Source: Methanocellales archaeon
GTDB lineage: Archaea; Halobacteriota; UBA148
Direction of reading: 5' to 3'
Assembly: GCA_030019435.1 (NCBI GenBank)
Contig: JASEEV010000010.1
Location: forward strand, 1-49,895
Length of the DNA stretch: 49,895 nt
The notes below the pieces were generated by a model. It had not been told where the DNA came from. It saw only the letters and a list, made by a program, of their open reading frames with translations, and did not search any database. Shown in pieces: positions 1 to 49,895 of the stretch (its first letter is position 1; the number at the start of each line of letters is the position of its first letter). A program made the translations under genes and the position numbers.

Positions 1-2
1 CG

Positions 3-665
3 TCAAAGGGAAAGTGTAGTTTTTGCAATGCTGCCTTTAGTAAGGCGGCAATGAGTAAACACCTGAAGTCATGTAAGCAAAGAAAAGCTATGTCGGAGAT
101 ATCATCAGCGAAGCAGAAGTTGCAGAAAACAAAGAGCTTCCATCTTGTGGTTGAGGGACGCGACTTACCTGGGTATTGGATGTATCTTTCCATACCAGTT
201 AATACAACGCTTGAAGACTTGGACGACTTCCTCAGAGATATCTGGTTGGAATGCTGTGGTCACCTAAGTGCGTTCACAATCGAAGGGACAAGATACTACA
301 TAAGCCCAATGAGAGAATATGACGAAAGAGGCATGAAGGTTGCGCTGGGTGATGTACTCGGCCCCGGAATGAAGTTTTATCATGAGTACGACTTTGGCAC
401 TACTACGGAGCTTACCCTGAGAGTTGTATCAGAACTGGAAGGTGAAGCTAAGAGTGAGTCCATTCAGCTTCTGGCTAGGAATGATCCTCCCTCGATAGCC
501 TGTGAGTCGTGTGGAAAAATTGCTACACAAGTGTGCACTGAATGTATCTTCTCGGGCAAAGGATGGCTTTGTGATGAGTGCGCTCTGGAGCATGAGTGTG
601 GCGAAGAGATGCTCTTGCCTGTGGTTAATTCTCCACGAGTCGGAATGTGTGGATATACAGGATAG
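3..665 (+). CDS. pRiA4b ORF-3-like protein, 5' end outside the window
   Basis: The frame is open from the window edge (SKGKCSFCNAAFSKAAMSKHLKSC), so the ATG at 51 in the ORF track is internal and the true start lies upstream. The protein opens with a small CxxC...H...C zinc-finger-like segment. A plasmid pRiA4b ORF-3 (IS1096 TnpR-like) fold follows, recognisable by 'YEYDFGTTTEL'-type motifs, and the protein ends in a second Cys/His-rich metal-binding segment (CESCGK...CTEC...CDECALEHECG). A full paralogue lies at 48944-49648 on the other strand. The molecular role of this family is not known. Members are common in mobile DNA and integron cassettes. The stop codon is followed within about 25 bases by an attC-like hairpin, which supports a cassette origin. 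Family assignment is from memory of the motif, without a search. Confidence 0.75.
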   Translation, partial: SKGKCSFCNAAFSKAAMSKHLKSCKQRKAMSEISSAKQKLQKTKSFHLVVEGRDLPGYWMYLSIPVNTTLEDLDDFLRDIWLECCGHLSAFTIEGTRYYISPMREYDERGMKVALGDVLGPGMKFYHEYDFGTTTELTLRVVSELEGEAKSESIQLLARNDPPSIACESCGKIATQVCTECIFSGKGWLCDECALEHECGEEMLLPVVNSPRVGMCGYTG

Positions 666-688
666 GAACATGATGCATGCCAAACGTC

Positions 689-765
689 AGATAACACGGT
701 GTATGCGGTTCGCTATCGCTCACCCAAGTTGCTCCACAACTTCGCATACACCGATACCGTTACAC
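689..765 (+). repeat. attC-like imperfect inverted repeat after the left cassette gene
   Basis: The site runs from AGATAAC to GTTACAC. Inside lie perfect 11-base arms CGGTGTATGCG (697-707) and CGCATACACCG (743-753), and a nested 6-base pair AAGTTG/CAACTT (726-731, 737-742). AAC at one end, GTT at the other, a spacer, and a stem interrupted by unpaired bases form the layout of integron attC sites. It lies 23 bases after the stop of the upstream ORF in the same orientation. An ordinary terminator would be GC-rich with a T tract and lack the AAC/GTT ends. Confidence 0.6.
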
Positions 766-841
766 CATCAATAAGTTAACAGAGTCGTTATCATTCAACG
801 GAGGCAAAACATTAAAACGATTGCCGACCTCTTTTACGTAG

Positions 842-1828
842 ATGCAAATGGACAAATTCTCGTTGGTAACCAGAAACGTGGAAGAGATCGTGACGTTGGA
901 TGAGCTGAGGGCGTTGCTCGCTTCCAAGAAACGTCCAACTGCATATGTGGGATATGAGCCCTCTGGGAAAATACATATGGGACATGTTCTCACGGTCAAC
1001 AAACTACTCGATCTGCAAAATGCTGGATTTGAAGTCATCGTTCTTCTGGCGGATATTCATGCGTACTTGAACGAGAAAGGGGAGTTGGAGGAGATCCGGG
1101 AAATGGCAAAGGGGAATAAAGAGGTATTCGAGGCGCTTGGGCTCGATCCAAATAAGACGACGTTTGTGCTTGGTGGCTCAGATAAATATGGTCTCTCTGA
1201 TAAAGACGGCTTTCAAATGACTCCTGAGCATCAGATGTTGAGCCATAGGCTGATGAGTCATATAACTGAAAAAAGAGCTATACGGAGCATGAAACTGATA
1301 GCCAGGGACCCTGAGAACATGAAAGCCTCTCATGTGATCTACCCCATCTTACAAGTGGCAGATATGATCGAGCTTGATATAGATGTTGCAGTGGGTGGCA
1401 TGGATCAGCGTAAGATTCATATGCTCGCTAGGGATGGACTGCCTAAGCTTGGACTCAGAGCACCGATATGCATACATACGCCGATTTTAATTGGACTGGA
1501 TGGAGCAAAGATGAGTTCCTCAAAGGAAAATTACATTTCAGTGGACGACTCACCTGAGCAAGTCAAACAAAAGATCAGCGATGCTTTTTGTCCAAAGCAA
1601 GTAAAGGACAACCCTGTAGTTCACTTGTTCAAATACCATATCTTTCCTCGATTCTCTGAGGTCATGGTCAAGCGTCCAGATAAGTTTGGAGGAGACCTGC
1701 ATTATGTATGCTATGAGGATCTGGAGAAGGATTTCATTTCCGGCATATTGCATCCATTGGACCTGAAGAATGCTGCAATAGGATACATAAACGAGATCTT
1801 AGATCCAGTACGAGAGGTGTTAATCTGA
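842..1828 (+). CDS. tyrS: tyrosyl-tRNA synthetase
   Basis: This cytosolic class I aminoacyl-tRNA synthetase charges tRNA-Tyr with tyrosine. The Rossmann-fold N terminus shows [14 protein letters not shown] at about residues 35-48, which includes the HIGH-equivalent HMGH. KMSSSK lies near residue 223. The 328-residue length matches the compact archaeal/eukaryal type without the bacterial S4 C-terminal domain. ATG occurs at both 842 and 848. The gene heads a tight translation/ribosome-biogenesis run with aIF1A, RIO1 and a KH protein. It starts about 75 bases after the attC-like hairpin, so the cassette boundary is at the promoter region of this gene. Confidence 0.95.
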
Positions 1829-1851
1829 ATCAAGAAGAGGAAATCACACGT

Positions 1852-2118
1852 GTGCGCATTCCTCAGGGTAGAGAAATACTAGGGATCGTGGAGGGCATGC
1901 TTGGTGCCAATCGGCTGAGCGTCAGGTGTATGGACGGAAAGACCAGGATGGGGAGAATACCAGGCAGGCTGAAAAAGCGGATCTGGATATGCAGGGGAGA
2001 TGTCGTAATCGTCGTGCCTTGGGAATTCCAAGACGATAAATCAGATGTGGTTTGGAGATACACCTCTCCACAAGTGGATTGGTTGGAGCGCAAAGGCTAC
2101 TTGCAAGGTAAAGCATGA
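1852..2118 (+). CDS. translation initiation factor aIF1A
   Basis: The protein is a small OB-fold initiation factor that binds the A site of the small ribosomal subunit. '[23 protein letters not shown]' and '[12 protein letters not shown]' are the family signatures. The ORF-track start is GTG at 1852, but the conserved basic/acidic N terminus continues upstream in frame ([14 protein letters not shown]) to a CTG at 1825 that overlaps the tyrS stop. The true start is therefore likely upstream and non-AUG. The 3' end overlaps the RIO1 gene by ATGA, which indicates translational coupling. Confidence 0.92.
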
Positions 2119-2867
2119 AGAGGATTCAGCGAATCGACGAAGAGATGGGACGATTACGAGTAAGGGTAAAGGACACAGAGGATCTAAAGGTATGGGGCGA
2201 TGTATTCGACGTCCCCACACTGAAAGCCCTCTATCAGCTTGCCAACAAGGGCATCATCAAAGCCATGGGTGGAGTCGTTAGTACGGGAAAAGAGGCGAAC
2301 GTGTTTCATGCCATTGGCAAAGAGGGCGAGCTCGCCATCAAGATATACAAGATCGCCACTAGTGACTTCAAGGTGATGCAGGAATATTTGATAGGCGATC
2401 CCAGGTTCAAAAATATAAAACATAGCAAAAAAGACATTGTGCTCGCTTGGGCTCGAAAAGAATTGCGAAATCTGAGTAGGGCATATGACGCTGGAGTTAG
2501 GGTTCCGAAACCGATAGTAGTAGAGAGGAACATCTTGGTGATGGAGTTCATCGGGAAGGATGGAGTTCCAGCCCCTCTGCTAAAGGATATCGCATATGAA
2601 ATCGAGGATCCAGCTGAGCTGCTTGCCCAGATCGTGGATTATATGAAAGCTCTTTACAACAAAGCAAAGTTGGTCCATGCTGATCTGAGCGAGTTCAACA
2701 TCTTGTATGATGGTGTGCCGGTGTTCATCGATATGGGGCCGTCCGTCACGAGGGATCATCCTAATGCTGAGGCATTTCTTCTTAGGGACGTGAAGAACGT
2801 CGTTAGATTTTTCAGAAAGTTGGGCGTAGAATGTTCCGAGGAGGAGGTCATTGCGAGGATCAGGTGA
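2115..2867 (+). CDS. rio1: RIO1-family serine protein kinase
   Basis: Rio1 is an atypical kinase/ATPase that acts in late maturation of the small ribosomal subunit. Visible motifs are the flexible P-loop-like [11 protein letters not shown] (about residues 55-65), the lysine of 'LAIKIYK', the catalytic loop [10 protein letters not shown] (about 188-197) and the metal-binding IDMGPSV (about 205-211). The 250-residue length is normal for archaea. It overlaps aIF1A by four bases and is followed five bases later by the KH-domain partner. This is a common archaeal grouping of 40S/30S biogenesis genes. Confidence 0.95.
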
Positions 2868-2872
2868 ACTCG

Positions 2873-3397
2873 ATGTATGTCAAAGTTCCACTAGATAGGG
2901 TCGGTGTGATAATCGGTGCTAACGGAAGCACCAAAAGGAAGATTGAACAGCTCGGCGTCGCTCTTAACATCGATGGTGAAAGTGGGAGCATCCAAATCAA
3001 CGCCTCCGATCCCCTGAGAGAGATGACCACAAGTGAGGTGATCCGAGCAATCGGAAGAGGTTTCAGCCCTGAAAAGGCACTTTTGTTATTCGAGGATGAA
3101 ATGCTCATGTTGGATATAATGGATTTATCCAAGATATTTACGACGAAAAAGGATGTCATACGGGTGAAGGGACGGATCATCGGGAGAGAAGGAAAAACTA
3201 GGGAGCTGATGGAGAGCTTAACGGGCGCAAAGATCTCGGTCTATGGGAAAACGGTTGGCATAATCGGCACTCCAGATCAAATTCAGACCGTACGCAAAGC
3301 AGTCGAAATGTTGATCAAGGGAGCGCCGCATGCATCCGTATATAGTTATCTGGAGAAGCAGAGACGAGAGATGAAGCTCAGAGGCGTTCTTGGTTAG
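2873..3397 (+). CDS. KH-domain rRNA-processing protein (Dim2/Krr1-like)
   Basis: This archaeal homologue of Dim2/Pno1 and Krr1 binds the 3' end of small-subunit rRNA and works with Rio kinases. The first KH repeat has VGVIIGANGSTKRKIE at about residues 9-24 and the second has VKGRIIGREGKTRELME near residue 98. I chose ATG 2873 (MYVKVPLDRVGV) over the longer ORF-track start at 2831. The extra residues would overlap RIO1, and the family begins with this motif. The resulting length of 174 residues is typical. Confidence 0.9.
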   Translation: MYVKVPLDRVGVIIGANGSTKRKIEQLGVALNIDGESGSIQINASDPLREMTTSEVIRAIGRGFSPEKALLLFEDEMLMLDIMDLSKIFTTKKDVIRVKGRIIGREGKTRELMESLTGAKISVYGKTVGIIGTPDQIQTVRKAVEMLIKGAPHASVYSYLEKQRREMKLRGVLG

Positions 3398-3410
3398 ATG
3401 ATGAGAAGCG

Positions 3411-3425
3411 TGCCGTTCTACGGCA
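3411..3425 (+). terminator. small hairpin after the KH gene
   Basis: TGCCGT-TCT-ACGGCA is a perfect 6-base stem followed by TCTTTAAG. It lies 13 bases after the KH-protein stop and before the DUF1614 gene. It may be a transcription end or RNA-stability hairpin. Archaeal terminators are usually just T tracts, so the call is weak. Confidence 0.3.
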
Positions 3426-3466
3426 TCTTTAAGTAGCCAACGAACAACTTGTTCTGTGGTGGTAGG

Positions 3467-4156
3467 ATGGCTAGGGGACTCATAAACAAGCCAGATCTGA
3501 GGATGCTTGCACTGTTTGGCTTTGTACTGCTCCCGATATTTTATCTGTGTTATGTGGGAAAATTGGGACATCCTCTTGGGCTTTGCTCCCATACGCTGTT
3601 CATCATAATCACTGCGATGCTCCTCCTTCAGATTTTCGAGATCCCCCTATATCATACAAGGACAAAGAAACCAGATTACACGAGTCGTGAGGCTTTTCTA
3701 CTAGGCGAAATCTATTCTGTATCATTGGAAGAGGAACTGAAGAGCGCAGGGCGCATCTATGACACGACTGTTACATTGAACATGGGTGGTTTTATCTTGC
3801 CATTGCTGTTTGCGTTGAGCCTTCTCCGCATAACACCCATGTTGGAGGCGATATTGATCATGTTGATCATGATCGTTGCCACACATTTCCTTTCTGAACC
3901 AAAAAGCGGAGTTGGCATAACAGTGCCCAACTATATTGGGTTGTTGACAGTCCCATTTGCATTAGCATTAGCACCACAAAGCATCGCATCTGTGATCCTC
4001 GTCTCGGGTGTTCTGGGAATACTGATCGGAATGATGACGTTGCTATATTCAATAAAGGAGTGTGGAAGCGCTTACGTCAATCTTGGTGGAACAGGCAGCT
4101 TCCAAGCCGTTTACATCACGGTCTTATTGTCGGTGTTGTTCTCGTTCTTCGCGTAA
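3467..4156 (+). CDS. DUF1614 membrane protein
   Basis: This polytopic membrane protein of about 229 residues has roughly six hydrophobic segments. The DUF1614-type conserved loop 'SEPKSGVGITVPNYIGLL' sits near the middle, and 'GVLGILIGMMTLLYS...NLGGTGSFQAVYIT' follows. The function of the family is unknown. I prefer ATG 3467 (MARGLINKPDL) with GGTGG just upstream over the TTG at 3449. A predicted helix-rich N terminus precedes a short soluble stretch (about residues 60-95). The TAA stop lies inside the palindromic promoter region of the next operon. Confidence 0.7.
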   Translation: MARGLINKPDLRMLALFGFVLLPIFYLCYVGKLGHPLGLCSHTLFIIITAMLLLQIFEIPLYHTRTKKPDYTSREAFLLGEIYSVSLEEELKSAGRIYDTTVTLNMGGFILPLLFALSLLRITPMLEAILIMLIMIVATHFLSEPKSGVGITVPNYIGLLTVPFALALAPQSIASVILVSGVLGILIGMMTLLYSIKECGSAYVNLGGTGSFQAVYITVLLSVLFSFFA

Positions 4157-4190
4157 AACTATAGTTTTATATACCTATAAATCAATAGGT
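4155..4190 (+). promoter_or_regulatory. promoter and palindromic operator of vapBC
   Basis: A perfect 14-base palindrome AAAACTATAGTTTT (4155-4168) is followed by a TATA-like TTTATATA (4166-4173) and a 6-base inverted repeat ACCTAT-N6-ATAGGT (4173-4190) directly before the vapB start. A TATA box about 25 bases before ATG 4193 implies a leaderless transcript. The dyads straddling the box are positioned for autorepression by VapB, as in other toxin-antitoxin operons. This is inference from layout. Confidence 0.55.
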
Positions 4191-4192
4191 TT

Positions 4193-4396
4193 ATGATAGA
4201 CATGGCAACTACCATACAAGTTAGAGGCACGACCAAAGACGTGCTGGATGCCATAAAAAATGAAAAAAAACTTAGATCTTATGATGAGGTCATCCAAACT
4301 CTCATCAAAGAATCGAAGAAATTGCGCCAATCAGACTTTGGGAGCCTGCCAAAACTGAGGTCATTCGTGAGGGAAGAGATTGATCGTTTTGATTGA
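4193..4396 (+). CDS. vapB: VapB-type antitoxin (ribbon-helix-helix/CopG-like)
   Basis: This 67-residue protein starts MIDMATTIQVRGTTKDVLDAIK, a beta-strand plus helix typical of archaeal RHH antitoxins of PIN toxins. The charged C-terminal tail (LPKLRSFVREEIDRFD) would wrap the toxin. The start may be ATG 4193 or ATG 4202. It overlaps the toxin gene by 17 bases. The expected role is to bind and neutralise the downstream PIN nuclease and repress the operon through the upstream dyads. Confidence 0.75.
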   Translation: MIDMATTIQVRGTTKDVLDAIKNEKKLRSYDEVIQTLIKESKKLRQSDFGSLPKLRSFVREEIDRFD

Positions 4397-4754
4397 CTCA
4401 TGGGCGTGGATCGAGTACTTCAAGGGCTCCCCAAAGGGTAGAACGGTCCAAGAATATGTAGAAGGAGACGCCTTCGTGGTCATCAGCTCGATAAATCTAG
4501 CAGAGGTCTACGGATGGATTCTCAGATTTTATGATGAAAAAATCGCTGATGAAAAAGCAGACGAGATGAAAAAGCGCTCGTTTGTCTGTCCAGTTGATGC
4601 GGAAATAGCCATAGTTTCCGCTAAGCTAAAACGCGAAAGGAAATGGAGCCTAGGCGACTCGATAATATATGCCACGGCTAAAAAAGAAGGTGCAAGGGTA
4701 TTGACTGGCGATCCACATTTCAAAGGATTAAAGGGGACTACATACATCGAATGA
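4380..4754 (+). CDS. vapC: VapC-type PIN-domain ribonuclease toxin
   Basis: This is a 124-residue PIN nuclease. The acidic active-site residues are visible: D6 (LIDSWAW), E42 (NLAEVYG), D93 (SLGDSIIYA) and D111 (TGDPHF). VapC toxins cleave tRNA or rRNA, and the target of this one cannot be inferred. Overlap with vapB gives a standard antitoxin-first operon. The stop overlaps an ATG of the DUF166 gene, so read-through transcription into that gene is possible. A second, differently partnered PIN toxin lies at 31691-32065. Confidence 0.85.
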   Translation: MIVLIDSWAWIEYFKGSPKGRTVQEYVEGDAFVVISSINLAEVYGWILRFYDEKIADEKADEMKKRSFVCPVDAEIAIVSAKLKRERKWSLGDSIIYATAKKEGARVLTGDPHFKGLKGTTYIE

Positions 4755-4771
4755 TTTTAGGTGACGCAGAG

Positions 4772-5407
4772 ATGATCATCGGAGTAATCACCAAGGGGAA
4801 ACATGGGTTCCGTCTTATTGAGACCATCCGATCCAAGACGGGCATGTCCGTTGTATCAGCATCTCTACCATGTTTACCAGAGTTCATCGAGGATCCAAGT
4901 TCATTCTTAGAAGAGATTGATGAGGCTGTGTTTGATGTGGATCTGTTGATCACATACTCGCTCCATCCAGATTTGACGCCAGAGATCATCAGATTGGCTG
5001 AAAAGCATGGTGTTCAAGCGATCATCGTTCCTGGGGGCTATGCCAAAGCGGGTTCGAGAAGGAAACTGGAATCCAAGAAATACAATATCCGAGTCCGAGT
5101 AGAGGAAGTCTGCTGTGCAATAGAGCCTGGTGAGAGCAACGTCATCAACGAATTTGCCTCCAAGCTAGGACATCCTATGTATAGGATCACCACATCTGAT
5201 GGCATCATCACCAAGGTAGATGTGATCAGGGGGACGCCATGTGGCGGCAGTTGGTTTGTTGCAGAAGAACTGGTTGGCACACCAGTTAGTGAGGCACCGA
5301 CCAAGGCAGGTCTCTTGATCCAGTATTATCCATGTTGGGGAAAGATTCATGTGGCAGCAGAGATTCAGAAAAAGGCAGTCATCGATGCTTTGGAGACATC
5401 AAGTTAA
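4772..5407 (+). CDS. DUF166 family protein
   Basis: The protein has about 211 residues and matches the archaeal DUF166 family in pattern: 'IIGVITKGKHGFRLIETIR' at the N terminus and a 'GTPCGGSWFVAEEL' motif near residue 155. It is found mainly in methanogens and has been annotated as thymidylate synthase-like without solid proof. Cysteines occur in EEVCCAIEPG and TPCGG. ATG 4772 has AGGTGA seven bases upstream and is preferred to ATG 4751. Its 3' end overlaps the convergent HAD gene by 29 bases. Confidence 0.7.
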   Translation: MIIGVITKGKHGFRLIETIRSKTGMSVVSASLPCLPEFIEDPSSFLEEIDEAVFDVDLLITYSLHPDLTPEIIRLAEKHGVQAIIVPGGYAKAGSRRKLESKKYNIRVRVEEVCCAIEPGESNVINEFASKLGHPMYRITTSDGIITKVDVIRGTPCGGSWFVAEELVGTPVSEAPTKAGLLIQYYPCWGKIHVAAEIQKKAVIDALETSS

Positions 5408-6098
5408 CGATCTCCAACACCTCATTCATGTCCGTTATGGTAAACATGGGCTTGATTCCATCTCTAGGGGGACGGCACCTTCTGTTATACCATATCGAGC
5501 CAATTCCTGCTTTGTGCGCTCCTACTACATCGATGTGAAGATTATCACCTACGTGTAGAGAATCACATGCTTGGGCTCCCAATTCCTCCAGTGCGATCTG
5601 AAATATCCTGGGGTCTGGTTTGTACATCCCGACCTCCTCAGAGGTGATCACTGCGTCGAGAAGTCCAACCAGATCTCCTAGATGACACAGCAACTCCTCA
5701 TTATCGCCATTAGAAATCACACCGACCTTCGCACCATCTTTTTTCAGCATCTCTATTATTTTGCGTGCTGACGGTAATATCGAGCATCGTTGATCCAAGA
5801 ATTCCCTGCAAATCATGTTAAGTTCGTTCACCTGCTCATCGTCGATGTGAATCGAGTGCTTGAGAAAGGCGTTCTTAAGGCTGATCCCATAGATCGCCCG
5901 AATGGTTGTGAAGGGACTCCGCCCTTTGATTATATCAAAGATCATTTGCTCAAATTCATCATTCCATGCCGTGTGAAACGAATCCAAGTCCAAGCCACAT
6001 TTGGTCTCTTTTAACATCAGCGCAGAGAGATCCCGATGATAGTTTCCCAGTTCCAGCAACGTCCCATATGCGTCGAAGAATATCGTTTTTTCATTCAT
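5379..6098 (-). CDS. HAD-superfamily hydrolase (haloacid dehalogenase type)
   Basis: This cytosolic phosphatase or dehalogenase-like enzyme has 239 residues. Motif I is FFDAYGTLLEL with nucleophile D9. The usual second Asp is replaced by Tyr, as in the DxYGT subgroup. Motif II is VISNGD. The motif III Lys is in 'YKPDPRIFQIALEELG', and motif IV is HVGDNLHIDVVGAHKAG. A helical cap of about 80 residues follows motif I (C1 type). The substrate cannot be deduced. It is monocistronic, and its start faces the fumarase operon across about 75 bases. Confidence 0.8.
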   Translation of the reverse strand: MNEKTIFFDAYGTLLELGNYHRDLSALMLKETKCGLDLDSFHTAWNDEFEQMIFDIIKGRSPFTTIRAIYGISLKNAFLKHSIHIDDEQVNELNMICREFLDQRCSILPSARKIIEMLKKDGAKVGVISNGDNEELLCHLGDLVGLLDAVITSEEVGMYKPDPRIFQIALEELGAQACDSLHVGDNLHIDVVGAHKAGIGSIWYNRRCRPPRDGIKPMFTITDMNEVLEIVNLMSPKHR

Positions 6099-6174
6099 CC
6101 GAAGTGAGTATACTCAACGATAAATTAAGTTTTCCCATTGAAACCTTTTAGTACTTCATGTTCAATTAAAAACT

Positions 6175-6996
6175 GTGAGCAAAATAACTCGAAATCAGGT
6201 CATAGATGCAGTCGTGCAACTGCTCCGCCAAGCAGAAACGGTGCTGCCAGGTGATGTCCTTTCTGCGCTGAAAGCTGCAAGGGGAAAGGAGCGCAATCCT
6301 ATTGCGAGGGTGCAGCTAAGCGCGATCATGGAAAACGTCGAGCTTGCGAAGAAAAGCGGAATTCCCATGTGCCAGGATACTGGTGTTCCAATATTTTTTG
6401 TGGAAGTGGGTCATGATGCGGAGATCGATTTAGATCTTGAGGGGGCAATTCGAGAAGGCGTTGCTAGGGCAATGAAGGAGATACCACTCAGACCTAGTGC
6501 AGTGCACCCCATCACGAGAGAAAACACTGGAAATGAGCTCATGGATGTGAACTTCGCTCTTGTGAGAGGAAAGAACATCAAAATAACGGTCGCACCAAAA
6601 GGAGCGGGCTCAGAAAACATGTCTGCATTGCGAATGTTCAATCCATCTGAGATGAGAAATGTCGGGCGTTTTGTCTTGGAGACGGTGAAAAATGCAGGTG
6701 GTATGCCGTGCCCACCTATCATAGTGGGCGTTGGCATCGGTGGCACGTTTGATGGGGCAGCAAGGCTGGCGAAGAAGGCTGCATTGCGAAGCTTGGATCA
6801 GCCGGTGGACGAGTTTGAACGAGAATTGTTGGATGCGATCAACTCACTCGGCATAGGTCCAATGGGTCTTGGGGGTGACACCACTGCGCTGAGGGTGAAC
6901 GTCGAATATGCAAGTTGCCACACTGCATCCCTGCCGGTGGCAATCAACATACAGTGTTGGGCTGCTAGAAGAGCATCAATCACTCTGGGGGACTAA
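6175..6996 (+). CDS. fumarate hydratase class I, alpha subunit
   Basis: This 273-residue iron-sulfur half of the two-subunit fumarase/tartrate dehydratase family interconverts fumarate and malate. Cluster ligands are visible at C66 (GIPMCQDTGVP), in GGMPCPPIIVG and in ASCHTASLP. It starts at GTG 6175 (MSKITRNQ). The beta subunit follows one base after the stop, so the two form an operon. In an H4MPT archaeon this serves the partial TCA cycle. Fumarase is more likely than tartrate dehydratase from context, but the two cannot be separated by sequence alone here. Confidence 0.9.
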   Translation: MSKITRNQVIDAVVQLLRQAETVLPGDVLSALKAARGKERNPIARVQLSAIMENVELAKKSGIPMCQDTGVPIFFVEVGHDAEIDLDLEGAIREGVARAMKEIPLRPSAVHPITRENTGNELMDVNFALVRGKNIKITVAPKGAGSENMSALRMFNPSEMRNVGRFVLETVKNAGGMPCPPIIVGVGIGGTFDGAARLAKKAALRSLDQPVDEFERELLDAINSLGIGPMGLGGDTTALRVNVEYASCHTASLPVAINIQCWAARRASITLGD

Positions 6997-6997
6997 A

Positions 6998-7579
6998 ATG
7001 GAGCATACGCTGAGGACGCCGCTGAGCACGGATGATGTGACCAGGCTGAGGGTAGGAGATATTGTGTACCTAGATGGGATCGTCATTACTGCTCGAGATA
7101 AGGCGCATGAGCGATTATTGCAGTGGAGCAGAGAGGGCAAAAAGACACCGTTTGACGTAGATGGGGCAATCATATATCACTGTGGACCGCTTATGCAAGA
7201 AAATGATGAGTGGATGGCACTATCAGCAGGACCGACTACTAGCGCAAGGATGAGCAAGACAACCATAGAGCTGCTAAAACGCTTTGATATTAGGGCGATC
7301 ATCGGGAAGGGGGGGATGGCTCCAGGGGCATTGCGCGATAAATGTGTTTATCTAACGTATACCGGCGGGTGTGGAGTGGTCGCTGCCAAGCAGATAAAGC
7401 GCGTCGTCGGTGCTCACTGGCTTGACCTTGGAATGGCGGAGGCAGTTTGGGTTTTCGATGTAAAGGAATTCGGACCTCTCATCGTCGCAACAGACTTGCA
7501 TGGTAACGATCTGTTTGATGAGGTTCGAAAAAAGGCAAATGAAAGAGCTCAGATAAAAGGAAGCGTGGAGTTACCATAG
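6998..7579 (+). CDS. fumarate hydratase class I, beta subunit
   Basis: The swivelling beta domain of class I fumarase has about 193 residues. 'GDIVYLDGIVITARDKAH' lies near the N terminus, and 'AIIYHCGPLM', 'GPTTSARM' and 'IIGKGGM' follow. Together with the alpha subunit it completes the active site. The ORF-track start at 6908 lies inside the alpha gene. ATG 6998 immediately follows its stop and matches the family N terminus. The 3' end overlaps the convergent LarA-like gene by about 30 bases. Confidence 0.9.
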   Translation: MEHTLRTPLSTDDVTRLRVGDIVYLDGIVITARDKAHERLLQWSREGKKTPFDVDGAIIYHCGPLMQENDEWMALSAGPTTSARMSKTTIELLKRFDIRAIIGKGGMAPGALRDKCVYLTYTGGCGVVAAKQIKRVVGAHWLDLGMAEAVWVFDVKEFGPLIVATDLHGNDLFDEVRKKANERAQIKGSVELP

Positions 7580-8784
7580 GGCATTACCAAAATCTTGGCC
7601 TCTCCATGCTTTTTCATCACCTCTTCCAACGCCGCCCCCACATCTCTCACTGGTATGAAGAACGCCTTTTCCGCTAGATGGGCTGGCATCTCGGAGATGA
7701 TGTAAATGTCATGCTTTTCCGCTATCCGTGCGATCGCAGCAGCCATATGCCCTCCTAACTCGAAATTTCTCTCTAGCCGCTCGATCACATCTCTGGGCCT
7801 CTTCGCCTCGCTGATCCATTGCTCTAAAACATCATTGCCCAATCCCTCTGGGCATTCAGCCACTAAGATGATTGAGCCGCCCTCTGCACTGGCATGCTTT
7901 GCGTTGTCCAGGGCTTTGTATGCTTGATAGATATTGAGATCCTTGGGTGCACCACCAGCAGATGTTATCACTATATCCGCTCTCTCCTTTATGGGAATCT
8001 TATACATTTTGTCCACATAGGTGACTCCAGTTCTGTGCGCATGTATCGGGTGCCCTGCAACTACCCTGACGATCTCTCTTTTGGCATTCAGGACCACGTT
8101 CAGGATGAAATCCACGCCGAGCATCGTTCCAGCCTCTTCCATGTCTTCCCGAACTGGACTGTCCACGCATCCAGCTCTGGTGGTTGGCAAAAGCATCAGT
8201 TTGTGATTCATCTCTATCGTCTCCCTCGAGCTGACGCCTGGTAGAATGGACTTCGCGCCACCACTGTAACCTGCAAAGTAGTGAAGCTCGATGTTGCCAA
8301 CACAGACCACAATATCTGCATCGACGACATCTCTTAGGATGCTGACCTTCGTCCCCCTCCTAGTGGTGCCAAGATATACGCAATCGTCTACATCATGATT
8401 GATGCATTTAATTTGATCATAAACGTCTCCGACCAACAATCTTCTCTCTTCTTCGGTCAGTTTCCTGTGAAGCCCTGTTGCAAAAACGATCGTCACATCC
8501 TCGTTGGATATGCCGCCTTTGTTCAGCTCTTCCAATAAAGGAGGCAGCAACTTGGAGGAAGGCGTAGAACGCGTAATATCGCTGACTGCGATCGCCACCT
8601 TCTCGTGGGGATGCACCAACTCAGAAAGTTTTTTGCTGTTTATGGGATGCATCAGCGCTCTTTTGATCTCAGCCTCTTCATCTTGCCCGGGAAGCTCGTT
8701 TGGTTTGACGATTTGTGAATTGGCGGGTACGGTTACATCGATCTCTTTCTTCCCATATTTTAGCGCTAGACGCCTTGCGATCAT
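7549..8784 (-). CDS. LarA-like nickel-pincer racemase family protein
   Basis: This 411-residue protein has the LarA two-domain pattern: 'AVSDITRSTPSSKLL' (about residues 67-82), 'FATGLHRKLTEEE', 'GNIELHYFAGYSGGAKSILPG' (about 165-187) and a C-terminal alpha/beta domain. LarA uses a nickel-pincer nucleotide to epimerise alpha-hydroxy acids. Many homologues act on substrates other than lactate. The histidines and lysine of the family are present in these motifs. It overlaps the upstream regulator gene by ATGA, so it is probably under its control. No larB, larC or larE lies in the window. Confidence 0.85.
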   Translation of the reverse strand: MIARRLALKYGKKEIDVTVPANSQIVKPNELPGQDEEAEIKRALMHPINSKKLSELVHPHEKVAIAVSDITRSTPSSKLLPPLLEELNKGGISNEDVTIVFATGLHRKLTEEERRLLVGDVYDQIKCINHDVDDCVYLGTTRRGTKVSILRDVVDADIVVCVGNIELHYFAGYSGGAKSILPGVSSRETIEMNHKLMLLPTTRAGCVDSPVREDMEEAGTMLGVDFILNVVLNAKREIVRVVAGHPIHAHRTGVTYVDKMYKIPIKERADIVITSAGGAPKDLNIYQAYKALDNAKHASAEGGSIILVAECPEGLGNDVLEQWISEAKRPRDVIERLERNFELGGHMAAAIARIAEKHDIYIISEMPAHLAEKAFFIPVRDVGAALEEVMKKHGEAKILVMPYGNSTLPFI

Positions 8785-9302
8785 TGCTTTTCCTCAGCCA
8801 ACTCAAGTCTCTGACCCTTGATAGTCAATTTCTGAGACCGCTTTGCCACTCCCCTAATGAAGGAGGCACTCTGGTTTAGCGCTCTGCACAAGCCACTGGT
8901 CGATGTGTTCCCCATCTTTATCTCTCCCTCGATCTTGTTGACTATTTCACGAAATTCTTCATCATCGGAAAAGGCTATTCGGATCAAGTCGCTTAGCTCG
9001 TCCAGCCCACATTGAAAATTGGCTCTCACCTTGGAATAGGATGTATGAAACTCTTTGTCAGGAGTCTCCCCAGACTTGGGCATTCTCCACTGGCTCTCGA
9101 TCAACCCACCCTTTCGGAGTATCCTGAGACTCTCGCCCACATCAGCGCCTACTGCTTTCTCCAACTCCTCTTTGGTCATCCAGCTGGAGGAGAGCTCGTT
9201 GAACACCTTTTTATGGACATCTGATCCAAATGCTTGTATCAATGGAACCAGATCTGCAGGGTCGTTAACGATTCGAGTTCGCTTGGGCATTCTTTTCCCC
9301 AA
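8781..9302 (-). CDS. ArsR-like winged-helix regulator
   Basis: This 173-residue protein has a helix-turn-helix region near residues 20-75 (DVHKKVFNELSSSWMTKEELEKAVGADVGESLRILRKGGLIES), followed by a helical C-terminal part. It resembles methanogen ArsR/HTH_20-like regulators without a metal-binding Cys set. It may start at ATG 9302 or ATG 9290 (MPKRTRIV). It is translationally coupled to the LarA-like gene and probably regulates that transcription unit. The inducer is unknown. Confidence 0.65.
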   Translation of the reverse strand: MGKRMPKRTRIVNDPADLVPLIQAFGSDVHKKVFNELSSSWMTKEELEKAVGADVGESLRILRKGGLIESQWRMPKSGETPDKEFHTSYSKVRANFQCGLDELSDLIRIAFSDDEEFREIVNKIEGEIKMGNTSTSGLCRALNQSASFIRGVAKRSQKLTIKGQRLELAEEKQ

Positions 9303-9387
9303 ACATATTTCTCGTCAAATCCAATAAAGGTTTGGAAGCGTTATGATAAAGATCGAATTAGGGCATGCAATCAGACTGTTGGCTTGA

Positions 9388-9810
9388 TCATGATCTCCTC
9401 GAGACCACTTTCCCGCCTGCTTTGACTCGTTTGGTGTTCACCCTACCGATCATCTGGACATCGCCACCGGCCTGAATGTGATCCATCGTGACTCCGGGTC
9501 GGATCAACGCATTGCCCCCACAGAGCACATCTCCATCTATCCTCGCTCCATCCAACAGTTTCAACTCATCTTCGACTTGGACATTTCCCCTAATATGTGT
9601 GCTGGGCCCAAGTATGGCATACTTTGCGGTCACATTCCCCTTGACCTCTGAAGATTTTCCGAGCTCTAGTGTGCCAGAGACGGCTAAGTCGCCCCAGAAG
9701 TACACCCTTCCACCAACTATCAGGTTTCCATCCACGTTGAAGTCTCGGTCAACAAATGACCTACGCAAAATCACATACGTGTTCGTGTCAACGTGTTTCT
9801 TGATGACCAT
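9388..9810 (-). CDS. bactofilin-like polymer-forming beta-helix protein
   Basis: About 140 residues are dominated by repeated beta-helix rungs (VDGNLIVGGRVYFWGDLAVSGTLELG, SEVKGNVTAKYAILGPSTHIRGNVQVEDEL, ARIDGDVLCGG). These hydrophobic/Gly repeats are typical of bactofilins (DUF583), which form cytoskeletal or surface-associated filaments. I chose ATG 9810 (MVIKKHVDTN) with GGTGA upstream. The longer ORF-track start at 9927 would run back into the preceding prenyltransferase gene. It follows the lipid gene by eight bases, which suggests an envelope role. No membrane segment or signal peptide is visible. Confidence 0.7.
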   Translation of the reverse strand: MVIKKHVDTNTYVILRRSFVDRDFNVDGNLIVGGRVYFWGDLAVSGTLELGKSSEVKGNVTAKYAILGPSTHIRGNVQVEDELKLLDGARIDGDVLCGGNALIRPGVTMDHIQAGGDVQMIGRVNTKRVKAGGKVVSRRS

Positions 9811-9818
9811 TTTTTCAC

Positions 9819-10637
9819 CTATATCATCGCTCCAATGACGAAAGCGAGCAATGCCACCATCATTCCACTTTTGAGAAACGACGACGATCTCGATGGCCTT
9901 TTGCTCATAATCGCGGCTAAGAAGCACACATCTGCTAAGCCTACGACTACTAAGTACGGCATCCCAAGAATCTTGAGCGGCAATGGGCTCAATACTATGG
10001 CCGCAATGATAAACATCGATGCTATGGCTGCAGACCTCTCTCTCCCAATTGCAATCGGCAATGTCATGATGCCCTCCTTTCTATCGCCTTCCATATCCTC
10101 TATGTCCTTTACGATCTCCCTGCCTATCGTGGCTAACATTGCAAGCATGAAGAGCACTGATGTGATCACGAGCGCACCTACGGCTGCTCCACCAAACAGA
10201 AACGTCGAGCCTACTAGATAGCCAATGCACATGTTGCCCCACAATATAGTTCTCTTCAACGCGCGTGCATAATAGATCAGAACTAGTGAGTTGACCAGTG
10301 CGATGAGGAGGCATATTGGGTTTATGAAACACGAGAGCACTATACCAATGACGAACAGACTTAGAGAGAAAAGGAGGGCATTTCTTGGGCTAATTCTTCC
10401 AGAGGGTATCGGTCTATCTGGACGGTTGACCGCATCTATCTTGGCATCGTAAAAATCGTTGATCGCATTGCCGCCAGCGGTGATCATGCATCCGACGATG
10501 AATGCAAGCGCTATAGGGTGTATGTGCCCGATGAACACGCTTCCTGCCCCTATCAAACCACCGATCACGATTGCGAGTCCAGCCATCACGCAATTCAGTG
10601 GTCTAGCCAGCTCAATATATCTAGTCACCTCTCCCAA
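9819..10637 (-). CDS. digeranylgeranylglyceryl phosphate synthase (UbiA family)
   Basis: This integral membrane prenyltransferase adds the second geranylgeranyl ether chain to geranylgeranylglyceryl phosphate in archaeal lipid synthesis. It has about eight hydrophobic segments in 272 residues. The two Asp-rich motifs are visible: [24 protein letters not shown] (about residues 60-83) and [12 protein letters not shown] (about 180-191). The start is TTG 10637 or GTG 10628, and both overlap the end of nadA. The archaeal setting makes a ubiquinone or menaquinone role unlikely. Confidence 0.88.
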
Positions 10638-11535
10638 CCTCTAACATTCGATCCAATGCACGTTTCGCTCTAGCACGCACACCCTCTGGGACTCTGATCT
10701 GGTGCTCCATGCTCTCCAACGCCCTAGCCACTTTATCCAATGTGTTCAACTTCATATTTGGACATATAGCCCTATCATGTGCGGGATAAAATTTCTTATT
10801 TGGGTTCTCCTTTTGGAGGCGATAGAGTATTCCTACTTCAGTGCCGATGATGAATTCCTCTGCTGAGGATCTTTTAGCGTGCTGAATCATGCCATCGGTG
10901 CTAAACGCACAGTCCGCAAGTTCTATCACCTCGGGTCTGCATTCTGGGTGTACTATTACCTCAGCATCTGGGTGCTTAGCCTTAGCCGATAGAATATCGC
11001 CCCTCAAAATATAGTGATGGGTTGGGCAAATGCCATTCCAATGGATGACCTCCTTATCGGTGTTGGACGCTACATATAATGATAGGTTCTTGTCCGGAAC
11101 GAAAAGCACCTGCTCCCCCTCTAGTGAGTTCACGATATTGATCGCATTAGACGAGGTGCAGCATATGTCACTTTCTGCCTTAACTTCTGCGGAGGTGTTG
11201 ACATAGCAAACCACCACAGCGTCGGGATACTTCTCCTTTTCTGCTCTTAGCGCTTCAGCAGTGATCATCGCTGCCATCGGGCACGTTGCACTCATATCTG
11301 GCATTAGGACCGTTTTATCTGGGCTCAGTATACTTGCAGACTCTGCCATGAAGTCCACGCCACAAAAAACGATCACATCTGCATCGCTTGCTGCAGCTTT
11401 CTGACTTAATCCCAGCGAATCACCAACGTAATCTGCTATGTCTTGTATTTCCCCTAGTTGGTAGTTATGCGCAAGAATGATCGCATTTCTCTCTTCCTTT
11501 AGTTGACATATTCGCTCTGGCATATGAGGTACCAT
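10621..11535 (-). CDS. nadA: quinolinate synthase
   Basis: NadA condenses iminoaspartate with dihydroxyacetone phosphate to quinolinate, using a [4Fe-4S] cluster. This 304-residue protein shows 'AIILAHNYQ' at the N terminus, a Cys in [11 protein letters not shown], '[11 protein letters not shown]', [10 protein letters not shown] and [11 protein letters not shown]. These contain the conserved cluster cysteines. It forms the NAD de novo set with nadX (12159-12974) and nadC (13019-13837) nearby. It overlaps the UbiA-family gene start. Confidence 0.95.
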
Positions 11536-11565
11536 GTTACTCTTATCCTTTTTAATATAGCCAAC

Positions 11566-11760
11566 TTACTTTTGAGTTGCTGCCTTAATTTCCTTTACGT
11601 CTCTCTCAATTCTCTCCAGCCTGTCGATTATCTCATACAAGAGCTTTATCAACTGGTTGGGGGTCTGGAAACTCATGTGCTCTGGTCTTAACTTCATTCT
11701 TCTCTCAAAGTCAACCAAATCTGCGATCTCGGGTATTCCTAGAGGGTATCCTTGCTCCAT
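11566..11760 (-). CDS. small hypothetical protein with coiled-coil C terminus
   Basis: This 64-residue protein (MEQGYPLGIPEIADLVDFERRMKLRPEHM...) has a C-terminal heptad-like helix LLYEIIDRLERIERDVKEIKA. I do not recognise a family. A strong ribosome-binding site AGGAGGTGA overlaps the stop of the upstream zinc-ribbon gene, which shows real, coupled translation. Together with that gene and the Lrp-like gene it forms a three-gene leftward cluster of very small proteins between nadA and nadX. Confidence 0.6.
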   Translation of the reverse strand: MEQGYPLGIPEIADLVDFERRMKLRPEHMSFQTPNQLIKLLYEIIDRLERIERDVKEIKAATQK

Positions 11761-11766
11761 ATATTA

Positions 11767-11892
11767 TCACCTCCTTTTCTTCAAAAATCTCACTCGACCA
11801 CATCTCTTGCACTTCTTGTATCTCATACCACGCTTCGTTTTGAACGTTCTCCAGCTCAGCTTTCCTCCACAGAGCTGGCATCTCACTTTCAT
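11767..11892 (-). CDS. 41-residue zinc-ribbon protein, absent from the ORF track
   Basis: Reading the minus strand from ATG 11892 gives MKVRCQLCGGKLSWRTFKTKRG... and a stop at 11767. Two CxxC knuckles (CQLC and CKRC) are separated by about 25 residues in a very basic protein with a KKRR tail. This is a minimal zinc ribbon likely to bind nucleic acid or a protein partner. It lies 17 bases after the Lrp-like gene and its stop overlaps the ribosome-binding site of the next small gene. Confidence 0.7.
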   Translation of the reverse strand: MKVRCQLCGGKLSWRTFKTKRGMRYKKCKRCGRVRFLKKRR

Positions 11893-11909
11893 CTGCTCAC
11901 CCCTGTGTT

Positions 11910-12134
11910 TCACTTTATCTTCTCGGTGAAAATCGTCCTAGTTTCTTGGATTCCACCTACTTTTCTGAGCTTTTCTGCTATCAAATCTATTACCGTCGAG
12001 GGATCTTTTGCATCGACCAGGATGTCATATTCTCCCGTGAGCAGGTAGACTTCGCTTACCTCATCTATCTTAGCGAGTTCCTTGGCAACGGCTTTCTCAT
12101 GACCCACAGCGGTTTTAACGATGACAAAAGCCAC
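11910..12134 (-). CDS. stand-alone AsnC/Lrp ligand-binding (RAM) domain protein
   Basis: This 74-residue protein (MAFVIVKTAVGHEKAVAKELAKIDEVSEVYLLTGEYDILVDAKD...) is a complete beta-alpha-beta RAM domain without the helix-turn-helix. Such SLRP-type proteins bind amino acids and can form mixed oligomers with full Lrp regulators. GTG 12134 is preceded by AGGAGGTGA at good spacing. Its place beside aspartate-consuming nadX and nadA suggests amino-acid sensing. That link is inference. Confidence 0.85.
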   Translation of the reverse strand: MAFVIVKTAVGHEKAVAKELAKIDEVSEVYLLTGEYDILVDAKDPSTVIDLIAEKLRKVGGIQETRTIFTEKIK

Positions 12135-12158
12135 AGTTCTTCACCTCCTTTTTTCTTG

Positions 12159-12974
12159 TCAAGTTCCGATCTGGATTGGATCTGCAATTCTCCGCAGCGT
12201 TGCTATGGCGGACAATGCAGCCAGATAACTGGTTCTTGGATTAGCCGGAGATGGAACGTTCTCCACCCTTGTTTCAAACTTACCGAACTCACCATCCACA
12301 CAAATTTCATGAACGTTTCTTTCCAGCGTTGGATCAGCTATGATCCGAATCTTGGTGTTTTGAGCACCTATGCCAGCAAGGCTTAGTGTTGCAGCCACAT
12401 TTACATTATCGGGAAATCCCTTGACGGCATCTTCTGCGCTTCCTTCGAATATGATGGTCGGTTTCTCTAACGTACTCAGATCCACTTTGTGTTGCTCGAT
12501 ATAAGGCGCTCTCTCCAGAGAGGATGGCGGCTTCCTAGTGGTAAGCATGATTGAGCGTATTTTTCCTATAGAGGCGGATTTCAGTCCGTCCAAGCCCACG
12601 ATTGCGCCAGATGGTAGATACACCTTGCAATCATGTTTCCTTGCTAAGATGGCAATCTCCTCTAGAAGCTCAAGGTTGATCAATGCCCCAACGCTCATGA
12701 TCATCACATCTTTGCCCTTCTTGAGCGCAGGAGGTGCTACCTCCCTCACTGCTGCTTGGGATGCGCACTCTATTACCAAGTCCACCGCATCTATTAACTC
12801 TGCGGCACTCATCACTTTGGGCGGCGATCTCAGGGAGGATGCAAATTTTAACGCTGATTCAGGTTTTCGGTCCACTAGCGCTACCAATTGGGCATCGATG
12901 ATTCCTTGGTCGACTGCCCTGCAGATCTCCTTCCCAATCGCGCCGCATCCTACTATTCCTATCTTGATCATCAA
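12159..12974 (-). CDS. nadX: L-aspartate dehydrogenase
   Basis: NadX oxidises L-aspartate to iminoaspartate, the substrate of NadA, and replaces the oxygen-dependent NadB. The Rossmann start MMIKIGIVGCGAIGKEI carries the GxGxxG motif. The catalytic-domain motif 'MSVGALIN...LPSGAIVGLDGLKSA' and a central PDNVNVAATLSLAGIG follow. The length of about 271 residues is typical. It is divergent from nadC across about 45 bases, so both may share a control region. Confidence 0.93.
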   Translation of the reverse strand: MMIKIGIVGCGAIGKEICRAVDQGIIDAQLVALVDRKPESALKFASSLRSPPKVMSAAELIDAVDLVIECASQAAVREVAPPALKKGKDVMIMSVGALINLELLEEIAILARKHDCKVYLPSGAIVGLDGLKSASIGKIRSIMLTTRKPPSSLERAPYIEQHKVDLSTLEKPTIIFEGSAEDAVKGFPDNVNVAATLSLAGIGAQNTKIRIIADPTLERNVHEICVDGEFGKFETRVENVPSPANPRTSYLAALSAIATLRRIADPIQIGT

Positions 12975-13018
12975 AGGAAACTAATATATCGGAGGCATGA
13001 AATTGTTTACGGTGAAAA

Positions 13019-13837
13019 ATGATGATTATTAACCTGGAGCGCTTCCTCAAAGAGGATATCGGGTCCGGAGATATTTCCGGGGCTGTGGTTCCTGACGTTC
13101 CTGTGAGAGCGCAGATTAAGGCTGATGAGTCCGGAGTCTTAGCAGGACTTGAGGAAGCCAAAGCGGTGTTTGAGCATTTTGCGCTCGATGTTGAGTCCAA
13201 GTTTAGCGATGGGGCAGAGATTAAAAAAGGAGACGTAATCCTCGAGGTGAGCGGCAGCTCCAGATCAATTCTCGCAGCAGAGCGCTTGGCATTAAACTTC
13301 TTAGGAAGGATGAGTGGTATCGCCTCTCTGACTAGGGAGTGTGTTAAGAGGAGCAAGGGCATCACGATTGCTGGTACAAGAAAGACCACACCTGGCTTCA
13401 GGAAATATGAGAAAAAGGCAATCGCAATTGGGGGAGGAGACCCCCATAGATCTAGCCTAGCTGACGCTGTATTGATCAAGGATAATCACATCAAGGTTGC
13501 AGGTCTGGAAAGCGCCATCAGGAATGCGAAAAAGGTCCATCCTACAAAGGAAATCGAAATCGAAGTGGATAATGCTAAGGATGCGATTAAAGCAGCACAG
13601 CTTGGCGTTGATATCATAATGTTCGACAATATGGCTCCAGAGGATATCAGGGGCGCTGTGGAGAAATTGAAGAAAGCGGGCCTGCGAACTAGGGTGAGGC
13701 TTGAGGCATCTGGTGGCATCAGCACGGAAAACATCGGCGAATTCGCAAGAACTGGCGTCGATATGATATCGTTGGGAGTGCTCACTCACTCCTCCCCATG
13801 GGTGGGTTTCAGTTTAGACGTCGTTAGTACACGCTAA
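13019..13837 (+). CDS. nadC: nicotinate-nucleotide pyrophosphorylase (carboxylating)
   Basis: NadC converts quinolinate and PRPP to nicotinate mononucleotide. '[11 protein letters not shown]' lies near the N terminus, '[27 protein letters not shown]' near residues 118-143, and 'LIKDNHI' plus '[10 protein letters not shown]' follow. These contain the phosphate- and quinolinate-binding basic residues. The full length is 272 residues. It completes the nadA-nadX-nadC set. Its 3' end overlaps the convergent glnA by 14 bases. Confidence 0.95.
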
Positions 13838-15155
13838 TATACTGGTCGATCTCCCACCCATGGACTCGTGCCTGATAGAGACTCCATTCCGTTCGCTTTG
13901 CTTCGACAAAATGCTCGTAGATGTGCTTGCTCAAGGCGGACTTGATCACTTCATCTTTGGCTAATTCGTCTAGAGCCTCTTTGAGATCCTTTGGGAGAAT
14001 TCCGATTCCTAGCTTTTCTCTCTCTTTTTCACTCATCGCAAAAATGTTTCTGTTTATTGGCTCACCAGGGTCGATCTTGTTCTTGATGCCATCCAAGCCT
14101 GCCTTTAGCATCACCGATAAAGCCAAATATGGATTACAAGACGGATCTGGACTTCGTAACTCTACCCTTGTTCCGACGCCCCTGCGCGCTGGCACTCTGA
14201 CCAATGGGGACCTGTTCCGCTCAGACCATGCAATGTGTATTGGCGCCTCATAGCCCGGGACGAGACGCTTGTATGAGTTGATCAACGGGTTTGTGATTGC
14301 AGTCATCCCTCGTGCGTGTGCCAACAAACCTCCCATGTAATGCATCGCAGTCTCGCTTAGTTGGTATGGGGCATCCGGGTCATAGAATGCGTTCTTCTTG
14401 CCAGCAAACAGGCTCTGGTGAGTGTGCATACCAGACCCATACTCACCGAAGAGGGGTTTTGGCATGAACGTTGCATGCAAGTCGTGTCTCTGTGCGATGA
14501 TCCTGACTATGAACTTGAACGTGATGAGATTATCCGCCGCCGTCAGTGCGTCAGCATGTTTAAAATCGATCTCATGTTGACCTGGTGCCACCTCATGATG
14601 GGATGCCTCGATTTCAAATCCCATCTGCTCTAGGGTGAGAACCATGTCCCGTCTTGCATTCTCGCCCAAGTCCACTGGGGAAAGATCGAAATAACTTCCT
14701 TGGTCATGCGTTTTTGTTGTTACAGATCCATTTTGGTCTCTTAGAAAAAGGAAGAACTCTGCCTCTGGTCCTACATTCATCGTGAAACCCATCTTTTCAG
14801 CCTCTTTTATCACTCTTTTCAAGTTATTTCGTGGACATCCTTCGAAAGGCTCACCATCTGGGTTATATACATCGCACATCAATCGCGCAACCGTGACATC
14901 ATTTGGTTTCCATGGAAATACGGTAAAAGTGGAGGGATCAGGTCTGAGAAACATGTCCGACTCCTCGATCCGGACAAAGCCCTCTATTGAGGATCCGTCG
15001 AACATCAACTCGCCTTCCAGCGCCTTCTCCAATTGTGAAACGGGAATTGCGACGTTTTTTACGACCCCCATGATATCTGTGAACTGCAGTCTGACGAATC
15101 TTACATTGTGTCTCTCCACTGCCTCGAACACATCCTTCTTTTTTGTGCTCATCAT
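13824..15155 (-). CDS. glnA: glutamine synthetase type I
   Basis: GlnA makes glutamine from glutamate, ammonia and ATP in the cytosol. The 443-residue protein shows the latch '[10 protein letters not shown]' (about residues 51-60), '[14 protein letters not shown]', '[11 protein letters not shown]', '[14 protein letters not shown]' and '[12 protein letters not shown]'. No NLYDLPPEE-type adenylylation site is present, so it is the GSI-alpha type controlled by feedback and transcription rather than by GlnE. It lies within a nitrogen cluster with glutamate synthase and nrpR. I found no clear NrpR-like operator in its own short upstream region. Confidence 0.97.
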
Positions 15156-15197
15156 TCATCCCTCTTATCTAAATAGATTGGATTCTCTCTATATGAA

Positions 15198-16013
15198 TTA
15201 TATCCTCATTGGAATGCCCTTTTTGCTTAGGTATTCTTTTACCTCACCGATCGTGCATTCACCATAGTGAAATATGCTTGCAGCTAGGCAAGCATCTGCT
15301 CCATTGATAAAGGCTTCATACATGTGCTCAATGTTACCACATCCACCAGATGCGATCACTGGAATATCTACTGCCTCTGCGATTGCATGGATGATGGGAA
15401 TGTCATACCCATCTTTGGTTCCATCTCTGTCCTTGGAGGTGAGCAAAATTTCACCAGCGCCAAGTCCCTCTGCTTCTGCTGCCCACTGAACTGCATCTCT
15501 CCCTGTTGCCTTGCGACCGCCATAGATCACAACATCATACCATGCAACAGAGCCATCCTCTAGCTTGATAAGGGTTTTATCTTTTGCCCTAGCCAAATTT
15601 CGCTTGCAATCAATTGCAACTACGACGCACGCAGAGCCAAACGTTTTTACAGCGTCTTTGATCAACCTAGGATTTTCAACTGCAGCTGTGTTAATCCCCA
15701 CTTTGTCTGCACAGGCATCAAGAACTTTTTTGAAATCGTCTAGGCTCCTTATTCCTCCCCCAACACATAGCGGAATGGAAACTTGCTCAGCCACTTTTTT
15801 TACGATATTAACCATTGTCTCCCTATTTTCAACAGAGGCGGTAATATCCAGGAAAACAAGTTCATCTGCCCCCTCCTCATCATACCTTTTCGCAAGCTCG
15901 ATCGGATCACCAGCATACCTGAGCTCCTCGAACTCTATGCCCTTGACCACTACCGCCCTCTTTTTTTCATCGAGGATCGTATCCAGACAAGGGATAATTC
16001 GTTTCATTTTCAT
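15198..16013 (-). CDS. hisF: imidazole glycerol phosphate synthase, cyclase subunit
   Basis: HisF is a TIM-barrel cyclase that uses ammonia from HisH to form imidazole glycerol phosphate. Catalytic aspartates are in RIIPCLDTI and VVAIDCKRN. '[13 protein letters not shown]' and '[11 protein letters not shown]' bind phosphate. ATG 16013 overlaps the guaA-B stop by one base (TGATG), and a GTG at 16016 is also possible. HisF yields AICAR, a purine intermediate, so its operon with GMP synthetase makes metabolic sense. hisA and hisB lie 27 kb away in this window. Confidence 0.95.
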
Positions 16014-16945
16014 CACTGAAATTCTATCGTTGCAGGAGGTTTATCCGTAAGAGAATAAAGTACATGGACGACCTCAGGAATCTCGGTCGTGAGCCTTCTC
16101 TCAATCTTTTTCAAGGTCTCCCAAGGGACATCCATTGCCTCAGCCGTCATGGCATCTTCGCTTCTAACCATTCGTACGACGATTATGTGTCCATAAGCTC
16201 TTTTGTCTTCACGAACGCCAGTAGCCCTATCGTTTAGCAGCACTGCCATAACTTGGAACGCTCCTATGTCTTCAGTTTCCTCTTCAACGACCTTTGTTGC
16301 CTTTCTCACTATTTCAACTCTCTCGCGTGTAACCTCGCCTAATACCCTAGTTGCCAAGCCAGGGCCAGGGAATGGTTTTCGCCCTGAGACTTCTTTTGGT
16401 AGAAGTAAACTTCTGGCTACTTCTCTCACTTGGTGCTTGTATATTTCCCTCAGAGGCTCGATTATTGTGAGTCCATAGCCTTCTGGATCAATACCTATTT
16501 GCTCGAGAACGTTGTGTTGGGTCTTGATCCCCCTGATGGTTTCAGCAACATCCGCGGCTATCGTGCCCTGCACTAAGCAAGTTGCGTTCTCTTCTCTCAC
16601 CGTTCTGCCAAGAACAGAATAGAAAGTATTTCGAAATGCCTTTCTCTTTTCTTCTGGGTCAGTAATTCCCTTTAGCGAAGCAAAGAATTCGTCTCTCGCA
16701 TCCACAAGCCTGGCTTTCATGTTCTGTTGTTTAAAGAAGCTTATAACTTGCTCTCCCTCGCCTTCCCGCATCAATCCATCATCGATGAAAACCGTCACCA
16801 ATCGTTCTCCTACGGCCTTATATGTTAGGATGGCGCAGACAGTACTATCGACTCCGCCTGAGACTGCTATGACTGCTATGCGGTCCCCGATCTTCTCCTT
16901 GATCAAGCGAGTTTGTTCTTCTATAAATTTTACAGGATCGAACAT
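16013..16945 (-). CDS. guaAB: GMP synthetase subunit B (ATP pyrophosphatase half)
   Basis: Archaea split GMP synthetase into a glutaminase and this XMP-amidating subunit. The 310 residues show the PP-loop SGGVDST near residue 30, then '[12 protein letters not shown]', '[13 protein letters not shown]', '[13 protein letters not shown]' and a C-terminal dimerisation domain ending [11 protein letters not shown]. The glutaminase partner is not in the window. It sits five bases after the glutamate synthase gene and is coupled to hisF, so these genes probably form one nitrogen-metabolism transcript. Confidence 0.95.
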
Positions 16946-16950
16946 CTTTA

Positions 16951-18540
16951 TCAGCTAAGAATGCTCTCGATTACGTCATTTTCGACTTCCTCTATGGTGG
17001 GAATCCCTGTGACCTTGCTCGCCCTATCTGACAACGAGGCTATGTCTCCTCTGTCTAACAAGTCCAGTTTCCATTTCCTCGCACCAGCTAATAACTGTTT
17101 CAGACCGACACCAAGCCTGTCATAATAGTATGTGTAGACACCCATTGCACCTGTTGGGATGTCTCTGAATCTCTCTCCGAATTCATTTTTTAGCTCTGGT
17201 GTGGCTATAAAGAATTGTTCTGGAACGTCACCATAGTTCTTTGCGAATGCCTTTGGTAATTCTCCCTTCACAGCCAGCTCTGTGAAATAAGAGGCCTTCA
17301 AAGCAGCAGTGATGGGAGCTCTGGCCATCGCGATGGCTTTTACGCATGGACCGTCTCCGAGATTGCTCATTGCTATCGATTTGAATATCTGCGTCTCGTT
17401 GACAAATCCACCAGCCATTACGATGTCTGGTATATATCTTCCCTTATTCCTCAGCATCTCTATACATTTCAAAACCTGCGCCTCTAGATATACAGTGGGG
17501 GTGCTGCATTCATTCATCATTGGCACTGGGCTCATTGCCGTCCCCCCTCCGGCGCCATCGAACGTCACCGCATCGATTTTTGCCTCTGAGGCGACTTTCA
17601 TGGTAAATGCGACCACTGCTGGGCGATATGCACCCGTCTTCAAAAAGACGTGTTTGGCACCTTGTCCTCTTAACCATTCTACATCTTCGATGAAATCTTT
17701 TTGTTCTGGCATTCCTACCCTAGAGTGGCGCTCAAAGGATCTGAAGACACCATTGCGGAAAGCCTCTTGTACAGATTCATCCTCCGGATCAGGAATGACT
17801 ATGTATCCTCTCTGCTTAAGCATCTTCGCCTCCTCCAATTTATAGATTCTTACTTCTCCTCCTATTGCCTTTGCTCCCTGACCCCATTTTCTTTCTATTA
17901 TGTTGACCTCTAGCTTTGACAATGCATATATGTCCACACCTAGCCTCTGGTCTTCCACGTTTGTCTGCACCGCTATGTCACCATGTTTTCCATCCCAGAA
18001 CTCTCTGTACTTTTCAACTCGATATTTCAGATCCTCAGAATGGGCAACCTTTCCTCCTGTGATCCTCGATGCAGGGTCCATCCCACATACGTTCTCTCCG
18101 ACAACTTGTATTGTTCCAGCTAATGCTGCGCCTATTGCAAGGGAATCCCAATTTCTCTTGGCTACAGCCGTCGATCCCAGAGCGGCGGTGAACACTGGTA
18201 TTTTGAGTGGAATTTTTCCGACTTCGGTTGTTATGTCTACGGCTTCAAATATCGCTTTGTCTGAATTTGCTTTCATCCCCTTTGCTCCCAGGACATCTAC
18301 CAAAATCTGAAAATGGCTCCAATCAAGCGCATAATCCTTATTCGATGCGGCTGTACTTTCGCCAAATTCCTCTGGAGAAGGATATAGAACTTCTCTTCCT
18401 CTGAACGCAGACAACCCCACTTCACAGAGCGTTTGACAATTTCTTATGCAGATGGGACACATCCCGGAAGTAGGACTTATGTCCCTTACTCTTGTTCTTG
18501 TTCCCGTCGTGGATCTTGCATTTGCATACATGTCAGCCAT
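16951..18540 (-). CDS. archaeal-type glutamate synthase, FMN-binding domain protein
   Basis: The 529-residue protein corresponds to the central FMN/synthase part of glutamate synthase. It lacks the N-terminal glutaminase and the C-terminal GXGXG domain, which are separate proteins in many archaea. Motifs include GENVCGMDPASRI, 'EVRIYKLEEAKMLKQRGY', 'VTFDGAGGGTAMSPV' and 'IVMAGGFVNE'. The N terminus has CPICIRNCQTLC, a CxxCxxxCxxxC pattern that could hold an extra iron-sulfur cluster. ATG 18540 has GGTG six bases upstream and is preferred to GTG 18549. Two NrpR-like sites lie just upstream, consistent with nitrogen control. Confidence 0.88.
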   Translation of the reverse strand: MADMYANARSTTGTRTRVRDISPTSGMCPICIRNCQTLCEVGLSAFRGREVLYPSPEEFGESTAASNKDYALDWSHFQILVDVLGAKGMKANSDKAIFEAVDITTEVGKIPLKIPVFTAALGSTAVAKRNWDSLAIGAALAGTIQVVGENVCGMDPASRITGGKVAHSEDLKYRVEKYREFWDGKHGDIAVQTNVEDQRLGVDIYALSKLEVNIIERKWGQGAKAIGGEVRIYKLEEAKMLKQRGYIVIPDPEDESVQEAFRNGVFRSFERHSRVGMPEQKDFIEDVEWLRGQGAKHVFLKTGAYRPAVVAFTMKVASEAKIDAVTFDGAGGGTAMSPVPMMNECSTPTVYLEAQVLKCIEMLRNKGRYIPDIVMAGGFVNETQIFKSIAMSNLGDGPCVKAIAMARAPITAALKASYFTELAVKGELPKAFAKNYGDVPEQFFIATPELKNEFGERFRDIPTGAMGVYTYYYDRLGVGLKQLLAGARKWKLDLLDRGDIASLSDRASKVTGIPTIEEVENDVIESILS

Positions 18541-18551
18541 ATTCTTCACCA

Positions 18552-18600
18552 GGTATTTTATTTCCTTTCCACACGGTATTTTATTTCCTTCTATATAAAT
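18552..18600 (-). promoter_or_regulatory. TATA box and tandem NrpR-like operators for glutamate synthase
   Basis: On the minus strand a TATA-like TTTATATA (about 18592-18599) is followed by two identical 14-base sites GGAAATAAAATACC (18575-18588 and 18552-18565), 23 bases apart. GGAA-N6-TACC is a hybrid of the two known NrpR operator forms, GGAA-N6-TTCC (Methanococcus) and GGTA-N6-TACC (Methanosarcina). The sites cover the expected transcription start of the glutamate synthase gene, and nrpR is divergent next door. Binding is inferred. Confidence 0.65.
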
Positions 18601-18655
18601 TTAGCGGCACAAAATTTCCGATAGATATATAAACGTTGCCGTCATAACAACATTC

Positions 18656-19648
18656 GTGGCCAAAACAATCGATGAGCAGAGGCTGCTGGACATTTTGAGC
18701 ATCCTTAAAGATAGCGGGGAGCCTCTTGGTGCAACGATCATCGCGAGAAGACTTGAGGGTTTAGGGCACGATATCGGCGAGCGAATGGCAAGAAATTATT
18801 TACAGATACTTGATGAAAGGGGGTTCACAAAGAAGGTAAGGCAGCTTGGACGGGTAATCACAGAAGAGGGAATAGCAGAACTTAAGGCAGAAAAAATCCA
18901 TGAAAGAGTGGGCTTCATAAAGTCGGTGATCCAAGATTTGACCTACCAGGTGACCTATAACCATCTCACGCGCGATGGGGATATCATTGTAAATATCAGT
19001 TTGATAGAGGCTGGAAAGCTTGAGAAAGCTCTTAGCACGCTGAGGAGGATGTATGAGAGCGGTTGGATGATCAGTCCTCTGATAAAGGTCTTTTCAGAAG
19101 GGGAGGAAGTATATGGGGTCGTCATACCAAAGGGTAAAGCGGCTATATCCACCGTATGTAGCATCACCATTGACGGAATTTTGGTGAGCATGGGGATACC
19201 CACAGATCCGATCTATGGTGGAATAGTAGAAGTGAGAAATAACAAGCCCGAGAGATTCGTCGAAATAATCCGCTTTGATGGCTCATCGCTCGACCCATTG
19301 GAGTTGTTCATGGCGAAAGGAATGACGAGCGTTCTCAAAGTGGCTGAGGATGGTAGGGGCAGGATACTTGCAAATTATAGGGAAATACCTGCATCCTCAC
19401 GAAAAGATGCTATGGACGTTTTTGGCAGAATCAGCACTCTTTTTAAAGGCATCATGATGATCGGTGAACCTGGAGAGAAAGTTCTTGGACTTCTCCCTTC
19501 TGCGCGAAGGTGCGGCATTGCAGTCATTGGAGGCTTAACTCCTATTGCCGCCATAGAAGAAGCGGGGATAGCCACCGAAACAAAGGCAATACATGGGCTG
19601 ATGCCCATTAAGACGATGAAACACATAGAAGATTTTTCAGTTCCATGA
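18656..19648 (+). CDS. nrpR: NrpR nitrogen-regulation repressor
   Basis: NrpR represses nitrogen-assimilation genes and is released by 2-oxoglutarate. The N-terminal winged helix (about residues 8-68, ending GFTKKVRQLGRVITEEGI) is followed by one NrpR regulatory domain (DUF128). At 330 residues it is the short NrpRI form, unlike the two-domain Methanococcus protein, so a separate NrpRII subunit may exist elsewhere. It starts at GTG 18656, with a TATA-like GATATATAAA about 25-33 bases before. It is divergent from glutamate synthase, whose promoter has NrpR-like sites. The last 41 bases overlap the convergent mfnB. Confidence 0.92.
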   Translation: MAKTIDEQRLLDILSILKDSGEPLGATIIARRLEGLGHDIGERMARNYLQILDERGFTKKVRQLGRVITEEGIAELKAEKIHERVGFIKSVIQDLTYQVTYNHLTRDGDIIVNISLIEAGKLEKALSTLRRMYESGWMISPLIKVFSEGEEVYGVVIPKGKAAISTVCSITIDGILVSMGIPTDPIYGGIVEVRNNKPERFVEIIRFDGSSLDPLELFMAKGMTSVLKVAEDGRGRILANYREIPASSRKDAMDVFGRISTLFKGIMMIGEPGEKVLGLLPSARRCGIAVIGGLTPIAAIEEAGIATETKAIHGLMPIKTMKHIEDFSVP

Positions 19649-20324
19649 CCCTGTCTGATGAGATCGTACCCTTTCTGTCATAGTTATCACAAGCGGCTCC
19701 CCTGATCCCGATCACATCGGGCTTCATCTCTCTTAGCAGTACGATGTCCTCATCTCTAAGAGACCCAGCCAGAGCTACAAGCAAGCCAAACCCATGTCCA
19801 CGTTCGGTAAAATCCCTTATTTTTTCAAGGTTCATGAAGTCAAACAACTTCCTACCATCCTTGATGCCCGTGTCCACCAGTATTCCCTCACACCCGGATT
19901 CCATTGCCACTTCCGGCAACAGCATGGGATCCAAACTACCTACCATTCTAAAGTCGGCATAGCCAGAGGTTATTATCCTAATTTCGTCGTTTACATCCTC
20001 AACGCTTCTCACCACGGCTCTCATGACCTCCAACGCCTCTCCCTTGTTCTTTGCTCCATACAGCCCAACCTTTATGTAATCTGGGCTGAGTGAGGCGCAA
20101 CCCAAGGCAGCTAGGCTGATAGTGCCAGGCAAATAGGGAACATCTCCCAGCGTACAGCTCATCTCAACGCTCTTTGGTATGATCTGCTTGATCTCATTTA
20201 TTATCCATGGAAAATTTGCTCCTAGGGACCCTTCTCTTGGGTTCTTCACATCGATGATGTCTGCACCACCTTTTAGCGCAGCAATCGTCTCATCTACATC
20301 CACAACGCTGATCAGCAATTTCAT
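19608..20324 (-). CDS. mfnB: (5-formylfuran-3-yl)methyl phosphate synthase (methanofuran)
   Basis: MfnB makes the furan precursor of methanofuran from two glyceraldehyde-3-phosphates. The 238-residue TIM-barrel protein has K27 in IIDVKNPREG and K85 in YIKVGLYG, the positions of the active-site lysines described for the Methanocaldococcus enzyme. 'GYADFRMVGSLDP' and 'GCEGILVDTGIKDG' are also typical. It overlaps mfnF by four bases and is the third gene of a leftward mfnD-mfnF-mfnB operon. Confidence 0.95.
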   Translation of the reverse strand: MKLLISVVDVDETIAALKGGADIIDVKNPREGSLGANFPWIINEIKQIIPKSVEMSCTLGDVPYLPGTISLAALGCASLSPDYIKVGLYGAKNKGEALEVMRAVVRSVEDVNDEIRIITSGYADFRMVGSLDPMLLPEVAMESGCEGILVDTGIKDGRKLFDFMNLEKIRDFTERGHGFGLLVALAGSLRDEDIVLLREMKPDVIGIRGAACDNYDRKGTISSDRVMELKNLLCVSSS

Positions 20325-21364
20325 TTTCTTATCCCTTCCATAGCTAGGATCAACGCTATGCTAAAAGCGGGAGCAGCTATCGAGATTTTTTCAGCAGAGA
20401 GACCGGTCTCCTCCTTAACAAACTCCTCAAAATATCGAATATCGCTGAAGCCCGACTGCATGGCTGCAGCATCACCTAAAAATCGCGCACCCGTTCCTGC
20501 AAGTATGACCGGCGCATCTCTCCTTATATTTTGTCGTTTGATCACATCAAGCAGACCCCTCTGGATCTGTTCGACCTGTTTTTTGTGTATGTAGTTTGCT
20601 ATGCACAGAACATCACCCTCGTCCAGCATGTTCATATCTGCACAGATCAACCTTGCTATCCTCCTTGATGCATCTTCCTTGGTTTTCCCCTTCCCATCTG
20701 GCGTATCACAAGAATATTCCTCTCCTCTGATGTGATCTAGGATCAGATGGACATCCGCAGTTATGCTGAAATATTCTGATGACACAGGTGTGATGTTATT
20801 TCTGAGGGGAACAGATTGCACTATGGTGGCAAGGTTCGTTCTGAGCGCACCCGTGTAGATCAATTCCCCATATACCAGTCTCTCAAGATCGTTTCTCCCC
20901 ATGGCGGAAAGGCTTCCATCTACTATGGGAACGATGTCCGTCGTCGTGCTCCCGACATCGATGAAGAGCGCATCGGGTATGTACCTTGATATGAGGAGCG
21001 GTGCAGCGACCCAGTTAGAGGCTGCGACTTCTAGTGGGGATTTGAGAGCCTCATCTACATCGATGAATTTTGTAGAGGAACCTAGGGCCAATGTTTTTGC
21101 TGTGGAGCGAACGGAGTTCAAAATGTGCTCAACGCCCTCCCTTTTTGAGGAGAAGCAGTCTGCTAGTTCAGCGGTCATGGTAACCCCTATCACTTTTTCT
21201 TCTGCCGGAAGACGTGCTCTGATGTACTGAGGGAACTGATCGCTGAGCTTCCAGAAGGGAAAATAATCTGAGCTTATCCCCAGTATTTCCATCTTTTTTC
21301 CTTTGACCCTTATGGTGGCGATCTTTGTGTAAGCCCCGCCTACGTCCAAGCCAACTATCAACAT
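20321..21364 (-). CDS. mfnF: MfnF-type methanofuran synthesis protein (hydantoinase/actin-like fold)
   Basis: MfnF joins the aminomethylfuran diphosphate and gamma-glutamyltyramine parts of methanofuran. The 347-residue protein has an ASKHA-type nucleotide-binding start (MLIVGLDVGGAYTKIA) and the second phosphate loop 'FIDVGSTTTDIVPI' near residue 136. 'VILAGTGARFLG' lies near the C terminus. It matches the family annotated as H4MPT-linked C1 transfer pathway protein. The position between mfnD and mfnB with overlapping ends strongly supports the role. Confidence 0.9.
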   Translation of the reverse strand: MLIVGLDVGGAYTKIATIRVKGKKMEILGISSDYFPFWKLSDQFPQYIRARLPAEEKVIGVTMTAELADCFSSKREGVEHILNSVRSTAKTLALGSSTKFIDVDEALKSPLEVAASNWVAAPLLISRYIPDALFIDVGSTTTDIVPIVDGSLSAMGRNDLERLVYGELIYTGALRTNLATIVQSVPLRNNITPVSSEYFSITADVHLILDHIRGEEYSCDTPDGKGKTKEDASRRIARLICADMNMLDEGDVLCIANYIHKKQVEQIQRGLLDVIKRQNIRRDAPVILAGTGARFLGDAAAMQSGFSDIRYFEEFVKEETGLSAEKISIAAPAFSIALILAMEGIRK

Positions 21365-22512
21365 ATTAACCCCACTTCTCTCAACTTTTTTTGCACGACA
21401 TTGATCTCATCTGCAATACCAGATAAACTTGGACTCTGGACAGAGACGAGGACCTTACCTTCATCTGAAAACGGGGGAGATATGACCTCAGGAATCTGTA
21501 GTAATTTTTCATATTCGATAGCATATTTCGAGGGAAAAATGACGACCGATCCAAATCCATGTAGATTTATGGTGGAGGGAAGACGATCCTCGATGCAATC
21601 GATCAGCAATTCGCCCGTTCGTGTTACATTAGAGAGCGCTATGAAAGAGGTGGTAACTCTGGGGTTGATCTCCATAAAATATATCCTATCTCCCGATACC
21701 ACTAAATCTATTCCGACAAAACCAGATAATCCTAATCTTCGCACGATCCTCTTTGATTCCTCAAATATTTCCTCTTTATGCACGCAAGGATACGGGGAGA
21801 TGCCACCCAGATAGCTGATCCTACTAGAAATTCTGATTCGTTGAGAGTTCATGGAAATGGGGAGCACACGAGATTTTGAGCAAATGATGCTACAGCTCAT
21901 ATGCTCACCTTCACAAAACTTTTGGGCGATGAGCTTCTTCGCCATCGAAACATCGGACACCTTTTTTACGGCATCTGGTATCTCTTCCTTGGATTCAATC
22001 ACACTGATCCCCTCACATCCTGTGCCATCGACTGGTTTGATCACAACAGGGAATCCCATTTCATTACAATATTCCATGATAGGATTTGGCTCTAGCGGGA
22101 GACTCTCGTACTCTGGTACCTCAAAGTATTTCGACATCTTGGAGACGAACTTATAAGTCACATCCTTGTTTGAGCAGGATGAGACGCTCTTTGAGGGGCT
22201 TCCTATCAGCATGGTATCGGTTTCGATCATCCTAGTAAGGTCATACAACACATCATCAGGAGCGATTGGAATGCAAGCATCCACATGTGGCAAGATTTTT
22301 TCCATATCCCATGGAGAAGAACATGTTTCGATCTTGTCTGCAGGCGGTCTAATGCCAAGTTTACTTATCCTTGGACATAGCAACGTATGTACTTCATGCC
22401 CAGCAGCGGATAGACTACCGCAAACGCTTTTTAGCATTGCGTAGCCCTCGGTCAGTAAGCACGTATCCCCCCGCCCTCCCGCACTGACATACTCAAAAAC
22501 GAAAATTTTCAT
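21358..22512 (-). CDS. mfnD: tyramine-L-glutamate ligase (ATP-grasp)
   Basis: MfnD makes gamma-glutamyltyramine, the first amide of the methanofuran tail. The 384-residue ATP-grasp protein starts MKIFVFEYVSAGGRGD. It shows 'GFPVVIKPVDGTGCEGISVIES' (nucleotide binding, about residues 145-166), 'GLSGFVGIDLVVSGDRIYFMEINPRVTTSFIA' (metal-binding Glu and Asn, about 260-291) and a short C-terminal extension. It overlaps mfnF by seven bases and heads the mfnD-mfnF-mfnB operon. Confidence 0.92.
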   Translation of the reverse strand: MKIFVFEYVSAGGRGDTCLLTEGYAMLKSVCGSLSAAGHEVHTLLCPRISKLGIRPPADKIETCSSPWDMEKILPHVDACIPIAPDDVLYDLTRMIETDTMLIGSPSKSVSSCSNKDVTYKFVSKMSKYFEVPEYESLPLEPNPIMEYCNEMGFPVVIKPVDGTGCEGISVIESKEEIPDAVKKVSDVSMAKKLIAQKFCEGEHMSCSIICSKSRVLPISMNSQRIRISSRISYLGGISPYPCVHKEEIFEESKRIVRRLGLSGFVGIDLVVSGDRIYFMEINPRVTTSFIALSNVTRTGELLIDCIEDRLPSTINLHGFGSVVIFPSKYAIEYEKLLQIPEVISPPFSDEGKVLVSVQSPSLSGIADEINVVQKKLREVGLIC

Positions 22513-22548
22513 GGAATGTTATTTAAAAATACGTTATATATTACGTTG

Positions 22549-23262
22549 ATGAGGCAAATGAGGATCATCCCTGTGATGGATATCAAAAGTGGTATGGTGG
22601 TTCATGCTAAAGCTGGAGACAGGGAGAAGTACAAGCCAATTGAGAGTGTGCTAACCTCTTCCACAGATCCCATACGAGTTGCCAATGCGTTCAAAAAGCT
22701 CGGTGCGAGAGAACTGTATATAGCTGATCTGGATGCAATCGAGAAGCGTGGATCCAATCTAAGATCAGTGTTAGGGATAAAGAAATTGGGCTTTGATGTT
22801 CTGTTTGATGGAGGAATATCTGTCGCAAGAGATGTTGAGAATTTATCAGATGTAGGAAAGATCGTGGTTGGAACTGAGACGTTGTGCTCGCTGGAGGAGT
22901 TGGCAAAGATGACTGAGATGTGTGAAATTGTGTTAAGCCTGGATTTCAAAGGCGATGAGTTATTGACGAGGATTGAAAAGTTGAAGCGCCTTGGCGCAGA
23001 AGATCTGATCAAGATCGTTTCATCCTATGATATCGCCGAGCTAATCTATCTCGATCTGAAGAGAGTAGGGACCTCTTGCGGGGTGAGAGAGGAGATAATA
23101 GAGAGAATGGTCAGAGCAACGTCCATCCCCCTGCTAGTAGGAGGGGGAATAAATGACATATCAGATATCAGGCGGATGCAAACGATTGGGGTAAGCGGTG
23201 TTTTAGTTGCTACTGCTATCCATCATGGAAGAATAACCAAAGAGGACATTTATCATGGCTAA
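22549..23262 (+). CDS. HisA-like TIM-barrel protein (COG1411 type)
   Basis: This protein of about 237 residues is related to phosphoribosyl-formimino-AICAR isomerase but distinct from the true HisA at 42982. It keeps the two HisA-type aspartates (IIPVMDIKSGMVVHAKAG, VLSLDFKGDEL) and the phosphate-binding 'LLVGGGINDISD'. The usual 'GxRxxYxP' region reads GDREKYKPI. The family occurs mostly in H4MPT-using archaea and has no settled function. It is divergent from mfnD, with a TATA-like TTATATATT about 15 bases upstream. That placement hints at a cofactor-related reaction. ATG 22558 is an alternative start. Confidence 0.75.
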   Translation: MRQMRIIPVMDIKSGMVVHAKAGDREKYKPIESVLTSSTDPIRVANAFKKLGARELYIADLDAIEKRGSNLRSVLGIKKLGFDVLFDGGISVARDVENLSDVGKIVVGTETLCSLEELAKMTEMCEIVLSLDFKGDELLTRIEKLKRLGAEDLIKIVSSYDIAELIYLDLKRVGTSCGVREEIIERMVRATSIPLLVGGGINDISDIRRMQTIGVSGVLVATAIHHGRITKEDIYHG

Positions 23263-23947
23263 GGTCAGAGGTCTGAGCGCTGAGCGCATCGCAGTTGGCA
23301 TCTTGGAAAAGCTTGGCTTCGTGGTCGTGCAGACTTCTCATAAAGTTAAGATCAGCGATGCTGAGGTTGTTGAGATAGACATCGTCGCGAAGAAATCTGG
23401 TGAGATGTTCGCCGTTGAAGTCAGGGCTGGCAAAGTCGATGTCTCTAGCATCAGACATGCTTACGCAAATGCCTCTCTTGTCGGCTACAAACCAATGGTG
23501 GTCTGCAAGGGTTTTTCCGACGACGCTGCAAAAATCGTTGCTGACGAGCTTGGCGTCGAGGTCATTGAGCTAAGCGAATTCTACGTTCTGCTAGGACCAG
23601 AGGAGCTGGAGACCGTTGTCAGAACTGCCATAATAAAAGTTATGGACGAATACGGTCTAAGACCAATTCCACCGTACGAGGCTCTCTCAGAGAGCGACCT
23701 GAAGTTTTTAGAGATGATCTGTAAGAGCACATCTCTTGAGGACATCTTGAGAACGATGTCCGAGAAGCAATGGGGTGAGAAAATCAGAGAACTGCGTGAG
23801 AGAGACATCTTTCCCAGAGGGATAAGCGTTAACTTCAAAGATATTAGGGATCAAGCAAAACGAATCCTCTCGCAATACGACATCGTCAGGAGACTTGAAA
23901 AAGTTGAGAAGAGACTAAAAGAGATAAGAAAGAGGCTAGGGGAATGA
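23255..23947 (+). CDS. restriction-endonuclease-fold (PD-(D/E)XK-like) protein
   Basis: This 230-residue protein has an N-terminal nuclease-like core: 'ILEKLGFVVVQTSHKVKISDAEVVEIDIVAKKSGEMFAVEVRAGKV' carries a D...ExR variant of the PD-(D/E)XK motif at about residues 20-66. A middle helical part and a C-terminal coiled coil (RRLEKVEKRLKEIRKRLGE) follow. Similar proteins are annotated as RecB-family nuclease-like in methanogens. It overlaps the HisA-like gene by eight bases and the next membrane protein by four. The catalytic Lys is replaced by Arg, so activity is uncertain. Confidence 0.65.
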   Translation: MAKVRGLSAERIAVGILEKLGFVVVQTSHKVKISDAEVVEIDIVAKKSGEMFAVEVRAGKVDVSSIRHAYANASLVGYKPMVVCKGFSDDAAKIVADELGVEVIELSEFYVLLGPEELETVVRTAIIKVMDEYGLRPIPPYEALSESDLKFLEMICKSTSLEDILRTMSEKQWGEKIRELRERDIFPRGISVNFKDIRDQAKRILSQYDIVRRLEKVEKRLKEIRKRLGE

Positions 23948-24174
23948 TTGACATGCACCCCATCACCATGCTGGGCATAATCCTGATATCCATAGGGATC
24001 ATATTGGTTGCACTGCCTTTCTTGGTAAAATATGCCCCGTCCCTGGGTGAGATCCATCCATTCATAATCTACATTTACCATCGCAACAACTTCTATTTTA
24101 TCACATCGCCCATCTTGCTCCTAACTTTCATCATATCGGTCATGTTCTTCCTTTTAGCTAAGTATATCTTGTAG
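23944..24174 (+). CDS. small two-helix membrane protein (DUF2905-like)
   Basis: This 76-residue protein has two hydrophobic segments (about residues 8-28 and 52-74) joined by a loop 'LGEIHPFIIYIYHRNNFYFITSPIL'. The overall pattern resembles DUF2905 proteins. The function is unknown. It is coupled to the nuclease-like gene by ATGA and closes the rightward three-gene unit. Confidence 0.6.
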   Translation: MIDMHPITMLGIILISIGIILVALPFLVKYAPSLGEIHPFIIYIYHRNNFYFITSPILLLTFIISVMFFLLAKYIL

Positions 24175-24337
24175 GCGTAAAATGAGGATTGAAAACCATT
24201 TAGTCTCTGATTAAATTTTTACTTTGCGATCTACTATCGTCGTTGGTAGAATTTGATCTTTGGAAGTACTGGAGAAGGGATGAAAACATATCTCATGTAT
24301 TGATAAGTAACTTACTGAATAATACACGAGATGAAAA

Positions 24338-24607
24338 ATGTTCGTAAACAGAGCAAACGAGTTAGAAGCGATTAACAAGATTATAGAAAGTGACATGGCA
24401 GAGTTCACCATAATCTACGGCAGACGAAGGGTTGGAAAAACTGAGCTACTAAAGCAGATCTTAGATCACGATGCAATTTATTTTCTAGGAAGACTTGAGT
24501 CACCCTCTGATCAACTCCGCAGACTATCTCAACTGGTAGCAGAAAAACTCAAAGATGAGAAGGTAGTGAAGTTCCCCTTCAGAAACTGGGAAGTTCACGA
24601 TGAATGA
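24338..24607 (+). pseudogene. truncated archaeal AAA-type ATPase
   Basis: The 89 residues match the start of archaeal ATPases of the Pfam 01637 type: MFVNRANELEAINKII, then the Walker A motif YGRRRVGKTELL near residue 30, then a sensor-like stretch. Family members are about 400-470 residues. The Walker B, the rest of the AAA domain and the C-terminal DNA-binding or nuclease part are missing. The sequence breaks off after 'KFPFRNWE'. It is the left part of a decayed stretch up to about 25.4 kb. Confidence 0.75.
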
Positions 24608-24678
24608 AGATAGGAATTTTGAGGAATGGTTGGGAAATGAAGAAGTGAGGAGAGTAGGACAAGTTCTAAAGAAGGAGA

Positions 24679-25185
24679 ATGATGCTAATCAACATAATCG
24701 GTGCATCTGGAGCTGGCAAGACAACGCTTGCAAATTATCTGTCGAGAATTTGCAGATACCCGAGGAGCAGTATTGGTCATCACCGTGTCATGGCAGTTTA
24801 TGATGAAGATGCATGGGTTATGGAGGAGGAGGCATGGCAATCGTTTAATTATGATTGTGAAAATGTAAAAGACTTGATCATCACTCATTCTGGTCTTAAC
24901 GGTCGATGGCAAAAGCCAGATAGAAACGATATGTTTACGATCAAGCTCACGTGCACGTTAGAGGATGCCCCTAAACGGGCAACACCAGATAAGGGGCAAG
25001 AATCCATTTTTAGAGATTGTTATGGATTTCAAGAACTTGAGGACTTTGTTCAATATTCGCATTATGCATGTAAAAGGTTGGAATGCGACCTCGAAATCGA
25101 TACGAGCAAGCACGGTAAGTTTGTTACTCTTTTGATTGCTTTGTTCGGGATTTTAAAATGGAAAGTTTTGAGGCGAAATCCATGA
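24679..25185 (+). CDS. P-loop kinase-like hypothetical protein
   Basis: This 168-residue ORF begins MLINIIGASGAGKTTLANYLSR, an intact Walker A. The later sequence (DCENVKDLIITHSGLNGRWQKP..., CKRLECDLEIDTSKHG) is not one I recognise. Some of the segment after residue 24 (CRYPRSSIGHHRVMAVYDEDAW) reads oddly for a nucleotide kinase and may reflect a local frameshift. It lies between a truncated ATPase and other debris, so it may be a degenerate mobile-region gene. Confidence 0.45.
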   Translation: MMLINIIGASGAGKTTLANYLSRICRYPRSSIGHHRVMAVYDEDAWVMEEEAWQSFNYDCENVKDLIITHSGLNGRWQKPDRNDMFTIKLTCTLEDAPKRATPDKGQESIFRDCYGFQELEDFVQYSHYACKRLECDLEIDTSKHGKFVTLLIALFGILKWKVLRRNP

Positions 25186-25471
25186 AATTCCTAATACTTG
25201 GCGATGTGTACGTAGTCGTTCCCGAAAGGCAGGAGCTAATGTTAAAGATGATCGAGACGTAGATTTTGTTCTGCAAGTTGCTGATCTAACATTTTATGAG
25301 CCCATGCCCAAGCTGAGGCGTAAAAAGAAGGAGTGCACGTAAAATGGATAATAAAATAGTTTCACGAGGTTTCCACGTAGAAAGTGGGGGTTGGAAGCAT
25401 CCCTAAATTTTTACTTTCGAAGCCACTATTCTAATCAAAAAGCTTAAAAGTTCAGTTCTTAGAATGTTCAA
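25186..25471. other. 286-base stretch with short coding remnants only
   Basis: A short frame starts MKFLILGDVY at 25182 and stops at 25262. Another frame continues with 'DVDFVLQVADLTFYEPMPKLRRKKKECT' to a stop at about 25342, as if one gene were broken by a frameshift. After that comes a 14-base sequence TAAATTTTTACTTT (25404-25417) that repeats 24212-24225, then a TATA-like AGCTTAAAAG before the next gene. No RNA gene or intact ORF is visible. Confidence 0.4.
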
Positions 25472-26074
25472 ATGATGAACCAAATCCTAGAATCGCTTGC
25501 GATTCTCAGTTTAGTTGTATTGATTCTGTCTTCGGGATGCATAGAAAAGCCAGAGATGAATCTAGCAGGCAAATCGGTATTGATGGTGATCGCCCCCGAG
25601 AACTTTAGAGATGAGGAGCTAAGTTATCCTAAACGGATATTCGAGGATGCTGGAGCCAGGGTGGTGATTGCTAGCAAGATCACTGCCCCAGCGAAAGGAA
25701 TGCTCGGGATGGAGACAACTCCTGATATTTCGCTTGACCAAGTGGTCGTTGATGACTACGGTGCCATCATCTTCGTTGGGGGATCTGGGGCGAGAACGTA
25801 TTTCGATGATTCCAGGGTGCATTCCATCGCAAAAGAAGCCTATGAACAGGGAAAGATAGTTGCAGCCATTTGCATAGCGCCAGTAATCCTTGCCAACGCT
25901 GATATTCTCGATGGCAAGAATGCGACCGTCTTTAGCTCTGAGATAAGTTCCTTAGAGCTAAGAGGTGCACACTACACTGGAGAATCCGTCACGCAGGATG
26001 GAAACATAGTTACTGCTAACGGTCCAGCTGCATCCAAGCAATTTGCAGAAAAAATAGCTGAGATGTTGTCATGA
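25472..26074 (+). CDS. lipoprotein of the DJ-1/PfpI superfamily
   Basis: This 200-residue protein has an N-terminal hydrophobic signal ending in the lipobox-like LSSGC (C23), so it is probably anchored outside the membrane. The DJ-1/PfpI fold follows: E43 in APENFRDEEL, 'YGAIIFVGGSGARTYF' and the nucleophile elbow with C134 in AAICIAPVILAN. Family members act as glyoxalases, deglycases, chaperones or peptidases, and none of these can be chosen here. An exported member is unusual. The 3' end overlaps the DUF72 gene by four bases. Confidence 0.8.
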   Translation: MMNQILESLAILSLVVLILSSGCIEKPEMNLAGKSVLMVIAPENFRDEELSYPKRIFEDAGARVVIASKITAPAKGMLGMETTPDISLDQVVVDDYGAIIFVGGSGARTYFDDSRVHSIAKEAYEQGKIVAAICIAPVILANADILDGKNATVFSSEISSLELRGAHYTGESVTQDGNIVTANGPAASKQFAEKIAEMLS

Positions 26075-26769
26075 TTCACGTCGGTTGCTGTGGCTTTTCA
26101 GTTGGGATGGAGAAGTATTTCCAGAGCTTTAAGCTGGTGGAGGTGCAAAAAACGTTCTATAAGCCTCCTTTGATCAAAACTGCACTTAGATGGAGGGAGA
26201 GTGCCCCAAAGGACTTTGAGTTCACGGTCAAGGCTTGGCAACTCATCACACACCTGCCGAAAAGTCCTACGTATCGTAGAGCGAACATAGAAGTTCCCTC
26301 TGAGGAGAAATACGGCTTCTTCAGACCCACCAAGGAGGTATTCAACGCTTGGGAGGGGACGAAGGAGATCTGTGAGGCGCTTGAGACGAAGATAGTGCTC
26401 TTCCAGACACCACATAGTTTCAGAGCGACAAAGGAGAACGTTGCCAACATGAAGGAGTTCTTCTCCTCCATATCAGGCTTCACGTTCGCTTGGGAGCCCA
26501 GGGGCTGGGATGATGTGCTCGTTAGGGAGGTATGCAAGGAGCTAGGGCTGGTGCATTGCGTGGATCCTTTTGTCGGCAAGCCAACACATGGAGACATCAT
26601 CTATCTACGCCTGCATGGCATTGGTGGCTATCGTTATCGATACAAAAAGGAGGATCTGCTAACGTTGAGGAGATTCTGCGAAGCAGATAAGGGCGTCTAT
26701 TGTCTTTTCAACAACGTCTACATGTATGAGAACGCGTTAGAGTTCAAGGAGATGATCTTGGGCATATAG
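26071..26769 (+). CDS. DUF72 family TIM-barrel protein
   Basis: This 232-residue protein has the DUF72 pattern: 'VGCCGFSVGMEKYFQSFKLVEVQKTFYKPP' at the start, 'FEFTVKAWQLITH', 'FAWEPRGWDD' and 'IIYLRLHGIGGYRYRYKKEDL' later. The family is widespread in archaea and has no established reaction, although links to DNA repair have been suggested. It is translationally coupled to the PfpI-like lipoprotein gene. It is followed by a 0.87-kb stretch without intact genes. Confidence 0.85.
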   Translation: MIHVGCCGFSVGMEKYFQSFKLVEVQKTFYKPPLIKTALRWRESAPKDFEFTVKAWQLITHLPKSPTYRRANIEVPSEEKYGFFRPTKEVFNAWEGTKEICEALETKIVLFQTPHSFRATKENVANMKEFFSSISGFTFAWEPRGWDDVLVREVCKELGLVHCVDPFVGKPTHGDIIYLRLHGIGGYRYRYKKEDLLTLRRFCEADKGVYCLFNNVYMYENALEFKEMILGI

Positions 26770-26869
26770 CCCCCCTAATCAGAGACTGTCAACTTAACTA
26801 TAGAAGGAGGTGAGGCAAGGAAACCGAAGGTTTCCGCAGAGTCATGGGTGAATACGGTGATGTTAATGA

Positions 26870-27256
26870 ACTAGGGCCGCCAGAATTCTAAATCTAAATG
26901 AATCCTTGAAAATCCTTTTTTATTTGCTAAATCTTTCGCATATTTCTGAAATTTTTCGTCATCTCCAGGTTTTAAATCCATAATTCCATTACCGTCCAAT
27001 GGTAATTCCAAAAAAAACATTTATTGCTTTTCTAGCAGCACCCCAGTTATTTTTAGCGCCCTCTAGAAATTGTTCCATAAGTTTATTTGTATATTTTTCC
27101 AACCTATTGCTAAATTGCCTTTCTGATATATCTTTGAATTTTTCGAGCATTTTCTACTATGCCTAAAGCTCCTTGCCCCCTTAAGGTTGAAGCTCCAATG
27201 GAAATGTTCGCTACTCGTTTCTGAATTAATTTGATGTTGGGCTTTTCCTTAGTCAT
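26870..27256 (-). pseudogene. frameshifted small cassette-type hypothetical gene
   Basis: From ATG 27256 (with AGGTGA upstream) the minus strand reads MTKEKPNIKLIQKRVANISIGASTLRGQGALGIVENAR. Removing one A in an A5 run lets it continue KFKDISERQFSNRLEKYTNKLMEQFLEGAKNNWGAARKAINVFF. A second one-base shift at a T8 run restores LELPLDGNG...KYAKDLANKKGFSRIHLDLEFWRP to a stop at 26870. I recall a small hypothetical family with SIxxSTLRxQG, NWGAARKAxNxFL and ARIHLDLxYWR motifs, with about 25 more residues in the middle. Both shifts are at homopolymers, so sequencing error is possible. It starts 45 bases after an attC-like site. Confidence 0.6.
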
Positions 27257-27300
27257 GATTTCACCTATTTCTCGCTGTAATTTTATCCGCCCATGATTTC

Positions 27301-27387
27301 ATATAACGGCTGGGGGATATGCGAAGTTCGAGTGTAGCGAAGGGTTTGGACGGAGCGATAGCGTAGCCGCATATCCACCTGTTATAC
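27301..27387 (-). repeat. attC-like imperfect inverted repeat
   Basis: Read on the minus strand it runs from GTATAAC to GTTATAT. Arms GGATATGCG (27368-27376 reversed) and CGCATATCC (27315-27323 reversed) pair perfectly over nine bases, and AAC/GTT ends lie outside spacers of 4-7 bases. Its 3' flank leads into the start of the decayed gene at 27256, as expected for adjacent integron cassettes. No intact ORF precedes it on that strand. Confidence 0.55.
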
Positions 27388-27648
27388 GCCCCGAAGGGCG
27401 GGGGAGCGACAGCGACCGAAGTGTAATGGAGGAAGAGAGGCATATTGAAAGCCCTCGTTTGGTGGTTCAGTTTCATCACTATATTTTCTATTTTCTGCAC
27501 TTTAAAGATGCCTATCCATTAAAATGAAGCAATTACCTATTGAATTGTTCAATATTTTAGTAACAATGATTATATAGCCCAACATAAGCAAAATACTTAA
27601 ATATAAGCCCATATATTAGTATATAGCCATTACTTAGGTGGAATTGAC

Positions 27649-27882
27649 CTGTCTGATATCTCGTTAGCAGCAATAACTCGCATCGTTAAAAAAGTAGACC
27701 CACATATCCGTATAGGGAAGTCAACAAAGGTTGAACTCCTTAACACCGTTGAGGAATATGCTACAAAAATTTCAGAGATTGCTATCACAACAGCACGGAA
27801 CGCAAATAGAAGTACTGTATTAACGCAGGATATTGAAAATGCAAAAGAACAGTTGATAAAAGGAATAGTATTTGCCAAATAA
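27649..27882 (+). CDS. archaeal histone-fold protein, missed by the ORF track
   Basis: The frame is open from 27607 to TAA 27880-27882 and reads DLSDISLAAITRIVKKVDPHIRIGKSTKVELLNTVEEYATKISEIAITTARNANRSTVLTQDIENAKEQLI. Helix-strand-helix order, 'ITRIVKK', a central long helix and 'ANRSTVLTQDI' match archaeal histones (compare HAGRKTVKxEDI). No ATG, GTG or TTG lies in frame. CTG 27649 has GGTGG seven bases upstream and is the best start, with ATT 27643 as the alternative. The start may be non-canonical or lost by mutation. The stop abuts the next ATG, so it leads the aminomutase operon. A TATA-like box lies about 45 bases upstream. Confidence 0.65.
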   Translation: MSDISLAAITRIVKKVDPHIRIGKSTKVELLNTVEEYATKISEIAITTARNANRSTVLTQDIENAKEQLIKGIVFAK

Positions 27883-29985
27883 ATGAGGAAAATTATTTTG
27901 AACCAAAAAAAAGATTGCGAACCCCATTCCGTCAAATATACCTCTATTGACGAGCATCTAATGAATTTTGGTGCAGATATTAAAGAGATTGAAAGAGTAA
28001 AAAGAAAGTACCCAATGAAAATTCCACATTACTTTTTAGGATTAATTAAAGAAAAGGAGGATCCTATTTGGAAACAATGTGTTCCGTCTATAGAAGAACT
28101 GAAAGATGTTTACAATATTGAAGATCCCCTGAGAGAGGAAAAACATACAAGGGTCTCCTGTCTCGTTCATAAATACCCGGACAGGGTCCTATTATTAGTC
28201 AGTAGTAAATGTGCAATGTATTGTAGATTTTGTACACGAAAAAGAAAAGTGGGCAGAACTCAACAGATTTCTATGGTGGAAATTTTCAGAGCAATAGATT
28301 ATATTAGAGAACACAAAGAAGTAAGGGACGTATTAGTATCAGGTGGTGACCCATTAACAAGGACGGATCGTGAACTCGAAATTATTCTTAAGGAGTTGCG
28401 ATCAATCCCCCATGTTGATATAATACGAATAGGCACTAGAATACCATGTGTGCAACCATCGCGAATTACTAAAAGACTAGCAAATATGCTAAGAAAATAT
28501 CACCCATTATATATAAATATCCATTTTAATCATCCTATGGAGATTACTGAGGAGTCTAAGAAGGCATGTGAGACATTAGCGGATGCGGGGATTCCACTAG
28601 GTAGCCAAACGGTTCTATTGAAAGGGGTAAACGATTCGGTAGAGGTCATGAAGGAATTGGTACAGAAACTCCTAAGTATCAGGGTTAAACCATATTATGT
28701 TTACCAATGTGACCCTGTTATGGGTGTAGAGCATTTTAGAACTTCTATAGATGTGGGAATAAACATAATGAAGCAACTACAAGGATTTACCTCAGGTCTA
28801 TGCATCCCACATTTTGTTATAGATGGACCTGGCGGTAAAATTCCTATCTCACCTCAATATGTTAAAGAAATTACTCCCGAAGAAATCATTGTTACAAATT
28901 ATTTAAATGATATGTATACTTATCCAAATTCACACAAGGTTTTTTCAAATGAATTGATAAATAAAGAAAGATTAAGAATTGGGCTTACATTTAATCTTAA
29001 AAGAGATCCTGCGAAAAATGAGAGATTTGATAAATATTCAGAATTTGATGATATATCCACTATTGATGCGATTAGAAAGGCAATAGAATCTGGTGGATAT
29101 GAAGTTGTTTTGTTGGAGGCAAATCTAGATTTCATTGAAAAATTGAAAAAAACTCGTGTTGATTTTGTATTTAATATAGCAGAAGGCATAAATGGAGATA
29201 GTAGAGAATCACAGGTGCCAGCAATATTAGATATGTTCAATATTCCCTATTCAGGATCTGGGGTTTTGACTCAAGCTATTACTTTGACCAAGAGCATGAC
29301 AAAGGATATACTGCTTTATCACAATATTCCAACTCCAAATTATCAATTATTTAAAAATACTCGTCAAAAACTTAAACCAGCTTTAAAATTCCCATTGATA
29401 GTAAAACCGAACTGCGAAGGATCAAGCAAAGGGATCAATAATAATTCATTAGTATTTGATGATGAATCATTAACAAAACAGATAAAATATGTGATAAATA
29501 ATTATTCCCAAGATGCTTTGGTTGAGGAATATTGCAACGGGCGGGAATTTACCGTATCTATTCTGGGAAATGTAAAACCTAAGGTTTTGCCTATTGTCGA
29601 AATAACATTCGACCATTTACCTGAGAATATAAACAAATTTGATTCTTACGAGGTTAAATGGATTTACGATAACCCGAAAAATCCTATTGACCCTATAAGT
29701 TGCCCAGCTAATCTCACACCAAAATTAAGAAAACAAGTAGAAAAGATTGCCCTTGATGCATATTCCGTTTTAGGATGTGTTGATTGTTGCAGAATAGACC
29801 TTAGACTTGATTCTAATGGCATACCTAATGTACTTGATGTTAATACTCTTCCTGGTTTAATACCTGACCCAAAACAAAATTCAAGGTTTCCAAGAGCCTG
29901 TTTTGCAGCAGGTATGACCTATAATCAAATGATTCTTGAGATTTTACATGCCGGGATGATTCGATGTGGACTGCGTAATAAATAG
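27883..29985 (+). CDS. lysine 2,3-aminomutase fused to an ATP-grasp (D-Ala-D-Ala ligase-like) domain
   Basis: The first 350 or so residues are a KamA-type radical-SAM enzyme: C110-x3-C114-x2-C117 (CAMYCRFC), SGGDPLT at about 153-159, and GGKIP with the likely PLP lysine K319. D277 (QCDPVMG) and D314 (FVIDGPGG) correspond to the two aspartates that hold the lysine side chain in known lysine 2,3-aminomutase, so lysine to beta-lysine is the likely reaction. From about residue 365 a complete ATP-grasp ligase follows (FPLIVKPNCEGSSKGI, LVEEYCNGREF, VLDVNTLPGLIP). Separate aminomutases are about 400 residues, so this 700-residue form is a true fusion. Base composition is much richer in A+T than the neighbours. 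It heads an operon with a second ligase and an acetyltransferase. Confidence 0.9.
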   Translation: MRKIILNQKKDCEPHSVKYTSIDEHLMNFGADIKEIERVKRKYPMKIPHYFLGLIKEKEDPIWKQCVPSIEELKDVYNIEDPLREEKHTRVSCLVHKYPDRVLLLVSSKCAMYCRFCTRKRKVGRTQQISMVEIFRAIDYIREHKEVRDVLVSGGDPLTRTDRELEIILKELRSIPHVDIIRIGTRIPCVQPSRITKRLANMLRKYHPLYINIHFNHPMEITEESKKACETLADAGIPLGSQTVLLKGVNDSVEVMKELVQKLLSIRVKPYYVYQCDPVMGVEHFRTSIDVGINIMKQLQGFTSGLCIPHFVIDGPGGKIPISPQYVKEITPEEIIVTNYLNDMYTYPNSHKVFSNELINKERLRIGLTFNLKRDPAKNERFDKYSEFDDISTIDAIRKAIESGGYEVVLLEANLDFIEKLKKTRVDFVFNIAEGINGDSRESQVPAILDMFNIPYSGSGVLTQAITLTKSMTKDILLYHNIPTPNYQLFKNTRQKLKPALKFPLIVKPNCEGSSKGINNNSLVFDDESLTKQIKYVINNYSQDALVEEYCNGREFTVSILGNVKPKVLPIVEITFDHLPENINKFDSYEVKWIYDNPKNPIDPISCPANLTPKLRKQVEKIALDAYSVLGCVDCCRIDLRLDSNGIPNVLDVNTLPGLIPDPKQNSRFPRACFAAGMTYNQMILEILHAGMIRCGLRNK

Positions 29986-29996
29986 GTGAATTTAAT

Positions 29997-30998
29997 ATGA
30001 ATATCGCAATGATTTATTCAAAAGGAGATATGTCAACAGCATTTCCTTACGATTTCAAAGGAAGGGAAGATAATGAAAGTGTTGAGGATGTAAAGAAGGC
30101 ATTAATATCACTTGGCCATGAGGTAGTTGTTGTTCCGGCAGACGATTGTATGTTTGAAACACTTAAAAAAATGATAGGAAAAAACAATCTGGATCTGGTT
30201 TTTAACTTGGCTGATGATGGATACAATTTGAATACGCAACTAGAACCTCAAATTCCCGCAATGCTCGACCTTCTGGGTATACCTTATACTGGTTCGGACC
30301 ATCTATGTCTTGGAAACTGTTTAAATAAGGTCAGAACAAAACATTTACTATTAGCAAATGGCCTTCCGACGCCGAAATTCAAGATATTTAATAGGAAAAC
30401 ATCTAATAAATTGGATATTTCTCAACTTAAATTTCCGCTTATTGTTAAGCCTTCAAGAGAGGATGGAAGCATAGGCATAAAAAGAGATGCTGTTGTAGAT
30501 GACCAAAAATCGTTAATTAAAAAGGTGAATGATACAATTGAAAAGTATAATCAACCGGCGCTCGTGGAAGAATTTATTGAAGGACGAGAGGTAGATGTAG
30601 GCATAATAGGGCGAGAGAAATTAATTGTACTTCCAATATCAGAAATAAATTTTACATTGCCCACCGGGGAAAGAAATTTTATATCTTACAATGGGAAATG
30701 GGAAGAAATGAGTATCTATTATCTTGGAACGACATGCCAATGCCCTACAAGATTGAATGTAGCACTCAAGAAGACCTTGAAAAAAATGGCAAAAAAGGCA
30801 TACAAATTAATGGGTGTAAAAGATTATGGACGAATCGATTTTAGAATAAGTAATGATGGTAATATCTACATACTCGAAGTAAATCCAAATCCAGATATTT
30901 CGAGAGATTCCGGGCTTGCAAGAATGGCAAGAGCATATAAAATGACCTATGAAAATTTAATCGATCGGATTGTAAAAACATCACTTGATAATGAATAA
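29997..30998 (+). CDS. D-Ala-D-Ala ligase-like ATP-grasp protein
   Basis: This 333-residue ligase has the same architecture as the C-terminal half of the preceding fusion: 'DLVFNLADDGYN', 'IPAMLDLLGIPYTGSD', 'FPLIVKPSREDGSIGIK' (about residues 146-162), 'LVEEFIEGREVDVGIIG' and the metal-binding 'YILEVNPNPDISRDSG'. The paralogy suggests a duplicated ligase acting on the product of the first. Archaea have no D-Ala peptidoglycan, so a peptide or amide bond on a small molecule is more likely. It lies 11 bases after the fusion gene with AGGTGA in front. A+T content is high. Confidence 0.85.
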   Translation: MNIAMIYSKGDMSTAFPYDFKGREDNESVEDVKKALISLGHEVVVVPADDCMFETLKKMIGKNNLDLVFNLADDGYNLNTQLEPQIPAMLDLLGIPYTGSDHLCLGNCLNKVRTKHLLLANGLPTPKFKIFNRKTSNKLDISQLKFPLIVKPSREDGSIGIKRDAVVDDQKSLIKKVNDTIEKYNQPALVEEFIEGREVDVGIIGREKLIVLPISEINFTLPTGERNFISYNGKWEEMSIYYLGTTCQCPTRLNVALKKTLKKMAKKAYKLMGVKDYGRIDFRISNDGNIYILEVNPNPDISRDSGLARMARAYKMTYENLIDRIVKTSLDNE

Positions 30999-31014
30999 TA
31001 GAGGGTTATAGATT

Positions 31015-31557
31015 ATGAAAAATGGGGTATATCTTCGTAAAGTAGAATTAAAAGATACAGAAATTTTATTTAAATGGTTTAATGATAAAGAAAATGTAAA
31101 ATATATGAGCACCATAATGAGATGTAACCCCCATTCAAAAGAGAGTATTGAGAATGAGATAAACAATTCTGATGATAATTACGAACGCCTTTTTATGGTA
31201 TGTGTTAACAGTGATGAAAAAACAATAGGATATGCGGGCATAGATGATATTGACTTTAATGACAAAAGAGCCGAGATATTTTTCCTGATCGGTGAAATAG
31301 AAGAAAAAAGAAAAGGTTATGGTAAGAAAATTGTAAAACTACTGTTAGATTATGCCTTCAATGAACTATGTTTAAACAGCCTTTTTGCAACCGCAACAAT
31401 AGAAAATAAACCAGCAATTAGTGTGCTTGAAAAAGCTGGCTTTAGCCGGATTGGAATAAGACGCCAATACAATTATATTAATAGGAAATATCTTGATGAA
31501 ATATTTTTTGATATAACACATGAAGATTATGAGATTTCAAAACGGAATAATATATAA
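31015..31557 (+). CDS. GNAT-family N-acetyltransferase
   Basis: This 180-residue protein is of the RimJ/RimL-like Acetyltransf_3 type. It starts VYLRKVELKDTEILFKWFND, has the acetyl-CoA loop 'EEKRKGYGKKIVKLLLDYAF' (Q/RxxGxG/A variant) near residues 101-120, and the C-terminal 'NKPAISVLEKAGFSRIG'. It closes the four-gene A+T-rich operon 16 bases after the second ligase. An acetyltransferase after a lysine aminomutase recalls ablA-ablB of N-epsilon-acetyl-beta-lysine synthesis, but this protein is not obviously AblB. The presence of two ligases implies a larger product. Confidence 0.85.
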   Translation: MKNGVYLRKVELKDTEILFKWFNDKENVKYMSTIMRCNPHSKESIENEINNSDDNYERLFMVCVNSDEKTIGYAGIDDIDFNDKRAEIFFLIGEIEEKRKGYGKKIVKLLLDYAFNELCLNSLFATATIENKPAISVLEKAGFSRIGIRRQYNYINRKYLDEIFFDITHEDYEISKRNNI

Positions 31558-31690
31558 TAAGTTGTAATTACAAAGTTGGATGTTTACACTTTTCTTTGGA
31601 AGCATTTTGCCATCCTATGAACCACCAAATTTACTTGTTGCTATTTGGTTGTGCCTAACATAGCATCAACCTTTCATTGAATTCTCCTAA

Positions 31691-32065
31691 TCATACCATA
31701 ATCGCATTTTTAACGTCTCTGAAATGCTGATCGCCCGTCAGAATCCTAGCGCCCAAAACAACAGAAGATGCAAGAACATGGGAATCCATCATTCCCCAGC
31801 CTTTAACGATCTTCTTTCTCTCATAGTTCGTCTCTCCGGCTTTGATCCCAATTTCTTCGTCTATTTCCACGATCCTTGATGTACCATATAGTAGAGGAAG
31901 AATCTCATCGAAGTCCCTGTTGTTTCTTAGAGCGTATTCTTTTAGCTCTGAGAGTGTTGTTGTTAATGTGATCAGCTCATCGCCCTCAATATATTTCTTG
32001 ACCCTTCTTCCTCTATCAGAGCCTATTATAAACTCCACCCATGCAAACGCATCGACGATGAGCAT
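31691..32065 (-). CDS. vapC: VapC-type PIN-domain toxin
   Basis: This 124-residue PIN nuclease has acidic residues D5 (LIVDAFAWVEF), E40 (LSELKEY), D94 (MMDSHVLA) and D112 (TGDQHF). It lies two bases after its antitoxin gene. It resembles the toxin at 4380 in length and termini but pairs with a different antitoxin fold. It marks the right edge of the A+T-rich island and returns to the normal base composition of the window. Confidence 0.85.
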   Translation of the reverse strand: MLIVDAFAWVEFIIGSDRGRRVKKYIEGDELITLTTTLSELKEYALRNNRDFDEILPLLYGTSRIVEIDEEIGIKAGETNYERKKIVKGWGMMDSHVLASSVVLGARILTGDQHFRDVKNAIMV

Positions 32066-32067
32066 GT

Positions 32068-32277
32068 TTAAAACTCATGATCTTCTGAGACATGCTTAAA
32101 GGGGGGCAATCCCTTCCATATCCCAAACATCTCTTCTACTTTTACTTTCTCAACACCTTTAACTATGATCTCGTCTCCCTCTCTAACGTTTGTTTCATCT
32201 AATACTTCTTTTGGCATTATCACCCCGAGCGAGTTCCCAATTCTTCTTACTTTTGCCTTGAACAATTCCAACACCAT
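32068..32277 (-). CDS. vapB: AbrB/MazE-type antitoxin
   Basis: This 69-residue protein has a swapped-hairpin N terminus (VRRIGNSLGVIMPKEVLDETNVREGDEIIV), the AbrB DNA-binding signature, and a C-terminal tail that would bind the PIN toxin. Upstream lie two TATAACAT direct repeats (32280-32287, 32293-32300) and a TATA-like element overlapping the end of the MBL-hydrolase gene. These are likely sites for autoregulation. Confidence 0.8.
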   Translation of the reverse strand: MVLELFKAKVRRIGNSLGVIMPKEVLDETNVREGDEIIVKGVEKVKVEEMFGIWKGLPPFKHVSEDHEF

Positions 32278-32291
32278 AGTATAACATGTAG

Positions 32292-33179
32292 TTATAACAT
32301 ATATAGGTGACGGTTATGAGGAGGGGAAGCTCTCTCATAAAGCTCCTTCCTCCTAGCCTCTAACATCTCTATACTGCGACCAACATACTCAGCAGCGGTG
32401 ATGACCTTCACCTTATCTTCAGCAGCCTCATATACTGGCATAATTCTCTCCTTATATCTTAGGTCGCGCATGAAATGATGCTCAGGGATGAGCGTCTCCA
32501 CAGGAGTTTCTCTGACCATTCTCACCATGTTCTCGACGGACAGCTCTAGGCTCTTCTTTGAGTATCTATAGCCCAGCATATACGTCATCGGCCCATCCAG
32601 TATCAGAATATTTGGCTTCTCATCCAAGACGAATCTCATCTGAGCTTCTACAGAAGGTCCCTCGACATCGCTAGTGTAAACCAGTTTTTCTCTTCCGCAA
32701 CTGATGCTCGTCTGCACGACATAGCCAAGCCTGGGGTTTGTGCCATGATAGACGGGTGGAGAGAACCTTATGAGGGTCTTTCCATGCTTATATTCATTTC
32801 CGTCTGCTATTTTTATGGATCTTGCTGCAAGCTTCTCCAAGAAGTAATTCGCTCTAGCATACTGGCTCCTGTTGATCTTTTCGGAGGGATGCTTGATGTA
32901 GACCATCTTACCTTCATATATCTCAGGCTGAGAGGGATCATGATGGTCATAATGATAGTGCGTGACCACTAGGACATCTGCTTTCATGGCATGCTCCTCG
33001 ATATCTCTCCATAGCTCCGCCTCTCTGCCTAGCTCGAGTGGGTGTGGAGGCAGACCATACCTGATTGGAGCCAATGAGACGCCGGGGTCTATCAGTATGC
33101 TCAGGTCAGAGGTCTCCACGTATGTGGCCATGGATCTGGCGCCAAAGCTGTCAAATGCCAGGGGCGTTACATTAAGCAA
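32292..33179 (-). CDS. metallo-beta-lactamase-fold hydrolase (UPF0282-like)
   Basis: This 295-residue archaeal MBL-fold protein has the metal motif THYHYDHHDP at about residues 73-82, 'YTSDVEGPS' near 170 and 'IPEHHFMRD' near 238. These supply the remaining metal ligands. It agrees with the UPF0282 family, whose substrate is unknown. It starts at TTG 33179. It is the last gene of the long leftward C1 cluster, four bases after the zinc-ribbon gene. Confidence 0.8.
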   Translation of the reverse strand: MLNVTPLAFDSFGARSMATYVETSDLSILIDPGVSLAPIRYGLPPHPLELGREAELWRDIEEHAMKADVLVVTHYHYDHHDPSQPEIYEGKMVYIKHPSEKINRSQYARANYFLEKLAARSIKIADGNEYKHGKTLIRFSPPVYHGTNPRLGYVVQTSISCGREKLVYTSDVEGPSVEAQMRFVLDEKPNILILDGPMTYMLGYRYSKKSLELSVENMVRMVRETPVETLIPEHHFMRDLRYKERIMPVYEAAEDKVKVITAAEYVGRSIEMLEARRKELYERASPPHNRHLYML

Positions 33180-33183
33180 TGTC

Positions 33184-33459
33184 TCAACTCTCCTGCCTAG
33201 ACCTTTTTACCATCCTCCCACAGTTAGGGCAATATCTCTCCCATATGAATATCGGGCTCTTACAATTTTGGCAGACTGGGAAAACCTTTTTCCTTCGTAT
33301 TTTGACTGCCTTCGCGCCACACTCTGTGCAATATCTGCCCGTAGCTCGCTTTTCACACTTTGGACAATAGCTAATATAGAATGCCCTAGCTATCATCAGG
33401 TACAACAACAGACTGAGCGAGAGGGCGCCAAATGCCAATATAAATACGTCCTCTATCAT
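33184..33459 (-). CDS. membrane-anchored double zinc-ribbon protein
   Basis: This 91-residue protein has one N-terminal membrane helix (about residues 4-28) followed by two zinc ribbons: CPKCEKRATGRYCTECG and CQNCKSPIFIWERYCPNCG. The role is unknown. Such proteins may scaffold membrane complexes. It overlaps the alanine-dehydrogenase-like gene by four bases. Confidence 0.75.
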   Translation of the reverse strand: MIEDVFILAFGALSLSLLLYLMIARAFYISYCPKCEKRATGRYCTECGAKAVKIRRKKVFPVCQNCKSPIFIWERYCPNCGRMVKRSRQES

Positions 33460-34424
33460 ATCTTGGAGCCCCTCCCCTCTACTTCAGCTTTTCTATAGAC
33501 GAGATATGCCGTCGAAACATCCTGAATGGCTAGTCCGGTGGAATCGAACACCGTTATCTCCTCGTCGTTCTCTCTGCCCGCTTTCTTTCCTGCAACGATC
33601 TCGCCAAGTTCACCATGAACGTCTTCCTTCGAGATGATCCCTTTCGAGAGCGGAACATTTATCTCGCCGCCATGGCTGGCTTGCTTCCAATCATCGACAA
33701 CTATCTTCGACCTAAGCAATATGTCTGCATCTAATTCCCGTTTTCCTGGAGCGTCTGCACCAATCGCATTGATGTGCATGCCATCTGAGATCCAATCGCT
33801 CATCACTATCGGTTTTCTGCTAGGGGTCGTCGTCACAACGATATCCGAATTTCGAACCGCTTCTTCATTAGAATCCGTTGGCACGATGTCTAAGTCCAAC
33901 GTCCTACCCATCTCCTCTGCGAATCTAATTGCATGACTCTTGGTTCTGTCAGATACCTTCACTTTGTCGATGGTAATGACTTCTGCCAAGGCTAATAGCT
34001 GGGTCTTTGCTTGCGCGCCCGATCCAATCATTCCTACAACTCGCGAATCCTTTCGCGCTAGATATTTGGCTGCAATTCCGCCTGCTGCACCTGTTCGCAT
34101 ATCAGTGATGTATTTGCCGTCCATTATTGCCATGGGTTCACCCGTCTTAGGATCGTTTAATATGATGAGTGCCATGACCGTTGGCAGACCCTTCTTAGGA
34201 TTGTTTGGGTGGGAGTTCACTATTTTTACCCCTGCTATGTCCTCAGGCGAGATATATGCCGGCATGACTCGCAGGTCGCCATTCGAGAAGAAAAGATACG
34301 ATTTTGGTGGCATCTGAGTCTTTCCTTTGCCATGGGCTTCAAAGGCTTTTTCGACCACATCAATGGTTTCAGCCATTGTGAGAAGCTCACATACCTCCGT
34401 CCCGCTGAGAAGCAGCGTGTGCAT
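33456..34424 (-). CDS. alanine dehydrogenase / ornithine cyclodeaminase family protein
   Basis: The protein has 322 residues from ATG 34424 (MHTLLLSGTEVCELL). That start follows the mptN stop by one base, and the ORF-track start at 34472 overlaps mptN. Substrate-binding features are 'PPKSYLFF', 'GVKIVNSHPNNPKKGLPTVMALI' and MDGKYITDMRTGAAGG. The NAD-binding motif is VGMIGSGAQAKTQL near residue 130. Archaeal members of this mu-crystallin family oxidise alanine to pyruvate, while others are ornithine cyclodeaminases or imine reductases. I favour alanine dehydrogenase from similarity to the Archaeoglobus type, with moderate certainty. Confidence 0.8.
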   Translation of the reverse strand: MHTLLLSGTEVCELLTMAETIDVVEKAFEAHGKGKTQMPPKSYLFFSNGDLRVMPAYISPEDIAGVKIVNSHPNNPKKGLPTVMALIILNDPKTGEPMAIMDGKYITDMRTGAAGGIAAKYLARKDSRVVGMIGSGAQAKTQLLALAEVITIDKVKVSDRTKSHAIRFAEEMGRTLDLDIVPTDSNEEAVRNSDIVVTTTPSRKPIVMSDWISDGMHINAIGADAPGKRELDADILLRSKIVVDDWKQASHGGEINVPLSKGIISKEDVHGELGEIVAGKKAGRENDEEITVFDSTGLAIQDVSTAYLVYRKAEVEGRGSKI

Positions 34425-34425
34425 T

Positions 34426-35298
34426 TTACTCGCCCCTCGTGCTAAGAACATAATCGATGATCTTTTCGGCAATGTTCGTTTTTGTCGTGGACTGGAGACC
34501 TTTCCACCCAGGAATGGTGTTCACTTCCACGACATAGTGTTCTCCGCTCTCTGATTCCAAGATATCAACACCAGCATACTCGCACCCTAACGCCTCTGCT
34601 GCTCTGAGGCTCATCTCCTCTAACTCATCGCTCAACTTATGGGCTTGCACTCTTGCCCCCCTTGAAAAATTGGTCTTCCATGTGCTCCCCAACCTCTTCA
34701 TCGATGCTATGACCTCATCTCCCAAGACAAAAGCCCTTATGTCTTGCTTATTGTGGGGGATATATTCCTGAACATAGCAGACATTTCTTCCGAATTCCAA
34801 GGCTCTGAAAACCCTGTATGCCAGATCCTTATCATCTACTCTCAGAATACCAACACCCAGGGACCCAAACAATGGCTTTATGACGACATCCTTTAACTCC
34901 AAGAAAGCGTTCATTGCATCCCCATAGTTTTCCGTTGCTATGGTCCTTGGAGTCGGAATCCCAATGTCCTCTAGCAGAGAGCATGTGTAGTATTTGTCCG
35001 CACTTCTCTCTATCGAAAGCGCTGGATTTATGATCCTTATCCCTAAATTCTCCAGCCTGTGAAGTACATCCATTCGAAATATGGTCTGTTCGGCTGATCC
35101 TCTGGGCACCCATCTTACCAGGAGTGCATCAAAATTTTTTAGATCATATCCCCCACACGTAACACGTGGCTCTTCAGAGACTCTTGCGACGAAATTCGTT
35201 ATTGGGAAGCATGCACATTGAATTTCCCTTTTCTCCATTTCTTCCTTCAATTGACGGACATTCCAATCATTTTCATTTGAAGTGAATATGCCTATCAT
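34426..35298 (-). CDS. mptN: tetrahydromethanopterin:alpha-L-glutamate ligase (RimK-like)
   Basis: This 290-residue ATP-grasp ligase of the RimK family adds glutamate to H4MPT to form tetrahydrosarcinapterin. Motifs: 'IRIINPALSIERSADKYYTCSLLEDIGIPTPRT', 'VVIKPLFGSLGVGILRV' (about residues 136-152), 'YVQEYIPHNKQDIRAFVLGDEV' and 'YVVEVNTIPGWKGLQ'. It overlaps mch by four bases. That linkage supports the MptN role over other RimK-like ligases. It implies that the cell uses sarcinapterin or a glutamylated H4MPT. Confidence 0.85.
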   Translation of the reverse strand: MIGIFTSNENDWNVRQLKEEMEKREIQCACFPITNFVARVSEEPRVTCGGYDLKNFDALLVRWVPRGSAEQTIFRMDVLHRLENLGIRIINPALSIERSADKYYTCSLLEDIGIPTPRTIATENYGDAMNAFLELKDVVIKPLFGSLGVGILRVDDKDLAYRVFRALEFGRNVCYVQEYIPHNKQDIRAFVLGDEVIASMKRLGSTWKTNFSRGARVQAHKLSDELEEMSLRAAEALGCEYAGVDILESESGEHYVVEVNTIPGWKGLQSTTKTNIAEKIIDYVLSTRGE

Positions 35299-36230
35299 AG
35301 AGACTTCTTCAGCACTTCCTCATTTACCTTTCCGGAATGGAAGTTGCTCCCAGTTCTTATGTTGTTTATGTATATTTCTGCGGGTGAAAAAAGGTTTGGA
35401 TCGATCTCGTAAAAGTCCCTATCATATTTCTCAAAGATCTCCAGAAATGGCATTCCATAGTCCTTTGAGGAGCAAGAAGGAACTTTTTCGATGATGTTCT
35501 CCACATCGACATCCTCGCAATCCACGAAGTATCTTGTGACTCCACCGTACAGGACGCAATCGTTCGTTTTCCCTATGGCTTCTAGATCATTTTCCGCGAC
35601 TGGCGCTATGGGTGCCGTTCCAAACCCAGAAATGATTTTGTCCAGATCAAAGCCCAGCTCATGCAGCTTGTGAACTCCCGTCTCGACTACTCTTGCTGAT
35701 ATCTGTATGCTGCCGACGATGCTCGCCGTAGGCGCAACTAAGACATATAGGTTTTCTGGGGCTATGCCACACTTTTCTGCTATGAAATCTGATACTTTCT
35801 CATCAGGGATCTTCCTAGTTTCTAGGGCTATGACTGCTTTGTCGAACTCGTCTTTGTAGCCAATATCGTCGTACAATTTCTTCTCAACCAGGGACAGTGC
35901 TCTGGCTGGTCCAGATCCCATCGCGAAATATTTTTCGACGCTTATGCTCCAACCAGCAAACTGGGACGCCATGCAAGCGATCTTTGGATGATCAACAAAG
36001 ACATATACGTTAAGTCTCCCATTCATCCCAAGTGAAATATCGCACAGCCCACCCAAGCATACCTTAGCAAAGTAAACTCCAGCTCTTATCCCTCCTTTGG
36101 CTCCAGCTCCGGCATCTATTACCGTAGCCCCATTCCCTAAGACCGAGACGTCAATTCCCAGCTCTTCCTTGTCATGGATCATTTTTTTGACGATACCTAC
36201 TGCGAGCTCATTTACGCTTATCCCTTCCAT
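35295..36230 (-). CDS. mch: methenyl-H4MPT cyclohydrolase
   Basis: Mch interconverts 5-formyl-H4MPT and methenyl-H4MPT in the cytosol. The 311-residue protein shows 'GATVIDAGAGAKGGIRAG', 'QFAGWSISVEKYFAMGSGPARAL' and 'GFGTAPIAPVAENDLEAIGKTNDCVLYGG'. It overlaps fmdC by 13 bases and mptN by four. The reaction directly follows that of Ftr, whose gene is two upstream. Confidence 0.97.
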   Translation of the reverse strand: MEGISVNELAVGIVKKMIHDKEELGIDVSVLGNGATVIDAGAGAKGGIRAGVYFAKVCLGGLCDISLGMNGRLNVYVFVDHPKIACMASQFAGWSISVEKYFAMGSGPARALSLVEKKLYDDIGYKDEFDKAVIALETRKIPDEKVSDFIAEKCGIAPENLYVLVAPTASIVGSIQISARVVETGVHKLHELGFDLDKIISGFGTAPIAPVAENDLEAIGKTNDCVLYGGVTRYFVDCEDVDVENIIEKVPSCSSKDYGMPFLEIFEKYDRDFYEIDPNLFSPAEIYINNIRTGSNFHSGKVNEEVLKKSL

Positions 36231-37012
36231 ACGAGAATCTCTCCTTTTCCCAGCTCTGTTAGATCTCCATTATACCTCTCATATCTTCCGGTGATGTGCT
36301 CATCTGCTATGGGCAAATCATATTTTCTGAGCTCTCTTAGACAAAACCTCAAAAACACCGGATTGTAGGTCGCATTATAGTGAAAAGTCGGCAGCAATTG
36401 CAGGGGGTTGAAAGCGATGATGGTTCCCCTGTCCATCTCTGCACCTGTCCTCTCGCCCATGTTTCCAAAGCATAGAATCGTCCCGCCCTTCATGTGCGCT
36501 CCGGCAAAGCTTGCCACGTCTCCCAAGATGGCTATTATGCCTCTTTTCATTCTCTCCCCGATTTCATGTCCTGCGTCGCCTTCAACTATGATCATGCCTT
36601 GCCTCATACCAACCTTTGAGCCTCGGTAGGCTGCACCAACTAGATTTCCTGCATTTCCTTTGATCCTTATCAAGCCACCTCTCATCTCTGCTCCAACCCA
36701 GTCGCCTGCATCTCCTTCGACGAAAATCTCTCCGCCCTCCATCTCACTCCCCAGATGCATTCCGGCATTGCCATCGATGATTATCTTGCCAGAACGCATT
36801 TTCGCGCCGATGTATTTTACGTTGCCCACGTCACCCTCGATCCGAACATCTTTGGTTTTTACATCCAGAATTTCAAACAGGTCGCTTAGCTTCCTCCTTT
36901 TGTTTCCGTGATAAACTTCCAAATTCTCAATCCTTTTCTCAGCAAGGATATCAGGTGAAATGCATTCTGCCTCTATGGGCATCTTTGCCTTGAATTTTGG
37001 TCTCAGTATCAT
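36218..37012 (-). CDS. fmdC: formylmethanofuran dehydrogenase subunit C
   Basis: This 264-residue subunit is built mainly of a right-handed beta-helix related to the GXGXG domain of glutamate synthase. Repeats of the form G-x-x-x-G with 'MRSGKIIIDGNAGMHLGSEMEGGEIFVEGDAGDWVGAEMRGG' dominate residues 70-200. It links the FmdA and FmdB active sites in the complex. It lies between ftr and mch in the operon. Confidence 0.95.
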   Translation of the reverse strand: MILRPKFKAKMPIEAECISPDILAEKRIENLEVYHGNKRRKLSDLFEILDVKTKDVRIEGDVGNVKYIGAKMRSGKIIIDGNAGMHLGSEMEGGEIFVEGDAGDWVGAEMRGGLIRIKGNAGNLVGAAYRGSKVGMRQGMIIVEGDAGHEIGERMKRGIIAILGDVASFAGAHMKGGTILCFGNMGERTGAEMDRGTIIAFNPLQLLPTFHYNATYNPVFLRFCLRELRKYDLPIADEHITGRYERYNGDLTELGKGEILVWKG

Positions 37013-37903
37013 CTAATCACCAAAAAGTTCATGCAAGTGTATCAGGTACTTGCCTAACTTCCCGCCATAGTTACCAGCGGTTATCTTTATGATCCCATCG
37101 ACGGAACAGGCAGCCTCAATCCCCTTTCGCATTGCTTCATTTACGCTCTCAACGTCCAAGCCATCCAGGACGATCTCTAGCACGGAGTTGACATCTCTTG
37201 GCAGCTCGCTCTCAACCATTGCCTTCAGCGTGGGGCAATAAGCCGTGTTCGTCGATGCCTCTAGGAATTTATATCTGGAGCCGATCTTACTCCCACTTCT
37301 CACTATGCCACCAGGGAAGGGTGCAATGACGTTTCTCACCTTTTTTATCGCATCAACGGCTTTTTCAGAAGCCTCAAGAACGTGATCAATGTCCTTGCCA
37401 AGGATCAAGAAGTTGCCACCACCAACGGCTTTTTGAGCCTGAAATTTTTCCTCGATCACGAACTCTCCCTCCATTACTGGAATTCTCCAGAGCCTTCTTT
37501 TTCCAAGCAACTTTGAGATTTGGTATCCATCTCCAAAGAATCTAAGCTTTCCACCGATTGTAATCTTTATGTCCCCTTCTAGATTGTTAAAGCACGCTGA
37601 GGTGGGCGAAGTCATCACACACTGCCCAATCCTCCTCATCAATTGCGTCTCCAAGTCCTTTTCAGAAACTGCAAACACCAAGACATTCGTGCCAGGTCTG
37701 CCGTCTGGTGTTTCTTCTGGGGGAACTTCGCACTCTATCCCAGCTTCACATCCACACATGATTACCGATGTGCTGAACCCGGTCATTGAGGCTGCAGAGG
37801 CTAGGGCCCATTTTTCGTTTTTAGCGGTAATCAGAACCCTTGTGGCGTACATTTTGAAGGCTTCTGCAAACGTATCCTCAATCTCCACTCCATCTATTTG
37901 CAC
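37013..37903 (-). CDS. ftr: formylmethanofuran:H4MPT formyltransferase
   Basis: Ftr moves the formyl group between methanofuran and H4MPT. The 296-residue protein starts MQIDGVEIEDTFAEAFKMYATRVLITAKNEKWA and shows 'CEAGIECEVPPEETPDGRPG', 'QCVMTSPTSACFN' and 'RSGSKIGSRYKFL', all highly conserved. It overlaps the fmdA end by ten bases and abuts fmdC, so it sits inside the formylmethanofuran dehydrogenase operon. Confidence 0.97.
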   Translation of the reverse strand: MQIDGVEIEDTFAEAFKMYATRVLITAKNEKWALASAASMTGFSTSVIMCGCEAGIECEVPPEETPDGRPGTNVLVFAVSEKDLETQLMRRIGQCVMTSPTSACFNNLEGDIKITIGGKLRFFGDGYQISKLLGKRRLWRIPVMEGEFVIEEKFQAQKAVGGGNFLILGKDIDHVLEASEKAVDAIKKVRNVIAPFPGGIVRSGSKIGSRYKFLEASTNTAYCPTLKAMVESELPRDVNSVLEIVLDGLDVESVNEAMRKGIEAACSVDGIIKITAGNYGGKLGKYLIHLHELFGD

Positions 37904-39501
37904 GATATCACCTCTTGCCTGGGCAAGTACTCCTCTTGGACGGGATAATTTTCGAAGTTAAGGGTATAGTACTCGGAAAAAATCTCTTTAATCTCATCTG
38001 TTGCCTCGCCTCCAGCATCCACCCAGAACGTCCTTCCAAGGTGACCCTTCGCTATTTTCCCATCCCTGACGACGATTTCCCCGTCCTTGATCACGTATTT
38101 TGCCCTGGAGAATGATCTCTCGAAATCATCCTCCAACTTGTAGATCGCGATGTCGGCATCAGCTCCAATGCCTAAGTGCCCCTTGTCTCTCAGTCCAAGA
38201 GCCTTTGCGGTAGCAGCCCTCGTTATGATCGCTATTTCATATAGCGAGTATTCTCTGTCGATGTCAGAAAGGGTTGTCATCTTGGAAACACCTTTGTGTG
38301 TTTTTGCTAAGAGCTCCCCCCTCTTCTCATTGCTCATGAGCCATGAAATGACCTTTGGGTAATGGTAAAATGGTCCAGCATTTGGATGATCTGTGGTCAG
38401 ATAGACCCTCCAAGGATCCTCTATGAGCAAGAACAATTCTAGGCCAATCGCCCATTGAATTGCATTTACTAGATTTCTCTCTCTAAAAACATAGGGAACG
38501 ATCCCAGCTCCAGTTTCCATTTCAACATCACTGTTAACCCATTTGTTGCCAGTTAGTTTGTATAAAGTGTGCTGCCATGGCCCATCAGCCGTCATCGTGG
38601 TGGCATCTCCAAAGACAACCTGCCCAACATCACATGTCACGTGCTCATTTTTGTTGATGTAATTTGCAACCTCTGGGGCGCCTGATGCAAAGCTAGCCCA
38701 ATCTTCTCCGGCATAAGAGTTGAATTGTATGTGTGTTATGTGGATCCTCTCTCTTAGAGCACTCATGGTCTCTATGGTTGTTTCAAAATTTCCAGGGGCT
38801 CCCAGGTTGTTGCAGTGCACGTGCACAGAGTGCGGTAAACCCAACTCTTCGTTGACCTTTGCTAGGTTCGTGATGACTTCTCTTGGCGTAACATCATAGT
38901 TTTCAACTTTGTCGTCCAAGCTCTCGACGTTTTTTCCCCATTTCCAACTCTCAACGCCACCAGGGTTCACCATTTTGATCGCGTAGCCCTTTGTGGCATT
39001 CAGCAAGAAGGCAACGAAGTTCTTTAATTTTTCAAATTCATCCTCCTCTATATATTTCAGCACAAAATAGTTGTTACCCATGAGCGGGAACATCATCTTG
39101 TCGATCATAGGGGTATCAGCAAATTCTTCATGCACATGTCTTGCACCTATCGGAGGAACTGCTGCCTCCGCAACTGTTGTATATCCAAGCTCTGCATATC
39201 TGTACCCAGTGACAAAAGTGGTCGGAACGGTATAACCAACACCGCTTCTCGTGATCTCCGTCCTAGGTACAACATCTTTCCTGTGATCTTCTGGTCGGAG
39301 CAACCTCCCGATGTTGATCTTTGATCCAGCTATGTGAGAGTGGATGTCCACACCGCCAGGCATCACCATTAGGCCAGAAGCATCAATGACTTCTTTTTCT
39401 TTAGACTCCTCAACGATCTTTCCATTCTCGACAAAGATGTCCATCCTCTCCCCGTCTATTCCATTCAAGGGATCATAGACCGTCCCATTCTTTATCATCA
39501 T
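37894..39501 (-). CDS. fmdA: formylmethanofuran dehydrogenase subunit A
   Basis: FmdA is the amidohydrolase-like subunit that joins formate to methanofuran or splits it. The 535-residue protein has the metal motif GGVDIHSHIAG (about residues 49-59), the lysine of 'KGYAIKMVNPGG' (probable carboxylated metal ligand), 'HVHCNNLG', 'ITHIQFNSY' and the catalytic Asp in YLTTDHPNAG. It overlaps fmdB by four bases. The set lacks fmdE, fmdF and fmdG here. Confidence 0.97.
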   Translation of the reverse strand: MMIKNGTVYDPLNGIDGERMDIFVENGKIVEESKEKEVIDASGLMVMPGGVDIHSHIAGSKINIGRLLRPEDHRKDVVPRTEITRSGVGYTVPTTFVTGYRYAELGYTTVAEAAVPPIGARHVHEEFADTPMIDKMMFPLMGNNYFVLKYIEEDEFEKLKNFVAFLLNATKGYAIKMVNPGGVESWKWGKNVESLDDKVENYDVTPREVITNLAKVNEELGLPHSVHVHCNNLGAPGNFETTIETMSALRERIHITHIQFNSYAGEDWASFASGAPEVANYINKNEHVTCDVGQVVFGDATTMTADGPWQHTLYKLTGNKWVNSDVEMETGAGIVPYVFRERNLVNAIQWAIGLELFLLIEDPWRVYLTTDHPNAGPFYHYPKVISWLMSNEKRGELLAKTHKGVSKMTTLSDIDREYSLYEIAIITRAATAKALGLRDKGHLGIGADADIAIYKLEDDFERSFSRAKYVIKDGEIVVRDGKIAKGHLGRTFWVDAGGEATDEIKEIFSEYYTLNFENYPVQEEYLPRQEVISCK

Positions 39502-40772
39502 CCTGCTTTCACCTTTTCAATTATTTCTTCCAAGACCTCTTTGTCGGAGGGAAATTCCGGCTCTACAACCTTTCTAAGCCGTATGGGGATACAATCCATC
39601 CTATATGCAGTTCCTTCGCACTCAACTCCTACCATAGCGGTAGGTATCACGACCTCTGCAACTAGTGATGTCATGCTGTTCTTGGGATCAATCACGATGG
39701 TGGGAATTTTAGCCAAGTGTTCAGAGGCTCTCAACGGGAAACTTGATAAAGGATCAGCGGCGATGATCAAAGCCGCATCACATTCCTTTCTAGATAAAAC
39801 GTCCACTGCAGAGAACTCACCTGGGTTATACCTGGGATATCCCCTTGAAAAATTGACTGAATATGGGTAACCTGTTTGCCATATAAGTACCTCATTGGCG
39901 CCAGCGACATTGAAATGTCCCCTCATCGAATTTATTGCGAATTTTGTGTAATCGTTTAGGTCCCTGACTAAGCTCAGAGCTGCATCGATGTTCATGTGTT
40001 TCCCCTTGCTCATCGTCAGACCCAGGCCAAAGAACAATACTCCGAACTTACAACTTTTCATTTTTTCTGCAACTTCTTTTATCGTTCCGTCCGCAACTCC
40101 TGCAACATCTCCAACCTCGTGACCTTTGATGGCTGCTCTCAATGCAGAAATGATCTCAAAATCACTGTTTGGTCTGATTTTTAGGAAGATGTCTGCTAAT
40201 TTAGTGGATGCGTTTTCCCTTACGTCTACAACTATCACAGTCCTATCTTTTCTGCCTTCTTGGGTGAACAAACCTTTTGAGAGTACGGAGTATCTCAAGA
40301 AATGCCTCAGGTGTGCTTCACCTGGGTTACACCCCCAAAAAATCACCAGATCTGCTCTGTTTTTTATTTCGCCCAGGGTACATTTTACAACGCCAACGGC
40401 TTGTACAGATACAAGGGTGGGTCCATGACAAACCGATGCGGTGTTGTCTATGGTTCCACCTACCAGTTCTGCAAGCTCGGTTGCAGCTCTCTGGGCATCA
40501 CACTCTGTGGAACTCAAGCCATATATCAATGGATGATCTGCGCTTCTGAGAATTTCCGCCGCTCTGTCCATTGCCTCCTCGATGCTTACCCCGATGAGTT
40601 CATCGTCCTTTCTTAACATGGGCTTTGCTCGGTCTCTATCATGGTTCATAAACTTACTTTTTGCGATGATGCATCCTCTCTTTGTGTTGACGACCTTTCC
40701 GTCCTCAACCGTAACTTCAAGATCATCGCAAAGACACCCACAAAATGGGCACACAACGTGTTCGTGAATCAT
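39498..40772 (-). CDS. fmdB: formylmethanofuran dehydrogenase subunit B (Mo/W-pterin, Cys type)
   Basis: FmdB is the formate-dehydrogenase-like catalytic subunit that reduces CO2 or oxidises formate. Its N-terminal cluster motif is CPFCGCLCDD (from residue 8) with a fourth Cys at about 34. The metal ligand is a cysteine near residue 115 (TASVCHGPT), not selenocysteine. 'NFSRGYPRYNPGE' and 'IDPKNSMTSLVAEVVIPT' match the pterin-binding part. The 424-residue length is normal. Molybdenum and tungsten isoforms cannot be told apart by eye. Confidence 0.96.
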   Translation of the reverse strand: MIHEHVVCPFCGCLCDDLEVTVEDGKVVNTKRGCIIAKSKFMNHDRDRAKPMLRKDDELIGVSIEEAMDRAAEILRSADHPLIYGLSSTECDAQRAATELAELVGGTIDNTASVCHGPTLVSVQAVGVVKCTLGEIKNRADLVIFWGCNPGEAHLRHFLRYSVLSKGLFTQEGRKDRTVIVVDVRENASTKLADIFLKIRPNSDFEIISALRAAIKGHEVGDVAGVADGTIKEVAEKMKSCKFGVLFFGLGLTMSKGKHMNIDAALSLVRDLNDYTKFAINSMRGHFNVAGANEVLIWQTGYPYSVNFSRGYPRYNPGEFSAVDVLSRKECDAALIIAADPLSSFPLRASEHLAKIPTIVIDPKNSMTSLVAEVVIPTAMVGVECEGTAYRMDCIPIRLRKVVEPEFPSDKEVLEEIIEKVKAG

Positions 40773-40773
40773 T

Positions 40774-41160
40774 TTAACCCCTTCTTATCAAGTCCACGAT
40801 CTCTCCGACCGTCAACACGTTCTCGTCCGTAGCTGAAATTTCTGCTTTAGCACCCTTATAACTCGGCATACCTGTTCCATGGGTGTCCATGCCGATCACC
40901 ATGTTCACCCAAGGTCCATACGGCATGAAAGCAATTCCACGGTTTACTTCCGATTTCTTGCACTTAACGACAGTCGAACCAAATTCAGTGCTTATTTTCA
41001 CAGGTTCTCCTTCCTGGACGCCGATCTCTTTCATGTCGTCTTCGTTCATCATGATCACTGCAACGTTCTCAAAATATTCCTCTGAAGTCTTGCCCACCTC
41101 TAAGCTTGCGCCTTGCTTGGCGGTCCTCCCGCTGATCAAAACGACTTCCATCCTAATCAT
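40774..41160 (-). CDS. fmdD: formylmethanofuran dehydrogenase subunit D
   Basis: This 128-residue molydopterin-dinucleotide-binding domain corresponds to the C terminus of formate dehydrogenases. It shows 'EPVKISTEFGSTVVKCKKSEVNRGIAFMPYGPWVNMVIG' and 'GTGMPSYKGAKAEIS'. It is the first gene of the operon. A TATA-like TAAATATAATG lies about 20-30 bases upstream on the minus strand (41178-41190), so the leader is very short. ATG 41151 is an alternative start. Confidence 0.95.
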   Translation of the reverse strand: MIRMEVVLISGRTAKQGASLEVGKTSEEYFENVAVIMMNEDDMKEIGVQEGEPVKISTEFGSTVVKCKKSEVNRGIAFMPYGPWVNMVIGMDTHGTGMPSYKGAKAEISATDENVLTVGEIVDLIRRG

Positions 41161-41213
41161 CTTTCTTCATTATTTTTCATTATATTTACCCTTTCTCATA
41201 CGGTGAAAAATTT

Positions 41214-42269
41214 TCATTTCTCCTTTTGGATGTAAAGGGTTCTTATGGGGAAAGGTATCTCTATGTTTTCCTCCTCGAACCTCTCCTTTATCCTAGAGTT
41301 TATGTAATCTACGACCATTATCTTCCTTTTTATGTCACTTATCCACACGATCAAGAGCAAATTCAGCGAAAAATCAGCAAACTCATTAAAAACAGCTATC
41401 GGGGGTGGATCATCTAAGACATCTGGCGCCTCTTTTGCGATCTCCAATAGAACTCTTTTTACCTTGTCGATATCGGAGCCGTATGCAACTCCTATTGGAA
41501 TGCGAAGCTTTAGCTTTATATCAGGCTCGGAAATGTTAGTTAGCTTCATCTTCGAGAGCTCCGCATTTGGTATGGTGATCAACGTGTGGTCGATGACGTT
41601 ATACAATCGCGTGCTTCTGAGCCCAACATCCCTGACCTCACAAAGTTCTCCTGTATCCAGCACAAGTCTATCTCCAAGCTTGAATGGGCGATCGATCATC
41701 AGATAAAATCCAGAAAACATGTTTGAGAGTGTGTCTTGCAATGCCAATGCGATTGCTATACCAGCAATACCCATTCCCGCAATCATGGGAGTTACATCCA
41801 TCCTCAGCAAATCCAGGACGATCAGAAGACCTATGATCACGAGAAATATTTTCGCTATTTTCTCCACGACGGGGACGATCACATCGTCAATCTTGCTCTC
41901 TGTTCTCTGTGCAAGAGAACGTCCATACTCCTCTATCAAGGCTGGAATAACACGATATGCGACCCAAGTGCCCAATATGGCACCTACTATCTTGAGTCCA
42001 AGCTTTATTTGCTCTAAGAAGGGAAATTTTACATGGACGAACGCAAGGTAAACACCGAGAAGAAGTATGATGAAATAGAGAGGTCTTTTTACCGTTTTGA
42101 TTATAAGATCGTCCACTTTCGTCTTCGTTCTAGCTGCAAATGCTTCCAAATATCTTTCGAAAAAGTGCATGAGTATCTTAGCCCCAGCAAGGGTTACGAT
42201 GATGATCGCTAATGCCATTATGTAATTGAAGTACCCCCACGTCACTACATCGATCATTTTATCAAGCAA
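41214..42269 (-). CDS. MscS-type mechanosensitive ion channel
   Basis: This 351-residue membrane protein has three or more N-terminal helices and the pore helix 'MIAGMGIAGIAIALALQDTLSNMFSGFYLMIDRPFKLGDRLVL' (about residues 163-205). The MscS beta domain follows (VRDVGLRSTRLYNVIDHTLITIPNAELS), then the alpha-beta C terminus. It releases solutes on hypo-osmotic shock. Its short intergenic space to fmdD holds the fmd promoter. Confidence 0.9.
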   Translation of the reverse strand: MLDKMIDVVTWGYFNYIMALAIIIVTLAGAKILMHFFERYLEAFAARTKTKVDDLIIKTVKRPLYFIILLLGVYLAFVHVKFPFLEQIKLGLKIVGAILGTWVAYRVIPALIEEYGRSLAQRTESKIDDVIVPVVEKIAKIFLVIIGLLIVLDLLRMDVTPMIAGMGIAGIAIALALQDTLSNMFSGFYLMIDRPFKLGDRLVLDTGELCEVRDVGLRSTRLYNVIDHTLITIPNAELSKMKLTNISEPDIKLKLRIPIGVAYGSDIDKVKRVLLEIAKEAPDVLDDPPPIAVFNEFADFSLNLLLIVWISDIKRKIMVVDYINSRIKERFEEENIEIPFPIRTLYIQKEK

Positions 42270-42522
42270 AATCTCTCAGATGCCTTAAAAAGTTTCCCCT
42301 TAGCTCAGCAGTCCGAAAGTAACTAACGTTTGAATACATGTCATCGTGAGGTAAGCATATATGTCAGGGTACCTCTCTCCAAAATCTTTATATGGTCTTA
42401 TGATATCACAAGAAAGTAAAGCCGATGAGGTTTTGCTCAGATCATATAATGGCTGGGAGGCAAAATCTCAATGCGTTTGGCAAGTGATGGATATATCTAA
42501 CAGCACAAAAGAGGAATACAGA

Positions 42523-42885
42523 GTGAGCACAGTTGCAGAGATGCTAAACAAAGTGCTGAGTGACCTGAAGAATGTTGGACACGTAGAAGCCTCTGCCATC
42601 GTGAGCAGAGACGGATTGCTCGTGGCATCTGACGTTCCTCCCGACATCCATGCTGAGGCATTCGCTGCTATGAGTGCAGCCATGTTGGGAGCAGCAGAAA
42701 AGGCCACTTCTGAGCTGAAGAGAGAAAATCCGAATCAGATCATCGTCAAGTTCAAAGGGGGAGAGATCATAGCAACAGGCGCAGGTCCTGAGGCTCTCCT
42801 AGTTGTCATGGCTAACCCTGGTGGGCTGGGATTGATCCTCGTAGAGGTGGAAAAAGCAGCTGAAAGGGTAAAAGAATTGTTGTGA
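42523..42885 (+). CDS. Roadblock/LC7-domain protein
   Basis: This protein of about 120 residues has the Roadblock fold: MLNKVLSDLKNVGHVEASAIVSRDGLLVASDVPP, then 'AFAAMSAAMLGAAEKATSELKRE' and 'NPGGLGLILVEVEKAAERVKELL'. In archaea such proteins partner with small GTPases or act in motility and signalling. The ORF-track start at 42361 adds an unsupported N terminus. GTG 42523 with GAGG upstream or ATG 42487 are better. TATA-like CTTTATATGG (about 42387) and ATCATATAATGG (about 42438) precede it. Confidence 0.82.
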   Translation: MSTVAEMLNKVLSDLKNVGHVEASAIVSRDGLLVASDVPPDIHAEAFAAMSAAMLGAAEKATSELKRENPNQIIVKFKGGEIIATGAGPEALLVVMANPGGLGLILVEVEKAAERVKELL

Positions 42886-42981
42886 ACGAGTTAGTTCCTA
42901 ATTTTGCGTTTTCGTCCATGAAAAACTCTCAGTGGAAAAGGTAATCTACCATAAAATGGTTACAGTAGAGAGGAGGATACG

Positions 42982-43704
42982 GTGAAATTCGAGGTGATTC
43001 CTTCTGTGGACATAAAAGACGGAAAGTGTGTCCAACTCATACAAGGCGTGCCAAGTAACGTTTCTTGGACGGGCAATGACCCAATCGGGATGGCCATGCG
43101 ATGGGTCAAGGAAGGTGCTAAGACCCTGCACCTAATAGACTTAGATGGCGCGTTCGGGGGGGAGAGGAGGAATACACCGTTGATTGAGCAGATCATAGGG
43201 CGATGCCCTGTGACAATACAGGTTGGTGGAGGCATCCGATCATATGAGTCTGCAAAAGCGCTCCTTGATGTTGGTGCAGATAGGATCATATTGGGAACTG
43301 CAGCTATAAGGGATGCAACGCTTGTCCAAAAATTGGCAGATGAATATGGGAGCGAACGCATCATGGTCTCCTTGGATGCAAAGAGTGGTGAGGTCATGAT
43401 TGAGGGTTGGAAAAAAAGCTCTGGTCTCAGAATCGTAGATACTGCTAAGAGTTTTGAGAGACTTGGTGCTGGGTTCATCTTCTTCACAAATATAGATGTC
43501 GAAGGGTTATTGCGAGGAATAGACCCCGAGCCCATAAAGAAATTAGTTGGGACGGTGGACATTCCCGTGATCGCATCTGGGGGCATCTCATCTCTGGAGG
43601 ATTTGATTGCGATTAAAAACACTGGTGCTATTGGCGCAGTGGTTGGAACAGCACTCTATAAGGGTAACTTCACGCTGAAAGAAGCAAGGAAGGTGATAAA
43701 ATGA
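42982..43704 (+). CDS. hisA: phosphoribosyl-formimino-AICAR isomerase
   Basis: HisA performs the fourth histidine-pathway step by Amadori rearrangement. The 240-residue TIM barrel starts at GTG 42982 (MKFEVIPSVDIKDGKCVQLIQG) with the first catalytic Asp. It has the second Asp in MVSLDAKSGEV and phosphate loops 'IQVGGGIRS' and '[11 protein letters not shown]'. It overlaps hisB by four bases. This is the genuine HisA, in contrast to the HisA-like protein at 22549. Confidence 0.95.
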   Translation: MKFEVIPSVDIKDGKCVQLIQGVPSNVSWTGNDPIGMAMRWVKEGAKTLHLIDLDGAFGGERRNTPLIEQIIGRCPVTIQVGGGIRSYESAKALLDVGADRIILGTAAIRDATLVQKLADEYGSERIMVSLDAKSGEVMIEGWKKSSGLRIVDTAKSFERLGAGFIFFTNIDVEGLLRGIDPEPIKKLVGTVDIPVIASGGISSLEDLIAIKNTGAIGAVVGTALYKGNFTLKEARKVIK

Positions 43705-44270
43705 GAAAGGCTAAGATGGAAAGAAAAACGAAGGAGACAGACATCAAAATCGATCTAAACATAGATGGAAAAGGAGATTACGACGTAAACACAGGCATAA
43801 AATTTTTCGATCACCTGCTTTCAAGTTTCGCCGTTCATGGAAAGTTTGACCTTAGAATCAAAGCGTCTGGGGATGATGAGCATCACATAGTAGAAGACGT
43901 TGGGATCGTATTAGGTCAAGCTCTAAAAAAATCCTTGAGCGAGAAAGAGGGCATCCGTAGGTTCGGACATGCAATCGTTCCAATGGACGACTCCTTGGCA
44001 ATGGTCGCAATTGACCTAAGCGGTAGAAGCTATCTCGTGTTCAACGCTAAATTTTCTGCCGCGAACATAGGGGACATGAGCACCGAGATGATGGAACACT
44101 TCTTAGAGTCGTTTGCCAGCAATGCAGGAATAAACATAAATGTGCGCGTGGAAGGAAGAAACGATCATCATAAGGGTGAGGCGCTGTTTAAGGCGCTAGC
44201 GTTAGCACTAAATGAAGCCACACAGCGAAGAAAAAGTGCTCCAAGCACGAAAGGAATGTTGTATGGGTAA
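43701..44270 (+). CDS. hisB: imidazoleglycerol-phosphate dehydratase
   Basis: This is a manganese-dependent dehydratase of histidine synthesis, 189 residues long. Metal-binding motifs are 'FFDHLLSSFAVHG' (about residues 35-47), DDEHHIVED (about 57-65), 'MMEHFLESF' and 'GRNDHHKGEALFKALA'. It is of the monofunctional archaeal type without a phosphatase domain. It overlaps metG by eight bases. Confidence 0.96.
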   Translation: MRKAKMERKTKETDIKIDLNIDGKGDYDVNTGIKFFDHLLSSFAVHGKFDLRIKASGDDEHHIVEDVGIVLGQALKKSLSEKEGIRRFGHAIVPMDDSLAMVAIDLSGRSYLVFNAKFSAANIGDMSTEMMEHFLESFASNAGININVRVEGRNDHHKGEALFKALALALNEATQRRKSAPSTKGMLYG

Positions 44271-45921
44271 GAAGGTACTGGTAACGACAGCATGGCCTTA
44301 TGCCAATGGACCTTTGCACTTGGGACACTTAGCAGGTTCATGTCTACCAGCTGACATCTTTGCCAGATATAACCGGATGGTTGGAAACGAAACATTGATG
44401 GTTTCTGGGACGGATGAGCATGGAACGCCAGTATCCATGCGGGCAGAAGTGGAAGGGCGTTCTCCAAAAGAGATCGTCGATAGATATCATGGGATAATCA
44501 AGCGCTCGCTACGTGACATCGGATGTTCATATGATCTGTTCACCAGGACCACAACTAAGAATCATCGTGAAACAGCACAGGAGTTCTTTCTCAGATTGCT
44601 CAACCACGACTACATCTATGAAAAGACTGTGAAGATGCCATACTGCCCTAAGTGCAACAAGTTCTTGCCAGACAGATATGTAGAGGGCAAGTGTCCCAGA
44701 TGTCATGCAGATGGCGCAAGAGGAGACCAGTGCGATGAGTGCGGTAGGACGCTCGATCCCATGGAATTGATCAATCCGTATTGTAAGCGTTGCGGGACCA
44801 CACCAGAGGTGCATGAGAGCAAGCATTACTTCTTTCGGCTAACTGCATTTCAAGATCGGTTGACAGAGTGGTTCAAGACCAAGAAAGACCTGTGGAGACC
44901 GAGTGTCTATAACTTCACGATCAATTGGTTAAAAGAAGGGCTAGAGGATAGGCCTATCACGCGGGACCTTGAATGGGGAGTTCCAGTGCCTGTTGAGGGG
45001 GCGGAGGGCAAAGTCATCTATGTCTGGTTTGAGGCTGTCATTGGGTATCTATCAGCGACAAAACAATACTTTGCTGAACAAGGCAAATCAGATGCATGGA
45101 GGGATTGGTGGGAGGATCCTGATACGGAAACTTATTATTTTATCGGAAAGGACAACATTCCTTTTCATACGATCATATGGCCTGCGATGTTGTTGGGTTA
45201 TGGTGGACTAAATGTACCCACAAGCGTCCCAGCGAACGAGTTTCTCAATCTGGAGGGGAGCAAGTTTTCGACGAGCAAGAACTACGCCGTCTGGTTGGAT
45301 GAGTATCTAGAGCATTTCGATCCAGATCCACTGCGGTACCATCTTTCCATCAACATGCCAGAATCCAAGGATGCGAATTTTACTTGGGATGAGTTTCAGC
45401 GCAGAAACAATGAGGAACTCGTGTCCACGTTTGGTAACTTTGCGCACAGAGTACTATCATTCATCGAAAGATTCCACGATGGAATCATTCCAGAGCCTGA
45501 TAGCATGGATGAAAAAGATCTTTCTGTGTTAAAAGAGATCGAGCTGGCAGTGGATGTTACTGGTGAGTTCCTTCAGAATTGCGAGTTCAAGAGAGCTATA
45601 GCAAGCGTCATGAAGCTCGCTTCATTTGGCAACCAGTATTTCAATGAAAAGGAGCCATGGAAAGATAAGGCGATGAGCAAAACAACGCTTTATGTGAGCG
45701 CTTGCATCGTAAGAGCCCTGGCGATCTTGATGGCGCCGTTCTTACCTTTCTCGGCGCAAAGACTTTGGAGCATGCTGGGCTATGATGACTCCGTGCATGA
45801 ACAGCGATGGCATTCTGCCAAGGAACACATCAAATCTCAGCCTGTAAGGGATGTGAAGCCGTTGTTCCGGATAATCAAGGGTGAGGACGTTGCAGGGCAA
45901 AAAGCCAAGTTGGGTAAATGA
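44263..45921 (+). CDS. metG: methionyl-tRNA synthetase
   Basis: This class I synthetase has 552 residues from ATG 44263. Motifs are YANGPLHLGHLAG (HIGH-type), two zinc knuckles (CPKCNKFLPD...CPRCHADGARGDQCDECGRTL...YCKRCG) and KFSTSKN for KMSKS. The anticodon-binding helical domain ends the protein. The C-terminal EMAP/tRNA-binding domain found in some MetRS is absent here. The ORF-track start at 44212 lies inside hisB. Confidence 0.96.
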   Translation: MGKKVLVTTAWPYANGPLHLGHLAGSCLPADIFARYNRMVGNETLMVSGTDEHGTPVSMRAEVEGRSPKEIVDRYHGIIKRSLRDIGCSYDLFTRTTTKNHRETAQEFFLRLLNHDYIYEKTVKMPYCPKCNKFLPDRYVEGKCPRCHADGARGDQCDECGRTLDPMELINPYCKRCGTTPEVHESKHYFFRLTAFQDRLTEWFKTKKDLWRPSVYNFTINWLKEGLEDRPITRDLEWGVPVPVEGAEGKVIYVWFEAVIGYLSATKQYFAEQGKSDAWRDWWEDPDTETYYFIGKDNIPFHTIIWPAMLLGYGGLNVPTSVPANEFLNLEGSKFSTSKNYAVWLDEYLEHFDPDPLRYHLSINMPESKDANFTWDEFQRRNNEELVSTFGNFAHRVLSFIERFHDGIIPEPDSMDEKDLSVLKEIELAVDVTGEFLQNCEFKRAIASVMKLASFGNQYFNEKEPWKDKAMSKTTLYVSACIVRALAILMAPFLPFSAQRLWSMLGYDDSVHEQRWHSAKEHIKSQPVRDVKPLFRIIKGEDVAGQKAKLGK

Positions 45922-45952
45922 TAGCAAGATATCTAAATTGGACCTCGTCGAG

Positions 45953-46411
45953 ATGGGTAGAGATGATGCCTCTATAGCCTGTACACAGGGAAAGATCTCG
46001 CTCTGGCTCGGTAAAAAGGCAACAGGAGATCTGATCAGACGCATTCTATCTGGCATAGCAAACGTCGACTCCTCAGTGGGATATGAAAGTGAAGTCATCT
46101 GTGACTTCGATGCCATCGAAAAATACGAGAGCAAGGGATATGTTATAGTTTCATATGCAAGGACAAAAGGGAAGTATCGAGCGATGTTCAACGTGCCATT
46201 TTCGAAAAAAGATGCGCTGAGGTGTTTTGCTGAATCCATTCTCGATGAGCTAAGGGATGGGGATGTTCAAAAGAATTTGCTCTGGAACGGCAGCGCTACT
46301 AAGATCATGCTGCTCTTCACAGAACTAAGCGATAATATAAAGGGTTGGCAGCTCAAGAGGGCGGAATTCAAAGATGATTCAGATAGGTATAGCCGGAATT
46401 CCGGCAGCTAA
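45953..46411 (+). CDS. conserved hypothetical protein between metG and nfo
   Basis: About 152 residues are predicted (MGRDDASIACTQGKISLWLGKKATGDLIRRILSGIANVDSSVGYESEVICDFDAIEKYESKGYVIVSY...). It is a mixed alpha/beta protein without a motif I know. The start is uncertain: ATG 45953, TTG 45938 or GTG 45881 are all in frame. The 3' end overlaps the following nuclease-like gene by 38 bases, which suggests coupling. No membrane segment is visible. Confidence 0.6.
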   Translation: MGRDDASIACTQGKISLWLGKKATGDLIRRILSGIANVDSSVGYESEVICDFDAIEKYESKGYVIVSYARTKGKYRAMFNVPFSKKDALRCFAESILDELRDGDVQKNLLWNGSATKIMLLFTELSDNIKGWQLKRAEFKDDSDRYSRNSGS

Positions 46412-47153
46412 AAAGGGAAAAGGAACAGATGTTGGCATCAGATATCTTTCTGAGATCGGATTAGATGCCATGGAAGTCCAGTTCGTCCGAGGTGTGTTCA
46501 TGAGCAGCGACGTTGCCAAGAGGGTTGGTGAGACGGCAAAAGAGCTGGGGATCAAACTTTCAGTGCATGCTCCCTATTACATCAACCTTGCTGGGAGCAA
46601 AGAGACTATTGAGAAAAGCAAAAAATTCATCATCAATTCTGCCCTGAGGGCGAGCGAGATGGGTGGGAGCATAGTGGTGTTCCATCCTGCCTCTTATTCG
46701 GAAAACACGTTTGAATTGGTAAAGAGCGCTTGTGAGGAGATCAAAGCCAAGATAGATAAAAGCGTGCATCTCGGTCTTGAGACGACTGGGCGGCAAAGTC
46801 AGTTTGGCACCCTTGATGAGGTCATCAAGATCACAACTATGGTGGAGGGAACGGTACCAGTGCTCGATTTCGCCCATATCCATGCTAGGGGCAATGGCTC
46901 GCTGAAAAGCAAAAGTGCTTTCGGGAAGGTCTTTGATAGGTTTGATTGTGATGAGTTCCACATCCATTTTACTGGCGTCGAGTATAAAAACGGAAATGAG
47001 AAAAAACATATGCCGATAGACGACGAACCTAGTTTTGTGCATCTAGCAGAGGTTTTAGTGGAAAGGGGATACGATGCCACGGTGATCTGTGAATCACCTT
47101 TATTAGAGGTGGACGCATTGAAGATGAAGGGGATCATCAATGTCAAAAGATGA
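46374..47153 (+). CDS. nfo: endonuclease IV-like AP endonuclease / xylose isomerase-fold protein
   Basis: This 259-residue TIM-barrel protein has the endonuclease IV metal-site pattern: 'LSVHAPYYINLAGS', 'VVFHPASYS', 'LGLETTGRQSQFGTLDEV', 'PVLDFAHIHARGNG' and 'EFHIHFTGVEY'. It probably cleaves DNA at abasic sites in base-excision repair. The archaeal version is slightly shorter than the E. coli enzyme. It overlaps the hexulose-phosphate isomerase gene by 14 bases. Confidence 0.85.
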   Translation: MIQIGIAGIPAAKKGKGTDVGIRYLSEIGLDAMEVQFVRGVFMSSDVAKRVGETAKELGIKLSVHAPYYINLAGSKETIEKSKKFIINSALRASEMGGSIVVFHPASYSENTFELVKSACEEIKAKIDKSVHLGLETTGRQSQFGTLDEVIKITTMVEGTVPVLDFAHIHARGNGSLKSKSAFGKVFDRFDCDEFHIHFTGVEYKNGNEKKHMPIDDEPSFVHLAEVLVERGYDATVICESPLLEVDALKMKGIINVKR

Positions 47154-47742
47154 AACTCAGAGCACAGTCAAGTCAGCGATGAAGATGATGGGTGCCCATG
47201 TCATTAATGCAGTCGATGAGCTCAAAGATGACCAAGTAGGTGCGGTAATCGATCACATCTTAAGCGCGAGAAAGATCTTTGTGATAGGTGCTGGTCGTTC
47301 AGGATTGGTCGGCAGAGCGTTCGCCATGCGGCTGATGCATCTGGGGCTTAGGGTGTTCGTGGTTGGAGAGACCATCACCCCAGCTGTGGAAAAAGGTGAT
47401 CTCCTAGTAGTCATCTCTGGCTCAGGTGAAACGCAATCCGTCGTAGATCTGGCCAAAATCGGAAAGTATCTAGGGGCGAAGATGATCTCGATTACATCAA
47501 ATCCAAAGTCAAAAGCCGCAAGGCATGCTGATGTGCTGATCGTACTAGGGAAGAGGGTTAAGACAAATGAGATGGATTACCTAGAGCGTCAAGTAAGGGG
47601 GACGCATAGATCATTGGCACCACTGGGAACGCTATTCGAGATCACGTCCATGGTTTTTCTGGACGGGATCATCGCTGCGTTGATGGAAATCACCAAGAAG
47701 AGGGAGATGGATCTCAAACTAAGACATGCGACCTTGGAGTGA
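47140..47742 (+). CDS. hxlB: 6-phospho-3-hexuloisomerase
   Basis: This 200-residue SIS-domain protein has 'IFVIGAGRSGLVGRAFAMRLMHLGLRVFVVGETITPAVEKGDLLVVISGSGETQ' at about residues 45-98 and 'PLGTLFEITSMVFLDGII' near the C terminus. In archaea it isomerises hexulose-6-phosphate to fructose-6-phosphate in the reversed ribulose-monophosphate route that makes pentoses. The synthase half (HxlA or Fae-Hps) is not in the window. It is followed four bases later by the M42 peptidase gene. Confidence 0.9.
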   Translation: MSKDETQSTVKSAMKMMGAHVINAVDELKDDQVGAVIDHILSARKIFVIGAGRSGLVGRAFAMRLMHLGLRVFVVGETITPAVEKGDLLVVISGSGETQSVVDLAKIGKYLGAKMISITSNPKSKAARHADVLIVLGKRVKTNEMDYLERQVRGTHRSLAPLGTLFEITSMVFLDGIIAALMEITKKREMDLKLRHATLE

Positions 47743-47746
47743 TAAC

Positions 47747-48793
47747 ATGAAGGAAATAAAAAATTTATTAGAAAAACTGTCAAATGCGCATGGCATCTCT
47801 GGGCATGAGGGAAATATCCGGGCGATTGTCGAGGAGGAAATTCGTTCGTACGTCGATGAAGTCAGGATGGACAAACTTGGAAATCTCATTGCGACGAAGG
47901 AAGGAACTTCGCCGTCTATCATGCTTGCTGCCCACATGGATGAGATCGGCTTGATGGTCAAATATGTGGATGATGACGGTTTTATCAAATTTGTCAAGGT
48001 TGGCGGCTGGTTCGACCAGACATTGCTCAACCAACGCGTCATACTTCACACAGAGAAAGGAATGCTAACTGGCGTCATAGGATCAAAGCCACCCCATAGG
48101 ATGAAAGAAGAGGAAAAGAAGAAGGTGATTGAGGCAGATGACATGTTCATCGATGTTGGGGCGACAAGTAAAAAGGATGCCCTAAAATTGGGCATAAGAG
48201 CAGGTACGTCGATCACCATAGACAGGGAACTCCGCCCTTTGGCAAATGATATGGTCACTGGCAAGGCGTTCGACAATAGGGCTGGGTTGGTGATGTTGAT
48301 CGAAGCTCTAAAGCGAACGAACGCAGAGGTGACGGTGCATGCAGTTGGGACTGTCCAAGAGGAAGTTGGACTGAAAGGTGCAAAAACATCTGCCTTTGGA
48401 CTGAGCCCAGATGTTGCTATTGCAACGGAGATCACCATTACGGGTGACCATCCAGGTATCGAGAAAAAAGATTCCGCCATAGAAATCGGCAAAGGACCAT
48501 CGTTAACGGTCTTGGATGCATCTGGGCGTGGACTCATCACGTCCGAACCGGTGCTGAGATGGCTTAGAGAAACGGCTGAGAAAAACAAAATTCCTTACCA
48601 ATTAGATGTCTCCAGCGGAGGAACGACAGATGCGACTGCAATTCAGCTAACAAAGGCTGGCATCCCTTCTGGAACGGTAAGCCTACCAACGAGATATGTC
48701 CACTCGCCGGTCGAGGTGATCAGCCTAAGAGATCTCGATCGATGTGCGGAGTTGATCGCACGCTCCATCGAGACTGTGGATAGGTACTTTTAG
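47747..48793 (+). CDS. M42 family aminopeptidase
   Basis: This 348-residue dinuclear-metal peptidase is of the FrvX/tetrahedral aminopeptidase type. Metal ligands are visible in 'LAAHMDEIGLMV' (His, near residue 65), 'GKAFDNRAGLVML' (Asp), TVQEEVGLKGA (catalytic and metal Glu), 'VAIATEITITGDHPG' and 'YVHSPVEVI'. Such enzymes assemble into 12-mers and trim peptides in the cytosol. I chose ATG 47747 (MKEIKNLLEKLS) over the overlapping 47726. It ends about 50 bases before an attC-like hairpin and is the last ordinary chromosomal gene here. Confidence 0.92.
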   Translation: MKEIKNLLEKLSNAHGISGHEGNIRAIVEEEIRSYVDEVRMDKLGNLIATKEGTSPSIMLAAHMDEIGLMVKYVDDDGFIKFVKVGGWFDQTLLNQRVILHTEKGMLTGVIGSKPPHRMKEEEKKKVIEADDMFIDVGATSKKDALKLGIRAGTSITIDRELRPLANDMVTGKAFDNRAGLVMLIEALKRTNAEVTVHAVGTVQEEVGLKGAKTSAFGLSPDVAIATEITITGDHPGIEKKDSAIEIGKGPSLTVLDASGRGLITSEPVLRWLRETAEKNKIPYQLDVSSGGTTDATAIQLTKAGIPSGTVSLPTRYVHSPVEVISLRDLDRCAELIARSIETVDRYF

Positions 48794-48843
48794 GTTTTAT
48801 GATCCGGGCAGTGAAAATGTGCAAGCTCCAGAGGGTGGATTGC

Positions 48844-48920
48844 GTATAACGGCTCCAGCATATGCGACGTTGCGACCGAAGGGCAAGGGCGAAGCCCGAA
48901 GCGTATATGCTGTGTTATCT
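48844..48920 (-). repeat. attC-like imperfect inverted repeat after the right cassette gene
   Basis: On the minus strand it runs AGATAAC to GTTATAC over 77 bases, the same length as the site at 689-765. Outer arms CAGCATATACG and CGCATATGCTG pair over eleven positions with one G-T wobble, and an inner GGGC-GAA-GCCC hairpin lies at 48887-48897. It starts 23 bases after the stop of the minus-strand gene. The first bases are identical to those of the left site. Confidence 0.6.
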
Positions 48921-48943
48921 GACGTTTGGCATGCATCATGTTC

Positions 48944-49648
48944 CTATCCCGTATATCCGCACATCCCAACACGTGGGGAGTTAACCACTGGCATAAGCAT
49001 ATCTTCACCGCAGGCGTGTTTGCGAGCGCACTTGTCACAAAACCATCCTTCATTATCCCAGATACATTGAGCACATACCTGCGTGGCGATCTTCCCACAC
49101 ACATCGCACGGTATCAAAGGGGGTTCATTCCTGGCCAGAAGCTGAATCGACTCGCCCTTAATTCCACCTTCTCGTTCTGCTACGACCTTCAATGCAAGCT
49201 CTGTTGTGGTTCCGAAATCGTACTCGTAACTGAACTTCGTCCCCAGAACCAACACCTTGCCGAGCGCAACATCCATGTCTCTCTCAGCGTCCAATCCGAA
49301 GAAATTTATCCACATAGCATCTATCCCCAACCCCGTGGTATATCTTGCACCTTGAATCGTGAACGCGCTCATGTGTCCACAGCATTCTACCCAGGTATCT
49401 CTGAGGAACTCATCCAAGTCTTCAAGTGTTGCAGTGGTTGGTGCATCAAGATGCATCCAGTATTTGGGCAGATAGCGTCCCTCCACTATGATATGGAAGA
49501 TTTTCGTTTTCCGTGCGCTTGACATCGCCAACGATGACCCTAACGCAGCTTTTCTTTTCTCGCATGACTTCAGGTGTTTGGTCATTTTCGCCTTACTAAG
49601 GACAGCATTGCAAAAACTACACTTTCCTTTTGACGTCTGTCTTGTCAT
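48944..49648 (-). CDS. pRiA4b ORF-3-like cassette protein
   Basis: This 234-residue paralogue of the gene at the left edge starts at ATG 49648 with AGGAGGTG upstream. Order: zinc-finger-like CSFCNAVLSKAKMTKHLKSC (residues 10-29), the pRiA4b/IS1096 TnpR-like fold (FHIIVEGRYLPKYWMHLDAP, SYEYDFGTTTEL) and a C-terminal Cys/His metal-binding region (CDVCGK...CAQC...CDKCARKHACG). It has an insertion 'GLGIDAMWINFFGLDAERD' relative to the left copy. It lies between two attC-like sites in the same orientation, so it forms a one-gene cassette. The biochemical role is unknown. Confidence 0.8.
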   Translation of the reverse strand: MTRQTSKGKCSFCNAVLSKAKMTKHLKSCEKRKAALGSSLAMSSARKTKIFHIIVEGRYLPKYWMHLDAPTTATLEDLDEFLRDTWVECCGHMSAFTIQGARYTTGLGIDAMWINFFGLDAERDMDVALGKVLVLGTKFSYEYDFGTTTELALKVVAEREGGIKGESIQLLARNEPPLIPCDVCGKIATQVCAQCIWDNEGWFCDKCARKHACGEDMLMPVVNSPRVGMCGYTG

Positions 49649-49707
49649 TTTCTCACACCTCCTGATAGCATTTTACCCGATAATCTGTTCAACACACCCC
49701 GAATGTC

Positions 49708-49792
49708 ATATAACGTTTTGAGCGTATCTGAAGTCCAGCCGTTTGGCTGGATTTGGGCAAAGCGTAGCGAAGCCAGATACGCTCTGTTGTGC
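49708..49792 (-). repeat. attC-like imperfect inverted repeat
   Basis: On the minus strand it runs GCACAAC to GTTATAT over 85 bases. Outer arms GAGCGTATCTG (49720-49730) and CAGATACGCTC (49774-49784) are perfect, and CCAGCC-GTTT-GGCTGG forms an inner hairpin (49735-49750). It lies 21 bases after the stop of a partial minus-strand ORF and 59 bases before the start of the next cassette gene. Confidence 0.6.
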
Positions 49793-49813
49793 GAAGTTGC
49801 TAAATATGATATT

Positions 49814-49895
49814 TCATCCACCATTCTTTCCTCTTTTCACATGCCAATACCAATTTACTCCTTCTCGCCAAGTAGCTAAAGGGATGTTGTTTTTA
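49814..49895 (-). CDS. 3' end of a gene running in from outside the window
   Basis: The minus strand is open from the window edge and ends KNNIPLATWREGVNWYWHVKRGKNGG then TGA at 49814. Only 26 residues are visible, too few to name a family. It is followed at once by an attC-like site, in the order expected for another gene cassette. It is too short for the ORF track. Confidence 0.4.
   Translation of the reverse strand, partial: KNNIPLATWREGVNWYWHVKRGKNGG

Follow-up and report, generated by a model that had tools for sequence, protein, structure and literature searches.

The interior locus of the analysed window (a stretch of 49,895 nucleotides that is the whole contig C1 of a fragmented metagenome-assembled genome of 1.42 Mb, 94% complete and in 87 contigs) is quite probably what erosion has left of a small array of attC sites and gene cassettes without an integrase, in a lineage that has apparently lost this enzyme. 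The reading is supported by the model match and covariation of the attC, the wider attC family of the genome with its arrays on contigs C11 and C22, the failure to find an integrase in the genome, the attC platforms of relatives with and without integrase, the order of the parts (attC, 44 bp, ATG), the cassette-like G+C, the gaps and frame changes of the gene, and the greater stability of the bottom strand at all four attC sites of the window; it is opposed by the single surviving attC and by the close homologues of the pseudogene, which are without adjacent attC. The initial annotation had placed a third attC-like site here, accompanied by a decayed cassette gene, and this description is borne out, as the site belongs to the attC family of the genome and the gene is cassette-like in its start and G+C. 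The window is archaeal, since it carries an archaeal histone gene and a methenyltetrahydromethanopterin cyclohydrolase gene.

The attC site and its family

The site (27299..27391, minus strand) is supported by a leave-one-out covariance model, covariation and strand folding, and is laid out along 27391-27299 as R''-L''-variable loop-L'-R', with the boxes R'' at 27388-27381, L'' at 27376-27368, L' at 27323-27315 and R' at 27307-27300. The covariance model from five other sites of the genome, the interior one being excluded, recovered it with 51.6 bits (E 4.2e-11), the runner-up among the new window matches in the same search being an unrelated sequence with 13.4 bits. In the alignment of six sites of the genome (four of the window, one of contig C22 and one of C11), seven pairs of the inner helix showed two-sided changes; in 500 shuffles neither the number of cells with such changes nor the covariation score was ever matched, and every slid version of the alignment fell far short. 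Scanning of the window for the R''-L''-L'-R' pattern returned the four attC sites only (8 hits over both strands), while shuffled sequence gave 0.7 hits on average. The attC-like hairpin previously placed at 27387-27301 of the minus strand is thus present as located: an imperfect inverted repeat with R''...AAC / GTT...R' ends, paired inner L arms and a conserved structure. Judged from the sequence, it is to be regarded as a genuine attC, far beyond chance, and as a member of the genome's own attC family.

Folding gave -13.4 kcal/mol for the bottom (+) strand and -12.1 kcal/mol for the top strand of the interior site, which is a small difference, the bottom strand being the more stable in 4/4 attC sites of the window. 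By folding free energy alone the interior attC is unexceptional (z about -1), and the Rfam scan of the window returned zero matches of any kind.

The model of the attC family found 19 matches across six contigs of the genome. Contigs C11 and C22 contain five attC sites each, and the intervening genes each end directly before an attC, i.e., in the gene-then-attC order. At the left end of the window, the attC at 685..767 (plus strand, same site family) follows a cassette gene of the PRiA4_ORF3 type (51-665, plus), while at the right end the attC at 48841..48924 (minus strand, matched by the covariance model) follows another such gene (49648-48944, minus) and, together with the attC upstream of it (49706..49796, minus), bounds one complete cassette. 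Three related-looking PRiA4_ORF3-type genes end just before an attC, namely those at 51-665 and 48944-49648 at the ends of C1 and that at L067:7034-7768 on C22. Among 41 genomes searched, 17 matched the attC model, including all ten relatives of the same family or order, and most other genomes of the phylum gave no match. An unusually large metabolic cassette was observed in one of the genomes (G006, L074:4589-7419), with an acetyl-CoA-synthetase-like gene between two attC sites.

The pseudogene and its homologues

The gene beside the site (26871..27256, minus strand), delimited by joined frames and homologue alignments, is a cassette-type member of an uncharacterised family of 175-198 aa. Its ATG is at 27256, 44 bp past the R' box, and its end at 26871; its G+C is 0.345, within the range of the other cassette genes here (0.31-0.47). 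Three frames need to be joined to read it, with the frame changes near an A5 and a T8 run. Homology to the intact members is clear across the remaining stretches, with 43% identity to the Nitrospirae member L064. Thus, the earlier description of a small gene about 45 bases past the attC with two one-base shifts holds for the start and for the vicinity of the homopolymers; it falls short as an account of the decay, as about 46 of about 178 residues are also absent (three stretches of about 5, 22 and 20 residues drop out of the alignment), and each of the frame changes falls at a gap. The A5 and T8 runs would agree with an intact gene misread through homopolymer sequencing errors; run-length errors cannot, however, remove residues, and such an explanation is very improbable in view of the missing residues and the gaps at the frame changes. 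The broken gene is therefore most likely a real pseudogene and not a sequencing artefact, as far as can be told from the alignments.

Intact homologues were found in Burkholderiales, Methylotenera, Nitrospirae, Betaproteobacteria and on Cupriavidus plasmids, as well as in one archaeal genome (G015); one partly masked copy belongs to Dadabacteria. The family had no match in Pfam, NCBIfam, PADLOC or PDB, and no homologue was found in phage records or viral contigs. A weak family match in the own genome (C22:18940) was rejected, the ORF being unrelated by eye and tRNA-guanylyltransferase-like. In the neighbourhood of the homologues, the Gabija genes GajA/GajB adjoin that of a Burkholderiales metagenome-assembled genome (L062), AAA ATPase and UvrD-helicase genes adjoin those of the Cupriavidus plasmids (L009, L010), and an AbiJ-like gene adjoins L065. 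These surroundings suggest a defence role for the family, which may be considered as a candidate uncharacterised defence-associated gene. Compared with the members beside Gabija and AbiJ genes, the window copy is homologous but broken, shortened and situated beside an attC.

The linkage of such homologues to integrons, on which the initial annotation had made the cassette reading depend, was for the most part, though not wholly, absent. No attC was found near the homologues at any of the seven bacterial loci or beside the G015 copy, the one close archaeal homologue. However, a remote homologue in the archaeal genome G287 (19% identity to the G015 copy, profile E 1.4e-6) is followed after 9 nt by the beginning of a degraded attC (18.2 bits), with intact L arms and mutated R boxes. 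The view that a stray attC and a decaying, horizontally acquired defence-associated gene are unrelated neighbours, which accounts for the bacterial homologues adjoining Gabija, UvrD-helicase or AbiJ genes and not attC, is improbable: the ATG stands 44 bp past R' in the cassette orientation, the G+C fits cassette genes, and the remote archaeal homologue in G287 does have its degraded attC.

Order of the parts and probable decay of an array

In an integron cassette, the gene precedes its own attC, and insertion by the integrase leaves the gene upstream of that attC. At the locus, the pseudogene merely follows the attC of another cassette. Its own attC was not detectable in the expected place (26770..26870, minus strand), where the covariance search with filters off gave 3.2 bits at best, and the same search revealed no second eroded attC on either side of the locus. 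A perfect small hairpin (GGAAACC-GAA-GGTTTCC, 26819-26835), possibly a terminator, is situated between the pseudogene and a DUF72-like gene. On the other side of the site, in the A+T-rich spacer between the attC and the island (27392..27639, G+C 0.359, without attC), no remains of a preceding cassette gene were recognised from the ORF list. With an attC ahead of the gene and none left behind it, two or more neighbouring cassettes were probably once present at the locus.

This order also bears on the possibility that an integrase inserted a single cassette into a secondary (non-standard) site of the chromosome and that this cassette then decayed. The isolation of the site speaks for such an event, and off-target integrase activity is reported in bacteria (PMC10127599); nevertheless, it is hardly likely, because an attC upstream of the gene and the missing attC of the gene itself would need at least two neighbouring cassettes. 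In the search for an empty site by the flanking genes, each of these turned up in few relatives, and never together.

According to the preferred reading of an eroded array, the surviving attC would come from a cassette that has lost its gene, or in which the gene can no longer be recognised, and the pseudogene would be the next cassette, deprived of its own attC and reading frame. As elsewhere among integrons, a tyrosine recombinase may once have inserted and exchanged the cassettes by acting on the bottom strand of attC in its folded form; once this enzyme was lost, the dispersed cassettes would have decayed through deletion and frameshift.

The A+T-rich operon

Beyond the spacer, the A+T-rich operon (27640-31557) runs opposite to the attC and encodes an archaeal histone, a lysine 2,3-aminomutase fused to a D-Ala-D-Ala-ligase-like ATP-grasp protein, a second ATP-grasp protein and a GNAT acetyltransferase. 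The arrival of this island had been linked to the cassette system, and that link is unsupported because of the opposite orientation, the absence of an attC at the far end of the island in the covariance search with filters off, and the occurrence of the aminomutase (66-67% identity) in the same-family relatives G001-G003, in none of which an attC was found within 1.5 kb of it. In G001 and G003 the ATP-grasp part is not fused: it is a gene of its own that comes after the aminomutase gene and overlaps it. Low G+C is common to the cassette genes and the island and does not speak for their having arrived together; on these findings the operon stands apart from the cassette system. Repeats bounding the island were also considered and rejected as weak, chance-like pairs only. 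As a guess, the operon may belong to a pathway for a beta-lysine-containing peptide. Two small toxin-antitoxin-like pairs were observed, at 31691-32277 (PIN and MazE-like by Pfam) and, similar by eye, at 4193-4754.

The missing integrase

No integron integrase was found in the 94% complete genome, the absence being no proof of loss in a fragmented assembly, and therefore no complete integron (intI and attI beside the array) is seen. In related genomes of three genera, one and the same aldolase gene has an attC platform next to it, with the integrase in G006 and without it in G001 and G000. Thus, in G006 (L074, C4) the integrase gene lies directly upstream of the cassette array, between the aldolase and dehydrogenase genes, and in G001 (L104, C4) an array of three attC, lacking an integrase, comes after this aldolase. 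In G000, an attC and a transposase-like ORF come after the aldolase, which shares 94% identity with its G006 counterpart; about 21 kb away, in the opposite orientation, attC sites stand ahead of the dehydrogenase, which shares 90% identity with that of G006 (loci L070, G000:C75:3500-8000, and L069, G000:C75:24000-31000); the two sides of a G006-type platform look here as though split by an inversion. An inherited platform that lost its integrase and was then rearranged would fit the three genomes.

Of 394 genomes from the phylum, 29 contain a related recombinase (E up to 1e-45). An attC was found at 9 of the 30 recombinase loci read, several of which end early at contig ends, and always on the same strand, downstream and within about 1.3 kb; at the loci of more distant recombinases (40-46% identical) none was found (0/5). 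The attC-linked loci are L113, L119, L123, L125, L126, L128, L138, L139 and L141, from the genomes G033, G006, G184, G005, G199, G273, G034, G312 and G170, respectively, and some of these tyrosine recombinases have a HARP-like N-terminal part. The IntI-specific additional domain near patch III is absent in all six readable attC-linked recombinases, as follows from the 27 residues found in place of the 69 of the solved integron integrase 2a3v, and from the KDR-to-HxLRH spacing, constant at 59 residues in all readable close copies, including 6/9 of the attC-linked ones. The published archaeal integrases have been described with the integron-specific additional domain (PMC9668308), and the I2 helix is regarded as what enabled single-strand recombination (PMC7790495). 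No description of attC arrays with integrases lacking the additional domain was found in the literature searchable without subscription.

It is conceivable, though rather doubtful, that the attC sites of this clade are served by a type of integrase that lacks I2, sometimes carries a HARP-like N-terminal part and has its gene immediately ahead of the first cassette on the same strand; this type would have been lost in the lineage of the window. If true, this would be a variant integron recombining folded attC by means other than the canonical IntI. In the neighbouring lineages it can be tested directly whether cassette exchange can be driven by a recombinase that lacks the integron-specific domain.

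Comparison with known systems

Archaeal integrons and CALINs (attC clusters without integron integrase) have been known since 2022 (Ghaly et al. 2022, PMC9668308). The locus shares with them the R''/L''/L'/R' organisation of attC, the gene-then-attC cassettes, the lack of a detected integrase and the similarity of attC sites within the genome; it differs in that the site is a singleton, a class omitted from that survey, and the adjacent cassette gene is a pseudogene. By the usual rule for CALINs (two or more attC, spaced by less than 4 kb), contigs C11 and C22 carry such clusters, while the interior locus has one site. Single-attC elements are also omitted by default in IntegronFinder 2.0, with the remark that they can be true positives (PMC9024848); the window site resembles these in having one attC and no integrase, but a family model drawn from its own genome validates it. 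Thus, singleton attC sites, which are usually thrown out, can be genuine, and the locus documents, for an archaeon, the persistence of attC sites beyond their integrase and the decay of cassettes in place, being a degenerate example of the already known archaeal cassette systems.
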